Positions 1 through 64,000 of a DNA stretch of 64,000 bases are shown in pieces. The stretch spans positions 24,899 through 88,898 of the forward strand of contig JAJYYG010000138.1 in the NCBI GenBank assembly GCA_021801235.1, read 5' to 3'. A program made the position numbers and the translations under genes. The stretch comes from Actinomycetes bacterium (lineage in GTDB: Bacteria > Actinomycetota > Acidimicrobiia > Acidimicrobiales > RAAP-2). The notes under the pieces are model-generated. The model made no database searches. It was given only the letters and a program-made list of their open reading frames with translations, and was not told where the DNA came from. Position 1 is the first letter of the stretch; each line of letters starts with the position of its first letter.

Positions 1-1
1 G

Positions 2-61
2 ACGGTGGTCAACATGATCGACGGCAAGATGCAGTCCGCCGAGACCGCCGGCGAGGACTGA
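2..61 (+). CDS. C-terminal tail of an unidentified protein entering from the left edge (...TVVNMIDGKMQSAETAGED*)
   Basis: Open frame from the window edge to TGA at 59-61; too short to identify. Confidence 0.3.
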   Translation, partial: TVVNMIDGKMQSAETAGED

Positions 62-133
62 GCCGAGGCCGCCCGGCGGAGTCCGAAGGCGGAGGCCGCC
101 GGCGGGGGCTGACGACGGCGGGGCCGGCGACCG

Positions 134-2437
<2,304 letters not shown>

Positions 2438-2588
2438 CCTTCCATGCTATTCGGCGGGACCGGCGAGTGGCGCATCGCCTCCCCCCTCAGGAGCAGGTCG
2501 CAGGGGCGCCGGGGGGCCCACCGCGGCGGCCCCCGCTCCGCAACGGCCTCGCGCCCTCCCGGACGACCGTGCTCGGTATCGTGTCGGG

Positions 2589-3527
2589 GTGACCGAACGG
2601 ACCGACGCGGGCCTCGACCCGCCTCCGCCGGTCGGCTGGACGCCCCCCGGCGGCTGGGCTCCCCCGCCGCCGACACGCCCGCCACAGGGAACCGGTCCCC
2701 CCGCCGCGCTGGCGGCGGCGCTGGCGGCGGGGGACGTCCCGCTCGGCGCCCAGTTCGAGCTGGGGGCGGCCCCGGCGTCGCGCGCGGACGCCGGGCTCTG
2801 GCTCCTCTTCGCCGCCCTCGGGTTCCTCGCCGGCCAGATCCTCGGCGCCGTGTTCGTGGTGGTGGCCGCCGCCCTGGCCGGGAAGGGGAACGACCTCCAG
2901 GCCATCAGCCGGATGAGCGAGCCGCCCACCTGGTACATCGTGTCGACGCTGCTCGGCCTCTGGTGCGGGTTCGCCGGCGGGCCCCTGCTGGCCAGCGGTG
3001 CCCGGGGGACGCGGAGCCTGGTGCGCGACATGGGTCTCCGCTTCCGGTGGGTCGACCTGGTGGGCGTGCCGATCGGGGTGGCGGGACAGTTCCTGGTGGC
3101 GCTGATCTACCTCCCGATCTCGCAGCACGTCCACGACTTCAACCAGCGGTTCAACGCGCCCAGCCAGAAGCTCACCGGGGGGTCGCACGGCGCCGGGTTC
3201 GTGGTGATCGCCGTGCTCACGGTGGTCGGCGCGCCGTTCTTCGAGGAGCTGTTCTTCCGGGGCGTGCTCCTGCGGTCCCTGGCCCGGCTCTTCGGCTCGT
3301 TCGGTCGGTGGGTGGGACCCGCCCTGGCCATCGTGGTCACCGGCGTCCTCTTCGGGCTCGCCCACGCGGAGTCGTTGCAGCTCATCGGCCTGGCCACGTT
3401 CGGCGTCCTCCTCTCGCTCGTCTCGTACCGGACCGGGCGGTTGGGCATGAACATGGTCGCCCACGCCTCGTTCAACCTGGTGGCGGTGGTGGCGATCGTG
3501 CACGCCGGCAGCGCCGTGCTGTCCTGA
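2589..3527 (+). CDS. CPBP-family intramembrane metalloprotease
   Basis: FFEELFFRGVLL (EExxxR) and later FGLAH motifs, multiple TM segments; in-frame GTG at 2589 preferred over upstream ORF start. Confidence 0.85.
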   Translation: MTERTDAGLDPPPPVGWTPPGGWAPPPPTRPPQGTGPPAALAAALAAGDVPLGAQFELGAAPASRADAGLWLLFAALGFLAGQILGAVFVVVAAALAGKGNDLQAISRMSEPPTWYIVSTLLGLWCGFAGGPLLASGARGTRSLVRDMGLRFRWVDLVGVPIGVAGQFLVALIYLPISQHVHDFNQRFNAPSQKLTGGSHGAGFVVIAVLTVVGAPFFEELFFRGVLLRSLARLFGSFGRWVGPALAIVVTGVLFGLAHAESLQLIGLATFGVLLSLVSYRTGRLGMNMVAHASFNLVAVVAIVHAGSAVLS

Positions 3528-3528
3528 C

Positions 3529-6030
3529 GTGACGGACCGCGACCTCGTCCCCGCCGGCCCGGCCGTGGTGATCGACGACCGGCGCGGCACCGGGAAGCCG
3601 GCGATCGCCGTCCCTGCCGGGCCGCCGCGCCGATCCCGGCGGGCCGTCGCCCGCCTGACCGCCCGGCCGGCCTGGCCGGTGTGGTCGAGCGTGGTGGCCA
3701 TGGCCGGGGTGATCGGAGTCTGCCTGTGGCAGCTCCACCCGTCGCTGCTCCTGGCCAACACGACGGCAGCGGGCGGCGATACCGGCGCCCACGTGATGCT
3801 CCCCGCCTACCTCAAGTCGACCCTGCTCCCGCACGGCCACCTGACCGGCTGGGACCCGGCGTGGTACGACGGCTTCCCGCTGTACACCTTCTACTTCCCG
3901 CTCCCCGGCCTTCTCACCGTGCTCTTCAGCGAGGTGATCCACTACAACGTCGCCTTCAAGCTGGTGACCGCGCTGGGGACGCTCACCCTCCCCGTCGCCG
4001 CCTGGCTGTTCGGGCGCCTGGCCGGGCTGCGTGACCCGGGGCCGGGGTGCCTGGCCGCGGCCACGCTGCCCTTCCTGTTCGAGCCGAGCTTCACCATCGA
4101 CGGCGGCAACCTGCTGTCCACCCTGGCCGGCGAGTTCTCGTTCTCGCTGGGCCTCTCCATCGCCCTGGTGTTCCTGGGGCTCTTCGCCCAGTCGCTCCGG
4201 ACCGGGCGGCACCGCGCGCTGGCCGCGGTGCTGCTGGCGGCGACCATCCTCAGCCACCTGGTCACCGGCGCCTTCGCCATCATCGGGGGCGTGGTGTGGG
4301 TGCTGCTCGACGCCGACCTGCGCCGGTCGTTCGGGCGGGGGCTCCCCGCGTCGCTCGCACGCCGCCGCTGGGAGAGCCGGTTCGGCTGGTCGGCGGCGAT
4401 GGGGGCGATCGGGGTGGGGTTGGCCGCCTGGTGGCTGCTGCCCTTCGCGGCCGGCCTCCCCTACACGACCAACATGGGCTGGCTCAACGTCGACGGGTTC
4501 CCCCACCTCCTGTTCCCCGCCTCGTCGCGGTGGCTCGACCTCGCGGTCGCGGTGGGTCTGGTGGCGATGGTGGTCCGTCGGAACCGGGTCGCCCTCTTCC
4601 TGGCGGTGATGGGGGGCATCTCGGCCGGGGTGGTCTGCCTCGACCCCCAGGGGAAGCTCTACAACGTCCGGTTCCTCCCCCTGTGGTTCCTCTGCCTGTA
4701 CCTCATGGCCGGGTTCGCCGTGGCGGAGGTGGTGGCGGCCTGCGCCCGCTGGTCCCGTCGTCGCCGGCTCGACCGGTGGTCGCGGGCCGTGCGCGGCCGG
4801 TTGGCGGGGGGCGCGCCGGCCGGGTGGCGCCCCGGCATGCGGATCACCCGGTTCCGCCGGCCGACATCCGGCGCCACGCCCCCCGGGGCCGTCTTCGGCC
4901 CGCTGGTGGCCCTGGCGGCCGCCTGCCTGGCGGTGGTGCCGCCGTTGGCGCTCCCGGCCTCCACTATGGCCTCGGTCGGGGTGACCGTCGGCGCCGACCA
5001 GCCGGGCGCCTGGGCGGCCTGGAACTACTCGGGCTACCAGGGCAAGCCCGACTACCCGGAGTACCGGGCCGTGATCGACATGATGGCGTCGGTGGGGGCC
5101 GACCACGGGTGTGGACGGGCGATGTGGGAGTACAGCCCGTCGCTCAACCGGTTCGGGACCACCGAGTCGTTGATGCTGCTCCCGTACTGGACCAACGGGT
5201 GCATCGACTCGATGGAAGGGCTGCTCTTCGAGTCCTCGGCCACCACCCCGTACCACTTCATCGACCAGAGCGAGCTGTCGGTGACGCCGTCGGACGCCAT
5301 GGTCGGGCTGCCCTACGGGGGGCTCGACGTGGCGCTCGGCGTCCAGCACCTGCAGCAGCTGGGGGTGCGGTACTACCTCGCCTCGTCCCCGATCACCCAG
5401 CAGGCTGCGGCCGCCGACCCGGCGCTGACCCTGCTGGCGTCGACCGGTCCGTGGAAGACCGTCTACAACGGCGCCGAGCTGGACACGACCTGGAAGGTGT
5501 ACCGGGTGGCCGGCTCCTCCCTCGTCCAACCCCTGTCGGCCCGACCGGTGGTGTGGAAGGGGGTCGGCGCCGCCCAGCACCAGTGGATGGCTCCCTCGCT
5601 GGCCTGGTACGACACCCCCTCCCGTTGGGACGTGGTCCCCGCCGCCGCCGGCCCGGCCTCCTGGACGAGGGTGCGTATCGGCGACCCCTCGCCGCCGGTG
5701 GTGCGGGAGCCGGCCACCACCGTGTCGGATGTCCGCCAGTCCGACAGCGGCGTCTCCTTCCACGTCGACCGCACCGGCACGCCGGTGGAGGTCAAAGTGT
5801 CCTACTTCCCGAACTGGAAGGCGGTGGGGGCGCAGGGCCCGTGGCGGGTCGCCCCGAACCTGATGGTGGTCGTCCCGACGAGCCACGACGTCTCCCTGGT
5901 CTACGGGAGCACGCCCGCCGACCGTGCCGGGTGGATGCTGACGGCGGTGTCGGTGGCCGCCGCGCTGGCGCTCGGGATCTGGGGCTCGTTGGCCCGACGT
6001 CGACGGCGGCGGGCGGGTTCCGCCCGCTGA
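3529..6030 (+). CDS. Large polytopic membrane protein, YfhO/6-pyruvoyl-tetrahydropterin synthase-related membrane family
   Basis: 833 aa with many TM helices, GGDTGAHV..YPLPGLL.. type N-terminus, C-terminal extracytoplasmic domain. Confidence 0.6.
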   Translation: MTDRDLVPAGPAVVIDDRRGTGKPAIAVPAGPPRRSRRAVARLTARPAWPVWSSVVAMAGVIGVCLWQLHPSLLLANTTAAGGDTGAHVMLPAYLKSTLLPHGHLTGWDPAWYDGFPLYTFYFPLPGLLTVLFSEVIHYNVAFKLVTALGTLTLPVAAWLFGRLAGLRDPGPGCLAAATLPFLFEPSFTIDGGNLLSTLAGEFSFSLGLSIALVFLGLFAQSLRTGRHRALAAVLLAATILSHLVTGAFAIIGGVVWVLLDADLRRSFGRGLPASLARRRWESRFGWSAAMGAIGVGLAAWWLLPFAAGLPYTTNMGWLNVDGFPHLLFPASSRWLDLAVAVGLVAMVVRRNRVALFLAVMGGISAGVVCLDPQGKLYNVRFLPLWFLCLYLMAGFAVAEVVAACARWSRRRRLDRWSRAVRGRLAGGAPAGWRPGMRITRFRRPTSGATPPGAVFGPLVALAAACLAVVPPLALPASTMASVGVTVGADQPGAWAAWNYSGYQGKPDYPEYRAVIDMMASVGADHGCGRAMWEYSPSLNRFGTTESLMLLPYWTNGCIDSMEGLLFESSATTPYHFIDQSELSVTPSDAMVGLPYGGLDVALGVQHLQQLGVRYYLASSPITQQAAAADPALTLLASTGPWKTVYNGAELDTTWKVYRVAGSSLVQPLSARPVVWKGVGAAQHQWMAPSLAWYDTPSRWDVVPAAAGPASWTRVRIGDPSPPVVREPATTVSDVRQSDSGVSFHVDRTGTPVEVKVSYFPNWKAVGAQGPWRVAPNLMVVVPTSHDVSLVYGSTPADRAGWMLTAVSVAAALALGIWGSLARRRRRRAGSAR

Positions 6031-6138
6031 CCCGGCCGGATGGCGGGCGGTGGTCGCCGGCGGGAGGTACGCTCGCCCCGGCGGGTCCGGTGTTCCCGAC
6101 CAGCAGGTCGGGCCGGAGCCGTGGAGCGGGGTGGGACG

Positions 6139-8385
6139 ATGGCGACACGGCACAGCATCTCCGGGGGGCACAGCATCTCCGGGGGGCACCGCCGGAAGTG
6201 GCGGGCGGCGAGGCTCGGGGCGGCGGTGCTCGCCCTGGGGACGGCGTCGTGGGCCGCCGCGCTGGCTCCCGCCGGTGGGGCGGGGGCCGCCGGCACGGGG
6301 GTGTCCCTGGTCGCCACCCCGGCCACCGGGCTGCTCTACGGCCAGCAGGTGGTGGTGTCCGGGTCGGGGGCGACCCCGGGTTCCGAGGGTGCCGCCGTCG
6401 AGTGCAACCTGGCCCCGGGCCAGCCCACCATCGCCGTCGACTCGTTCCAGGTCCCGGTGGGGTGCGCCGACCCCTACTTCGGCGGACCGTTCGGCCAGTC
6501 CCAGGTGATCGTCTCGTCCACGGGCACCTTCACCGCCGCGGTCACCGTGGTCACCGGCACCGTCGGCCCCCCGATCCTGGGTGTGGACAGCCTGGGCCGG
6601 GACGCGTCCACCGACGCGGCCGCCTACCCCTGCCCGCCGACCGCCGCTCAGCTCCTCGCCGGGGTGACCTGCGGCATCTCGTTCGGCACGCTCTCGTTCG
6701 GGCCGTCCTCGGTCGGCTCCCCCATACTGTCCGACACAGCTTCGGCGCCCATCTCCTTCGCCGCCCCCGCCCCGCCCACGACGCCGACCGTCGCGGTGGC
6801 GCCTTCGACCGGTCTCTCCTCCGGCCAGTCGGTGGCGGTCACCGGGTCCGGCTTCACCCCGGACTCCGCCTTCGCGGTGGCCGAGTGCAACATCAGCCCG
6901 GGCGAGCCGATTGGCTACGAGGGGTTCCCTGGCATCGGCTGCACGCAGTCCTGGGGCTCCTACGCCGTCTCGGTGCTCGGCCCGCCCTCGCTCCCCCCGG
7001 TGACCGGTCCCGACGGGAGCCTCTCCCAGCACGTCACCGTGGAGGAGGGGAACCTCGGCGGCACCGCGGCCAGCGCCGCCTACCCATGCCCCCCGACGGC
7101 GGCCCAGGTGGCTGCCGGCGGCCACTGCGCCGTGGTGGTGGACGACGGGGCGGGGGAGCGGGTGGCGAGCGCGCCGCTGTCGATCACGGGGCCGGTCCCT
7201 GTGCCCGCCGTATCGGTGACACCCTCGACCGGGCTCTCGGCCGGCCGGACCGTGACGGTCGACGCCAGCGGCCTCACGCCGGGGACGGAAGGGGCTGTCG
7301 TCGAGTGCAGCCTCGCCCCCGGCCAGCCCACGGTCGAGGTGGACGGCATCGCAGCCCCGGTGAGCTGCTCGAACCCCTTCGACGGCTCCCTGCTGCTGGT
7401 CTCCCTCACCGGGACCGCATCGATGCCGTTCACCATCCACACCGGCGTGCTCGGACCGCCGCAGTCCGGGACCGACAGCACGGGCGGGAGCGCCGCCGCC
7501 GCGGCCGCCGCCTATCCGTGCCCACCGACCCGCGCCCAACAGCTGGCCGGGGTGACCTGCGGGATCGGGGTGGGAGACCTCGCCGGCCAGACCGCCTACG
7601 CTCCCATCACCTTCGCTCCGCCGGCTCCCGCCGTGCCCGGCTACCGGATGGTTGCCTCCGACGGTGGCATCTTCGCCTTCGGTGACGCCGGCTTCTACGG
7701 CTCGATGGGCGGCCACGTGCTGGCCCGCCCCATCGTGGGCATGGCCGCCACGCCGGACGGAAAGGGCTACTGGATGGTGGCCTCCGACGGTGGCATCTTC
7801 GCCTTCGGTGACGCCGGCTTCTACGGCTCGATGGGCGGCCACGTGCTGGCCAGACCGGTCGTGGGCATGGCGTCGACCCCCGACGGCAAGGGCTACTGGG
7901 AGGTCGCCTCGGACGGGGCCGTCTACGCCTTCGGCGACGCCGGCTTCTTCGGTTCGACGGCCGGCACGGTGATGGCCGCGCCCGTCGTGGGCATGGCCGC
8001 CACCCCGGACGGCAAGGGCTACTGGCTGGTCGGGTCGGACGGCGGCGTCTACGCCTTCGGCGACGCCGCCTTCTTCGGTTCGGCCGGGTCCCTCCACCTC
8101 AACCGGCCCATCGTGGGCATGGCATCGACCGCGGACGGCAAGGGCTACTGGCTGGTGGCCTCCGACGGCGGCATCTTCTCCTACGGAGACGCGCCGTTCC
8201 ACGGCTCGGCCGGGTCCCTCCACCTCAACCGGCCGATCGTGGGCATGGCGTCGACCCCTGACGGCGGCGGCTACTGGCTGGTGGCCGCGGACGGCGGCAT
8301 CTTCGCCTACGGCGCCGCCGCCTTCTCGGGCTCGACCGGCTCCCTCGCCCTGGTCCAACCGATGGTGGGCATGACCGCCGGCTGA
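6139..8385 (+). CDS. Secreted modular protein: three neocarzinostatin-like domains followed by six 42-aa GYWLVASDGGIF-type repeats
   Basis: Signal peptide after MATRHSISGG; three copies of ...STGL..GQ.V.V.GSG..P......ECN... domains ending AYPCPPTAAQ..AG..C; C-terminal repeat array; ATG at 6139. Confidence 0.8.
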   Translation: MATRHSISGGHSISGGHRRKWRAARLGAAVLALGTASWAAALAPAGGAGAAGTGVSLVATPATGLLYGQQVVVSGSGATPGSEGAAVECNLAPGQPTIAVDSFQVPVGCADPYFGGPFGQSQVIVSSTGTFTAAVTVVTGTVGPPILGVDSLGRDASTDAAAYPCPPTAAQLLAGVTCGISFGTLSFGPSSVGSPILSDTASAPISFAAPAPPTTPTVAVAPSTGLSSGQSVAVTGSGFTPDSAFAVAECNISPGEPIGYEGFPGIGCTQSWGSYAVSVLGPPSLPPVTGPDGSLSQHVTVEEGNLGGTAASAAYPCPPTAAQVAAGGHCAVVVDDGAGERVASAPLSITGPVPVPAVSVTPSTGLSAGRTVTVDASGLTPGTEGAVVECSLAPGQPTVEVDGIAAPVSCSNPFDGSLLLVSLTGTASMPFTIHTGVLGPPQSGTDSTGGSAAAAAAAYPCPPTRAQQLAGVTCGIGVGDLAGQTAYAPITFAPPAPAVPGYRMVASDGGIFAFGDAGFYGSMGGHVLARPIVGMAATPDGKGYWMVASDGGIFAFGDAGFYGSMGGHVLARPVVGMASTPDGKGYWEVASDGAVYAFGDAGFFGSTAGTVMAAPVVGMAATPDGKGYWLVGSDGGVYAFGDAAFFGSAGSLHLNRPIVGMASTADGKGYWLVASDGGIFSYGDAPFHGSAGSLHLNRPIVGMASTPDGGGYWLVAADGGIFAYGAAAFSGSTGSLALVQPMVGMTAG
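7639..8382 (+). repeat. Six tandem 126-bp (42 aa) coding repeats, last one truncated to 38 aa
   Basis: Unit GYWxVASDGGIFAFGDAGFYGSxGxxxLxRPxVGMAxTPDGK repeated with constant 42-aa period. Confidence 0.95.
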
Positions 8386-8443
8386 GCCGACCTGTCGGGA
8401 CCAACGGCGCCGCCAGCCGGGGGCTGGGTAGGATGGCCCGGCC

Positions 8444-9856
8444 ATGAGCAGCCTCTCTGACGTCTTCAAGGCGTACGACATCCGGGGGACCGTCCCCGAC
8501 CAGCTCTCGCCCGAGCGGTTCCGGGCCATCGGCGCCGCCGTCGCCCGGTTCACCGGCGGCCCGCGCCTGCTGGTGGCGAGGGACATGCGCAACTCGGGGG
8601 TGGCCCTCTCCGCCGCCTTCTCCGACGGTGCCCGGTCGGAAGGCGTCGCCGTCGTCGACCTGGGGCTCGCCTCGACCGACATGCTGTACTTCGCGGCCGG
8701 GAGCCTCGACGCGCCCGGCGCCATGTTCACCGCCTCGCACAACCCGGCCGCCTACAACGGGCTGAAGCTCTGCCTGGCCGGCGCCCGTCCGATCGGGCGT
8801 GACACCGGCCTGGCCGAGATCGAGGCGACGGCCGAGGCGCTGCTGGCGGCGTGGGGATCGTCCGGGCCGCCGCCGGTCGACCCGGCGGCCCTCGCCCCGA
8901 GGGAGGAACGGTCGGTCCTCGACGCCTATGCCGAGCACGTGCGCTCCTTCGTGGACCGGGACCGCCTGCGGCCCCTGGTGGTGGTGGCGGACACCGCCAA
9001 CGGCATGGGGGGCCTGGTGGTCCCGGCGGTGTTCGCCGGCCTGCCGTTCGAGGTCGACATCCTCTACCCCGAGCTCGACGGCACCTTCCCCAACCATCCC
9101 GCCGATCCCATCCAGCCCGAGAACCTGGTGGCGCTCAAACAGGCGGTCCTCGACCACGGGGCCGACGTGGGACTGGCGTTCGACGGGGACGCCGACCGGG
9201 TGTTCCTCGTCGACGAGCGGGCCGAGCCGGTCTCCGGCTCGCTGACGACCGCCCTGGTGGCCTCGTCCATGCTCGCCAAGCACCCCGGTGCCACCGTGCT
9301 CTACAACTGCATCTCCTCACGGGTGGTGCCGGAGGTGATCGCGGAGAGCGGCGGCGTCGGGGTCCGCACCCGGGTGGGCCACTCCTTCATCAAGCAGGTG
9401 ATGGCCGACACCGGCGCGGTGTTCGGAGGGGAGCACTCCGGCCACTACTACTTCCGCGACAACTACCGGGCCGACTCGGGGATCATCGCTGCCCTGGTCG
9501 TCCTCGAGCTCCTGAGTGTCACCGGCCGGCCCCTCTCGGAGCTGCTCCGGCCCTACCGGCGCTATGCGGCGTCCGGCGAGATCAACACCGAGGTCCCCGA
9601 CCCGGCGGCGACGGTCGAGGCGATGGCGGCCGAGGTGGAGGCGGCCGGCGGCGAGCTCGGCATCTCCGACCGGCTCGACGGGCTCACCGTCGACCGCGGC
9701 GACTGGTGGTACAACCTCCGCCCCTCCAACACCGAGCCGCTGCTCCGCCTGAACGTGGAGGCCCCCGACGACGCCACCTGCGCCCGTCGGGTGGAGGAGG
9801 TGCAGGCGGCGCTGGCCCGGCTCGCCGACCGAGAACGGAAAGGTTCCCCATCGTGA
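8444..9856 (+). CDS. manB: Phosphomannomutase/phosphoglucomutase
   Basis: TASHNPAxYNG active-site loop, DGDADR metal loop, GEHSGH; C-terminal RPSNTEP. Confidence 0.93.
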   Translation: MSSLSDVFKAYDIRGTVPDQLSPERFRAIGAAVARFTGGPRLLVARDMRNSGVALSAAFSDGARSEGVAVVDLGLASTDMLYFAAGSLDAPGAMFTASHNPAAYNGLKLCLAGARPIGRDTGLAEIEATAEALLAAWGSSGPPPVDPAALAPREERSVLDAYAEHVRSFVDRDRLRPLVVVADTANGMGGLVVPAVFAGLPFEVDILYPELDGTFPNHPADPIQPENLVALKQAVLDHGADVGLAFDGDADRVFLVDERAEPVSGSLTTALVASSMLAKHPGATVLYNCISSRVVPEVIAESGGVGVRTRVGHSFIKQVMADTGAVFGGEHSGHYYFRDNYRADSGIIAALVVLELLSVTGRPLSELLRPYRRYAASGEINTEVPDPAATVEAMAAEVEAAGGELGISDRLDGLTVDRGDWWYNLRPSNTEPLLRLNVEAPDDATCARRVEEVQAALARLADRERKGSPS

Positions 9857-10107
9857 CACTCGACCCGCTGCTTCTCGACGTGCTGGCCTGCCCCGAGGAC
9901 AAGGGGCAGCTCCTCTACTTCGAGGGCGAGGACCGCCTGTACAACCCGCGGCTCCGCCGGAGCTACCCGGTCCGCGACGGGATCCCGGTGATGCTGGTCG
10001 AGGAGGCGACCGCCGTCGACGGAGCGGAGCACGAGCGCCTGATGGCCCTGGCCGGGTCCGGTGGGGCCCGGCTCACCCACGACGCCGACGGCACCACCGG
10101 GGCGTGA
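9853..10107 (+). CDS. Trm112 family protein
   Basis: LDVLACPEDKGQL...YPVRDGIPVMLVEEA; GTGA overlap with upstream stop. Confidence 0.85.
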   Translation: MTLDPLLLDVLACPEDKGQLLYFEGEDRLYNPRLRRSYPVRDGIPVMLVEEATAVDGAEHERLMALAGSGGARLTHDADGTTGA

Positions 10108-10138
10108 GCGGAGCCGGCCGCCGACAGAGGCGCCGCCG

Positions 10139-11188
10139 GTGAACCCGTCCGTCCCGGTCGACTCGCTCGCCCTGTGGGACGCCACCGCCGGCCTCCCGGA
10201 GCAGGTCGCCGCCGCCGCCGCCGCCGCCCGCGGCCTGCCCGGCCTCCCCGGCCGCGACCAGGTGGAGCAGGTGGTGCTGCTGGGGATGGGTGGGAGCGGG
10301 ATCGCCGGGGCCGTGCTCGGAGCGGTGGCCGGACCCGGCATGCCGGTCCCCGTGGTGGCGACGAAGGGGTACGCGCTGCCCGACTTCGTCGGTCCCGGCT
10401 CGCTGGTGTTCGCACTGTCGTTCTCCGGGGACACCGAGGAGACCATCGAGGCCGCCGGCGAGGCCTACGAATCCGGGGCGGCGATGGTGGTCGTGACGTC
10501 CGGCGGCGAGCTCGGCCGCCTGGCCGGCGAGTGGGAGATGCCGCTGGTGCCCGTGCCGGCGTCCATCCCCCAGCCCCGGGCCGCTCTCGGGGCGATGGCC
10601 ATCCCGCCGCTGGCGCTCCTCGGGGAGATCGGCCTCTTCCCCGGGGCGGCGCACTGGATCCAGGAGGCGGTGGCACAGCTCCGGCGGCGGCGTGACCTCC
10701 TGACGGGACCGGACAGCCCCGCGGAGCTGGTGGCGCGCCGAATCGGGCGGACCATCCCGCTGGTCCACGGCGCCGAGTCGGTGGGGGCGGTGGCGGCTGA
10801 GCGGTGGAAGACCCAGGTCAACGAGAACGCCAAGGCCCCCGCCTTCTGGAACGCCTACCCGGAGCTGTGCCACAACGAGATCGCCGGCTGGGGCCAGCAC
10901 GGCGACGTCACCCGCCAGCTGTTCACGGTGGTCAACCTGCGCCACGACGGCGAGCACCCCGAGATCGGTCGGCGGTTCGCCCTGGTGGCGGAGATCCTCG
11001 AGGAGGTGGTGGCGGACGTCCTCGAGGTGCGGGCGGAGGGCGAGGGGGACCTGGCCCAGCTGTTGGACCTCATGCTCTTCGGCGACTTCGTGTCGCTGCA
11101 CCTGGCGGGGAAGGAGGGCGTCGATCCCGGTCCGGTCCCCGTCCTCGTCGAGCTCAAGGAGCAGCTGCGCCGCGGCCGGGCGGGTTGA
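10139..11188 (+). CDS. SIS-domain bifunctional phosphoglucose/phosphomannose isomerase
   Basis: LGMGGSGIAG, SFSGDTEET; adjacent to manB; GTG start. Confidence 0.85.
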   Translation: MNPSVPVDSLALWDATAGLPEQVAAAAAAARGLPGLPGRDQVEQVVLLGMGGSGIAGAVLGAVAGPGMPVPVVATKGYALPDFVGPGSLVFALSFSGDTEETIEAAGEAYESGAAMVVVTSGGELGRLAGEWEMPLVPVPASIPQPRAALGAMAIPPLALLGEIGLFPGAAHWIQEAVAQLRRRRDLLTGPDSPAELVARRIGRTIPLVHGAESVGAVAAERWKTQVNENAKAPAFWNAYPELCHNEIAGWGQHGDVTRQLFTVVNLRHDGEHPEIGRRFALVAEILEEVVADVLEVRAEGEGDLAQLLDLMLFGDFVSLHLAGKEGVDPGPVPVLVELKEQLRRGRAG

Positions 11189-11299
11189 CCGCCGCGGTCG
11201 ACGTGGCCCCGCGTGTTGCGGCGGCGTGACGGTGGTGTGCCGGGATCATGAACTCGTCAGAGTTTCCCGCCATTCCGGCGGAGAGGGGCGTAGGCTGAT

Positions 11300-11731
11300 C
11301 CCGTGAGCGGCGAGCGGGTCTGTGGTTGCAAGTCGATGCCAGTCGCAGGCGAAACGACCCACGTAAGGCAACTCCTGGTTGCTGAGCATGGTGCGGCTTA
11401 GGAGTAAGACCTGCCCGCGGTGCACCCGGTTGTCGGGTGCAGGCGGAGACGGTGGGACGCGTGCCTTCGGTGGTGCCGCAGGAGGCCGGTCCGGATCCCG
11501 GACCGGCCTCGCCGGCGCCCGGCCGCTACCCCTGCTGCAGGCGAGTGTGGGGTCAAAGACCAGGTCAGCCGCTCGCCGCCCACAGCCGACCCGGCGATCC
11601 GGCGTCTGCTCCGCACGGTCCCGGGCGAGGTCCGACCGAGCGGGCGTCCGCCGGACCGCCACACCGAAACCAGTCACACAGCCAATCACGAAACCAGTCA
11701 CGACGATGGACAGGGAGAGGGAGGTGCGCCG
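11300..11731 (+). ncRNA. Candidate structured leader RNA upstream of hpf/raiA (possible raiA-type motif)
   Basis: About 430 nt without a convincing ORF; nested pairings incl. ACTCCT(11371-11376)/AGGAGT(11400-11405), TGCACCCG/CGGGTGCA (11421-11441), 13-bp perfect hairpin 11482-11510; lower GC in the first part than the surroundings. Confidence 0.5.
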
Positions 11732-12088
11732 GTGAACGTTGTCATCGCGAACGGCAGGAGGATTGTGCCCGACGAGGTCCGGGCGTTGGTGGAGGAGAAG
11801 GTGGGGCGCCTGCTCAGGCACTGTCCCGGCCTCGACCGGGCGGAGGTGCACTTCACCGAGGAGCACAATCCGAGGATCCCGGACCGGGAGTGCTGCGAGG
11901 TCATCATGTCGGGGCACGGCCGGGTGATCCGTGCCCACGCCTCGGCTCCGGACCCGCTGGTGGCGGTGGACCTGGTGGTCGAGAAGCTCGAGCACCAGCT
12001 CGAGAAGACGAAGGGGCGCATCGTCGGCCGGTCCCATCCCCGTCCGAGGGTGGTGCGCCCGGGTCGGGTGAGGGTGCAGGCCGGCTGA
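11732..12088 (+). CDS. hpf: Ribosome hibernation promoting factor, short form (HPF/RaiA/YfiA)
   Basis: 118 aa with VPDEVRALVEEKVGRLLRHCPGLDRAEVHFTEEHNPRI...LVVEKLEHQLEKTKGR; GTG start with upstream gagagggagg SD. Confidence 0.8.
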   Translation: MNVVIANGRRIVPDEVRALVEEKVGRLLRHCPGLDRAEVHFTEEHNPRIPDRECCEVIMSGHGRVIRAHASAPDPLVAVDLVVEKLEHQLEKTKGRIVGRSHPRPRVVRPGRVRVQAG

Positions 12089-12176
12089 CCGACCGCAGGT
12101 GGGTCCCGGGTCGCGCCGGCCGTCCGGGCCGCTCCGGCAGGGGAGCGGCGTGGAGCGACGGTAGAGTGATGGTCCC

Positions 12177-14981
12177 ATGAGCGTGTTCACCAAGGTCCTG
12201 CGAGCCGGCGAGGGGAAGAAGGTCCGGCGGCTGGCGGACCTCGTGCCACTGGTGAACGCCCTGGAACCCGAGATGGAGGCGCGCTCCGACGAGGAGCTCC
12301 GGGAGTTCACGCCCCGGTTCCGCCAGCGTCTGGCCGACGGCGAGACGCTCGAGGACCTGCTGGTCGAGGCATTCGCCGTCGTCCGTGAGGCTGCCTGGCG
12401 CGTGCTCGGGCAGCGCCACTTCGACGCCCAGCTGATGGGCGGCATGGCGCTGCATTTCGGCTGGATCGCGGAGATGAAGACCGGGGAGGGGAAGACCCTG
12501 GTCTCCACCCTTCCCGTGTACCTCAACGCCCTGGCCGGCCAGGGGGTCCACGTCGTCACGGTCAACGACTACCTCGCCACCAGGGACTCGGAGTGGATGG
12601 GACAGCTCCACACCTTCCTCGGCCTCACCGTCGGCAGGGTCGGGCCGGACATTGACGACCCGGTGGCCAAGCGCGCCGCCTACGCGGCCGACGTGACTTA
12701 CGGGACCAACACCGAGCTGGGCTTCGACTACCTCCGCGACAACATGGCTCGCAACCGCGAGGCGATGGTCCAGCGCGGCCACCACTTCGCCATCGTGGAC
12801 GAGGTGGACTCCATCCTCATCGACGAGGCCCGCACCCCGTTGATCATCTCCGGACCGTCCAACGAGTCGGCGAAGCTCTACTACCAGTTCGCCGGCATCG
12901 TCCGGACCCTGCGGGTCGACGAGGACTACGAGGTCGACGAGGAGAAGCGGATCGTGGTGCCCACGGAGGCGGGCATCGAGAAGGTCGAGCGTCAGCTCGG
13001 GGTGGGCAACCTCTACGACGCGGTGGCGGTGAACTACGTCCATCACCTGACCCAGGCCCTCTACGCCAAGGAGCTCTACCGGCGGGACAAGGACTACCTG
13101 GTCGCCGGGGGCGAGGTGAAGATCGTGGACGAGTTCACCGGTCGCACCCTCGACGGCCGCCGCTGGTCGGACGGGCTCCACCAGGCGGTCGAGGCCAAGG
13201 AACGGGTCCGCATCAACGAGGAGAACCACACCTGGGCCACCGTCACCCTCCAGAACTACTTCCGTCTCTACGACAAGCTGGCGGGGATGACCGGCACCGC
13301 CGAGACCGAGGCGTCCGAGTTCGCCAACACCTACGACCTCCCGGTGGTGCCGATCCCGCCCAACAAGCCGCTGATCCGCATCGACCAGCCCGACCTGATC
13401 TACAAGACGGAGGAGGGCAAGTTCAACGCGGTGGTGGAGGACATCGTCGAGCGGCACGCGGCGGGCCAGCCCGTGCTCGTGGGCACGGCGTCGGTTTCGA
13501 AGTCGGAGCAGCTGTCCCGCCTCCTCGACAAGCGGGGCATCCCTCACGAGGTCCTGAACGCCAAGCAGCACTTCCGCGAGGCGGAGATCGTCGCCCAGGC
13601 CGGTCGGGTCGGCGGTGTGACGGTCGCCACCAACATGGCGGGCCGGGGCGTAGACATCATCCTCGGCGGCAACCCCGAGGGGCTGGCCCACCGGGAGGCG
13701 GCGGCGCGGGGGATCGATGGGTCCACCGACGAGGGCCAGGCGGCCCTGGTGGCCCTGCAGGCCGAGCTCGAGTCGGTGTGCACCTCCGAAGGTGAACGGG
13801 TGCGCGAGCTCGGGGGCCTCTACGTGCTCGGGAGCGAGCGCCACGAGAGCCGTCGCATCGACAACCAGCTGCGCGGCCGGTCCGGCCGCCAGGGGGACCC
13901 GGGGGAGAGCCGGTTCTTTCTGTCGCTCGAGGACGACCTGATGCGGCTGTTCGCCACCGGCGCCATGAACTGGGTGATGGGGAGGGCCCTCCCCGACGAC
14001 ATGCCCATCGAGGCGAAGATGGTGACCAAGGCGATCGAGCGGGCGCAGAACACGGTGGAGGGACGCAACGCCGAGTCGCGCAAGGACGTCCTCAAGTACG
14101 ACGACGTGATGAACGAGCAGCGCAAGGTGATCTACCGCCGCCGGCTCCAGATCATCGAGGGGGAGGACCTCCGTGAGGAGACGGTCGAGCTCCTCGAGGA
14201 GACCATCACCGCCGTGGTCACCTCCGCCTGTCCGAGCGAATTCCCCGAGGAGTGGGACCTGGCCAGGCTCGTCGTGGAGATCACCCAGTACTACCCGACC
14301 CGGTTCACGGCCGACGAGCTGGCCGAGGCGACCACGGTCGGTCAGCTCACCGAGAGCATCCTCACCGAGGCGCTCGACCTCTATGCCGCACGTGACGAGT
14401 CGATCCCGGGCGGCGCGGAGACGGCGCGCCAGCTCGAGCGGGACATCATGCTCCAGATCATCGACCAGCGCTGGCGGGACCATCTGGCCGACATGGACTA
14501 CCTGCGTGAGGGGATCAACCTCCGGGCCATGGGCAACCAGGATCCTCTGGTGGCCTGGCAGCGGGAAGGGTTCGCCCTGTTCGCCAAGTTGATGGAGGGT
14601 ATCCAGGACGACTACCTCCGCTACGTGTTCCACGTGCAGGTGCTGTCCGAACCGGCCGCCGAGCCGGACCTCGACCAGGCCCGGTACGTGGCGGCCGACG
14701 ACCCGGTGCAGGACACCGCCTCGTTCGCCTCGCTCGCCGCCTCGGTGGCCGAGGCCCTGCCGGCCGACGAGCTGGCCGGGGTGGCGTCCCCGTCCGGCGG
14801 GACCTCCGGGCTGGCTGCCGGTGCGGGCGGCGCTCCGGCCGGGGGGGCGCAGGCCCGGTTCTCCGACGACGGCGAGACCCAGGTGCCGATCGTGAAGTCG
14901 GAGCGGGAGAAGGTGGGACGGAACGACCCCTGCTGGTGCGGCAGCGGGAAGAAGTTCAAGTTCTGCCACGGCGCCAACTGA
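12177..14981 (+). CDS. secA: Preprotein translocase ATPase SecA
   Basis: MKTGEGKT, full SecA domains, C-terminal SEC-C zinc motif CWCGSGKKFKFCH. Confidence 0.98.
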   Translation: MSVFTKVLRAGEGKKVRRLADLVPLVNALEPEMEARSDEELREFTPRFRQRLADGETLEDLLVEAFAVVREAAWRVLGQRHFDAQLMGGMALHFGWIAEMKTGEGKTLVSTLPVYLNALAGQGVHVVTVNDYLATRDSEWMGQLHTFLGLTVGRVGPDIDDPVAKRAAYAADVTYGTNTELGFDYLRDNMARNREAMVQRGHHFAIVDEVDSILIDEARTPLIISGPSNESAKLYYQFAGIVRTLRVDEDYEVDEEKRIVVPTEAGIEKVERQLGVGNLYDAVAVNYVHHLTQALYAKELYRRDKDYLVAGGEVKIVDEFTGRTLDGRRWSDGLHQAVEAKERVRINEENHTWATVTLQNYFRLYDKLAGMTGTAETEASEFANTYDLPVVPIPPNKPLIRIDQPDLIYKTEEGKFNAVVEDIVERHAAGQPVLVGTASVSKSEQLSRLLDKRGIPHEVLNAKQHFREAEIVAQAGRVGGVTVATNMAGRGVDIILGGNPEGLAHREAAARGIDGSTDEGQAALVALQAELESVCTSEGERVRELGGLYVLGSERHESRRIDNQLRGRSGRQGDPGESRFFLSLEDDLMRLFATGAMNWVMGRALPDDMPIEAKMVTKAIERAQNTVEGRNAESRKDVLKYDDVMNEQRKVIYRRRLQIIEGEDLREETVELLEETITAVVTSACPSEFPEEWDLARLVVEITQYYPTRFTADELAEATTVGQLTESILTEALDLYAARDESIPGGAETARQLERDIMLQIIDQRWRDHLADMDYLREGINLRAMGNQDPLVAWQREGFALFAKLMEGIQDDYLRYVFHVQVLSEPAAEPDLDQARYVAADDPVQDTASFASLAASVAEALPADELAGVASPSGGTSGLAAGAGGAPAGGAQARFSDDGETQVPIVKSEREKVGRNDPCWCGSGKKFKFCHGAN

Positions 14982-14982
14982 G

Positions 14983-16143
14983 ATGCCCGGTGGTGAACCC
15001 CCCTCCCGGGGAGGCTCGGTATCCGACCGGGTGGACGTTCCCGGCGCCATCGCCGCGGCCACCGAGCGCCTCGCGGAGGCGGCGCGGTTCCTCGGCCGGG
15101 AGTCTCTGGTAGGACGGCGGACCGAGCTCGAGGCGGAGGCGTCGGCCCCCGGCCTCTGGGACGACGCCGACCACGCCCGCCGCGTCACCACCGAGCTCGG
15201 ACGGGTCAGCGAGGACCTCGAGCTCCTCGACGCCATGACCGAGCGGCTGTCCGACGCGGAGACCCTCTACGAGCTGGAGCGGGAGGAGGGGGACCCGTCG
15301 CTCCGGGCGGAGACCGAAGAGGTGCTCGCCGACCTCGACGCCCGGCTCCGCTCGTTGGAGCTTCGGGCCCTGTTCGCCGGGGACCACGACGACAGCGACG
15401 CGGTGGCGGAGATCCACGCCGGGGCGGGCGGCACCGATGCCCAGGACTGGGCGGAGATGCTCCTGCGGATGTACTCGCGGTGGGCCGAGCGCCGTGGCTT
15501 CGACGTCGAGGTGGAGGAGGCGACGCCTGGCCAGGAGGCCGGCCTGCTCTCCGCCACCTTCATCGTGAAGGGGCGGTACGCCTTCGGGATGCTGGCCGCC
15601 GAGCGCGGGGTCCACCGGCTGGTGCGGATCTCGCCGTTCGACGCGCAGCACCGTCGCCAGACCAGCTTCGCCTCGCTCGACGTGGTGCCTTTCATCGAGG
15701 ACCTCTCCGGCGAGGTGGAGATCGACGAGAAGGACCTCCGCATCGACACCTACCGGTCCTCGGGGGCGGGGGGCCAGCACGTCAACAAGACGGACTCCGC
15801 GGTCCGCCTCACCCACCTGCCCACCGGCATCGTGGTCTCGTGCCAGAACCAACGCAGCCAGCACCAGAACAAGGCGAAGGCGATGCAGGTGCTCGGGGCC
15901 AAGCTGGCGGAACGCCAGCGGGCGGAGCACCTGGCCACTCTGGACGCCCTGTCGGGGGACCGCACCGACAACGCCTGGGGGAACCAGATCCGCTCGTACG
16001 TCCTCGCGCCCTACCAGCTGGTGAAGGATCTCCGCAGCGGCGAGGAGACCGGCAACGTGGACGCGGTGCTGGACGGGGACCTCGACCGGTTCATCGAGGC
16101 GGAGCTGCGCCGCCAGGCCGAGCTGCGGCGGCCGCGTACCTGA
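14983..16143 (+). CDS. prfB: Peptide chain release factor 2
   Basis: RISPFDAQ (SPF) and SSGAGGQHVNKTDSAVRLTH (GGQ) motifs; uninterrupted frame. Confidence 0.95.
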   Translation: MPGGEPPSRGGSVSDRVDVPGAIAAATERLAEAARFLGRESLVGRRTELEAEASAPGLWDDADHARRVTTELGRVSEDLELLDAMTERLSDAETLYELEREEGDPSLRAETEEVLADLDARLRSLELRALFAGDHDDSDAVAEIHAGAGGTDAQDWAEMLLRMYSRWAERRGFDVEVEEATPGQEAGLLSATFIVKGRYAFGMLAAERGVHRLVRISPFDAQHRRQTSFASLDVVPFIEDLSGEVEIDEKDLRIDTYRSSGAGGQHVNKTDSAVRLTHLPTGIVVSCQNQRSQHQNKAKAMQVLGAKLAERQRAEHLATLDALSGDRTDNAWGNQIRSYVLAPYQLVKDLRSGEETGNVDAVLDGDLDRFIEAELRRQAELRRPRT

Positions 16144-16382
16144 GCGTCGGGGCAGGCGTCGACGCGAACGGCCGGCCCGGCCGTGGACGCACGTGGTCCG
16201 GCGATCGTCCGAGGTCAGCGGGGGTTGCACCCCGGAGGGCTCGAGGGCCGGTAGGATAGGCGGATCGGCACTCCGCACCGGCTCGCTCGTCTCCTGCCGT
16301 CCCGGCCCCGATCCGTCGGCGACTCCGGCGGTGTCGTCCGCTCCCGACGCCCGGACCCCGATCTCCGTATGGCACGCAACCG

Positions 16383-17183
16383 ATGATCACCTTCCAGAAC
16401 GTCACGAAGACCTACAAGGGTTCCACGGTCGCTCTGCGCGACTGCACCGTCGAGATCGACAAGGGCGAGTTCGTCTTCCTGGTGGGCCCCTCCGGTTCGG
16501 GGAAGACCACCTTCATCCGGCTCCTCCTGCGCGAGGAGGTGCCGGACTCCGGGCGCATCTGGGAGGCGGGGAGGGAGATCGGGCAGCTCTCGAAGTGGCG
16601 CATCCCCTATCTCCGCCGCAACATCGGCTGCGTCTTCCAGGACTTCCGGCTGCTGCCGAACAAGAGCGTCTTCGAGAACGTGGCCTTCGCCCTCGAGGTG
16701 ATCGGCCGCCCCAAGCACGTGATCGCCACCCAGGTCCCCCAGGTCCTCGATCTGGTCGGCCTGACGAAGAAGAGCGACAACCTCCCCGGGGAGCTCTCGG
16801 GCGGCGAGCAGCAGCGGGTCGCCGTCGCCCGCGCCTTCGTCAACCGGCCGCTGATCCTCTTGGCCGACGAGCCCACCGGTAACCTCGATCCGACGACCAG
16901 CCTCGGGATCATGCGCTTGCTCGACCGCATCAACCGGACCGGGACGACCGTCGTGGTCGCCACCCACGACGCCGGCATGGTGGACCAGATGCGCCGCAGG
17001 GTGATCGAGCTCGACCGGGGCACCATGGTGCGCGACCAGGCCCGGGGTGTCTACGGCATCGACAGCGCGGTGGCGGCCGCGGGTGCCGGATCGCCGACGG
17101 GGGTGCTGGTGGAGGAGGCCCCCGGGCCGGAGCCGACCGACCTCGAGGGCGACGGGACCGTGCGCAATAGGCTGGGGGCCTGA
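16383..17183 (+). CDS. ftsE: Cell division ATP-binding protein FtsE
   Basis: [44 protein letters not shown]; overlaps ftsX start. Confidence 0.96.
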
Positions 17184-18073
17184 TGCCGGTCTCCGCCGGC
17201 TACGTGGCGCGTGAGGCGACCTCCAACTTGTGGAGGAACCGCCTGATGACGATGGCCGCCATCTTGACGGTGGCGGTGTCCCTGGCGCTGGTCGGGTCCG
17301 CGCTCTTGTTGAAGCAGGGGGCCACCACCGCGACGGTGCGGTGGCAGCAGGGTGTCAACGTGATCGTCTGGGTCGACCCCGGCGCCAGCACCGTGCAGAG
17401 CCAGGCCATCCACTCGCAACTGGTGTCCAATCCCCTGGTCAAGACGTGCACCTACCGGAGCCAGGCCTACGACTACGCGGAGGCGCAGCGCCTCCTGCCC
17501 GCCCAGGAGGTCGCCGCCACCCAGCTGTCGGACTACCCGTCCTCGTTCCGCTGCGCCCTCTTCAACCCCTCCGAGGCGACGGTGGTGAAGCAGGAGTTCA
17601 CCGGCAAGCCCGGCGTGAACTCGGTCGAGTTCCAGGCGGCCCAGATCCGCACGATGCAGAACGTGATCCACATCCTCCAGTGGGTGTTCCTCTCGGTGGC
17701 GGTGGTGCTGCTGCTCTCGGCGTCGGTCCTCATCCTCAACACCATCCGGATCGCCATCTTCGCCCGGCGCCGGGAGGTCTCGGTGATGAAGCTGGTGGGG
17801 GCCACCAATTGGTTCATCCGGCTTCCCTTCATGGCCGAGGGTCTCATCCAGGGCATCGTCGGCTCGGCGGTCGCGGTGCTGGTGGTCCTCGGGCTCTACT
17901 GGGGGATCGGGCTGAACACGGCCAAGACGGTGGCCAACCAGGGCAGCCTGATCGCCCAGATGTCGATGAGCGGCTGGGAGGTGGCGGGCACCTGCATCGT
18001 GGTCGCGCTGGTCGGCATCGGCGTGGGAGTGGTGGGCTCCGCCTTCGCCGTGCGTCGTTTCCTCGACGTCTGA
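17183..18073 (+). CDS. ftsX: Cell division permease FtsX
   Basis: Four-TM FtsX architecture, [29 protein letters not shown]. Confidence 0.95.
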
Positions 18074-18101
18074 CCCGCCGGGGCCGGGGCCGCCGGTCGG
18101 G

Positions 18102-19523
18102 TCAGGACGGTGCGACGTTGGTGGTGCACGAGTTGCCGGCGGGCTCACCGGCCAGCCTGGCCGAGATCCACCTCACCACCGTGCTCTGGGCCCGCTGGAC
18201 GACGGTGCCGTGGTCCGCTCCCGGGAAGACGACGTAGTCGACGGTGTCGTGGTCGGTCCCGCACAGCCGCCCGTCGACCAGGGCGGCGGTGGACGGAGCG
18301 GGGACCAAAGGATCGGCGGAACCCTGGGCGACGAGGATGGGGGCCCGGGTCGGCGTCCCACCGGCGTCGTTCAGCTCCGCCAGGCGCTGGAGCGGCCGGT
18401 CGCGCCGCCAGGTGGGGAGGAAGACCTTGTCGGCGGCAAGCCCGGCGAACGCGGTGGAGAGGGTGCTGGCGCAGACCTGGTCGACTGCGGGGGCCAGGGC
18501 GATCGCCTCGGGCGTGAGGACCTGGCTCAGCGGATAGGTCCCGTAGACGGTCGACCAGTTGACGGCGGTCATGAAGGCGTAGACGGCCAGCGGGTCGGGC
18601 GTGTTGCCGAGCGTGGGCGGGAACAGTTCGGTGACGTTCGCCACCGGCGCCAGCGATACCTCGCCGGTGAGGAAGAGATCGGGGGCGTAGGTCGGGGCGA
18701 TCTGACCGGCGAAGAGCGCGGCCTGGCCGCCCTGAGAGTAGCCGAGGACGACTACCGCGTCCGACGCACCCGATCCGACGAGGGCACGGGCGGCACGCGC
18801 GGCGTCGAGGACGGTGCGGGCCTCGCTGAGCCCCACCAGGTACGGATCGAGCCCCGGTGCTCCGAGGCCGGCGTAGTCGGTGGCGGTCACGATGGCCCCC
18901 ATGGCGAGGAGCTGCGCCAGGTAGGGGATCGATCCGATGCCTTGGAGGGAGGGGGCGCAGCTTCCGGCGATGCCGGTGGTGCCGTGGGCCCACGACACGA
19001 TCGGCCGTCCAGTGGCGGGGCCGGGGCCGCCGGGGACCACCACGGTCCCCGACACGGCCACGTCGGTTCCGGCGAGGGACTCCGAGTGGTAGAGGACGCG
19101 GTAGGCGGTGGTGCCGGCGGGGAGTCCCGGGCCCACCGGGATCGGCTCCGACCGGATCAGGGTGCCTGGCGGGGCCGGTGGCAGCGGCGAGGGCGGCTGG
19201 TAGAACGGATCGGGCACCGGATCGACGCCGGACCCGGAGGACCGCGTACCGGACACAGCCGCAGCGGGGAGTTCAGCCGCCGAGGTCGCCACCGGGGCGA
19301 GGGCGGAGGCGACCGCCAGCAGTCCGTCGGCGGCGGTCGCAGAGGCTGTAGTCCCGGCGGGGTCGGCGAGGAGACCGGGAGCGAGTGCCCCGCGGTGGGG
19401 CACCGACGGTGCGGCCAGGGAGACCGGTCCCCCGCACGCAGCGAGCAGCAGGCCCGAGACTCCGAGTGCCAGGGCCGCGAGCCGGCTCGCCACCTTGGGA
19501 CGGTTTGACGGGGGCGGCGCCAT
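18102..19523 (-). CDS. Secreted lipoprotein lipase/esterase (secretory lipase, alpha/beta hydrolase)
   Basis: Lipobox LLLAAC after MAPPPSNRPK; GYSQGGQAA nucleophile elbow. Confidence 0.85.
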   Translation of the reverse strand: MAPPPSNRPKVASRLAALALGVSGLLLAACGGPVSLAAPSVPHRGALAPGLLADPAGTTASATAADGLLAVASALAPVATSAAELPAAAVSGTRSSGSGVDPVPDPFYQPPSPLPPAPPGTLIRSEPIPVGPGLPAGTTAYRVLYHSESLAGTDVAVSGTVVVPGGPGPATGRPIVSWAHGTTGIAGSCAPSLQGIGSIPYLAQLLAMGAIVTATDYAGLGAPGLDPYLVGLSEARTVLDAARAARALVGSGASDAVVVLGYSQGGQAALFAGQIAPTYAPDLFLTGEVSLAPVANVTELFPPTLGNTPDPLAVYAFMTAVNWSTVYGTYPLSQVLTPEAIALAPAVDQVCASTLSTAFAGLAADKVFLPTWRRDRPLQRLAELNDAGGTPTRAPILVAQGSADPLVPAPSTAALVDGRLCGTDHDTVDYVVFPGADHGTVVQRAQSTVVRWISARLAGEPAGNSCTTNVAPS

Positions 19524-19657
19524 CCTCAGCCAGCGTAGCCAGCCGCACCGTTCGACCGGGGTCAATCGGAAGCATGCGCCCGGGCGGGGACGCAACGGTG
19601 GTCGGCGTCCCACGCCCGGCCGCCCGACGCTCCTCGACTCCGTCAGGTGAGCCGCGA

Positions 19658-19689
19658 CGTGTCACGGAATCGGCCGATTACGTGACACG
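19658..19689. promoter_or_regulatory. Near-perfect 32-bp palindrome CGTGTCACGGAATCGGCCGATTACGTGACACG
   Basis: One mismatched base-pair position between arms; further TGTCA half-sites follow to about 19782. Confidence 0.65.
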
Positions 19690-19812
19690 CCCCGGGTGAC
19701 CTGGTTTGCGGCTCAGGAGTGTCATGTAACCCGTCATTCAGCCTATGTCACGTGAACGGTTGGCATGCTGTTCAACGTGACAGTGCGCTCCGGGGCGGAA
19801 GGACCAAGATTG

Positions 19813-20118
19813 TCAAGAAGCCAGGGGGTGCGCCTGTTCTGCTATGAAGCGCTGGAGGTCGGCGACCGACACCACTGCTGGCGCGCTCGGCGTACTCGCC
19901 CGCTCGATGATCCACTGGCGAATGAGCGTCGTGGCCGGGATGTGCAAATCGGCCGCTTGGCTTCGGACCTGGTTCATAAGCGACTGCGGGAGTCGGATCG
20001 AGGTCGACACCAGGACCTCGTTGGCTGTGTCGGTCTGCAGCGTGGCGTCGGTGAAGTGCTCGGCCACGTCGGTGGTGTCGTAGTAGTCGCGGAGCTGGTC
20101 GATCTTCTCTTGGTCCAT
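19813..20118 (-). CDS. Ribbon-helix-helix (CopG/BrnA-like) antitoxin
   Basis: STSIRLPQSLMNQVRSQAADLHIPATTLIRQWI; 2 nt downstream of toxin-like ORF. Confidence 0.7.
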   Translation of the reverse strand: MDQEKIDQLRDYYDTTDVAEHFTDATLQTDTANEVLVSTSIRLPQSLMNQVRSQAADLHIPATTLIRQWIIERASTPSAPAVVSVADLQRFIAEQAHPLAS

Positions 20119-20119
20119 G

Positions 20120-20389
20120 TCAGTGGCTCCTTCGCCGGAACGCTCGTTTCTCGATGGCGGTCATGTCCCGGGCGGTGACTATGAAGTCTCGACCGTCCCC
20201 GGCTTCGGTGATGACGACGGGCAATAGCCGGCCGGCATCGGTCTGGCCCAGGACCTCGGTGGTGTCGTCGCGACCCGAGACGGCGAGGCGAGGTTGGCTG
20301 TAGAGGACCTGTTCAACTTCGAGTGGAGTCACGTTGTGGCGGGCGATGTGGGTTTCGGAGTCTTCGGTCCACATCACTTCCCCGAACAC
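20120..20389 (-). CDS. BrnT-like toxin
   Basis: WTEDSETHIARHNVTPLEVEQVL...GRLLPVVITEAGDGRDFIVTARDMTAIEKRAFRRR resembles BrnT core; toxin-first order typical of brnTA; GTG start inferred. Confidence 0.65.
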   Translation of the reverse strand: MFGEVMWTEDSETHIARHNVTPLEVEQVLYSQPRLAVSGRDDTTEVLGQTDAGRLLPVVITEAGDGRDFIVTARDMTAIEKRAFRRRSH

Positions 20390-20397
20390 CGCTAGAC

Positions 20398-20417
20398 CGT
20401 ACCACAAGCGTGGTACG
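20398..20417. promoter_or_regulatory. Operator-like palindrome CGTACCAC-AAGC-GTGGTACG upstream of brnT-like gene
   Basis: Perfect 8-bp arms, 4-nt spacer, 9 bp upstream of the inferred start. Confidence 0.65.
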
Positions 20418-20882
20418 CAAGGGCCGATGATTGGAATGCGCGTGGATCCACCACGCACCGAGCGATGGGAAGTGTCCAGTAGTCCCCGAATGCGGCGGAC
20501 CGCTGTTCAGCCGGCCCTCTCGACGCTGGTCGGCCCTCGGCGACCGCTCCGCAGGGTGTCCCACAGAGGCCCCCACCACCGGGCACCTTTCCGGGCGGGT
20601 CTAGCGGGTCACTACCGATGTCCTCGCCAGGCATCGGCCGGCTGCCGGCCACCCCGCCGGCTGCCGTCCCGTTCGACGATCCCCTTACGGGACAGGGTAT
20701 GCCGGGCTGCGCAGCTGGCGTACCTACGGCGCGGTTTTCCTCGCTATGGCAGGATGAGCGTCCATGACGTTGGCCGGTCATCGTGACCGGTCCGTTGCGA
20801 CGACCGGTGGAACTCGCCCCCTTCCTCTTCCACATGCTCAAACCGGTTGGTTGTAGGGGTCGCCACCAGGTCGGTACCAGCA

Positions 20883-21431
20883 TCACCCAGCGTTCCCGTA
20901 TGGCTCGATGATGAAAGTGGTGTCGTACAGGGTTTGCGACTGGAGGCGAGTTGGGATCTTGTAGCCCTGCATCCGTGCGTTTTGCTGGCTGTCAGCACCG
21001 ACCACGAACGACTCCCGGCCATCTTTGGCATACGCCTGCGACGAGATCTGAATCGGGCCAAGCGCCAATGCTTGGGCGGGGTGCCAACCGTGGCTGGTGA
21101 GCCAACTTTGGTACCACGCATCGACAGTTGCCATCGGCGCGGTCGTCGCGGCGAACAAGCCTGCATCAGCTGGATTGGTCGAGCCGATGTAGTGAGCCTC
21201 TCCCGAACCGAAACGAGAAATGACGGTCGAGCCCGGATAGACGAGGGACGCCTCTGGCTGAGCTTGGATAAAGGAGTTCGGCACCGGGCAGGTCGGCAGT
21301 CCGTGGGCGTCACGGCCACACGACGAAGCAGACCCGAGAGTGCCGCAGCCGGCCGCCCCGAGCAGAAGTGCTCCGAGGACGACCGGCGTCAGGATCCGGG
21401 CGAGGGCGTGCTGGTGGTTAGGAACTCCCAT
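20883..21431 (-). CDS. Hypothetical lipoprotein
   Basis: Signal sequence with lipobox LLLGAAGC; no family recognised. Confidence 0.65.
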   Translation of the reverse strand: MGVPNHQHALARILTPVVLGALLLGAAGCGTLGSASSCGRDAHGLPTCPVPNSFIQAQPEASLVYPGSTVISRFGSGEAHYIGSTNPADAGLFAATTAPMATVDAWYQSWLTSHGWHPAQALALGPIQISSQAYAKDGRESFVVGADSQQNARMQGYKIPTRLQSQTLYDTTFIIEPYGNAG

Positions 21432-21620
21432 CCCCCTCCTTGCTCGACCAACTCCATGTTCGCATGGAAGGGGGCCGGTGAACCCCCGCCCGTGCGCACG
21501 TCGAGGTCAACTCCCTGGGTCCAGTACGTCGAGCCGTTCTGCGTACTTTCCGACCCTGGTCCCGACAGTGGGCCAGTTCCAGTAGTCGGTGCACGGTCCC
21601 GGAGTCGGATAGACCGTCAC

Positions 21621-21662
21621 GCCGCACGCCGCACGCCGCACGCCGCACGCCGCACGCCGCAC
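21621..21662. repeat. Heptanucleotide tandem repeat (GCCGCAC)x6
   Basis: Six perfect copies counted directly. Confidence 0.97.
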
Positions 21663-21818
21663 GCGCGGCGAGGTGCCTGTGGATGACGATCCGCGCCGCC
21701 GGGATTGACGACGGCGAGCGGCTTCTCGGTCCCGGCGAGCCGGCTGGTCTCGCGCCGCGGCCGAGGCGCCCGAACGGGCCTCCCTCCCCCGGCTGCCCCT
21801 GCGTCTAGGCTCCCGGCA

Positions 21819-22559
21819 ATGAAGGGTGTCATCCTCGCCGGTGGGACCGGCTCGCGTCTCCATCCGCTGACCCGCATCACCAACAAGCACCTGCTGCCCA
21901 TCTACGACCGGCCGATGGTCAACTACTGCATCGAGGCCCTGGTCAACGCCGAGATCACCGAGATCATGCTGGTGACCGGGGGTACGCATGCCGGTGAGTT
22001 CCTCCGCCTGCTCGGCAACGGCCACGAGTTCGGCATCGACCGGCTCAGCTACGGCTACCAGGAGCGGCCGGGGGGGATCGCCGAGGCGCTCGGGCTGGCG
22101 GCGCGGTTCGTCGACGGTGACCCGGTACTGGTGATGCTGGCCGACAACGTCGTCGAACGGTCCATCCGACCGATGGTGGACGCCTTCCGGGCCGAGCCCG
22201 CTGGGGCGCGCATCCTGCTGACCCGGGTGGAGGAGGACGAGCACCTCCGGCACCTGGGAGTGCCCGTCTTCGACGAGGGCCGGATCACCGCGATCGAGGA
22301 GAAGCCGGAGGCGCCGCCCTCGAAGTTCGGCGTCACCGGGATCTACTGCTACGACTCCGACGTCTTCGACGTCATCCCGACGCTGGCGCCCTCGGGTCGG
22401 GGCGAGCTCGAGATCACCGACGTCAACAACCACTACATCGGCGAGGGTGCGATGGCCTACGACATCCTGGAGGGGTTCTGGGGCGACGCGGGCGAGTCCA
22501 TCGACGCCTACTACGCGGTGAACGACTTCGTGCGCGCTCACGGCGCCAACAAGGGCTGA
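21819..22559 (+). CDS. Nucleotidyltransferase of the glucose-1-phosphate thymidylyltransferase type
   Basis: MKGVILAGGTGSRLHPLTRITNKHLLPIYDRPMVNYCIE; GLEITDVNNHYI. Confidence 0.88.
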   Translation: MKGVILAGGTGSRLHPLTRITNKHLLPIYDRPMVNYCIEALVNAEITEIMLVTGGTHAGEFLRLLGNGHEFGIDRLSYGYQERPGGIAEALGLAARFVDGDPVLVMLADNVVERSIRPMVDAFRAEPAGARILLTRVEEDEHLRHLGVPVFDEGRITAIEEKPEAPPSKFGVTGIYCYDSDVFDVIPTLAPSGRGELEITDVNNHYIGEGAMAYDILEGFWGDAGESIDAYYAVNDFVRAHGANKG

Positions 22560-22636
22560 CCTCCGGGACCGGGACCGGTACCCGGGCCTCCGGGACCGGC
22601 ACCTCGGCTCGGCGGCCGGGTTACCCAGCTCCGGCC

Positions 22637-22690
22637 GGGCACCGTCAGCTGGGCACCGTCAGCCGGGCACCGTCAGCCGGGCACCGTCAG
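22637..22690. repeat. 14-bp tandem repeat GGGCACCGTCAGCC, four copies (near-perfect)
   Basis: Copies start at 22637, 22651, 22665 and 22679; the last contains the stop codon of the ABC1 kinase gene. Confidence 0.95.
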
Positions 22691-24210
22691 GCTCCCCCAC
22701 CCGGACGCGTGGCCAGCCACTCGGCCTCCGCCCGGCCCAGGGGGGTCGACGGGGGGCCGTCCACCATCGGCCAGAGCTCTTCGGCGATCCCCCGCCAGTC
22801 GGCGGTGGCGCCCAGCCGCGCCAGCAGGGCGTAGAGGCCCAGGTTGATCCGCTGCACGATCACGAACATGGCGGGGAGATCGACGGCCTTGGCGACCGGG
22901 CTCTTCGAGCTGAAGACCCGGCGCACCGTCTCCGACGCGTACTCGTGCTCGACGGTGCGAGGGCCCCGCTCTCGCACCAGGTCGTAGAAGTGCCCGAAGT
23001 AGCCGACCACCTCGTCGGTGCCCAACGTCGGGTCGGACCGCAGCAGGCCCACCTCCTCGAGCGTCCTCCGGTAACCCTCCGCGTCCCCGTTCAGCACCAG
23101 GGTGCGGATCATCTCGTGGAACACGGCGATCTCCGACGGGACGAACTCCTTGACCAGGCCGAAGTCGAGGAAGGTCACCTCCCCGCCCGGTCGGAACAGG
23201 TAGTTGCCGGGGTGGGGGTCGCCGTTGAACATCCCCATGCGGTTGATCCCGCGGAAGACGAACCGGAACAGCGTCTCCCCGGCCAGGTCCCGTTCCTCGG
23301 GGCTCCACCGCTCGACCTCGGAGAACCGGGCACCGGTGGCGAGCTCGGTGGTCAGCACCCGCCGGGTCGAGAGCTCGTCGACCACCGCGGGGATGTGGAT
23401 GAACGGGTGCCCCCGGTAGACCTCGGCGAACCGTCGCTGGTTCGCCGCCTCGTGCACATAGTCGAGCTCCTCGGACAGCCGGTCCCGGAGCTCGGTGGCG
23501 AGCACCTTGGCGTCGAGCGACGGGAACAGCATCGGGAGCATGCGGGCGAGCAGCTCGGTGTTGGCGAGGTCGGCGGCGATGGCGTCGGCCACACCCGGGT
23601 ACTGCACCTTCACCGCTACCGCACGGCCGTCCCCGTCCACGGCCCGGTGCACCTGTCCGATGGACGCCGCGGCCAGGGGAACCGGATCCCATTCGCGGAA
23701 GAGCGCCGCGGGGGGAGCGCCGAGCTCGCCGGCGACCACCGCCTCGGCCAGCTCCGGGTCCATCGGCGGGGCGTCTGCCTGGAGCTGCGCCAGCGCCACC
23801 CGGTAGGGCTCCGGCAGGCCGTCGTCGAGGAAGCTGGCGATCTGCCCCAGCTTCATCAGGGCCCCCTTCATGTTGCCCAGCGAGGCGGCGACCTGCTCTG
23901 CGGCGTGCCGCTCCGTCTCGGCGCGGATCTCGGCGCGGCGTCCGGGGGAGGCCACCGCGCCCCGGAGCGCTCCGGTGACCCGTGTGGCCCCGAGGCGGCC
24001 GGCCATGCCCGCCGTGGCCACCGAGCGGCCCGCCCGCCCGGTCCGCCGCACGGGCGGGGGATCCGGTCGCCGGGCCGGGCCACCTGCGGCGCCCGCCCGC
24101 CCGACGGCTGCGGGCTCCCCCGAGTGCGCCTCCTCGCCGGCCCCATCGGCACGGCCGGGGGAGCCGCCCGAGCCGCCCGAGCCGCCCGAGCCGCCCGCCT
24201 CAGGCGTCAA
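22687..24210 (-). CDS. ABC1/ADCK (UbiB/AarF) family atypical kinase
   Basis: KLGQIASFLDDGLP, AAASIGQVHRA, VKVQYPGV, FNGDPHPGN, FLDFGLVKEF; N-terminus GGSGGSGGSGG may be upstream of the true start. Confidence 0.9.
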   Translation of the reverse strand: MTPEAGGSGGSGGSGGSPGRADGAGEEAHSGEPAAVGRAGAAGGPARRPDPPPVRRTGRAGRSVATAGMAGRLGATRVTGALRGAVASPGRRAEIRAETERHAAEQVAASLGNMKGALMKLGQIASFLDDGLPEPYRVALAQLQADAPPMDPELAEAVVAGELGAPPAALFREWDPVPLAAASIGQVHRAVDGDGRAVAVKVQYPGVADAIAADLANTELLARMLPMLFPSLDAKVLATELRDRLSEELDYVHEAANQRRFAEVYRGHPFIHIPAVVDELSTRRVLTTELATGARFSEVERWSPEERDLAGETLFRFVFRGINRMGMFNGDPHPGNYLFRPGGEVTFLDFGLVKEFVPSEIAVFHEMIRTLVLNGDAEGYRRTLEEVGLLRSDPTLGTDEVVGYFGHFYDLVRERGPRTVEHEYASETVRRVFSSKSPVAKAVDLPAMFVIVQRINLGLYALLARLGATADWRGIAEELWPMVDGPPSTPLGRAEAEWLATRPGGGA

Positions 24211-25843
24211 CGCCCGCCCACGCGGCCGCCTCGTCGCGGTGGCGGGCGTAGTCGACCTTGCCTGCCGGCGAGCGCCCGATGGTCGGGACGAACCGGACCC
24301 GGCGCGGTGCCTTGTAGCCGGCCAACCGGGCCTTGACGTGCTCGATGACCGCCGCCTCGGTCACCGACGACGCCGGCAGCCCGTCCTTCAGCTCCACCAC
24401 GGCGACGATCTCCTCGCCGAACCGCTCGTTGGGGATCCCCACCGCCACCGCGTCGAGGACGCCGTCGATCGTCTTGACCACCTCTTCGACCTCCTCGGGG
24501 TAGACCTTCTCGCCGCCGGTGTTGATGCAGACCGATCCCCGTCCCAGCAGGTGGATGCTCCCGTCCTCGGCCACCTCGGCGAAGTCCCCCGGGACGGAGT
24601 ACCGGGTCCCGTCGATGACGCGGAACGTGGCCTCCGTCTTCGCCTCGTCCTTGTAGTAGCCCACCGGGATGCGCCCGCCGAGCGCGAGGACGCCGACGGT
24701 GTCGGAGCCGGGCACCACGTCGGTGCCGTCGGGACCGAGGACCCGGACGTCGGGGCCCAGGGTGAACCGGGCCGTCCGGCTGGCCGAGGCGCCCGACGAC
24801 ACCGAGGTCCCCATGCCGAGGGCCTCCGAGGAGGAGAACGCGTCCACCAGGAGCATGCCGGGGTGGTGCCGGAGCAGGCCCTGCTTGGTCTCCTCGCTCC
24901 ACATCACGCCCGAGGAGATCATGCCCACCAGGCTCGAGAGGTCCCACCGCCCGGGATCGGCGTCGAGGGTCGCGAGGATCGGCTTGGCGAACGCGTCCCC
25001 CACGATGATGAGGCCGTTGACCTTCTCCCGCTCGACGGTGTCGAGCAGCTCGACCGGATCGAACTGCCGCGAGGGGAGCGTCACCACCCTCCCTCCCTCG
25101 CTCAGGCACTCCATGGCGGTGAACCCGCCGGTGCCGTGCATGAGGGGGCAGGCGGGCAGCAGGGTCATGCCGGGGCCGTTGGCGGCCAGCTCGGCGCGGA
25201 TGCCGTCGAGGCCGGCCGCTTCGTCGTAGCGGCGGAAGCCCCCGCCGTTCAGCCGGGCGAAGAGATCGTCCTGGCGCCACATGACACCCTTGGGCATCCC
25301 CGTGGTCCCGCCGGTGTAGAGCATGTGGAGGTCGTCGGGCCCGCGGCCCCACGGGGCACGGACCCGGTGGGGCCCGCTCGCGTCACCGCTCGTCTCCGCC
25401 GCCTCCTCGTAGGGGACCGCCCAGGCCGGGCACGAGGCGGTACCGTCGTCGACCCACAGCCAGCTTCGGACCCCGGGGACCCGGTCGCGGATCCCTTCGA
25501 TCCGTTCGGCGAAGACGCCGTGGAAGACGACCGCCACCGCGTCCGCGTTCTCCCACAGGTAGGCCAGCTCGTCGTCCGCGTACCGGTAGTTGGTGTTGAT
25601 GGGGACCAGGCCGATCTTGTAGGCGGCGAAGGTCGCCTCCAGGTAGTCGGAGCAGTTGTAGAGGTAGAGCGCGAGCTTGTCCTGGCGGGAGACGCCGGCC
25701 CCCAGCAGCCACCGGGCGACGTTGTCGGCGCGGCGGTCCAGCGTGGCCCAGTCGACGGTCCGGGAACCCTGGGTCAGGGCCGGGGCGTCGGGGAGCGTGT
25801 CGGCCACCGTCTCCCAGACGTCCGCGTAGTTCCATGTGCTCAT
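24200..25843 (-). CDS. Acyl-CoA synthetase (AMP-forming)
   Basis: YTGGTTGMPKGVMW, GRGSVCINTGGEKVYPEEVE, C-terminal GKVDY; start at MSTWNYADVWE. Confidence 0.92.
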   Translation of the reverse strand: MSTWNYADVWETVADTLPDAPALTQGSRTVDWATLDRRADNVARWLLGAGVSRQDKLALYLYNCSDYLEATFAAYKIGLVPINTNYRYADDELAYLWENADAVAVVFHGVFAERIEGIRDRVPGVRSWLWVDDGTASCPAWAVPYEEAAETSGDASGPHRVRAPWGRGPDDLHMLYTGGTTGMPKGVMWRQDDLFARLNGGGFRRYDEAAGLDGIRAELAANGPGMTLLPACPLMHGTGGFTAMECLSEGGRVVTLPSRQFDPVELLDTVEREKVNGLIIVGDAFAKPILATLDADPGRWDLSSLVGMISSGVMWSEETKQGLLRHHPGMLLVDAFSSSEALGMGTSVSSGASASRTARFTLGPDVRVLGPDGTDVVPGSDTVGVLALGGRIPVGYYKDEAKTEATFRVIDGTRYSVPGDFAEVAEDGSIHLLGRGSVCINTGGEKVYPEEVEEVVKTIDGVLDAVAVGIPNERFGEEIVAVVELKDGLPASSVTEAAVIEHVKARLAGYKAPRRVRFVPTIGRSPAGKVDYARHRDEAAAWAGVDA

Positions 25844-26000
25844 CGGTGCTCCACCCCTCGGTCTCCTTCTCGTCGACGGACACGGCGCCGCTCTGCTGGC
25901 TCCCGGTTCGGCTCGTGTCCGGGTCGGTCCCCGTCCGGGCACGGACGGCCCCGGCGCCCCGGTTTCGTCTCCCGGACCGACGCAGCCTACGCTGGCCGCC

Positions 26001-27125
26001 GTGGACTTCGCCCTGCCTCCCGACGACGACCCGCGGCGGACCCGGGTCCGGGAATGGCTGGCACGGAACCCGGAGCCGTCCGGCCGGCAGCTGGCGGAGG
26101 CCGGGTACGTCGCTCCGCACTGGCCCGAGCCCTGGGGGTTGGCGGCCGATCCGGTCACCCAGCTGGTGGTGGACGACGAGCTCCGGCGGGCCGGGGTGCA
26201 CCGCCCGGAGAACCCCATCGGCATCGGGTGGGCCGGTCCGACGATCGTCAAGGCCGGCACCCGCGAGCAGAAGGAGCGCTACCTGCTCCCCCTCCTGGCC
26301 GGGGAGGAGGTCTGGTGCCAGCTGTTCAGCGAGCCCGGGGCCGGCTCCGACCTGGCGTCCCTGACCACCCGGGCGGAGCGCGACGGCGACGAGTGGGTGG
26401 TCGACGGGCAGAAGGTCTGGACCTCCTATGCCCACCGCGCCGACTACGGCATCCTCCTGGCGCGGACGGATCCCTCGGCGGCGGTGCACCGTGGCATCTC
26501 GTACTTCCTCTGCCCGATGCACGCTCCGGGAGTCACCGTCCGGCCGCTGGTGGACATGACGGGTGCCCACACCTTCAACGAGGTCTTCCTGGACGGGGTC
26601 CGCCTCCCGGCCGCCAACCTGGTCGGGCAGGAGGGGGACGGCTGGTCCCTCGCCAAGGTGACCCTCGGGAACGAGCGGGTGTCGCTCTCGGGCGCCGGGT
26701 CGCTCTGGGGCATGGGTCCGACGGCCGCCGACCTGGTCGACGAGGTGCGGCGGTCGGGGGGCGAGCGCGACCCCCTGCTCCGCCAGCGCCTGGCCCGGGT
26801 CTGGGCGGAGGGCGAGATCCTCCGGCTCCTGCGGCTGCGGATGGTGTCGGCCGCCGTGGCCGGCGAGGACCCGGGACCCGAGGCGTCGGTGCGCAAGGCG
26901 TTGGCCGACGACCACGGCCAGCACGTCATGGAGCTCGCCTGTGACCTGACGGGCGCGTCCGGCATGCTGACCGGCGGGAATGCGATGCCCGGCGGGGACG
27001 CGATCTACCGGTACGGGTTCTTGTTCGCCCCCGCCCTGACCATCGGCGGGGGAACCTCGGAGGTGCAGCGCAACATCATCGGGGAGCGGACGCTCGGGCT
27101 TCCCCACGACCCTGCGGCCCGGTAG
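26001..27125 (+). CDS. Acyl-CoA dehydrogenase
   Basis: QLFSEPGAGSDLASLTT, DGQKVWTS, GGGTSEVQRNIIGERTLGLP; GTG start. Confidence 0.93.
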   Translation: MDFALPPDDDPRRTRVREWLARNPEPSGRQLAEAGYVAPHWPEPWGLAADPVTQLVVDDELRRAGVHRPENPIGIGWAGPTIVKAGTREQKERYLLPLLAGEEVWCQLFSEPGAGSDLASLTTRAERDGDEWVVDGQKVWTSYAHRADYGILLARTDPSAAVHRGISYFLCPMHAPGVTVRPLVDMTGAHTFNEVFLDGVRLPAANLVGQEGDGWSLAKVTLGNERVSLSGAGSLWGMGPTAADLVDEVRRSGGERDPLLRQRLARVWAEGEILRLLRLRMVSAAVAGEDPGPEASVRKALADDHGQHVMELACDLTGASGMLTGGNAMPGGDAIYRYGFLFAPALTIGGGTSEVQRNIIGERTLGLPHDPAAR

Positions 27126-27194
27126 GCGTCTCCCGGGCGGGCCCGGCTCTTCTCGTGCCGCGGCTCGCCGCCCGCCGTGGCTCTCCGCCGTGGC

Positions 27195-27671
27195 TCAGCC
27201 GGTGATCGGGCCGGCGTCCTCGTACCCCTGGCGCACGCCGCGTCCCGCGCGCCGGGTGAGCTGGTCGGGCTCGTAGAGCATCCAGAAGGCGTTTCGGGCG
27301 TGCTTGCGCGCCCGCTCCCGGCACACCCGGGCCAGCGCCGCCGGGTCCTCCTCCTCGTTCTCGTGGACGAACACCTCGAGCACATGGGTCGAGGTGAGCA
27401 GCTGGGCCAACATGATCCCCTGGGAGGCCTCGTGCGCGCAGACCTGGTCGATCGCCGCCCGGCCGGGCATCCCCAGAGCCACGACGATGCGGCACCCGTC
27501 GTGCTCGACCAGGCGCTTGCACGCCACGCCGAGGTCCTTGAAGCCGGGGACCGTCCGGTAGACGACCTCGAACAGCTCGCCGTGGCCGGGGCACCCCGCC
27601 AGCTCGTCGAGCGCCTCGGCGCCCATGTCGTAGCGGGCGAACATGGTGTCGACCACACCGATCCGGTCCAT
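27195..27671 (-). CDS. Archaeal-type riboflavin synthase (RibC family, unrelated to the usual bacterial RibE)
   Basis: GVVDTMFARYDM, RTVPGFKDLGVACKRLVEHDGC, ALGMPGRAAIDQVCAHEASQGIMLAQLLT, VFVHENE, RRAGRGVRQGYEDAGP match the archaeal riboflavin synthase pattern. Confidence 0.85.
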   Translation of the reverse strand: MDRIGVVDTMFARYDMGAEALDELAGCPGHGELFEVVYRTVPGFKDLGVACKRLVEHDGCRIVVALGMPGRAAIDQVCAHEASQGIMLAQLLTSTHVLEVFVHENEEEDPAALARVCRERARKHARNAFWMLYEPDQLTRRAGRGVRQGYEDAGPITG

Positions 27672-27782
27672 GCGGCGATCCTACCGGTGGATCCGTGTCG
27701 CGACGGCCCGGACGACGGGGTGGCCCGGTTCGCCCTCCAGCGCCGGCTCGGCAAGACTCTGCCGGATGCAAGACTCTGCCCG

Positions 27783-29185
27783 ATGACCGAACCTGCGGCT
27801 CCGGGGAGCCCTTCGTCGGCCGACCGGTGGGCGGCGCGGGACGCCGCCGTGGTCTGGCACGGGTTCACCCAGATGGCCGCGTACGCGGACAACGCCCCCG
27901 TGGTGGTGGAGCGCGCCGAGGGCAGGGAGGTGATCGACGTCGACGGCCGCCGCTACTTCGACGCCATCTCCTCCCTGTGGGTCACCACCCTCGGCCACCG
28001 CGTCCCCGAGCTCGACGCCGCCCTGGTCGACCAGCTCGGCCGGGTGGCCCACACCACGCTGCTCGGCAACGGGAACCGCACCGCGGTGGAGTTCGCCGAG
28101 GCGCTGGCGGAGGTGGTGCCGGTCGACGACCCCCACGTGCTCTTCGGGTCCGACGGGGCGGTGGCGGTCGAGCAGGCGCTCAAGGTGGCGTTCCAGTACT
28201 GGGTGAACCTGGGCGAGCACGGCCACACCCGTTTCCTGGCCCTCGGCGGCGCCTACCACGGGGACACCGTCGGGGCGCTCTCGCTCGGCGACAGCGGGTT
28301 CGGCACGGCCCTGTTCGACCCGCTCCGGTTCCCGGTGCTCCGAACCCCCGGCTACGAGACCGCGGGGTGGGCGGACCTGGCGGTGGCGGCGGTGGCCCGC
28401 CACGCCGGCGAGCTGGCGGCCGTGGTGATCGAACCGCTGGTGCAGGGGGCGTCGGGCATGTTGGTGTGCGAGCCGGAGGATCTCGCCCGGCTCGGTGCCG
28501 CCTGCCGCTCCCATGGGGTCCTGCTGGTCTGCGACGAGGTGGCGACCGGGTTCGGTCGGACCGGACGGCTGTTCGCCTCGGAGTGGGCGGGGCCCGGGTT
28601 CCGCCCGGACATCCTCTGCCTGGGGAAGGGGATCACCGGCGGCTACCTCCCCCTGTCGGCCACGGTGGTGGCGGGAAGCGTCTTCGAGGCGTTCGGCGGT
28701 GCCGACCTCGGGGAGCACACCTTCTACCACGGCCACTCCTACGGGGGGAACGCCCTGGCCTGCGCCGTCGCCCTCCGTCACCTCCGGCTCCTCGAGGAGT
28801 GGGAGATCCTCCCCCACGTCGTGGAGGTCTCGGCCCACCTGGCGGGCCTGCTGGCCGAGCAGGTGGCCGGTCTCGACGGGGTCGGCGCGGTGCGACAGCG
28901 CGGCCTGATGGCCGGCATCGCCCTCGACCCGCCGGCCGCGGCGACGCGCTGGGGCCGGCGGGTCTGCGCCGCCTCGGTGGCGCGCGGGGTGCTGGTGCGA
29001 CCCCTCGGGGACGTCGTCGTGCTCATGCCCCCCCTCACCACCACCGCGGAGGAGCTGGACCGGGTGGTCGCGGTGGTGGCTGCGTCCATCGCCGAGGTGG
29101 CCGACCAGGACCGGGCGGGGGCGGTCCGGACGGACGAGCCCGGCGGGCCCGGCGGGCGTTCGCCAACCCGGGTGGGGGCGGCCGG

Positions 29186-29189
<4 letters not shown>
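27783..29189 (+). CDS. bioA: Adenosylmethionine-8-amino-7-oxononanoate aminotransferase
   Basis: Class III aminotransferase; ISSLWVTTLGHRVPELD, GGAYHGDT, CDEVATGFGRTGRLFA; followed by bioF and bioD. Confidence 0.93.
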
Positions 29190-30374
<1,185 letters not shown>

Positions 30375-30385
<11 letters not shown>

Positions 30386-31067
30386 CACGCTGGTCCTCGT
30401 GTGCGGGACGGGGACCGAGGTGGGCAAGACCTGGGTGGCGGCCCGCCTGCTGGAAGCGCTCCGTGAGCGGGGACTGGCGGTGGCCGCCCGCAAGCCGGCG
30501 CAGTCGTTCGACGTGGACGGGTCCGGGACCCGGCTCGGCGGCGCCACCGACGCCGAGGTGCTGGGTGCCGCGTCCGGCGAGCCGCCGGGCACGGTCTGCC
30601 ACGCCCACCGCTCCTACCACCGGGCGATGGCGCCCCCCATGGCGGCCGAGGCGCTCGGGCTCCCCGCCTTCACCGTCGCCGAGCTGGTCGCCGAGCTGGT
30701 CTGGCCGGACCGCCGGACCGACGTGGGGGTGATCGAGCTGGCCGGGGGGGTCCGTTCCCCGCAGGCCGCTGACGGGGACACCGTCGACTTCATCCGGGCC
30801 GTGCAGCCGGACCGGGTCGTGCTGGTGGCCGACGCCGGTCTGGGCACCCTGAACGGGGTCCGCATGTCGGTCGACGCGCTCGGGTCGGTCGGCCCCGGTG
30901 GGCCACCGGTGCTGGTGGTGCTCGACCGCTACGACGACCTCCACGACCTCCACCGCCGGAACCGGCAGTGGTTGGCCGAACGGGACCGGCTCCCGGTGGT
31001 GACGATCCCGGGAGGGGAGGGCCTTCTGGCCGAGTTCGTCTGCGGGACGGCGCAACGCGGAAGCTGA
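30375..31067 (+). CDS. bioD: Dethiobiotin synthetase
   Basis: VCGTGTEVGKTWVAARLL P-loop; overlaps bioF end. Confidence 0.92.
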
Positions 31068-31098
31068 CCCGCACCGGCCCGTCCGCCGGGTCAGCCGG

Positions 31099-32010
31099 TC
31101 AGCCCGCGGCCGCTCCGAACCCGGCGTTGTCCACCACCGCCCGGCTGAACGGACGGGCCAGGGCGCGCAGCTCGGCGCACCCCTCCTCGCCGAGCGCCTC
31201 GTACGGGAACACGGCCAGACGGTCGGTCTCGTCCTCCACGCGCTGACGGGCGGCCCGCCCGGCCTCGTTGAGGGGCGGGGGAGCGCCGGCACCGGCGGAC
31301 GCGGCCCCGTCCGGAGGCGCGTCCTCGAGCCATCCCCGGACACGGACCCGCTCGACCCCGGCCTCCCACTCCCCGTCCGACCATCCCCGGGAGCTCCTGA
31401 GGAAGCCCATCGGGACCTCGCCGGAGGCGACGTGGACGACGAGCGCCTCGACCGGGTCGAGCCCGGCCACGGTGAGGGCGGCGAGGTGGCCGTCGCCCCG
31501 GAACTCGCGCAGGCAGCTCTGTGCGTGCCACAGCACGAGGTGCGCCGCCTCGGGCCAGGCCAGACCGGCATGCCCCGCGAACAGCGGCCGTCCGGCCGGT
31601 CGCTCCGACGCCCGTTCGGCGGCGGCGCGGGCCAGCTCGGCGGCACGCGCCATCTCCGGCGACCCCACGGCGTCCCCGAGGAGGCGTCGCAGGGCGCGGT
31701 CGGCGGCCTGCCGTCGGGCATCGAGGATCGCTTCGGGCGGGGCGGTCCGCCACGCGTCGGGGAGCACGGCACGTACCAGGCGCGGGTGGAAGTTGAAGAA
31801 GGTGGCGATCACCGTCTCGGCGCCGACCGCACCCATCGGTGCGGACCGGGAGGCGAAGTACCCGGCTTCCGGCCGGAGGCCCAGGGCCGCGTAGGCCTCG
31901 GCGGCCTCGGGGGCGAAGTAGATCATCCCGTGCAGCGGTTCCACCGTGCGCCACGTCTTCCGTGCGGTGGTGGGAGCGACCGGGGAGGGCGGGACGTCGG
32001 CGGGGGGCAT
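31099..32010 (-). CDS. SCO6745-family-like protein
   Basis: MIYFAPEAAEAYAALGLR..GYFASRSAPMGAVGAETVIATFFNFHP. Confidence 0.7.
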   Translation of the reverse strand: MPPADVPPSPVAPTTARKTWRTVEPLHGMIYFAPEAAEAYAALGLRPEAGYFASRSAPMGAVGAETVIATFFNFHPRLVRAVLPDAWRTAPPEAILDARRQAADRALRRLLGDAVGSPEMARAAELARAAAERASERPAGRPLFAGHAGLAWPEAAHLVLWHAQSCLREFRGDGHLAALTVAGLDPVEALVVHVASGEVPMGFLRSSRGWSDGEWEAGVERVRVRGWLEDAPPDGAASAGAGAPPPLNEAGRAARQRVEDETDRLAVFPYEALGEEGCAELRALARPFSRAVVDNAGFGAAAG

Positions 32011-32162
32011 GGTCGAGCGTAACCCGGCCGGCCGGCACGACCGGGCCACGACCCCGGCCCGGGGCACCCGTGTGCGGTCCGTGCCGTCTCCGGAGGCAGG
32101 TCCCGTACAGTGAGGGGGCGGACCCTGGCATCCGGGCCGCACAGTCGAGCACGGAGCGGTCG

Positions 32163-32375
32163 ATGCTGAACGGTGTGTCGGGAATGGTCGGGGAGTCGGC
32201 GGTGGTCACCAAGCCGGTGGGCGCGCGCCACGATCCCGGAGCGGTGCGGGCCCGCGGCGAGGAGTGGTACGCGGTGTCGCTCTTCCCCGGCACGACCATC
32301 GAGGTGGGGGCCACCGTCGTGGTGGCCGACGTCGATCGGGGTCTGCTCGTCGTCTACCCCGAGAGCACCGGATAG
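32163..32375 (+). CDS. Minimal NfeD-like OB-fold protein
   Basis: 70 aa, VRARGEEWYAVS...IEVGATVVVADVDRGLLVVYP; directly upstream of an SPFH gene. Confidence 0.65.
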   Translation: MLNGVSGMVGESAVVTKPVGARHDPGAVRARGEEWYAVSLFPGTTIEVGATVVVADVDRGLLVVYPESTG

Positions 32376-32486
32376 CGCCCGGGGACGGCTCCCGCTCTCG
32401 CCACGGAACGCGGGGTCCCGGCCGGCGACGACCGGATGGCGCCCGGCGTTGTGTGCAACAGTGGCCCCCGGAGAGAGGTGGTCACC

Positions 32487-33527
32487 ATGCTCGTGGGTAC
32501 CAGCAGCAGCGCCACGGTCGGCGGCATCGTCGTCGCCGTGGTAGTGGTGGGGGTGGTCTTCGTCTTCTTGAAGTCGGGGCTCAAGGTCGTCCAGCAGGGG
32601 AGCGTCGGCGTCGTCAAGCGGTTCGGACAGTTCCGGGTGATCCACCAGCCCGGCCTGCACCTGCTGATCCCGTTCGCCGACCGGATGGACAAGGTCGACA
32701 TCCGCGAGTTCCCCCACACCGGGGACCAGCAGGCGGTCATCACCCAGGACAACGTCTCCCTCTGGGTGAGCGCCACGATCTTCTGCCAGGTGACCGACGT
32801 CAAGCTCGCCCTCTTCGAGGTGGACGACTACTCGCTCGCCATCGACCAGATGTCCCGCACCGCGCTGCGGGCGGTCTTCGGAGAGCTCACCCTCGACCAG
32901 TCCCTCTCCGAACGGGAGACCATCAACACGAAGATGCAGGACCACATGGCCGAGGCCACCCTGAAGTGGGGGGTTCGGCTGAACCGGATCGAGATCCTCG
33001 ACATCACGCCGCCGGCCAACGTGCTGCAGGCGATGTCGGAGCAGAAGGAGGCCGAACAGCACAAGCGGGCGGCCATCTTGAAGTCGGAGGGTGACCAGCA
33101 GTCGGCCATCAACAGCGCGCAGGGACGCAAGCAGGCGGCGGTGTTGGAGGCGGAGGGCCAGAAGCAGGCAGCCATCCTGGCGGCCGAGGGCCAGAAGCAG
33201 GTGCTCGAGCTGCGCGCGGACGGAGAGAAGCGCGCCGCCCAGCTGCGCGGCGAGGGGGAGGCGGCCGCCCTCGACGCCATCGACACATCGGTCATCCGGC
33301 CCAACACGCTGGCGGTGATGCAGCTCCGCGCGCTCAAGGACGTCGCCACCTCGCCGAACGCGAAGATCGTCGTGCCCTACGAGGCGGCCGGCCTGGTGGG
33401 CGCCGCTCAGGTGCTGGTCTCCGCCCTCAACGACTCCGGAGGGGACCGGGGACCGACCGCCAACGGCCGGGGTCCGTCCACCGTCCCGGACGCGGTCCCG
33501 CCCCCGCCGGGCTACCCCGGGAACTGA
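32487..33527 (+). CDS. SPFH/Band 7 (stomatin/slipin-like) membrane protein
   Basis: N-terminal TM, VVQQGSVGVVKRFGQFRVIHQPGLHLLIPF, long Ala/Glu/Gln coiled coil. Confidence 0.92.
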   Translation: MLVGTSSSATVGGIVVAVVVVGVVFVFLKSGLKVVQQGSVGVVKRFGQFRVIHQPGLHLLIPFADRMDKVDIREFPHTGDQQAVITQDNVSLWVSATIFCQVTDVKLALFEVDDYSLAIDQMSRTALRAVFGELTLDQSLSERETINTKMQDHMAEATLKWGVRLNRIEILDITPPANVLQAMSEQKEAEQHKRAAILKSEGDQQSAINSAQGRKQAAVLEAEGQKQAAILAAEGQKQVLELRADGEKRAAQLRGEGEAAALDAIDTSVIRPNTLAVMQLRALKDVATSPNAKIVVPYEAAGLVGAAQVLVSALNDSGGDRGPTANGRGPSTVPDAVPPPPGYPGN

Positions 33528-33550
33528 CCTGGCACGCCGGCCGGTGCCGG

Positions 33551-35149
33551 CTACTTCATCTCCACCAGGTCGAGCTCTTCCTCGTCCCAGTGGGTGAAGC
33601 GCTCGTCGGGGAGCTTCAGGCTGTGGGTGGGGGCGAGCGCTTCGACGAACGAGCGGTCGTGGCTCACCACCACGATGGTGCCGGGCCAATGGCTCAACAT
33701 CTTCCCCACCGCCTCGATGGAGGTGGGGTCGAGGTTGTTGGTCGGTTCGTCGAGGAGCAGCACGTTGGCCTGTCCGGCGGCCAGCATGGCCAGCCCGAGC
33801 TTGGCCCGTTCCCCACCTGACAGCGTCCCCGGCATCTGGTAGGCAGCCTTACCGGCGATCCCGAACGAGCCGAGGAGGGATCGCCGTTCCGTCTCGGTGG
33901 TGAGGATGGTGTCGTCGATGTTGTCGAGGACGGAGACGGACAGGTCGACCTGCTCGTGCTCCTGGGCGAAGTAGCCGATGGAGACGTTCGCACCGAGCTC
34001 GACGGTTCCGCCGGTCGGCGACTGCACACCCGCCAGGCAACGGAGCAGGCTCGACTTCCCGGCCCCGTTTCGCCCGATGATGACCACCCGGTCCCCCCGG
34101 CGACAGTGGAACTCGACCTCCCGGAGCACGGTGGTGGCGCCGTAGCGGACGGAGAGGCCGTTGGCCCGGATCGGCACCTCCGCCGACCGCCGCGGCGTCG
34201 GGAGCCGGAAGGTGCTCTTGCGCTCGCGGGCGTGGACCTCGGTCTTGGACGTCTCGAGCCGCTCCACCCGCTTGTCGATCGACTTGGCCACCCGGGCCCG
34301 GCGGTTGGTGCTGCCGCGCATGGAGTCGGCCAGCGTGGACAGGCGCTTGATCTCGCGGCCCTCCAGTTCGGCGGCCCGCTCGCGCTGGGTCTGGTCGGCC
34401 TCGAGCTGGACCATGTAGGACGAGTAGGTGCCCTTGAACTCGTGGAGCCGGCCCCCCGAGAGGTGGAGCACCTTGTTGATCGAGCGGTCCAACAGCTTCA
34501 GATCGTGGGAGACGACGAGGATGGCACCGGGGAACCGCTCGAGCTCGTCCATCAACCACCGTTTGGCCGGGAGGTCGAGATGGTTGGTCGGCTCGTCGAG
34601 GATCATGGTGTCCGGGCCCTGGAAGAGGATGCGGATCAGGTCGACCCGACGACGTTGGCCTCCGGAGAGGCTGTCGATGTCCTCCAGCAGGAGCTCCTCG
34701 CGCAGGCCCAGCCCGTCGGCCAACCTGGCCATCGTGGCCTCGGCCTCGTAGCCCCCGTTCTCGCGGAACTGCTCCTCGAGATCGGAGAAGAGCTCGATGT
34801 TCTCGGCGCTCGGGTCCTTGGCCATCTGGTCGCGGGCCTTGTTCAGGGCATCGTCGAGCACGTCGAGCCCGCGGGCGGACAGGACGTGGGAGAAGCCGTT
34901 CGGATCGAGCCCGAGCCCGTTCGGGACCGGTACCTGGGGGAGGTAGCTGTACGTGCCGCGGATCCGGGCGTTGCCGGTGTGGCGGACGTTCGGGGCGGGC
35001 TCGTCGATGACCACCGAGATGAACGTCGACTTGCCCGTTCCGTTGCGGCCGACCAGCCCCACCTTCTCGCCCGCCCCCACCACGAACGACGCGTCGCTGA
35101 GCAGGGTGCGGTCGCCGATCTCGATGGTGAGGGAGGAGCCGACGATCAT
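33551..35149 (-). CDS. ABC-F family ATPase
   Basis: Two ABC domains (GRNGTGKST, GRNGAGKSS) with LSGGQRR/LSGGERA signatures and inter-domain linker; no TM. Confidence 0.93.
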   Translation of the reverse strand: MIVGSSLTIEIGDRTLLSDASFVVGAGEKVGLVGRNGTGKSTFISVVIDEPAPNVRHTGNARIRGTYSYLPQVPVPNGLGLDPNGFSHVLSARGLDVLDDALNKARDQMAKDPSAENIELFSDLEEQFRENGGYEAEATMARLADGLGLREELLLEDIDSLSGGQRRRVDLIRILFQGPDTMILDEPTNHLDLPAKRWLMDELERFPGAILVVSHDLKLLDRSINKVLHLSGGRLHEFKGTYSSYMVQLEADQTQRERAAELEGREIKRLSTLADSMRGSTNRRARVAKSIDKRVERLETSKTEVHARERKSTFRLPTPRRSAEVPIRANGLSVRYGATTVLREVEFHCRRGDRVVIIGRNGAGKSSLLRCLAGVQSPTGGTVELGANVSIGYFAQEHEQVDLSVSVLDNIDDTILTTETERRSLLGSFGIAGKAAYQMPGTLSGGERAKLGLAMLAAGQANVLLLDEPTNNLDPTSIEAVGKMLSHWPGTIVVVSHDRSFVEALAPTHSLKLPDERFTHWDEEELDLVEMK

Positions 35150-35240
35150 GGTGGTGGGGACCGGCGGGCGCGGAGGGCACCCACGGACCCCCAGTCTCCC
35201 ACACCGTCCGGGCCGGGCCGGAATGGAGCGCTGGCCGCGG

Positions 35241-36428
35241 TCACCCTCCCGAGACCAGGGCGTCGGCCCCCACGGGTGGGGTCGGGTCGTCCACGGCGTC
35301 GAGCCAGCCGGCCGGGAGCTGCACCGGGCGGGGGCCGTTGGTGTGCCCCCGGGCCATGCGTCCCGCCCCGGGAGGGAAGCCGGTGTGGGGGTCGAGCCGC
35401 CCGAGCGCGGCGTCGAGATCGTCCATCGTCGAGACGAGGGCGAGTGCCCGCCGGGCGGCGGGCCCGACCGGGAAGCCGGTGACGTACCAGCTGGTGTGCT
35501 TGCGGAATTGGCGGATCCCGCTCTCCTCGCCCAACGCGTCGACCAGGAGGCAGGCGTGGGTGCGCATCACGCGGGCGACCTGGCCGAGGGTCGGCGGTTC
35601 CGGCAGGGGGCGCCCGGCGAACGCCGCGGCCAGCTCGCCGAACAGCCAGGGGCGGCCCAGGCAGCCCCGTCCGACCACCACCCCGTCGCACCCGGTGGCG
35701 TCCATCATGGCGAGCGCGTCGCCGGCCTCCCAGATGTCCCCGTTGCCGAGCACCGGGATGGACCGGACCGCTTCCTTCAGCGCGGCGATCGCCCGCCAGT
35801 CGGCGTGGCCGGAGTAGAGCTGCTCCGCCGTCCGCGCGTGGAGGGCGACCGCCGCGGCCCCGGCGGCCTCGGCGATGCGCCCGGTGTCGAGGAAGGTGGT
35901 GTGCTCGGCGTCCACGCCGATGCGGAACTTGGCGGTCACCGGCACCGCACCGGCGGCGTCGACGGCGGCGGTGATGACCGCAGCGAGCAGGGTGCGGTGG
36001 ACCGGCAGGGCCGCGCCGCCGCCCCGGCGGGTGACCTTGGCAGCCGGGCAGCCGAAGTTGAGGTCGATGTGGTCCACGCCGACCTCATCGACCAGCCGGC
36101 GGACGGCGACGCCCGTCACGGTCGGGTCCACCCCATAGAGCTGCACGCTCCGAACCGGCTCGTCCTCGTCGAACGCCACCATCTGCAGCGTCTTGGCGTT
36201 GCCCTCCACGAGCGCACGGGCGGTGACCATCTCGCTCACGTAGAGGCCGGCGCCGTAGCCCCGGCAGAGCCGGCGGAAGGCGGCCGTGGTGACGCCGGCC
36301 ATCGGAGCGAGGACGACCGGCGGGTCGACGCCGATCGGCCCGATGGAGAGGGCCCGGGCGGTGCCGCTCACCGTGCCCCCGACGGTGCCGCTCACCGTGC
36401 CCACAGCGGTGCCGCTCACCGTGCCCAC
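35241..36428 (-). CDS. tRNA-dihydrouridine synthase
   Basis: VVLAPMAGVT, VDHIDLNFGCPAAKV, IPVLGNGDIW; GTG start within 24-bp repeats, overlapping the maf stop. Confidence 0.9.
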   Translation of the reverse strand: MGTVSGTAVGTVSGTVGGTVSGTARALSIGPIGVDPPVVLAPMAGVTTAAFRRLCRGYGAGLYVSEMVTARALVEGNAKTLQMVAFDEDEPVRSVQLYGVDPTVTGVAVRRLVDEVGVDHIDLNFGCPAAKVTRRGGGAALPVHRTLLAAVITAAVDAAGAVPVTAKFRIGVDAEHTTFLDTGRIAEAAGAAAVALHARTAEQLYSGHADWRAIAALKEAVRSIPVLGNGDIWEAGDALAMMDATGCDGVVVGRGCLGRPWLFGELAAAFAGRPLPEPPTLGQVARVMRTHACLLVDALGEESGIRQFRKHTSWYVTGFPVGPAARRALALVSTMDDLDAALGRLDPHTGFPPGAGRMARGHTNGPRPVQLPAGWLDAVDDPTPPVGADALVSGG

Positions 36429-36431
36429 AGC
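36360..36431. repeat. 24-bp tandem repeat, three copies, spanning the maf stop and dus start
   Basis: GGTGCCGCTCACCGTGCCCACAGC at 36384 and 36408, diverged copy at 36360. Confidence 0.95.
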
Positions 36432-37012
36432 GCTGTGACCGGGATGCCGAGCCGGCGCAGGAGGGTGCGGAACATCGGGAGCGAGAGCCCGATCACGTTG
36501 GACGGGTCTCCGACGATCCCGTCGATGAACGGGGCCGACCGCCCGTCGAGGGTGAACGCCCCGGCCACCGCCGCCGCCTCGCCGGTGGCGACGTACGCCT
36601 CGAGCTCGGCGTCGTCCGCGTCCCCGAAGCGGACCACCGTGGCGGCCACCGCCGAGACCCGCCCCCCGGTCCGTTCGTCGACCAGACAGTGGCCGGTGTG
36701 GAGGGTCCCCTCCCGCCCCCGCATGGCGCGGAGCCACCGGAGCGCCTCCTCGGCGCTCGACGGCTTGCCGTGACGCCGGCCCTCGAACTCGAGGATCGAA
36801 TCGCATCCGACGACCACCGCGTCGCCGTCCGGTCGGGCCACGGCGACGGCCTTGCGCTCCGCGAGGCGCAGGGCCATCGACCCTGCGCCCGCATCGTCCG
36901 GGTCGTCCTCGGGGACGCCGCTCACCACGACGGTCGGAGCGAAGCCCGCGTCCCGGAGGAGCCGGAGGCGGGCGGGGGACCCCGAGGCGAGGACGAGGGA
37001 GCGTTCGGGCAC
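36416..37012 (-). CDS. maf: Maf-like nucleotide pyrophosphatase
   Basis: LVLASGSPARLRLLRDAGF, KAVAVA, VVGCDSI, GKPSSAEEA; GTG start. Confidence 0.92.
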   Translation of the reverse strand: MPERSLVLASGSPARLRLLRDAGFAPTVVVSGVPEDDPDDAGAGSMALRLAERKAVAVARPDGDAVVVGCDSILEFEGRRHGKPSSAEEALRWLRAMRGREGTLHTGHCLVDERTGGRVSAVAATVVRFGDADDAELEAYVATGEAAAVAGAFTLDGRSAPFIDGIVGDPSNVIGLSLPMFRTLLRRLGIPVTALWAR

Positions 37013-37070
37013 CCCCCGATGGTAGGGGGTGCGCCGGGGTCCGGTGTCGGCACGCGGCCGGGCGCCGGCG

Positions 37071-37136
37071 GGTTGGCGCCGGGTCGGCCGCGGGTTGGCG
37101 CCGGCCCGGCCGCGGGTTGGCGCCGGCCCGGCGACG
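37071..37136. repeat. 22-bp tandem repeat, three copies (GGGTTGGCGCCGGCCCGGCCGC)
   Basis: Copies at 37071, 37093 and 37115. Confidence 0.93.
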
Positions 37137-37151
37137 CGCGATCCTGGGGGG

Positions 37152-37433
37152 ATGACCGAGTCCGGAACGACCGTCGCCCCCCGCCTGTCCGACCCCCAAC
37201 TCGACGGGGACCACGACCGGATGGCCCACATCGTCCTCGAGGGGTTCCGATCGGACGAGGGGGACTTCGTGTCGGCCGGCCCCTCGGTGGTGGAGGGGAT
37301 GGTGAACGGCACGGCCGTCAGGGCCCTGTGCGGCAAGGTCTGGGTGCCCGGTCGCGACCCGAAGCGGTACGGGGTCTGCCCGACGTGCAAGGAGATCGCC
37401 GAGAGCAGGGGGTGGAGGGTCCCGGCGGGCTGA
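37152..37433 (+). CDS. DUF3039 family protein
   Basis: ALCGKVWVPGRDPKRYGVCPTCKEI. Confidence 0.8.
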   Translation: MTESGTTVAPRLSDPQLDGDHDRMAHIVLEGFRSDEGDFVSAGPSVVEGMVNGTAVRALCGKVWVPGRDPKRYGVCPTCKEIAESRGWRVPAG

Positions 37434-37497
37434 GCTCCGTCCGAGCGCCGTCGCACCTCCTCCGGCGGCGGGCCCCCGACCGGGACGCCCCTCTGGC

Positions 37498-37569
37498 GGT
37501 GCCGGTGCCTATCGTGGTGCCGGTGCCTATCGTGGTGCCGGTGCCTATCGTGGTGCCGGTGCCTATCGT
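37498..37569. repeat. 18-bp tandem repeat, four perfect copies (GGTGCCGGTGCCTATCGT), ending 6 nt before a start codon
   Basis: Copies at 37498, 37516, 37534 and 37552. Confidence 0.98.
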
Positions 37570-37575
37570 GGTCCG

Positions 37576-38043
37576 ATGGCATCCTCCCCGGTCATCGGGT
37601 ACCGCCGGGAGTTCCACTTCCCCGACCCACCCGAGGTGGTCTGGGCGGCCGTCGAGGAGGTGGACCGGTTCGAGGAGTGGTGGCTCTGGCTGCACGAGTT
37701 CCGGCTCGACGGCCCAGGTCTGGTGGACGGTGCGGTCCTCCGCGGCGTGGTGGCGCCTCCGCTCCCGTACCGGATGCGGATCGAAGTGGAGCTGGTCCGC
37801 TGCGACCGCCCCAGCCGTGTCGACGCGTTGATCCGCGGCGACCTCGAGGGACACGGCGAGCTCCGGCTCCATCCGGACAGGTCCGGCACCCGGGCCGAGG
37901 TCTCTTGGGAGATCGAGATGATGCAGCGTCCGATGCGCATCGCCAGCCGGTTCGCCCTTCCGATGCTGCGTTGGGGTCACGACCGGGTGGTCGAGATGAC
38001 GGTGGCCGGGTTCCGTCACCGGATGGAGCCGGGCGGCCGTTGA
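37576..38043 (+). CDS. SRPBCC/START-like polyketide cyclase family protein
   Basis: FHFPDPPEVVWAAVEEVDRFEEWW...RMRIEVELVRCDRPSRVDA. Confidence 0.75.
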   Translation: MASSPVIGYRREFHFPDPPEVVWAAVEEVDRFEEWWLWLHEFRLDGPGLVDGAVLRGVVAPPLPYRMRIEVELVRCDRPSRVDALIRGDLEGHGELRLHPDRSGTRAEVSWEIEMMQRPMRIASRFALPMLRWGHDRVVEMTVAGFRHRMEPGGR

Positions 38044-38083
38044 GGGCGGCGGTCGGCACGACCGCGCCGGGCCCGCGCGGCGG

Positions 38084-38833
38084 TCAGCTCAGCCGCGCCA
38101 CGGCCAGGGCGGCGGCGGTCAGCACGACCGCCCACGCCATGGCCCCGAGTGCCCGTTCGATCGGCGCCAGCAGCACCTCCCGGTCGAGGGAGACGACCCG
38201 GCCGTCGGCCAGGGTGAGGGAGCCTTCGACCCGACCGGTCCGCCTACGGAGCAACCGGGCCGGGGTGCTCAGTCGCCGCTGGGCCAGGGAAAGGGCGAAG
38301 GCGCCACCGGCGGCGATCACCGATGCGGGGGCGAGGCGCCCGTCCTGGGCGACGGCGGCGGTGAGCACGGGGAACGCGCCCCATGCGCCGGCGAAGGTCG
38401 CGTCGTTGTGCAGCGCGCCGCCGAGGAGCTCGAGGTTGTAGGCGACCACCACGACCGGTCCGGCCACCATGAACGGGACGAGACCCCAGCCGACCTGGAC
38501 GACTCCGACCACTCCGAGCCCGACCGCCCCGACCAGGGCGACGACTGCCGACACCACCAGGACCGGCGAAGGGATGCGGGTGCGGAGGGGACGGCCGTGC
38601 AGCTCGTCGAGTGCGTGGGCGGCGATGCCGACGGCGAGGAAGAACGCCAGGACGGCGGCGAGCATCCGGGTCAGGTCGACGTGGGGGACCAGCGAGGCAC
38701 CGATGACCACGTAGGCCAGGTGCCATGCGGTGTAGGGCGGGTGCAGGAGGGTCCACCAGTCCCGCAGACTTCCCGGCGCCGCCGCGTAGAACGCGGGTCG
38801 GGGCTGGGTGGGCGGGGCCGCCCCACCGTCCAC
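38084..38833 (-). CDS. Membrane protein, possibly UbiA-like
   Basis: Multiple TM helices, LHPPYTAWHLAYVVIGAS, AHALDELHGRPLRTRI, AYNLELLGG; overlaps the methyltransferase stop. Confidence 0.55.
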   Translation of the reverse strand: MDGGAAPPTQPRPAFYAAAPGSLRDWWTLLHPPYTAWHLAYVVIGASLVPHVDLTRMLAAVLAFFLAVGIAAHALDELHGRPLRTRIPSPVLVVSAVVALVGAVGLGVVGVVQVGWGLVPFMVAGPVVVVAYNLELLGGALHNDATFAGAWGAFPVLTAAVAQDGRLAPASVIAAGGAFALSLAQRRLSTPARLLRRRTGRVEGSLTLADGRVVSLDREVLLAPIERALGAMAWAVVLTAAALAVARLS

Positions 38834-39657
38834 TACCGGCCTCCGGGGACGTCCGGCGGGTCGTGCGTTGCGTCCGGCGTTCCTCCGCCCCCGGCGCGCG
38901 TGCCCCACAGCACCAGCCCACCCCCGAGGCTCATCAGGCGGACCCCGATGTGCTCGAACCCGGCCCGCCGCCAAGCGTCGATGGTCCACGGCAGGGGGTA
39001 GCGCCGGTAGTGTCGCGAGATGTTGGGACCGAGGAAACATCCCACCGTGAACCAGGCCCTGCCTCCGGTGATCCCGCCGGCCACCGGGAGCACCAGCCGG
39101 GTGTACCCCCACCACCAGAAGCGCCAGAACCGGTTCGGGGGGACGAAGAACTCGAGGCTGGCCACGGTGCCGCCCGGGGCCACGACCCTCGCCAACTCCG
39201 TCAGCGTCTGCTGCGGATCGTCCACGTAGCGCAGGAGGTAGGTGAAGGTGAGGGCGTCGAAGCTGGCGTCTGCGAAAGGAAGCTGCTGCCCCCGCCCGAG
39301 GACCAGCCCGATGCGGTCGCCCACGCCGGCCCGCCCGACGTTGACCGCCCCCTGGCGGAGCATCTCCTCGGTGAGGTCGACCCCGACGATGCGTGCGTCG
39401 GTGCGGGCGGCCAGCTCGAGGGTCACGCCGGCCGGACCGCACGCGACGTCGAGCACGGTCCGGGGTCGGGCCCTGGCGACGGCCGCCACCGCCGCGCTCC
39501 GCCAGCGGCGGTCCTGGCCGAGGGACAGGAGGTCGGCCAGCGCGTCGTAGCGGCGGGGGAGGGGGGTGAACAGGCGCCTGGCGAACCGGTCACGCTCCCC
39601 CGCGGATGCGGCACCGCCGTCGCACCCACCGGACGTCCCGGACGCGTCACTCCTCAC
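38833..39657 (-). CDS. UbiE/MenG-like demethylmenaquinone methyltransferase
   Basis: RRYDALADLLSLGQDRRWR, VLDVACGPAGVTLELA; start uncertain. Confidence 0.85.
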   Translation of the reverse strand: MRSDASGTSGGCDGGAASAGERDRFARRLFTPLPRRYDALADLLSLGQDRRWRSAAVAAVARARPRTVLDVACGPAGVTLELAARTDARIVGVDLTEEMLRQGAVNVGRAGVGDRIGLVLGRGQQLPFADASFDALTFTYLLRYVDDPQQTLTELARVVAPGGTVASLEFFVPPNRFWRFWWWGYTRLVLPVAGGITGGRAWFTVGCFLGPNISRHYRRYPLPWTIDAWRRAGFEHIGVRLMSLGGGLVLWGTRAGGGGTPDATHDPPDVPGGR

Positions 39658-39755
39658 TGGTGGCCTCGCGTCGGCGCATCCGACCTCCCCCGGGCTGCAA
39701 TGATCAGACGATAGCCCTCCGGCATCCCGGAGAGGCCCGGACGTCCGGGGGGAGC

Positions 39756-41042
39756 GTGGGCGCAGCGCGGTTCGATGTGCTGGTCGTCGGGTCGGGTCCC
39801 GCAGGGGCACTGGCCGCCCTCACCCTCGCTCGCCGGGGGGCTCGGGTGGCACTGGTGGACAGGGCACGCTTCCCGCGCGACAAGGCGTGCGGGGACCTGG
39901 TCGGACCACGGGGGATCGCCCTGCTGTCCCGCTCCGGGATCGGCCTGGAGGACGGCCCCGCGGTGGGGGACATGCTGGTGGTCGGTCCCACCGGCAACCG
40001 GGTCCGCCTCCCCTCGGCACCGGGCCTCACTTACCCGGACCACGGGAGGTCGCTGCCCCGGAGCGAGCTCGATGAACGCCTGCACCGGGCAGCCCTGGAG
40101 GCCGGGGCGATTCCGCTCACCGGACGGGTCGGGCGGCCGCTCGGGCCGGGCGCCCGACCGGACGGGTTCGAGGTCAGCGACGGGACGGCGGTGCGGGCCG
40201 ACTTCGTGATCGGTGCCGACGGCGCCACCAGCACCGTGGCGGCGCAGACCGGGCTGGTCGACCCGGCCAGGGTGTTGTGGGGGTTCGCGCTCCGGACCTA
40301 CGTGGACCAACCGGTGGAGCTCCCGACCATCGTGGCCTGGGAGACCCGCCGTTGGCACGCGTTCCCGGGCTACGGCTGGATCTTCCCCACCGCCGACGGG
40401 GGTGCCAACGTGGGGCTCGGGATCGCCGTCCGATCCGGGAGGGAGCGGGGGTCCGAGGTGGCGCGGCTGCTGCCGGCGTTCCTCGACCGCCTGCGGGCCC
40501 TCGGCCTGCTCGACCGGGCGGCCGCCCAGCCCGGTCGCCGGCTCGGCGGGTGGCTCAAGATGGGCATGGTCGGGACCACGGCGGCGTCCGGCCGGACCCT
40601 GCTGGTCGGTGACGCGGCCGGACTGGTGAACCCGTTGCAGGGGGAGGGGATCGCCCAGGCCATGGGGAGCGGGGTGGCCGCCGCCGAGGCCATCGTGGAC
40701 GCACCGGGACATGCCGCCGCGCGGTACCGGGCCGCGCTGGCGGCAACCTACCTCCCGTACCAGCAGATCGCCGCGGCCGCCCAGGGAGCGCTGGTGGGAC
40801 GGCCGGTCGCCCTGGCCGCGCTGGCCCGCCTGGCCACGGCGCCAGGGGTCGGACGGTCCCTCGCCGGCGGTTGGGCCGTGTTCTGGAACGACCTGCTCGA
40901 CGGGACGCCGCCGGGCCGACCTCGCACCCTGGCGGCGGCCCTCACGGGAGTCGGCGGGTGGGCCTCGGGATGGTCGCCCACCGGCCGGTGGTTCCAGGAC
41001 GCCTCCGGACCGGACCTGAACCAGGTGCCACCGGGAGGCTGA
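39756..41042 (+). CDS. Geranylgeranyl reductase family FAD-dependent oxidoreductase
   Basis: VLVVGSGPAGALAALTLAR, ACGDLVGPRG, GWIFPTADGGANVGLG, LVGDAAGLVNPLQGEGI; GTG start. Confidence 0.9.
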   Translation: MGAARFDVLVVGSGPAGALAALTLARRGARVALVDRARFPRDKACGDLVGPRGIALLSRSGIGLEDGPAVGDMLVVGPTGNRVRLPSAPGLTYPDHGRSLPRSELDERLHRAALEAGAIPLTGRVGRPLGPGARPDGFEVSDGTAVRADFVIGADGATSTVAAQTGLVDPARVLWGFALRTYVDQPVELPTIVAWETRRWHAFPGYGWIFPTADGGANVGLGIAVRSGRERGSEVARLLPAFLDRLRALGLLDRAAAQPGRRLGGWLKMGMVGTTAASGRTLLVGDAAGLVNPLQGEGIAQAMGSGVAAAEAIVDAPGHAAARYRAALAATYLPYQQIAAAAQGALVGRPVALAALARLATAPGVGRSLAGGWAVFWNDLLDGTPPGRPRTLAAALTGVGGWASGWSPTGRWFQDASGPDLNQVPPGG

Positions 41043-41063
41043 AGACCGCCCGGGCGGCGGTGG

Positions 41064-41645
41064 TCAGCCCGGCTGCTCCTCGCCGGACGCCAGCCCGTAC
41101 CGCCCGTCGGTGGTGAGGAGCTCGAAACAGAGGTCCGATGCCGGCATGTCGTCGGCGGCCACCCCGGCCAGCATCACCGCGATCGTCGGGTCGGGGTACT
41201 CGGCGCGGGCCTCGTCCAGCGCTGCGGCCAGCTGGTCCCGGTCCGGGTTCTCCGCGTGCTCGCCGAGGAGGTAGATGACCCGGGAGAGGCACGACTCCGA
41301 CACGGCGGCCACCAGGTAGGGCACGGCCGGCCGGTACTGCGGCCGGCCGAGGTAGGCAACCGGATCACGGTGCCGGTGGAGGGCGCGGAGCGCGTGCTGC
41401 ACCGGCCGGGTGGGCTGGAAGTCGGGCGACGCCGCGCGCACCATCGCCTCCCGCAGCTCGGGGGCCGGGACCAGGGCGAGCGCCCGCCGGAGGGCGGCGT
41501 CCCGCTCGGCGTTGCCGGCGGCGTCCCGCTCGGCGTGGCCGGCGGCGTCCCGCTCGGCGTGGCCGGCGGCGTCCCGCTCGCCCGAGACTCCGGCCCCATC
41601 CTCCTGCCGCCCGCCGGGGTCCGTCCCCGTACCCGCGGCGCTCAC
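41064..41645 (-). CDS. Hypothetical protein with N-terminal ERDAAGHA repeats
   Basis: ORF upstream of bsaP/bioB complement; repeat-encoded N-terminus. Confidence 0.55.
   Translation of the reverse strand: MSAAGTGTDPGGRQEDGAGVSGERDAAGHAERDAAGHAERDAAGNAERDAALRRALALVPAPELREAMVRAASPDFQPTRPVQHALRALHRHRDPVAYLGRPQYRPAVPYLVAAVSESCLSRVIYLLGEHAENPDRDQLAAALDEARAEYPDPTIAVMLAGVAADDMPASDLCFELLTTDGRYGLASGEEQPG
41493..41584. repeat. 24-bp tandem repeat (GGCGGCGTCCCGCTCGGCGTGGCC), about 3.7 copies
   Basis: Copies at 41493, 41517, 41541 and partial at 41565. Confidence 0.95.
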
Positions 41646-41872
41646 GACCGCGCCCCGCTACCCGTGCCCGGAGGCCGATTCCCGATGGTGGATCCGGTCA
41701 CGTCCCCGTGGTCCCGGCACCGTGCCCGGAAGCCCCCGGGAGAGACCGCCACGGTGAGACGACGCCCGCATCGCTCGCAGAACCGGGGCGGGTCGAGGCG
41801 GCGGGAGCACCCGGGGCAACGGTCCGTGGGGGCCCCGCAGCCGGTGCAGTACGACGTGGCGGTTCCGGGCAT
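41642..41872 (-). CDS. bsaP: Small Cys-rich protein, candidate biotin synthase auxiliary protein
   Basis: 76 aa, CTGCG...CPGC...FCERCGRRLTVAVSPGGFRARCRDHG; immediately downstream of bioB. Confidence 0.65.
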   Translation of the reverse strand: MPGTATSYCTGCGAPTDRCPGCSRRLDPPRFCERCGRRLTVAVSPGGFRARCRDHGDVTGSTIGNRPPGTGSGARS

Positions 41873-41876
41873 CGGG

Positions 41877-42980
41877 CTAGAGCACGCCGGTCAACGCGCC
41901 CACGGGCATCCGCAGATCGGAGAGCATCTGCAGGTCCTCGTCGGCCGACCGCCCGAGCGTGGTGAGGTAGTTGCCCACGATCAGTGCGTTGATCCCCGCG
42001 GTCATCCCCATGGCCTGCAGCTCGTGCAAGGTGACCTCCCGCCCGCCCGCGTACCGCAGGATCACCCCGGGGAGCCCCAGGCGGAACAGCGCGATCCAGC
42101 GGATCGCCTCCCACGCCGGTACCGGTTGCTGACCGCCAAGCGGGGTCCCCGGACGCGGGTTGAGGAAGTTGAGGGGGACCTCGGTCGGGTCCAGGCTCTG
42201 GAGCTGACCGATCAGCTCCACCCGCTGGGCGTCGGTCTCCCCCATGCCGACGAGGGCGCCGCAGCAGAGCTCCATGCCGGCACGGCGGACCAGCCGGCAG
42301 GTCTCGACCCGTTCCTCCCACCGGTGGCTGGTGACGACGTGGGGGAAGAAGCTCTCGGCGGTCTCGAGGTTGTGGTTGTAGCGGTGGACACCGCCGTCTG
42401 CCAGCCGCCGGGCCTGGTCCTCGGCCAGCAGACCGGCGCTGACCGCCACGTTGAGCCCGGTCCGGTCGCGCACGAGCGGGACCAGCTCGAGGATGCGTGC
42501 CAGGGTGCGCTCGTCCGGGCCGCGGATGGCGAGCACGATGCAGAACTCCGAAGCGCCGAGGGACTTGGTCTCCTCGGCTGCCTGGAGCACCTCGTCCGTG
42601 TCGAGGAAGGGGGTCGCCTTCACCGGGGTGTCGAAGCGCGAGGACTGGGAGCAGAAGTGGCAGTCCTCCGGGCACCCGCCCGTCTTGGCGGAGAGGATCC
42701 CCTCGACTTCGACCTCGGGTCCGCACCAGGTCAGGCGCACCTGGTGGGCGAGGGCGGCCAGCGAGGTGACCCAGGCGTCGGGCAGCTCGGCCAGCCCGGT
42801 CAGCTCCCCGACGGTGAGGAGGCGACGCTCGTCGAGGAGGGCGGTCTCCGCCCGCCGGAGACGGGCCCGCGCTTCGGCGGGGTCCAGGTCGTCGCGGGCC
42901 AGCCGGGCGGGGGCCGCCCGGGAGACCGTGGGCATCGGGACGGAGGTGCGGACGGGTGCAGCAGTGGTGTCGCCGGGCAT
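41877..42980 (-). CDS. bioB: Biotin synthase
   Basis: Radical SAM GGCPEDCHFCSQS; YNHNLETAESFFP; NFLNPRPGTPL. Confidence 0.97.
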   Translation of the reverse strand: MPGDTTAAPVRTSVPMPTVSRAAPARLARDDLDPAEARARLRRAETALLDERRLLTVGELTGLAELPDAWVTSLAALAHQVRLTWCGPEVEVEGILSAKTGGCPEDCHFCSQSSRFDTPVKATPFLDTDEVLQAAEETKSLGASEFCIVLAIRGPDERTLARILELVPLVRDRTGLNVAVSAGLLAEDQARRLADGGVHRYNHNLETAESFFPHVVTSHRWEERVETCRLVRRAGMELCCGALVGMGETDAQRVELIGQLQSLDPTEVPLNFLNPRPGTPLGGQQPVPAWEAIRWIALFRLGLPGVILRYAGGREVTLHELQAMGMTAGINALIVGNYLTTLGRSADEDLQMLSDLRMPVGALTGVL

Positions 42981-43091
42981 GGGACAACGGTAGTTGGCCG
43001 GAGGCCCCCCCCGGCGAACCGGGCCTCCCGACGTCCACCCCCTTCGGGTCGCCCCGGGGACCGTGGTGCCTGCCCGGTCGGTCGGCACCGG

Positions 43092-44165
43092 TCATTCCAG
43101 ACCGGGGCCACGAGGCGCCCCCCGGCGCTCCGGTTCGGCGTCGACCTGGCGGGCCACGTCGAGGAGGCGTCCGAGTCCGCTGACCTGTTCGTCGAGGGTC
43201 CCGCCCATCGGATTGACGCGCAAGGTGTCGATCCCGCAGTCCCGGTACTCGCGCAGGCGCCGCCGCACCTCGTCCTCGGGGCCGATCAGGTTCGTCCGCA
43301 GGCCGATCTCGGTGGGCACGGCGCGACGGGCGGCGGCGCGGTCGCCGGCCAGCCAGAGGCGTTGCACCTCGGCCACCGCGGCGCCGAACCCCTGGCGCTC
43401 GAAGGCGCGGTTGTAGAAGTTCGTCGCCTCCGAGCCCATCGCACCGAAGGTGAACGCGTATCCCTCCGCGTGCCGTCGACCGGCCTCCTCCACGTCGTCG
43501 GTGAACTCGCAGCTGACGGCGACCGTCAGTTCGAGTTCCCCGATCGAGCGGCCCACGGACTGTGCCCCGGCGGCGATCTCGTCCAAGAACACGCCCGCGC
43601 TCTCGCAGAGGAAGGAGTTGCCGATCCATCCGTCCGCGTGGGAACCGGTGAGGCGCAGGTTCGCCGGACCGAGGGAGGCGACGTAGATCGGCACCTCGAC
43701 CGGTCGCGCCGCGCTCCGCAACGCCACCCCCTCCCCGCCGGCCATCGGGAGTCGGTAGACCTCACCGTGGTACTCCACACGCTCGCCCCGGGTGACCATC
43801 CGGACGATCTCGATCGTCTCCCGGGTCCGGGTGACCGGCCGGGAGAAGCCCACGCCGTGCCAGCCCTCCATCACCTGGGGGCCGCTGGTCCCGATGCCGA
43901 GCACGAACCGCCCGCCCGAGAGCTCCTGCAGGGTCATCGCCGACATGGCCAGCATGGTGGGTGTCCGGGTCCCGAGCTGGACGATCGCCGTGCCGAGCCT
44001 GATGGTGCCGGTGGCCCGGGCGAGGGCCCCCAAGGGGGTCAGAGCGTCGTACGCCCAGAATTCCGGTAGCCACACCGAGGACGCGCCGAGGCGATCGGCC
44101 TCGATGACGTAGTCGAGCATCCAGGGCATCGCCGGGGAGGCGGTGATCCCGATCCCGAGCGTCAC
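43092..44165 (-). CDS. LLM-class (F420-type) oxidoreductase
   Basis: Luciferase-like monooxygenase fold: TGTIRLGTAIVQLGTRTPTMLAMSAMTLQELSGGRFVLGIGTSGPQV. Confidence 0.9.
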   Translation of the reverse strand: MTLGIGITASPAMPWMLDYVIEADRLGASSVWLPEFWAYDALTPLGALARATGTIRLGTAIVQLGTRTPTMLAMSAMTLQELSGGRFVLGIGTSGPQVMEGWHGVGFSRPVTRTRETIEIVRMVTRGERVEYHGEVYRLPMAGGEGVALRSAARPVEVPIYVASLGPANLRLTGSHADGWIGNSFLCESAGVFLDEIAAGAQSVGRSIGELELTVAVSCEFTDDVEEAGRRHAEGYAFTFGAMGSEATNFYNRAFERQGFGAAVAEVQRLWLAGDRAAARRAVPTEIGLRTNLIGPEDEVRRRLREYRDCGIDTLRVNPMGGTLDEQVSGLGRLLDVARQVDAEPERRGAPRGPGLE

Positions 44166-44755
44166 GGCGCGGCCTCGGCGACCGTCCTGATCCCCTCGAC
44201 CGTCCGTACCATGTTGGCGTGGTGCTCGAGGATCCGGTGCCGCAGGATCCTCGGCTCCTTCTCCGGCATCGACGCGATCGCGATCGAGATCCCCGAGGGG
44301 CCCGGACCCAGGGACATCGAGAACCGGAGGACGGTCGCACCGACCGCCGGTTCGAGGTCGAAGCGCCACCTCGAACCCGGGTTCACCCGGTCGACCGTGG
44401 CCCAGCCGAACGTCCGGTTCACTGCGTAGCCGTCGACGAACGACTCCACCTCCCACTCGCCCATGGCCGGGTGCCGGTTGCGGCCCACGAACGACGCCCC
44501 GACGCCAGGTCCGTCCCCGGTCCACCTCGCACCGAGGAACTCGTCGGAGAAGCGCGCCGGCAGCTCGATGTCGGTCGCGATCGCCCACACCCGGTCGGTC
44601 GGGGCGGCGACCTCGACCTCGACCCAGGTTCCCGGCTCGTCCGCCAGGCGGATCGGGTCACTGGGCCCGGACCCGAACGTCCTCGGGACGCCCTCAGCCC
44701 ACTCGCCGTCCGCTCCGATCGCCATGGGGCCGGCCTCCTCCGCTCTCGCCGCCAT
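44162..44755 (-). CDS. SRPBCC family protein
   Basis: WVEVEVAAPTDRVWAIATDIELPARFSDEFLGARW; stop overlaps next start. Confidence 0.8.
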   Translation of the reverse strand: MAARAEEAGPMAIGADGEWAEGVPRTFGSGPSDPIRLADEPGTWVEVEVAAPTDRVWAIATDIELPARFSDEFLGARWTGDGPGVGASFVGRNRHPAMGEWEVESFVDGYAVNRTFGWATVDRVNPGSRWRFDLEPAVGATVLRFSMSLGPGPSGISIAIASMPEKEPRILRHRILEHHANMVRTVEGIRTVAEAAP

Positions 44756-44796
44756 TCGGTAGCTAATCACTACTCCCAACGGGTAGCTTCGTCAAC

Positions 44797-45282
44797 ATGA
44801 AGCTGGAGGAGATCGGCGGGCAACCCTGTTCGGTGGCGCGCGCCCTGAGCGTGATCGGCGATGGCTGGAGCCTGATGCTCATCCGGGACGCCTTCTACGG
44901 ACGGACGCGGTTCTCGGAGTTCGTCGCGCACAGCGGGGCCCAGAAGACGGTCGTCTCCGATCGCCTCAAGCGGCTCGTGGCGGACGGCGTGTTCGCACGC
45001 GTCGAGCACCCGGACCATCCCGGGCGCCCCGAGTACCGGCTGACGACCATGGGGGAGGACCTGGCCCACGTCCTGTTGGCCCTCAGTGCCTGGGGCGACC
45101 GTTGGCTCGACAAGGGGGAGGGTGCGCCGATCCGGATCGTCCACCGGGCGTGCGGCCACGACGCCGGGCCACGGATCGTGTGCGGCCACTGCGGCGGGGA
45201 GCTCGACGCGGGCAACCTGCGAGCGGAGGCCGGTCCCGGCTTTCCGGTCGACGGGCCGGCCATCTTCGGTGGGCACCGCTGA
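44797..45282 (+). CDS. HxlR-family winged-helix transcriptional regulator
   Basis: PCSVARALSVIGDGWSLMLIRDAFYGRTRFSEF...VVSDRLKRLVADGV. Confidence 0.9.
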   Translation: MKLEEIGGQPCSVARALSVIGDGWSLMLIRDAFYGRTRFSEFVAHSGAQKTVVSDRLKRLVADGVFARVEHPDHPGRPEYRLTTMGEDLAHVLLALSAWGDRWLDKGEGAPIRIVHRACGHDAGPRIVCGHCGGELDAGNLRAEAGPGFPVDGPAIFGGHR

Positions 45283-45357
45283 CGCACGGTCCGCCCGGGC
45301 TGCGGCGGGACACGGAGCGGCCCGGGACACGGAGCGGCCCGGTACCCTGGCGGTCCC

Positions 45358-47142
45358 GTGAGCGTGCTCGTCGATCTGCAGGGTGTGGCGGTCCGCCACG
45401 CTGACCGGGTGCTGTTCGAGGGCCTCTCGATGACGGTGTCCGACGGGGACCGGATCGGCGTGGTGGGGATCAACGGCACCGGGAAGACGACCCTGCTGCG
45501 CATCGTCGCCGGCGTCGACGATCCCGACGAGGGCCGGGTGCTCCGCGGAAGGGGTGCGCGGGTCGGCTTCCTCGATCAGGTTCCGAGCCTGCCGCCCGGG
45601 ACGGCGGGCGAGGCGGTCGGGCCGGGGTGGGAGGCGGAGGCGGCACTCGACCGGCTGGGCATGGCCGCCTCCTCCGGCACCGAGGTGGCCGCCCTCTCCG
45701 GTGGGCAGGCGAAGCGGGTGGCCCTCGCCCGCGTCCTGGCCCGTCCGGCCGAGCTGCTGGTGCTCGACGAGCCCACCAACCACCTCGACCTGGGTGCGGT
45801 GGCATGGCTCGAGCAGCGCATCCGTTCGTTCCCCGGCGGGGTGGTCCTGGTGACCCACGACCGGTACCTGCTCGACCGGGTCACCACCCGGATGCTCGAG
45901 CTCGACCGCGGCAGGCCCGTCGCCCACGAGGGCGGGTACCAGTCCTACCTGGAAGCCAGGGCGGACCGGGAGGAGCGGGCAGCGGTGGCCGAGTCGACCC
46001 GCCAGAACCTGGCCCGTCGGGAGCTGGCCTGGCTGCGGCGCGGCGCCCCGGCGCGCTCGCGCAAGCCGCAGGCCCGCGTCGAGGCGGCCAAGCGGCTCCT
46101 GGCGTCCCGCCCGGAAGGACCTGCCCGGGAGGGCGAGCTGGAACTGGTGGCGGACATGCCCCGCCTCGGCGCCAAGGTGATCGAGTGCCGGGGGGTCGGG
46201 TTCCGCTTCGGGGACGGGCCCCCCGTCCTGAGCGGCGTCGACCTCTCGATCGGGCGGCGGGAGCGGCTCGGGCTGGTCGGAGGCAACGGGACCGGCAAGT
46301 CGACCCTGTTGGACCTCGTAGCCGGCCGGCGCCTCCCCACCACCGGGACCGTCGAGGTGGGGCCGACGGTGGTGGTTGGCTACTACGACCAGCAGGGGAT
46401 CGAGCTCGACCCGCAGGCGCGGGTCCAGGAACTGGTGGCCGGCCCGCACCGGGCGCCCGGCTCGCTGGCCGACGTCGCCCTCATGAAGCGGTTCTGGTTC
46501 GGCGGGGACCTCCCGTTCGCCAGGGTCGCCACCCTCTCCGGCGGGGAGCGCCGGCGCCTCCAGCTGCTGCTGGTGATCGCGGCCCGACCCAACGTCCTGC
46601 TCCTCGACGAGCCCACCAACGACCTCGACCTCGACACGCTCCGCATCCTGGAGGAGTTCCTGGAGGACTGGCCGGGCTCCCTGGTGGTGGTCAGCCACGA
46701 CCGCACCTTCCTCGAGCGGACCACCGAGCGCCTCGTCGCGGTCGGCGAGGGTGGGGCGGTGGCCCCGGTGCCGGGAGGGGTCGCCGGCTGGATGTCCCGG
46801 CTGGAGGGGAGCCCGGCGCACCCGGCGGGAGCGCCCGGCGCCGGAGTGGCCGCGCGGGAAGGCAAGGAGACGTCCGGCGGGGAGGTGCCGCCCGTCGCCC
46901 CCGCACGCCGGGGGGTCCCGTCCGCCGGTGCGCCCCGGATCGGTCGGCTGCTCCGGGAGGCGGACCAGCGGATGGCACGGGCCCAGCGGAGGCGGGACGC
47001 GATCGTCGATCGTCTGACCGACGCCGCCGGGTACGAGGAGATGGGCCGGATCGGGACGGAGCTGGCCGAGGCGCAGGCCGAGCTGGACGCGGCAGAGGAG
47101 GCGTGGTTGGCCCTGGCCGAGCGGTCCGAGGCGGGAGGGTGA
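45358..47142 (+). CDS. ABC-F family ATPase
   Basis: Two ABC cassettes (GINGTGKTT, GGNGTGKST), LSGGQAKR/LSGGERRR. Confidence 0.93.
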   Translation: MSVLVDLQGVAVRHADRVLFEGLSMTVSDGDRIGVVGINGTGKTTLLRIVAGVDDPDEGRVLRGRGARVGFLDQVPSLPPGTAGEAVGPGWEAEAALDRLGMAASSGTEVAALSGGQAKRVALARVLARPAELLVLDEPTNHLDLGAVAWLEQRIRSFPGGVVLVTHDRYLLDRVTTRMLELDRGRPVAHEGGYQSYLEARADREERAAVAESTRQNLARRELAWLRRGAPARSRKPQARVEAAKRLLASRPEGPAREGELELVADMPRLGAKVIECRGVGFRFGDGPPVLSGVDLSIGRRERLGLVGGNGTGKSTLLDLVAGRRLPTTGTVEVGPTVVVGYYDQQGIELDPQARVQELVAGPHRAPGSLADVALMKRFWFGGDLPFARVATLSGGERRRLQLLLVIAARPNVLLLDEPTNDLDLDTLRILEEFLEDWPGSLVVVSHDRTFLERTTERLVAVGEGGAVAPVPGGVAGWMSRLEGSPAHPAGAPGAGVAAREGKETSGGEVPPVAPARRGVPSAGAPRIGRLLREADQRMARAQRRRDAIVDRLTDAAGYEEMGRIGTELAEAQAELDAAEEAWLALAERSEAGG

Positions 47143-47200
47143 GGGCGGCCCCGCCGCCCGGAGCATCCCCGGACCGGGCCGGAGCAGTGGTGGGACACGG

Positions 47201-47233
47201 CCGGGGGGCGGGGCACGAAGCCCCGCCCCCCGG
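47201..47233. terminator. Strong hairpin, 14-bp perfect stem CCGGGGGGCGGGGC/GCCCCGCCCCCCGG, 5-nt loop
   Basis: Convergent intergenic position; no clear U-tract. Confidence 0.6.
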
Positions 47234-47252
47234 TGCGCGTTCCGGACCGTCG

Positions 47253-47291
47253 GGCACGGGGGACGGCAACGGCGTGGCCGTCCCCCGTGCC
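47253..47291. terminator. Second strong hairpin, 14-bp perfect arms GGCACGGGGGACGG/CCGTCCCCCGTGCC
   Basis: Lies 6 nt beyond the stop of the minus-strand gene at 47297. Confidence 0.6.
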
Positions 47292-47296
47292 ACGGG

Positions 47297-49591
47297 TCAT
47301 GCGGCGGAGCCGAAGAACGCCATGCCCTCGCCCGGCGGGCTGAAAGTGAACACCCCGCCGTCGGAGGCCACCATCCAGTACCCGTCGTACGAGTTGTTGT
47401 TCATCCCTCCGACCACCGGCTTGTTGAGGGTGAGGTTGCCGGTCGACCCGTAGAACGGGGCGTTGTAGGAGAACACCCCGCCGTCGGAGGCGATCAGGCG
47501 GTACCCGCTGCCGTCGGAGACGGGGGCGATGCCGACCACCGGCTTGTTGAGGGTCAGGTTGCCGGTCGACCCGTAGAACGGGGCGTTGTAGGAGAACACC
47601 CCACCGTCGGCGGCGACCAGCCAGTACCCGCCGGTGGATCGGTCGAGACCCATGCCGACCACCGGCTTGTTGAGGGTGAGGTTCCCGGTCGATCCCTGGA
47701 AGCGGGCACTCCCGTAGGAGAACACCCCGCCGTCGGAGGCCACCAGCCAGTAGCCGTTGCCGTTGAGGGTCGACGTCATCCCGACCACCGGCCGGTTCAG
47801 CTTGAGCCCGCCGGCCGACCCCTCGAAGGGAGCGTTGAAGGCGAACACGCCGCCGTCGGAGGCGACCAGCCAGTACCCGCCGGTCGTCTTGTCGGTGGCG
47901 ATCCCCACGATGGGTGCGTTCAGCGGCACCCCGGTGAGGGACCCGTAGCATGTGGCGGCTCCGAACACGGAGACGTCACCCTTGGCGTCGGTCAGCACGT
48001 AGCCGGTCCCGTCACCGAGGGCGGCACCGCCGACCACCGATCCGGAGGGCAGGTGCGTCATGCAGTCGCTCTGCACCGGGCCCGGCGAGGCCGGACCTGC
48101 TCCCGGGAGGGTCTGGAACCACAGGTAGGCGTTGGTCGGCACCTCGCCGCCGATGCCGCTGCCGGCCACGCCCTCGAGGGACTTGACCGCGCTGTAGCTC
48201 TTGAGGTTCTCCACCGAGGCCAGCCCCTGGGGCGTGGTCACCGGGATCACGATCACGTTCCACCACTCCGGCTGGTCACCGTTGCGGGTGGTGAGCAGGT
48301 GGTCGTGGCTGGGCAGCGGCACGTTGGTCAGGGCCGACGCCGGCGCGCCGAGCGCCGAGGCGAGCCTCGACAGGTCGATGGTGGCAGGATGGTCGATGCA
48401 GGTTACCACGGTGGGGCACTGGGTGTACGGCACGGCCGGCGAGCTGTAGATCGGCACCGGGATGTAGAGCGGGTCGATCTGGCTGTTGGTGGTCGTGGTC
48501 GACGGCGGCGTCGGGTCGGAGACTCCCGGCGGCACCGTGGTCGGAGGGGCCCCCGCCTCGCAGCCGGTCGAGGCGCCCGACGTCACATGGGTGTCGCAGA
48601 AGAACGGCTCGGTGTAGAGCGCGTCGACGTTCTGCCCGTCGACCCAGTCGTGGCTGATGCCGATGTTCTGGCAGTTCGGGGCGGTGGCCGAGCAGTCGTT
48701 CTTCAGGTTGTCGAACGTGGTACCGGGCTCCACCTGGGAGGCGGGAGGCGCGGCGGCCGGCGCGGCGACCGGCGGCCCCGGCGGAGCGGTGGCGGCCAGG
48801 TTGGCTGCCTGCGCTGCCGGCACGGTACCGGGGAGCACCTGGAAGAACAGGTAGGCGTTGGTCGGCACCTCGGCCACCGTGCCGGCCTGCTCGGCGGCGG
48901 CGATGGCGCTCACGCTGGTGAGCGTGGCGAAGGTCGACGGGCTGGTGGTGGCCACGACCTCGACGTTCCACCACTCCGGTAGCCCGCCGTTCCGGGTTCC
49001 CACCACGTGGTCGTGGGCAGGGATGGGGACGTTGCGCAGGCTGGCCGGCGCCGGGTTCCCCGGCAGCGCTCCGGCGATCCTCGACAGGTCGATGGTCGGC
49101 GGGTGGTCGATGCAGGTGGCGGTGGCCACGCACTGGGTCGGCGGCGGGTTGGAGAACAGGGGCACCGGGATGTAGAGGGTGTCCCCGTGGGTGGTGTTGC
49201 CCAGGGAGGTGCCGTCGGCGGAGACCCCGGTCGGGTCGGCGGACGAAGGCGGCGCCCCGGCCTCGCAACCGGTGGTGGCATACGACTGGACCGCGGGATC
49301 GCAGTAGTAGTTCTCGCTGTAGAGCAGGTCGACGTTGGTCCCGTTGTAGTACCCGTAGGACTCACCGAGCTGCCCGCAGCTCGGCGCGTCGTTGCCGCAG
49401 TTGTACTGGAGCGGGTCGATGGTCGTCCCGTTGTTTCCGTTGGGGGCCGGGTCCTGGACGGCGTGGGCGTGCACGACGGTGGCGGCCTGCGCAGGTGCGG
49501 AACCCGCACCTCCGAAGGCCAACAGCGACATCGAGCACAGCGCAACCGCGACCGCTCCCGTGCGGAAGCGTCGAAGCGTGTGGGTGGGCAT
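47297..49591 (-). CDS. Secreted modular protein: duplicated about 210-aa domain plus C-terminal GYWLVASDGGVF-type repeats
   Basis: Signal peptide; two domains sharing TGCEAGAPP, PLYIPVP, TCIDHPxTIDLSR, PEWWNV, EVPTNAYLxFQxLPG; about six C-terminal 41-42 aa repeats. Confidence 0.8.
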   Translation of the reverse strand: MPTHTLRRFRTGAVAVALCSMSLLAFGGAGSAPAQAATVVHAHAVQDPAPNGNNGTTIDPLQYNCGNDAPSCGQLGESYGYYNGTNVDLLYSENYYCDPAVQSYATTGCEAGAPPSSADPTGVSADGTSLGNTTHGDTLYIPVPLFSNPPPTQCVATATCIDHPPTIDLSRIAGALPGNPAPASLRNVPIPAHDHVVGTRNGGLPEWWNVEVVATTSPSTFATLTSVSAIAAAEQAGTVAEVPTNAYLFFQVLPGTVPAAQAANLAATAPPGPPVAAPAAAPPASQVEPGTTFDNLKNDCSATAPNCQNIGISHDWVDGQNVDALYTEPFFCDTHVTSGASTGCEAGAPPTTVPPGVSDPTPPSTTTTNSQIDPLYIPVPIYSSPAVPYTQCPTVVTCIDHPATIDLSRLASALGAPASALTNVPLPSHDHLLTTRNGDQPEWWNVIVIPVTTPQGLASVENLKSYSAVKSLEGVAGSGIGGEVPTNAYLWFQTLPGAGPASPGPVQSDCMTHLPSGSVVGGAALGDGTGYVLTDAKGDVSVFGAATCYGSLTGVPLNAPIVGIATDKTTGGYWLVASDGGVFAFNAPFEGSAGGLKLNRPVVGMTSTLNGNGYWLVASDGGVFSYGSARFQGSTGNLTLNKPVVGMGLDRSTGGYWLVAADGGVFSYNAPFYGSTGNLTLNKPVVGIAPVSDGSGYRLIASDGGVFSYNAPFYGSTGNLTLNKPVVGGMNNNSYDGYWMVASDGGVFTFSPPGEGMAFFGSAA

Positions 49592-49791
49592 CAGGGGTTG
49601 CTGCCTTTCTGGTCTGGGCACGGACTGCGGACCGTTCCGCGGGTCGCCCGTGCCGGTCGTCTACCGAGCAGCCCGCGCCCAACACGGTGTTCCCACCGCG
49701 GCGTCCACCGGCCACGGGCGTTCTTCGGAGCAACGGGGCAGCCGGATGTCCGGATCGCGGAGCCGTCGTCGCCCGGCGGGGGGGACGGCGC

Positions 49792-50091
49792 TCAGCCCTG
49801 CGGCCCGCGGTCCCGCGATCCGGGCGCCGCGGCCCGGAGCGCGGCGACCCGGGGGACGAGCACAGACGGGTCGCCTCCGACCTCGACCTGCTTGATCCTG
49901 CTGGTGTGACCCGAGACCAGCCTGACGGCACCCCTGCGCACGCCCAAGGCTCCGGCCAGGACGGCCAGCGCCTCGTCGGTCGCCGCACCGTGCTCCGGCG
50001 CCGCCCGCACCCGCACGACGAGCGCACCGGCACGGTCCCCGCCGACGGCGCTCCGCCCGGAGCGGGGTCGGACCCACAGCGTGATCCGCAT
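49792..50091 (-). CDS. DUF167 (YggU) family protein
   Basis: ITLWVRPRSGRSAVGG...VVRVRAAPEHGAATDEALAVLAGALGVRRGAVRLVSGHTSRIKQVEV. Confidence 0.85.
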   Translation of the reverse strand: MRITLWVRPRSGRSAVGGDRAGALVVRVRAAPEHGAATDEALAVLAGALGVRRGAVRLVSGHTSRIKQVEVGGDPSVLVPRVAALRAAAPGSRDRGPQG

Positions 50092-50180
50092 GCACACAGT
50101 GTCCCGCGACCCCGGGGCGGTCTGTCGGGCACCGGGTGGTCCGTCGGCCGACGCGGGGCGGTTGCTAGCGTCATCACCCT

Positions 50181-50966
50181 ATGCAGCTGGCACTGGTCCT
50201 GATCGAGGTCGTGGCCGGTTCGTTGTTGGTGGGGGCGGTGCTGACGACCGGCGTCCGGCGGTTGTTCCGGGGGCGCACCCACCTGCTGACCAACGAGGGA
50301 GGGTCACCCGCGCTCCGGGCGATCACCGCGACCTATGCGCTGCTCTTGGCGTTCGTGCTGGCCACGTCGTTGCAGTCGTTCCAGAGCGCCCGGAACCAGG
50401 TGGTCTCCGAGGCCGACACCGTCGTCTCGCTGGGCAACCTCGCCCACCTCCTTCCCCCACCCGCCGACCAGCGGGTGCAACGGGCCCTGGCCTGTTACGC
50501 CGACACCGTGGTCACCAGCGAGTTCCCGGCCATGCGCGCCGGAACCCTCCCTCCGGACGACGACAAGGCGCTCGAGCAGCTCTACAGCGCCCTGCCGGAG
50601 CCCGGGCAGGCGTCGACGGCGGGCACCGGCATCGCCGACGCCACGTTGCAGCAGCTCTCGAGCCTGACCAACGCGCGCGACGCACGGATCAGGGCGGCCC
50701 GGTCCCAGCTCCCCTGGCTGCTGTGGGTCGTGGTCATCGGCGGTGCGGTCGTCGCCCTCCTCGGGGTGACCGCGGTCACCTTCGTCGAACGGCCGTGGGC
50801 GCAGTTCTGGCTGTTGAGCGGGGCGACCGCCATCATCCTGGCGGCCATCCTGCTCATCGCCTCGCTCGGCGCACCGTTCGCCGGCGTGGGGGTCCGGATC
50901 GACGCCGCGCCGATGCAGTCGGCGCTCAAGGCCGTGTCGGTGGGTGTTCCCCCGCCCTACTGCTGA
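50181..50966 (+). CDS. DUF4239-like membrane protein
   Basis: TM helices at both ends, bestrophin-like domain pattern FQSARNQVVSEADTVVSLGNL. Confidence 0.65.
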   Translation: MQLALVLIEVVAGSLLVGAVLTTGVRRLFRGRTHLLTNEGGSPALRAITATYALLLAFVLATSLQSFQSARNQVVSEADTVVSLGNLAHLLPPPADQRVQRALACYADTVVTSEFPAMRAGTLPPDDDKALEQLYSALPEPGQASTAGTGIADATLQQLSSLTNARDARIRAARSQLPWLLWVVVIGGAVVALLGVTAVTFVERPWAQFWLLSGATAIILAAILLIASLGAPFAGVGVRIDAAPMQSALKAVSVGVPPPYC

Positions 50967-51021
50967 GCCCGGGCGGGATCCCCGTTCCCGGGCGTTCGCC
51001 GGCCCGGGTGCCGCCGGCCGG

Positions 51022-52800
<1,779 letters not shown>

Positions 52801-52957
52801 TTAGAGTCCCGCCACTCGTGCGTGGTGCGCCGCCGGTAGAACTCTGGTTCTTCCGGCGCGCCCCGGAATATGTCCCGATCCCGCGGTCGATCGTGGTGTT
52901 GCCGCCGGTGCCCGCATCGGGTCGGTGGCCGGCCCTGGCGGTACCATCGTCACGACG

Positions 52958-53770
52958 ATGGACGTGCAGAACCGCCAACCGCGACCGGCCCGGCCGCACC
53001 TGAGCGAGGCCGACCGGCGCCGGCGGCGCCGGCAGTTCCGGCGGCGGCGTGCGGTGGCGGCTCTGGTCGGGATGGTCGTCGTGGCCCTGGCGGTGACCGC
53101 GCTGTCGACGGGAGGAGCAGGCAGCGGGGCGGTGGACCGTTCGCGTTCGGCACCGTCCACCACCGTGGCGCCGAGCACCACCTCCACCACCGTGCCGACG
53201 AGCACCACCACCGTGCCACCGAGCACCACCACGACCACCGGCCCCGGCTCGCTTCCCCAGACCGGTGCGTTCCCGACGACCACCAGCGCCTCGTTCACGG
53301 CCGTCACGGCAGCGCTCTGGAACGGGATCGTCACCGACAACGTCCAGGCGGCGATGCCGGCGTTCTTCCCCGAGGCCGCCTACGTCCAGGTCAAGGCCAT
53401 CCCCGATCCCCAGGCGGACTTCACCGACCGCCTGGTGGCGCAGTTCGGGCTCGACATCGCCGCCGCCCACGCGCTGCTGGGGCCCACACCCTCCGCCGCC
53501 CGGCTCGTCGGGGTCGAGGCGGACGCCTCGTTCGCCCACTGGGTGCCGCCCGGCGTCTGCTCGAACGGCGTCGGCTACTTCGAGCTCCCCAACACGAGGA
53601 TGGTCTACTCGCTCGACGGACAGACCGCCTCCTTCGGGATCGCGTCGATGATCTCGTGGAGAGGCGAGTGGTACGTGGTGCACCTGGGGGCCGTGCTGCA
53701 GGGGGGGACCGGGGTGGTCGACGACCCCCAGTCCGGCCCCGGCGTGCCGCAGTACTCGTCGACCTGTTGA
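52958..53770 (+). CDS. Membrane-anchored extracytoplasmic protein with Thr/Pro-rich linker
   Basis: N-terminal Arg-rich stretch and one TM, TTTVPPSTTTTTGPG linker, globular C-terminal domain. Confidence 0.65.
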   Translation: MDVQNRQPRPARPHLSEADRRRRRRQFRRRRAVAALVGMVVVALAVTALSTGGAGSGAVDRSRSAPSTTVAPSTTSTTVPTSTTTVPPSTTTTTGPGSLPQTGAFPTTTSASFTAVTAALWNGIVTDNVQAAMPAFFPEAAYVQVKAIPDPQADFTDRLVAQFGLDIAAAHALLGPTPSAARLVGVEADASFAHWVPPGVCSNGVGYFELPNTRMVYSLDGQTASFGIASMISWRGEWYVVHLGAVLQGGTGVVDDPQSGPGVPQYSSTC

Positions 53771-53810
53771 GCGTCCTCCGGAGCGCCTGGCGCCCGATCG
53801 CCCGGGGGCC

Positions 53811-54866
53811 CTACCCCTTCGTGGCCGGTGCGGGCCCGCCGGCCAGAACCGTCACGAAGTCACGGGTCCACCCCGACTGGTACTGGTCGGCCGGCCGGTT
53901 CTGCCCGGGGACCCCGGCGGACAGCGGCCCGCCGGGCACCGCGGCGAACGCCAGCTGCACCCACTCGGGATTGATGTCGAGCTGCATGGCGTCGACGACG
54001 CCGCAGTCGATCAAGGCGTTGGCCAGGTCGGACGGGACCGCCTGCATCGACGCGGCATAGAGGAGGTCGCCGGCGGCGTCCTCTCCGAGGGCGCTCCGTG
54101 CCACCACGCTCCCACCGCCGAGCGTCGCTCCCCAGGCCGCGATGTCGGCGATCTGCGGGCTCGCCACCCCGCCGACCACCAGCGGGGCCAGGTTCTGGCG
54201 GACGCTGGCCACCGGCTCGCCGGCGAGAGGGAGGCCCTGTCCCCAGACGCCCACGTGTGCCGCGCCGTTGGTGTCGATCACCAGGCTGGCGTCACCGGTG
54301 ACCAGCGGGACCAGCGTGGTGCCGGCCACTTCGAACCCACCGGCGCCAGTCGACGACTCGAACCCACCGTTGAACGCCGCCACGAGGATCGGGGCTTCGG
54401 CGGGCCCGATGGCGGCCCCGTTGTCGGGCCCGATGGCGGCCGTCCCCGTCGGCGGGTCGGTGCTGCCGACGTGCAGGTTGTAGTGGACCTTGCCGGCGCG
54501 GAACCGGTAGACGGTCACCACGTGCCCGTCCGCTTCGGTGAAGGTTTGCTCGTCGACGGCGACGGAACCGCCCGCGGTGCTGACCGGGGTCCACCCGGGC
54601 TGGTCGGTGGTGGTCGTGGTGGCGGGGACGGTGGTGGTGGTCGCCGGAGCGGGACGTCCTGTCGTGGCCGTCGGACCCCCGGCCCCCCTCGAAGACGAGG
54701 TGGTGCGGTGCGCGCCGGTCCCCGCGGCCGAGGGCGAACTCCCGCAGGCGGTGAGGAGCGCTGCCGCCAGCAGCGCCGATGCGAGCATCGCAGCGGAGAC
54801 CCTGGAGGTGCGCGGTCGACCGGTGTCCCGTCGTCGCCGGTGGGAGGGTCGGGAGCCGGGTTCCAT
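53811..54866 (-). CDS. Lipoprotein with phosphodiester glycosidase (NAGPA-like) domain
   Basis: Lipobox LLTACG; AFNGGF, ALIDCGVVDAMQLDIN. Confidence 0.75.
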   Translation of the reverse strand: MEPGSRPSHRRRRDTGRPRTSRVSAAMLASALLAAALLTACGSSPSAAGTGAHRTTSSSRGAGGPTATTGRPAPATTTTVPATTTTTDQPGWTPVSTAGGSVAVDEQTFTEADGHVVTVYRFRAGKVHYNLHVGSTDPPTGTAAIGPDNGAAIGPAEAPILVAAFNGGFESSTGAGGFEVAGTTLVPLVTGDASLVIDTNGAAHVGVWGQGLPLAGEPVASVRQNLAPLVVGGVASPQIADIAAWGATLGGGSVVARSALGEDAAGDLLYAASMQAVPSDLANALIDCGVVDAMQLDINPEWVQLAFAAVPGGPLSAGVPGQNRPADQYQSGWTRDFVTVLAGGPAPATKG

Positions 54867-54909
54867 GGCCGGCGAGCTTAGGGGAGGGACCGGAGCCGGC
54901 CGGGGCGGC

Positions 54910-55959
54910 CTATGGACGGCGCGAGGCGGCCGGGCGCCGCCCGGACCGCCGGCCGCCCGGAGGCGGACGGTCCCCGGCGCCCACCGCCCGGGACATCGGG
55001 CTCTCGAGGTCGCGGGCCATCCGGCGGAGCAGCGAGCGGACGACCACCTGGGTCAGGTGGGCGGTCGTCTGGTCGTCGGGGCCTGCTTCTCCGGATCGCT
55101 CCGGCGGGCGGAGGCGCCCGCTCAGCTTGACCTCGGTCCGTTGCGGGTCGACGGGGGTCGCCCGGAGCACCACGTCGGCGTGCGACGTGGTGCCGCCGGG
55201 TCCGACCCCCTCCCACGAGAGCGTGTAGGCCACCGTTCCCCTGGCGTCCCCGTCCGATGCGTCGTCACCCGTGGCGCCATCCGACCCGGGGGCCGACGCC
55301 ACCCGGGTGATGCAGGTGGCCTGCACCTGCACGGGGGACCACGGGGGGCCTCCCGCGTCCAGGCCGGCCCGCAGCGCGTCGGCCTCCTGGTAGGCCTCCT
55401 CGATCGAACGCCCCATGCGGTCCTCGTGCTGCAGGCAGTCGGCAATGGACTCGATCGCCGCCTCGACGTAGACCCAGTCCTCCACCGGGACGCTCGAGCG
55501 CCCGTGACGGTGGGAGTCCGGCACGGGCCCGGCCCGGCCAAGCTCGATGTCGATGTCGCGGTTGGCCAGGTCGGCGAGGCTGGTCTCCCCGAGGACGCCC
55601 CGCAGGGCATCGGTCGCCGCCCGCCAGGTCTCGTGCAGCGGGCAGACGTCGTCCCACCGGCACGGTCCGTCGCCGAGTGCGCACCGCTCCGCCCGTAGGG
55701 GGCCCTCACCGGCCTCCACCACTTCCACCAGCGGGATCTCCTCGGGGGGTCGGGACAGGCGGTACCCGCCGTCCTTGCCCGCCTTGGACGTGGCCAGACC
55801 CGCCTTCACCAGGTCGGCCAGGATCTGCGAGGCGAAGGTCTGGGGCACGCCCATCTCGGCGACGACCTCGCGGATCTTGCGCGGCTCCCCGCCCGGCCAG
55901 GCCCGGGCCAGGGCCAACGCCGACCGGACCACGTAGTCGCCCCGCTTCGACAATGTCAT
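54910..55959 (-). CDS. Rrf2-family regulator with Cys cluster and long C-terminal extension
   Basis: MTLSKRGDYVVRSALALARA...TFASQILADLVKAGL..KAGKDGGYRLSRPPEEI; Cys-x6-Cys-x5-Cys (CALGDGPCRWDDVC). Confidence 0.88.
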   Translation of the reverse strand: MTLSKRGDYVVRSALALARAWPGGEPRKIREVVAEMGVPQTFASQILADLVKAGLATSKAGKDGGYRLSRPPEEIPLVEVVEAGEGPLRAERCALGDGPCRWDDVCPLHETWRAATDALRGVLGETSLADLANRDIDIELGRAGPVPDSHRHGRSSVPVEDWVYVEAAIESIADCLQHEDRMGRSIEEAYQEADALRAGLDAGGPPWSPVQVQATCITRVASAPGSDGATGDDASDGDARGTVAYTLSWEGVGPGGTTSHADVVLRATPVDPQRTEVKLSGRLRPPERSGEAGPDDQTTAHLTQVVVRSLLRRMARDLESPMSRAVGAGDRPPPGGRRSGRRPAASRRP

Positions 55960-55987
55960 GTTCACAACACAAAGTATATCCGAGGAC

Positions 55988-56016
55988 TTGACGTTGTGAA
56001 GAGAAACTTTTACTAT
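55988..56016 (+). promoter_or_regulatory. Sigma-A/70-type promoter TTGACG-N17-TACTAT
   Basis: -35 at 55988-55993, -10 at 56011-56016, 17-nt spacer. Confidence 0.75.
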
Positions 56017-56025
56017 CTTAGTAAA
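56009..56025. promoter_or_regulatory. Operator-like palindrome TTTACTA-TCT-TAGTAAA overlapping the -10 box
   Basis: Perfect 7-bp arms. Confidence 0.7.
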
Positions 56026-56070
56026 CGTGTAGTGAGTCACTATGAGCGAGAGCCGCAGGAGGAGACGAGC

Positions 56071-57651
56071 ATGACGATCCTGGCGCCACCCGAAGGACCA
56101 CCGGCCGCCGACGAGCCCCCGGGCCTTCCCGACCCGGTCCCCGTCGCCGTCCACTTCCGCCCGCCCCGGCGCGACGGGATGGAGGAGCGCTTCTCGGCCA
56201 CCGATCCGGATCGGAGCTGGGACCTGGCCCGGCATCCCCGGGTGGCCCGGCTGCTCCGGGACCGGAAGCTGCAGTTCCTCCTGATCCTCCCGAACCAGCT
56301 GATCTTCTGGCTGGTCATCATGCTCGGGCTCCTGGGGACGGTCGTCCCCGGACTGAACTTCGGGACGGCGATCACCTGGTACATCTGGTTCTGCCTGGTG
56401 TTCGTGATGATGGCCGTGGTCGGGCGGGCCTGGTGCGCCATGTGCCCCTTCGGTGGCTTCGCCGAGTGGATCCAGCGCCGGACCTTCTGGCAGCGGACCC
56501 AGAAGACCCTCGGCCTGGGCCGCAAGTTCCCCGAGCCGCTCGCCCGCTACGGCCTGATCCTCTCGGTCGGCTCGTTCATCCTCCTCACCTGGATCGAGGA
56601 GTTCTTCAACATCGCGGGACCGGGGAACCCGGCGGCCACCAGCCTGATGGTCCTCGGCATCGTCTCGTCCGCGCTGATCTTCTTCCTGGTCTTCGAGCGC
56701 CGCACCTTCTGCCGGTACGTGTGCCCCCTCTCCGGCCTGATCGGCTCGGTCGGGGCGATGGGGACCGGCGCCGGGTTCCGGACGCGCGACCGCGAGGTGT
56801 GCGTCGACTGCCAGACCAAGGACTGCATGCGGGGCGGTGACGACGGGTTCGGGTGCCCTTGGTACACCTGGCCCGGCAGCGCGGACTCCAACCTGACCTG
56901 CGGGCTGTGCACCGAGTGCTACAAGGCCTGCCCCTCGGACAACATCGGGCTCTTCGTGCAGCCGCCGCTCACCTCGGTGGTGGCACCGACCCGCCGCCGG
57001 GCGGACGTCGCCTGGGCGGTGGCGCTCCTGTGGGGGCTGGTGCTCTTCCAGCAGGTCAACGCCACCAACGTCTACGCCAGCGTGGACGGTTGGCTGACCG
57101 GCATCACCCACATCCGCTACCCCAACCCGATCGACTACCTCGGGCTCATCGGGCTGTTCGCCCTGGCGTTCGCCGGGATCGGCTGGGTCCTGTCCCAGGC
57201 GTTCGGCCGGTCGGACCTCCCGCCGTCCTCCCCGGCGGCCAGCCGGTCGTTCGTGGACCGCACCAGCCGCTTCCGGTCGTTCTTCGTGCCGCTCGCCTAC
57301 GGGGTCATCCCGGTGGTGGGTGCCGACTACTTCGCCCGCCAGCTCCCGAAGTTCTTCAAGCACGCCTCCCGGATCGTGCCGTCGGTCGGTGCGTGGTTCG
57401 GGCACGGGTCCGTCCACTCCACCCTCTACAACACCCGGATGCTGTCCAACCCCGAGATCGTGGCCGTGCAGATCGCGGTGATCGGGCTCGGCACCGTGGC
57501 GGCGCTGTGGGCCACCTGGAAGATCGCCGGTCGGGACCTGGTCCCGGTGGCGTCCCACCCGGTCGGGGCGCGGGTGGCCACGCTCGGTGTGGTCCTCGGC
57601 TTCGGGGTCCTCGCCAGTGTCCTCTACGTGATCATGCACGCGGCGTCGTGA
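56071..57651 (+). CDS. Membrane-bound 4Fe-4S polyferredoxin (NapH/CcoG/NosR-C-terminal-like)
   Basis: Several TM helices; Cys motifs CAMCPFGG, CRYVCPLSG, CVDCQTKDC, CGLCTECYKACP; SD aggagg. Confidence 0.85.
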   Translation: MTILAPPEGPPAADEPPGLPDPVPVAVHFRPPRRDGMEERFSATDPDRSWDLARHPRVARLLRDRKLQFLLILPNQLIFWLVIMLGLLGTVVPGLNFGTAITWYIWFCLVFVMMAVVGRAWCAMCPFGGFAEWIQRRTFWQRTQKTLGLGRKFPEPLARYGLILSVGSFILLTWIEEFFNIAGPGNPAATSLMVLGIVSSALIFFLVFERRTFCRYVCPLSGLIGSVGAMGTGAGFRTRDREVCVDCQTKDCMRGGDDGFGCPWYTWPGSADSNLTCGLCTECYKACPSDNIGLFVQPPLTSVVAPTRRRADVAWAVALLWGLVLFQQVNATNVYASVDGWLTGITHIRYPNPIDYLGLIGLFALAFAGIGWVLSQAFGRSDLPPSSPAASRSFVDRTSRFRSFFVPLAYGVIPVVGADYFARQLPKFFKHASRIVPSVGAWFGHGSVHSTLYNTRMLSNPEIVAVQIAVIGLGTVAALWATWKIAGRDLVPVASHPVGARVATLGVVLGFGVLASVLYVIMHAAS

Positions 57652-57665
57652 GCCAGAAGGAGCCA

Positions 57666-59912
57666 ATGATGACTGTCCTCGACATCCCCACCCACGGCGT
57701 GTCCTCCGATGCGTCCCCCCATGTGCAGGTCCTGACCGACCGGTGCGCCGGCTGCCAGGAGTGCTCGGTCCGGTGCCCCACCGGGGCCATCACCCTCGAC
57801 GCGGAGACCTGGACGGTGCTCGCCGACGACGCGGCCTGCGTCGGCTGCCGCCAGTGCGTCCGGACCTGCCCGTTCTCGGCGATCACCGTGGACGGCCCCG
57901 TCCTGGTGGAGCCGAGGGTGCAGCTGAGCCAGCACCACCCCGAGCACCTGCTGGCCGACCGGACCGAGACCCGTACCGGCATCGGATCGTGGGCGGAGGC
58001 GCTGGCCGAAGCGGCCCGCTGCCTCGACTGCCCCGACCCGACCTGCGTCCGCGGCTGCCCGGCCCACAATGACATCCCGGGGTTCATCCGGTCCATCCGG
58101 GCCGGCGACCTCGATCAGGCGCACGAGGTGCTGCGACGGACGAGCGTCCTCCCGGACATCTGCTCACGCGTGTGCGACCAGGCTGTCCAGTGCGAAGGGG
58201 CCTGCACCTGGTCGCTGGGTGATTCGGTCCCGGTCGCCATCGGAGCGCTCGAGCGGTTCATCTGCGACAACGCTCCGGTCCCCGGGTTCGACCAGGTGGG
58301 GACCGCGGCGGCCGGCATGGAGGTGGCCGTGGTCGGGTCGGGGCCTGCCGGGATCGGTGCCGCGGCCGAACTGGTCGCCGCCGGCGCCTCGGTGACGGTC
58401 TACGAGCGGGACGACGAGCCGGGCGGGCTGCTGCGGTGGGGGATCCCCGACTTCACGCTCCCGGACGCGCTGGCACGCCGGCCCTGGGACGTGCTGACCG
58501 CGGCGGGGGTCGACCTGCGGCTCGGGCATCCCATCGCCGAGGCAGAGGTCGCCGAGCTCAACGGGCACTACGACGCGGTGGTGGTGGCCGCCGGTGCCTC
58601 GATGCCCCTTCGGCTCCCGGTCGGCGGCGCCGAGCTCGACGGAGTCTGGGACGCCACCCGGTTCCTCAACGAGGCGCATGCGGCGCTGGCCGGGGGAGCG
58701 GGTCTCGACGTGCTGCGCCGGCTGCCCGCCACCGGGTCGGGCATGTCCGGGACGCCGGGCGGAGACACGGACGGCGCGGACGGTCCCACCGTCCTCGTCC
58801 TCGGGGCCGGGAACACCGCCATGGACGTGGCCCGGAGCGCCCGCCGGATGGGCGCCCGCGCCATCTGCGTGGACTGGATGGACCGCCGGTTCGCTCCCGT
58901 ACGGCCCGACGAGCTGGAGGAGGCGGCCGCCGAGGGGGTGGACGTCCGGTTCTCGACCACCCTCGAGCGGTTGGAGGGGGAGGACGGCCGGGTGGCCGTC
59001 GCCCACCTCGCCCGTACCCGCCAGGAGTCGGCGGGGGAGCGTCCCGAGGTCGTGGCGGGTCTGGGCGTCGCCGAGCATGTCGACCTGGTGGTGATGGCCA
59101 TGGGGTACCGCATCGTCCCCGAGCTGGTCGAGTCGGTCGGCGGCGTGCCGGTCTCGAAGTCGGTGGGCGGCGTGCCCGACCGCCGGTGGCAGGGGAGCGG
59201 CATCCTGGCCAACACGGCCCCGGAGTTCGCCCGCCATCAGCCGGTCGGGAAGCTGGCCATCGGGCGTGAGCACGCAAGGGTGGTCGCCGGACTGGCCCGT
59301 CAGGACCGGGTGTGGGTGGCCGGCGACGCCCTGGTCGGTCCGTCCACCGTGGTCGAAGCCATGGCCCAGGGGAAGCACGCCGCCGAGGCGATCGTCCACC
59401 ACCAGCCCCGCCGGCCCGGGCACGGGGAGCGGGCGCTGGCCCGGGTGCTGGTGGCGGTGGAGAGCCGCAGCGGCACCACCGCCCGATGTGCGCGGCAGCT
59501 CGCCGAGGCGATCTCCGGGCGCAGCGCCCCCGAGGCGGGCGAGGCCGGACCGGAGGCGGAGGTGCGGGTGCTGCCGATCGACAAGGTGGGGGTCGCCGAG
59601 CTGGCCTGGGCCGACGCCCTGGTGGTGGGGAGCTGGGTCGAGGGCCTGGTGGTGGCCAAGGTCGGTCCGGCCCGCGCCACCCGCTCGTGGCTGGCGGCGC
59701 TGCCGCCCCTGGCCGCCATGCCGGTGGCGCTGTTCTGCACCTATGCGGTGTCGCCGGGTGGCACGTTGGCGGCGATGCGGGCCGAGGTCGAGGCGCACGG
59801 CGGGCAGGTGGTGGTGGAAGAGGCGATCTCGCGTCGCCAGGCGTCGCGCTCCGAGCCGCCTTCCGGCATCGCCCGGCTCGCGGCCGGCCTGGCGGGTGAC
59901 CCGGCTTCGTAG
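57666..59912 (+). CDS. Fusion of 2[4Fe-4S] ferredoxin, GltD/NfnB-like FAD-NAD(P) oxidoreductase and flavodoxin-like domain
   Basis: CAGCQECSVRCP and CVGCRQCVRTCP; CLDCPDPTCVRGCPAHNDIPGFI; VVGSGPAGIGAA, GAGNTAMDVARSARRMGA, VAGDALVGPSTVVEAMAQGKHAA; LVAVESRSGTTARCARQLAEAI flavodoxin P-loop. Confidence 0.85.
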   Translation: MMTVLDIPTHGVSSDASPHVQVLTDRCAGCQECSVRCPTGAITLDAETWTVLADDAACVGCRQCVRTCPFSAITVDGPVLVEPRVQLSQHHPEHLLADRTETRTGIGSWAEALAEAARCLDCPDPTCVRGCPAHNDIPGFIRSIRAGDLDQAHEVLRRTSVLPDICSRVCDQAVQCEGACTWSLGDSVPVAIGALERFICDNAPVPGFDQVGTAAAGMEVAVVGSGPAGIGAAAELVAAGASVTVYERDDEPGGLLRWGIPDFTLPDALARRPWDVLTAAGVDLRLGHPIAEAEVAELNGHYDAVVVAAGASMPLRLPVGGAELDGVWDATRFLNEAHAALAGGAGLDVLRRLPATGSGMSGTPGGDTDGADGPTVLVLGAGNTAMDVARSARRMGARAICVDWMDRRFAPVRPDELEEAAAEGVDVRFSTTLERLEGEDGRVAVAHLARTRQESAGERPEVVAGLGVAEHVDLVVMAMGYRIVPELVESVGGVPVSKSVGGVPDRRWQGSGILANTAPEFARHQPVGKLAIGREHARVVAGLARQDRVWVAGDALVGPSTVVEAMAQGKHAAEAIVHHQPRRPGHGERALARVLVAVESRSGTTARCARQLAEAISGRSAPEAGEAGPEAEVRVLPIDKVGVAELAWADALVVGSWVEGLVVAKVGPARATRSWLAALPPLAAMPVALFCTYAVSPGGTLAAMRAEVEAHGGQVVVEEAISRRQASRSEPPSGIARLAAGLAGDPAS

Positions 59913-60048
59913 TGGATCCGGGGCGGCCGGCCGGGTGGGCGGCGGCGACGGGCCCGGGTCAGACTGGGCCCGCCGGACCGGGTGAACGGATGCGAGGGCT
60001 GCCTCGCCCGGACCCCGGCCGGCATGCCCCCCGAACGAAAGGCCCGTG

Positions 60049-61296
60049 ATGCCCTACGAGTTCACCGAGCACGGTCTGGCGGTGCGAGAGGCCGTCGCCC
60101 AGTTCATGCGCGAGCACGTCTACCCGAGCGAGGAGACCTACTACGCCCAGCTGGCGGACCTCGGTCCCGACGGTCATCCGGCGGTGCTGGACGTCTTGAA
60201 GTCGAAGGCGCTCCAGAGGAACCTCTGGAACCTCTTCCTCCCGGATCTCCAGCCCGGCGACCCCGGCATCCGGCTGTCCAACCTCGACTACGCGCCGATC
60301 TCGGAGATGCTGGGCGCCGTCCCGTTCGCGTCCGAGGCGCTCAACTGTGCGGCCCCCGACACCGGGAACATGGAGATCCTCAACCTCTACGGCTCCGACC
60401 GGGTCAAGGAGCGTTGGCTGACCCCGCTGCTGGAGGGGGAGATCCGGAGCGCCTTTTCGATGACCGAGCCGGACGTGGCCTCGTCGGACGCCGCCAACAT
60501 CGGACTGACCATGGAGCGCGACGGCGACTCCTATGTCCTGAACGGCCGCAAGTGGTTCAGCTCCGGGGCCCGCTCCGAGCGCTGCAAGGTCCTCATCGTC
60601 ATGGGCAGGAGCAACCCGACGGCGGCACGCCACCGCCAGCACTCGATGATCGTGGTCCCCAAGGACACGCCCGGCGTGTCGTTGGGGATGGATCCACACG
60701 TCTTCGGGTACTCGGAAGCGGGCGGGCACCCCGAGGTCATCTACCGGGACGTCCGGGTGCCGGCCGACAACCTCCTCGGTGAGGAGGGCGGGGGGTTCGC
60801 CATCGGGCAGGCCCGGCTCGGTCCCGGGCGCATCCACCACTGCATGCGGTCGATCGGGGTGGCCGAACGCGCCCTCGGCCTGATGGTGACCCGCTCCCTG
60901 GAGCGCACCACGTTCGGGTCGAGCCTGGCCCACAAGGGGGTCATCCAGGACTGGATCGCCGAGTCGCGCATCGAGATCGACATGGCCCGCGAGTACGTGC
61001 TCCATGCGGCCCAGCTGATGGACACGGTGGGCAACAAGTCGGCGGCCGCCGAGATCGCCGGGATCAAGGTCGCCATCCCGTCGATGGCGCTCAAGGTGGT
61101 GGACCGGGCGATCCAGGTCCACGGTGCGGCCGGGGTGACCCAGTTCTTCCCCCTCGCCCAGATGTACGCGGGCCTGCGGACGCTCCGGCTCGCGGACGGC
61201 CCCGACGAGGTGCACAAGATGACCATCGCCCGGAGGGAGATCCTCCGCCACCATCCCGGCTTCCGGATGGACCCGTCGGCCGCCCCCCGCCAGTAG
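60049..61296 (+). CDS. Acyl-CoA dehydrogenase
   Basis: SMTEPDVASSDAANI, NGRKWFSSGA, RTTFGSSLAHKGVIQDWIAES, HGAAGV. Confidence 0.93.
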   Translation: MPYEFTEHGLAVREAVAQFMREHVYPSEETYYAQLADLGPDGHPAVLDVLKSKALQRNLWNLFLPDLQPGDPGIRLSNLDYAPISEMLGAVPFASEALNCAAPDTGNMEILNLYGSDRVKERWLTPLLEGEIRSAFSMTEPDVASSDAANIGLTMERDGDSYVLNGRKWFSSGARSERCKVLIVMGRSNPTAARHRQHSMIVVPKDTPGVSLGMDPHVFGYSEAGGHPEVIYRDVRVPADNLLGEEGGGFAIGQARLGPGRIHHCMRSIGVAERALGLMVTRSLERTTFGSSLAHKGVIQDWIAESRIEIDMAREYVLHAAQLMDTVGNKSAAAEIAGIKVAIPSMALKVVDRAIQVHGAAGVTQFFPLAQMYAGLRTLRLADGPDEVHKMTIARREILRHHPGFRMDPSAAPRQ

Positions 61297-61664
61297 CGGG
61301 CGGCCGTGCTCCGGGGCCGGAGGGACGAGGGCGGCGGGCCGGCCAGGCGGCCAGGCGAACTCCAGCGCGGCCGGCGCCCGTGCGCGCCGGGGCGAGGCGG
61401 TGATGGTGGCCTGCAGTTCGGCCAGCCGGGCGCGCACGGGCGAGCACCAGACCCACTTGCCTCTGCGGTCGTGGCCAACGTGATGTTGTCCCGGGCGGCG
61501 ATCTCGATCTCCACCAGGCACCGGGCCTCCGGGTCGCGGCGGGACTCCGGGGTGGTCGCCACCGCTGGCCTCGTCCTGGTCACCTTCGCGCCGGCCCGGT
61601 CCGGGCGGTCTCATCTGGCCCCGGCGGTGGGGGCCTCCACCAGCTCCACCAGCTCCACCAACTT

Positions 61665-61814
61665 CGCAACCCGGCCATCACCGTCGGCCGCATGTTCTCC
61701 AACTCGTTCGCCGGCATCGCCCCGTCGTCGGCCCCCGGCTTCATCTCCGCCCACATCGTCGGCGGCATCCTGGCCTACGGGCTGGACAGAGGGTTGTACC
61801 CCGGCATGGCAGCC
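61665..61814 (+). pseudogene. C-terminal remnant of an aquaporin/MIP-family channel
   Basis: RNPAITVGRMFSNSFAGIAPSSAPGFISAHIVGGILAYGLDRGLYPGM; NPA motif; no upstream channel sequence recognised. Confidence 0.65.
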
Positions 61815-61934
61815 GTCCGAAGCAGCCGACGTCATCGAGCCGCATGTGCGGGCTGGGAGCGACCTCGGGACCCACTGAACCGGCTCGTCGCCGGCTCGCC
61901 CCCCATCTCCTCATCGACGGAAGGGAACACGATC

Positions 61935-62120
61935 GTGCACCTCATCGCTGTCGGCGGCAGTGGCGCCGGAATCAGTGCAGCGCTCCGCGCCCGGGAGGTC
62001 GATCCCGGTGCCGAGGTCACCGTCGGCGCCGACGCCTCTCCCAACTGCTCGATCTGCGGGATCCCGTACTCCGTCTCCGGCAAGGTGAGCCACCGGCAGG
62101 CTGGAGTCGGCACGGTCTGA
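61935..62120 (+). pseudogene. N-terminal remnant of an FAD-dependent pyridine nucleotide-disulfide oxidoreductase
   Basis: VHLIAVGGSGAGISAALRAREVDPGAEVTVGADASPNCSICGIPYSVSGKV then stop. Confidence 0.65.
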
Positions 62121-62189
62121 GTCGGCAGGGTCTGAGGGACATCCACCACAAGGCGCGCCGCACCGGAGAGGATGCTCATCTTGGAGACC

Positions 62190-62489
62190 ATGGAACGGAA
62201 CGACCGTTGCCGTCACTGCCGGTCGCACGCCCCGGAGTGCAAGTCGCAGATCGTGGACCGGGGATGGATGACGCAGTTCCCCGCCGCTGCGATCGCGGTG
62301 CGCAACCTCGAGATCGTCGAAGCCTTGGAGGCACGACATGCCGAGAACGAGCGCAGGATCGGCGCAGGTCTTCCGCCGCGGACCCGACGGCGGCGCGCGA
62401 TGCCCGGTGACCCCGTGACCGCCCGGTCGGCGGCCATGACGCCGCAGATCGGACTGACAATCGCAACACGGGCCGTCACAGCCGGCTGA
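62190..62489 (+). CDS. Short hypothetical ORF
   Basis: MERNDRCRHCRSHAPECKSQIVDRGWMTQF...; lies in a decayed region. Confidence 0.25.
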   Translation: MERNDRCRHCRSHAPECKSQIVDRGWMTQFPAAAIAVRNLEIVEALEARHAENERRIGAGLPPRTRRRRAMPGDPVTARSAAMTPQIGLTIATRAVTAG

Positions 62490-62678
62490 CGCCATGCCGT
62501 CAGCCCGAAACGTGAAACGGGTCCTCACTGCAACGGGAAGACCCCACGGGTGGAGGTGAGCGGACACCATATGAACCGCTACCCCACGATCATCGGCCCA
62601 CCGATGAACCTTGGAGAGCGAACAGGTTCCGAGAAGGACAGCGGACAGCTGACCTGCTCCGTGGTCGAAGACGAGACT

Positions 62679-62695
62679 GTAGCACGCGTTGCTAC
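62679..62695. promoter_or_regulatory. Operator-like palindrome GTAGCA-CGCGT-TGCTAC at the antitoxin start
   Basis: Perfect 6-bp arms, ends 1 nt before ATG 62697. Confidence 0.65.
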
Positions 62696-62696
62696 G

Positions 62697-62960
62697 ATGA
62701 GCCCCGTGACGCGAGACATCACGCAGAGGCAGCTCAGGAACGACAGCGGCGAGATCATGCGGGGATTGGACCGGGGTGAGACCTTTGTCGTCACGCGGCA
62801 TGGTGTGCCAGTTGGGGAGCTGACCCCGTTGAGGCGCCACCGGTTCGTGAATGCCGACACAGCGATTGCAATGTTCCGGGGCGCACCGAGTGTCGATTTG
62901 GCCCGGCTTCGCACCGATCTCGACAGTGTCGCATCACAGGACCCCAGCCCCCGTGCTTGA
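62697..62960 (+). CDS. Phd/YefM-type antitoxin
   Basis: TQRQLRNDSGEIMRGLDRGETFVVTRHGVPVGELTPL; overlaps PIN toxin. Confidence 0.85.
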   Translation: MSPVTRDITQRQLRNDSGEIMRGLDRGETFVVTRHGVPVGELTPLRRHRFVNADTAIAMFRGAPSVDLARLRTDLDSVASQDPSPRA

Positions 62961-63366
62961 CGCACCGCGGGCCCAGCGCGGGATCATCGACACTTCCGTA
63001 GTCATCGACCTCGAACAATTGGAGGCAGCCCAGCTTCCCCTCGAGTTGGCCGTCAGCGCGATCACCATGGCGGAGCTCGCCGCCGGGCCCCATGCCACGG
63101 CCGACGTCGAAGAGCGGGCGCGTCGACAGGATCGACTCCAACGCGCGGAGGCAGCGTTCGATCCTCTCCCCTTCGACGGGGAGGCGGCTCGCGCCTACGG
63201 GCGGATCTATGCGGCCCAACTGGCATCAGGGCGTAAGGCTCGAGGCACCCGCGCAGTCGATCTCTTGATTGCGGCGACGGCCTGTGCCGCGGATCTGCCG
63301 ATCTACACCCGCAATCCGGACGACTTCCAACATCTCCAGGGGCTTGTCGATGTCATCACCGTCTGA
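62953..63366 (+). CDS. PIN-domain (VapC-type) toxin
   Basis: GIIDTSVVIDLE, ITMAELAAGP, AVDLLIAATACAADLPIYTRNPDDF; GTG start. Confidence 0.9.
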   Translation: MLDAPRAQRGIIDTSVVIDLEQLEAAQLPLELAVSAITMAELAAGPHATADVEERARRQDRLQRAEAAFDPLPFDGEAARAYGRIYAAQLASGRKARGTRAVDLLIAATACAADLPIYTRNPDDFQHLQGLVDVITV

Positions 63367-63462
63367 CCGGCCGGCTCATCGCCGAGCGGTTCGAGTGGAC
63401 GAGAGGTGTGGACCTTCGGGGACACAATGAGAACCCGATAGCCAACGGTCTGCCATTTACGC

Positions 63463-63479
63463 TATAATCATGTACATGA
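63463..63479 (+). promoter_or_regulatory. TATAAT -10 box overlapped by perfect palindrome TCATGTACATGA (TGTACA core)
   Basis: TATAAT 63463-63468; TCATGTACATGA 63468-63479. Confidence 0.7.
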
Positions 63480-63766
63480 CGACCATCCCCGTCGCCGATG
63501 CTCGAGCGAATCTCTCGAAACTGATCGATGAAGCCAGCACCACTCACGAACGGTTCGAGATAACACGCAACGGGCGGCGGGCGGCCGTGCTCATCGGTGC
63601 TGACGACTTCGACGCTATGAGCGAGACCATCGCCGTGCTTTCCGATCCAGCCCTCCTGCGCTCCCACGAGGAAGGCCGCCGAGCCCTCCGCGAGGGGGAC
63701 GTGCTCGACCGCGAGCAGCTCGCCAAGGCCATGATGGACGCAGGTCGGCGTGTCGACGGCGGATGA
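63476..63766 (+). CDS. YefM/Phd-type antitoxin
   Basis: TTIPVADARANLSKLIDEASTTHERFEITRNGRRAAVLIGADDFDAM. Confidence 0.88.
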   Translation: MTTIPVADARANLSKLIDEASTTHERFEITRNGRRAAVLIGADDFDAMSETIAVLSDPALLRSHEEGRRALREGDVLDREQLAKAMMDAGRRVDGG

Positions 63767-64000
63767 CCACCGGTACCAATTGCGCATCGCACGACCCGCC
63801 GCTCATGCCCTGACGAAGACCTTGCCCCCGAAGATCGCCCACGCGGCCCATGCGTTCATCAACGGGCCGCTCCTCGATGACCCACGCCGCGTCGGAAAGC
63901 CCCTCAAACCGCCCCTGGCCCCTACGTTTTCGGCGCGTCGCGGTGATTACCGAATCCTCTACCTGATCGATGACGCCACCAGTACCGTCGAGGTGACGGC
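63750..64000 (+). CDS. RelE-type toxin, truncated by the window edge
   Basis: Hand translation from GTG 63750: VSTADDHRYQLRIARPAAHALTKTLPPKIAHAAHAFINGPLLDDPRRVGKPLKPPLAPTFSARRGDYRILYLIDDATSTVEVT... Confidence 0.85.
   Translation, partial: MSTADDHRYQLRIARPAAHALTKTLPPKIAHAAHAFINGPLLDDPRRVGKPLKPPLAPTFSARRGDYRILYLIDDATSTVEVT

Follow-up and report, generated by a model that had tools for sequence, protein, structure and literature searches.

A regulator gene and a pair of redox genes lie at positions 54,910 to 59,912 of the window, the whole stretch of 64,000 nucleotides that was analysed. The sequence-only reading of this DNA had placed three genes around one divergent promoter. Their coordinates and strands were confirmed, the promoter region measures 111 bp, and all three are real genes by ORF and Pfam evidence. 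The gene rrf2 (55959..54910, reverse strand, 349 aa; Pfam Rrf2 E 1.2e-28) encodes an Rrf2-type regulator, predicted to be of the Fe-S kind, with a C-terminal SRPBCC domain. It is divergent, across the promoter region, from two forward-strand genes with 14 bp between them. These are PFD, a membrane polyferredoxin of 526 aa with predicted [4Fe-4S] clusters on its cytoplasmic face (56071..57651), and FUS, a ferredoxin-GltD-flavodoxin fusion of 748 aa (57666..59912).

Absence of a conserved neighbourhood would have spoken against a module of this kind. All 78 relatives that could be assessed have FUS directly downstream of PFD; nearly all are genomes of the Acidimicrobiia, which are acid-loving actinobacteria, and the pairing is therefore not due to chance. 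It is kept in the distant lineages L153 and L154, where PFD has approximately 41-46% identity and FUS 38-39%. The module is present in 52 of the 248 sampled genomes of the order, and all 28 predicted cluster ligands of PFD and FUS are invariant where present. A homologue of rrf2 is found within 6 kb of PFD at 67 of 81 loci. Literature searches returned no description of the rrf2-PFD-FUS gene set, and among the families shown no NCBIfam equivalog cut-off was reached, in agreement with the uncharacterised status first proposed.

The Rrf2-SRPBCC regulator and its predicted operator

The HTH and dimerisation domain of the regulator occupies residues 1-135 (55555..55959, reverse strand), with PF02082 matching residues 3-133 and RsrR, CymR, IscR and NsrR as structural neighbours. 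Membership of the Rrf2 superfamily is clear from both PF02082 (100.4 bits against a threshold of 30) and TIGR00738 (101 against 73.3). The Cys-x6-Cys-x5-Cys cluster read from the sequence is exact, at C93-x6-C100-x5-C106 (55642..55683, reverse strand), and each cysteine is conserved in 48 of 49 homologues, as are R12 and H109, with D8 conserved in all 49. Judged by residue identity, the regulator has the NsrR-type [4Fe-4S] ligand set of D8 and three cysteines with the R12 salt bridge, the comparison being with the cluster ligands of Streptomyces coelicolor NsrR (PMC5411485), with which D8 and R12 are shared. H109, however, falls at the position of the IscR histidine ligand, unlike the NsrR set. 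The IscR equivalog model TIGR02010 gave 59.6 against a cut-off of 207.55.

The C-terminal region, residues 157-319 approximately (55003..55491, reverse strand), has the SRPBCC or helix-grip fold. The AlphaFold model of this region (pLDDT 86) has the element order beta-alpha-alpha-beta4-alpha, and its Foldseek neighbours are the cyclases ZhuI (E 7.2e-6 to 2.7e-5) and TcmN (1.4e-4), the CoxG-like 2pcs (6.6e-4) and PYL/PR-10 proteins. Pfam Polyketide_cyc2 is matched in 11 of 49 homologues (best 6.2e-6); the window's own regulator, searched alone, is below the Pfam threshold for an SRPBCC family. An Rrf2 protein with a C-terminal SRPBCC domain was found in no paper in the literature search. The regulator shares with NsrR, IscR and RsrR the winged HTH Rrf2 fold, three cysteines and a divergent adjacent promoter with a palindrome, but differs in its added domain, its C-x6-C-x5-C spacing and its own operator sequence. 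Neither the SRPBCC domain nor the palindromic operator at 55974-55992 was part of the first description of the locus.

This predicted operator, GTATATCCGAGGACTTGAC (55974..55992), follows the consensus palindrome GTRTAGTY-NNN-RACTTGAC and overlaps the predicted -35 box of the PFD-FUS operon (TTGACG, 55988..55993, forward strand). The -10 box would be TACTAT (56011..56016, forward strand) after a 17-bp spacer, and that of rrf2 would be TATACT (55973..55978, reverse strand), 13 bp upstream of its ATG. The motif was obtained by EM from 34 divergent promoters, with a log-likelihood of 290 compared with 65-82 in shuffles. It is present in all 34 of these training promoters, and 28 of 38 held-out promoters exceed the 99% null. 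The palindrome tends to be found where rrf2 is also present (p=1.7e-6). The earlier prediction of an Fe-S regulator is supported: the ligands are those of known Fe-S Rrf2 sensors, and the palindrome on the promoter resembles an operator.

A second perfect palindrome, TTTACTAtctTAGTAAA (56009..56025), lies over the -10 box of the PFD-FUS operon. An exact copy occurs in this genome only, and versions with 4 or fewer mismatches are found at 17 of 72 loci, compared with approximately 4 expected. In a search for a wider regulon with the operator pattern, two-mismatch counts did not exceed those of a reversed-pattern control, and so no further Rrf2 targets are claimed. One other match in the window's own genome (G000:C64), some 150 bp ahead of an acyl-CoA-dehydrogenase-like gene, is at most a candidate site.

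PFD and FUS

Four cysteine-rich motifs had been read in PFD and all were located: C122xxC125P, C214xxxC218P, C244/247/252/262 and C277/280/283/287. Their 12 cysteines are invariant in 61 of 61 homologues, and the Fer4_5 domain, which scores 41.3 bits in PFD against a threshold of 22, is likewise found in all 61. Hydrophobic segments and positive-inside charges put the cysteine-bearing loops on the positively charged side. There is no invariant histidine among the homologues, and therefore no heme b relay is proposed. The structure model is of moderate confidence (pLDDT 74), no homologue of PFD has a solved structure, and the structure search gave no fold match in the PDB. With the NapH, NosR and CcoG polyferredoxins PFD shares Fer4_5 with CxxCP between transmembrane helices and ferredoxin-type cysteine motifs in the cytoplasm. 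It differs from them in its length of about 520 aa, its extra C-terminal hydrophobic helices, its weak NapH score (TIGR02163, 25.1 against 213.05) and its constant pairing with FUS, and nap, nos and cco genes are not conserved neighbours.

The fusion architecture proposed for FUS held in all its parts. Pfam finds the two [4Fe-4S] ferredoxin motifs, C27-C37 and C58-C68 (Fer4_7, 57726..57890, forward strand as for all FUS domains), the Fer4_20 domain with 8 cysteines (57993..58274; PF14691 E 1.3e-32) and a GltD/NfnL-like FAD/NAD(P) module (58314..59399; Pyr_redox_2, PF07992), which aligns to 4ylf, 5vj7, 5jca and 2vdc. The 16 cysteines of the ferredoxin motifs and Fer4_20 are invariant wherever the residue is present in homologues. 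Judged by cysteine number, FUS is predicted to bind 4 clusters and PFD 3. The flavodoxin domain (59445..59909) is under the Pfam cut-off as a single sequence. With a family profile searched against the PDB it matches 2fz5 (E 1.9e-9) and several further flavodoxins (<1e-6), which makes its assignment as a flavodoxin clear. This end was matched in 56 of the 68 FUS homologues with room for it and not in the other 12.

GltD and NfnL, both NAD(P)H-ferredoxin enzymes, are homologues of FUS, and the combination of Fer4_20 with an FAD/NAD(P) module is common to NfnL, GltD and AegA, the last of which also has N-terminal ferredoxin motifs. What sets FUS apart is the C-terminal flavodoxin fusion, the coupling to a membrane protein, and D403-W404 (D403 in 47 of 49 homologues, W404 in 48 of 49) where NADPH-binding relatives have YRR. 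This D-W motif would favour NADH as the substrate. Scores were well under the cut-offs for GltD and the NADPH-dependent glutamate synthase small subunit (TIGR01316, 259.5 against 471.75; TIGR01318, 223.5 against 482.95) and for AegA/YgfT (NF009408, 216.7 against 1003; NF009451, 190.7 against 1154). Unlike NfnL, FUS has no NfnS-like partner among its conserved neighbours, the broadly conserved ones being only PFD, Rrf2, HK and RR.

It is very unlikely that FUS acts chiefly as a soluble protein feeding electrons to cytosolic enzymes, PFD being its membrane anchor or a one-electron sink, even though AegA/YgfT and GltD are its nearest named architectures, because FUS is never apart from PFD in the 78 assessable loci and every PFD cysteine is invariant, which argues that PFD is not a mere membrane anchor.

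Association with NrfC, NrfD and cupredoxins

NrfD is found in 27 of 52 module-positive genomes and in 2 of 196 module-negative genomes (Fisher p=1.6e-19), these counts including related genomes. Within the window's own family the figures are 8 of 13 and 1 of 24 (p=2.5e-4). Seen from the other side, 27 of the 29 genomes with the NrfC-NrfD-cupredoxin system also carry PFD-FUS, and in three lineages (L154 and L196; L034/L116; L096) NrfC and NrfD genes adjoin PFD-FUS. Cupredoxins are encoded at the NrfD loci, as are HK/RR pairs paralogous to those beside PFD, and NrfC there has an apparent Tat signal. The NrfCD promoters are without convincing operators. The system is not obligatory for PFD-FUS, since 25 of the 52 module-positive genomes have no NrfD relative.

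An NrfD membrane subunit and a multi-cluster NrfC are shared with the quinone-linked PsrC/NrfD-NrfC modules. The system described here differs in that cupredoxins and a DoxX-like protein are linked to it, and no catalytic subunit was recognised as a conserved neighbour. Among other candidate partners, pyruvate:ferredoxin oxidoreductase as an electron source is weakly associated (12 of 52 compared with 22 of 196, p=0.04), and the strong matches to NiFe hydrogenase lie in module-negative genomes. Both were rejected.

A proposed quinone-linked module

The best explanation, which we put at a probability of about 0.5, is that PFD-FUS is a membrane-anchored unit passing electrons from NAD(P)H or ferredoxin (flavodoxin) to quinone, under the control of an Fe-S Rrf2 repressor. 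The FAD module of FUS would bind NAD(P)H, and electrons would move through the [4Fe-4S] clusters of FUS to the cytoplasmic clusters of PFD and on to the quinone pool; the flavodoxin domain would serve as an additional carrier. In roughly half of the PFD-FUS genomes, periplasmic NrfC, membrane NrfD and cupredoxin would trade electrons with the same pool. The repressor, bound to the palindrome over the PFD -35 box, may be released by cluster damage or a redox change, and probably also by a hydrophobic ligand in the SRPBCC domain. Of the functional reading made at first, the co-regulated membrane-linked redox module is supported; the proposed link to the quinone pool is strengthened by the NrfC-NrfD-cupredoxin association.

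PFD-FUS is almost always present where the copper-protein system occurs, and for this reason it probably belongs to an undescribed respiratory chain. A more tentative suggestion is that the two systems are the halves of one quinone-linked chain of the Acidimicrobiia, which could run from periplasmic copper proteins to NAD(P)H/ferredoxin. Its control would lie with the paralogous two-component systems and with an Rrf2-SRPBCC regulator of dual input, responding to Fe-S state and a lipophilic ligand, for example menaquinone.

The same components could work in reverse. Periplasmic donors of high potential, such as Fe(II) at acid pH, would then feed electrons through cupredoxins and uphill through NrfCD to quinone. 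PFD-FUS would draw on quinol and the proton-motive force to supply biosynthesis with reduced NAD(P) or ferredoxin. The co-occurrence of NrfCD and cupredoxins with PFD-FUS, the low-potential Fe-S and flavin carriers and the centring of the module on Acidimicrobiia fit such a chain, as does the presence of PFD-FUS in G140, a single-contig genome that we take to be that of the iron-oxidising Acidimicrobium ferrooxidans DSM 10331. However, G140 has no NrfD match at the cut-off, no iron-oxidation gene is linked to PFD-FUS, and RuBisCO is in no module-positive genome among 61 relatives, so that this direction is considered unlikely.

Still less probable is a role as a CcoG-like metal reductase or in metalloenzyme maturation, in which electrons from FUS would enable PFD to reduce a metal ion within or across the membrane, to the benefit of the copper proteins. 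Fer4_5 kinship and the cupredoxins of the partner system are consistent with this, and a relative on a Natronorubrum plasmid (26% identity) adjoins cation-transporting P-type ATPases. Yet the plasmid relatives align to only about half of the protein at 24-31% identity, too distant for a function to be assigned from them; neither P-type ATPase nor oxidase-assembly genes are conserved neighbours of PFD-FUS, and no CcoG model was matched in NCBIfam. A nitrosative or oxidative stress-defence unit under an NsrR-like [4Fe-4S] regulator is slightly more doubtful again. Many PFD-FUS copies adjoin NarL-type two-component regulators and the D8, R12 and three-cysteine set is that of S. coelicolor NsrR, but the NsrR equivalog score is 40.8 bits against a cut-off of 182 (NF008240), H109 also suits IscR, and no NO-reducing or peroxidase domain is recognisable.

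Each single domain at this locus is of a known kind; the gene combination and the regulator architecture are new. The locus yields testable predictions for the PFD-FUS partnership and for the operator, and predicts a new Rrf2 architecture that pairs an Fe-S sensor with a hydrophobic-ligand domain. The co-occurrence with NrfD and cupredoxins gives a concrete handle on the purpose of the chain. Together these results point to an uncharacterised respiratory module that is common in the Acidimicrobiia, whose electron-transport chains are poorly known.

The three genes and their spread

The three-gene description of the sequence-only reading was borne out: rrf2 (55959..54910, (-), 349 aa product) encodes the Fe-S Rrf2-type regulator and is followed on the (+) strand by PFD (56071..57651, 526 aa), the membrane polyferredoxin, and FUS (57666..59912, 748 aa), the ferredoxin-GltD-flavodoxin fusion. 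Pfam detected Rrf2 (100 bits) in the regulator, Fer4_5 in PFD, and Fer4, Fer4_20 and Pyr_redox_2 in FUS. The flavodoxin-like end that had been claimed for FUS stays below the Pfam cut-off when FUS is searched by itself and was recovered with a profile built from 13 homologues and searched against PDB, which matched flavodoxins (E 1.9e-9). Every domain of the module is from a known family. Among the NCBIfam families shown, no equivalog cut-off was reached, no solved homologue of PFD was found, and no description of this gene set was found in the literature searched.

Around the module, assigned by eye, lie an adenosylhomocysteinase-like gene (51022-52767, (-)), a phosphodiester-glycosidase-like lipoprotein gene (53811-54866, (-)) 43 bp past rrf2, which does not recur beside the module in relatives, and an acyl-CoA-dehydrogenase-like gene (60046-61296, (+)). 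An ORF at 61692-62489 starts like an FAD/NAD pyridine nucleotide-disulfide reductase (VHLIAVGGSGAGISAALRAREVDPGAEVTV) and ends early; truncation or a frameshift may have cut the gene short.

Homologues of P0003, the module protein used as query, were identified in 17 of 61 relatives, two of these matches being fragments of decayed copies, and in 52 of the 248 genomes surveyed from the order. The single-contig genome G140 also has the PFD-FUS pair. The GTDB collection held 209 stretches with homologues; the titles of the best 80 of these, which were retained, are nearly all Acidimicrobiaceae/Acidimicrobiales or unplaced Actinomycetes. In the synteny check PFD is directly upstream of FUS in 78/78 assessable loci. 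Two distant lineages keep the pair with a FUS that has no flavodoxin end: L153 (identity: PFD 46%, FUS 38%) and L154 (PFD 41%, FUS 39%). In L153 (G262, 2289-3723) a small ferredoxin gene and an FrhB-like gene lie 3' of the pair, hinting at ferredoxin/F420 partners. On an Aulosira laxa plasmid (L121, 7540-10254) a PFD-like membrane ferredoxin region lies inside a protein of 904 aa whose annotation is nitrogen-assimilation regulator; downstream of its gene is one for cysteine synthase.

Two species of the window's genus contain decayed PFD-FUS remnants (L019, L020, L037, L038; G004:C10, G002:C47), with a large deletion, frameshifts, one cluster Cys lost and an rrf2 homologue alongside. The patchy distribution is therefore owed partly to loss.

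The regulator and its predicted operator

An Rrf2 homologue is adjacent and divergent in 46/76 loci and within 6 kb in 67/81; a HisKA_3 histidine kinase is nearby in 30 loci and a NarL-type response regulator in 31. By eye, the place of rrf2 divergent from PFD is taken in some loci (L075, L089, L097; L045, L050) by a gene for an MCP-like chemoreceptor whose C-terminal region is CZB-like, or for an HDOD-like protein.

In the Rrf2 part, D8 is conserved in 49/49 homologues, and 48/49 keep R12, H109 and each of the three Cys. In S. coelicolor NsrR the cluster is surrounded by D8, R12 and three Cys (PMC5411485). H109 aligns with the His107 ligand of IscR, so the cluster may be of either type. The C-terminal domain is new with this analysis, the earlier description being without it. 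Its AlphaFold model (pLDDT 86) matches the ZhuI and TcmN cyclases, a CoxG-like protein and PR-10/PYL proteins, and Polyketide_cyc2 (Pfam) matched in 11/49 regulator homologues. This SRPBCC domain may bind a hydrophobic ligand, possibly quinone. In the literature searched, Rrf2 and SRPBCC were named together in a single paper, on Streptomyces natural products.

EM on 34 divergent intergenic regions, from related loci, found GTRTAGTY-NNN-RACTTGAC with a log-likelihood of 290 vs 65-82 in block-shuffled controls, and 28 of the 38 PFD promoters kept out of training score above the 99% null. An rrf2 gene is present in 58/62 motif-positive vs 2/10 motif-negative loci (p=1.7e-6, the loci being related). 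In the window the predicted operator (55974-55992) overlaps the PFD -35 box TTGACG and the predicted rrf2 -10. Since the TTGAC half doubles as promoter sequence, the operator reading rests on the other, palindromic half and on the correlation with rrf2. Full Rrf2 sites are reported to be inverted 11-3-11 repeats (PMC5015018). The motif holds too little information to define a regulon.

Predicted cofactors, the putative NrfD partner and probable electron flow

All 12 PFD Cys are invariant across 61/61 homologues, as is each of the 16 FUS Cys wherever its position is present, predicting three [4Fe-4S] clusters in PFD and four in FUS. Loop charges, by the positive-inside rule, would place the Cys-bearing PFD loops on the cytoplasmic side. 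A heme relay in PFD is unlikely because none of its His is invariant among homologues. FUS aligns with GltD and NfnL, and D-W (D403 47/49, W404 48/49) replaces the YRR of these NADPH-binding relatives. Under Rossmann-fold rules an acidic residue at that position goes with NADH preference, which suggests that FUS prefers NADH.

Genes for an NrfC-type ferredoxin and for the membrane subunit NrfD (PF03916, E 3.5e-33) are near PFD-FUS in L154, L196, L034/L116 and L096. NrfD (E<=1e-60) is present in 27/52 module-positive vs 2/196 module-negative genomes, one of the two exceptions at just 37% identity (p=1.6e-19; Fisher, 248 genomes). These tests ignore phylogeny, a concern lessened and not removed by the patterns within the window's own family (8/13 vs 1/24, p=2.5e-4) and within genus g9, where, among the listed genomes, G298 alone carries the module and G298 alone carries NrfD. 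In the window's genome, contig C118 encodes NrfD together with a DoxX-like protein. NrfD loci contain cupredoxins (PF13473), and 9 of 14 have genes for a histidine kinase/response regulator family that is also represented beside PFD, neighbours being called by a simple codon-usage script that missed genes in less G+C-rich genomes. NrfC of L217 and L225 has apparent Tat signals, by eye.

NrfC-NrfD-DoxX-like-cupredoxin clusters with kinase/regulator genes were seen at G000:C118:1-3602 (L210), L214, L217 and L222-L225, with one to four cupredoxin-like genes in tandem bearing a C-x3-C motif; such clusters are nearly restricted to PFD-FUS genomes.

We give a probability of about one half to PFD-FUS moving electrons from NAD(P)H/ferredoxin to quinone. 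PFOR, hydrogenase and RuBisCO have weak or negative association with the module, singling out no electron source. Reverse flow through PFD-FUS is improbable; metal reduction or stress defence by PFD-FUS, and cytosolic electron supply by FUS, are less probable still. The likeliest meeting point of PFD-FUS with the partner system is the quinone pool, because the presence of NrfD depends on that of PFD-FUS, the regulators of the two are related and NrfD is an established quinone-interacting subunit.
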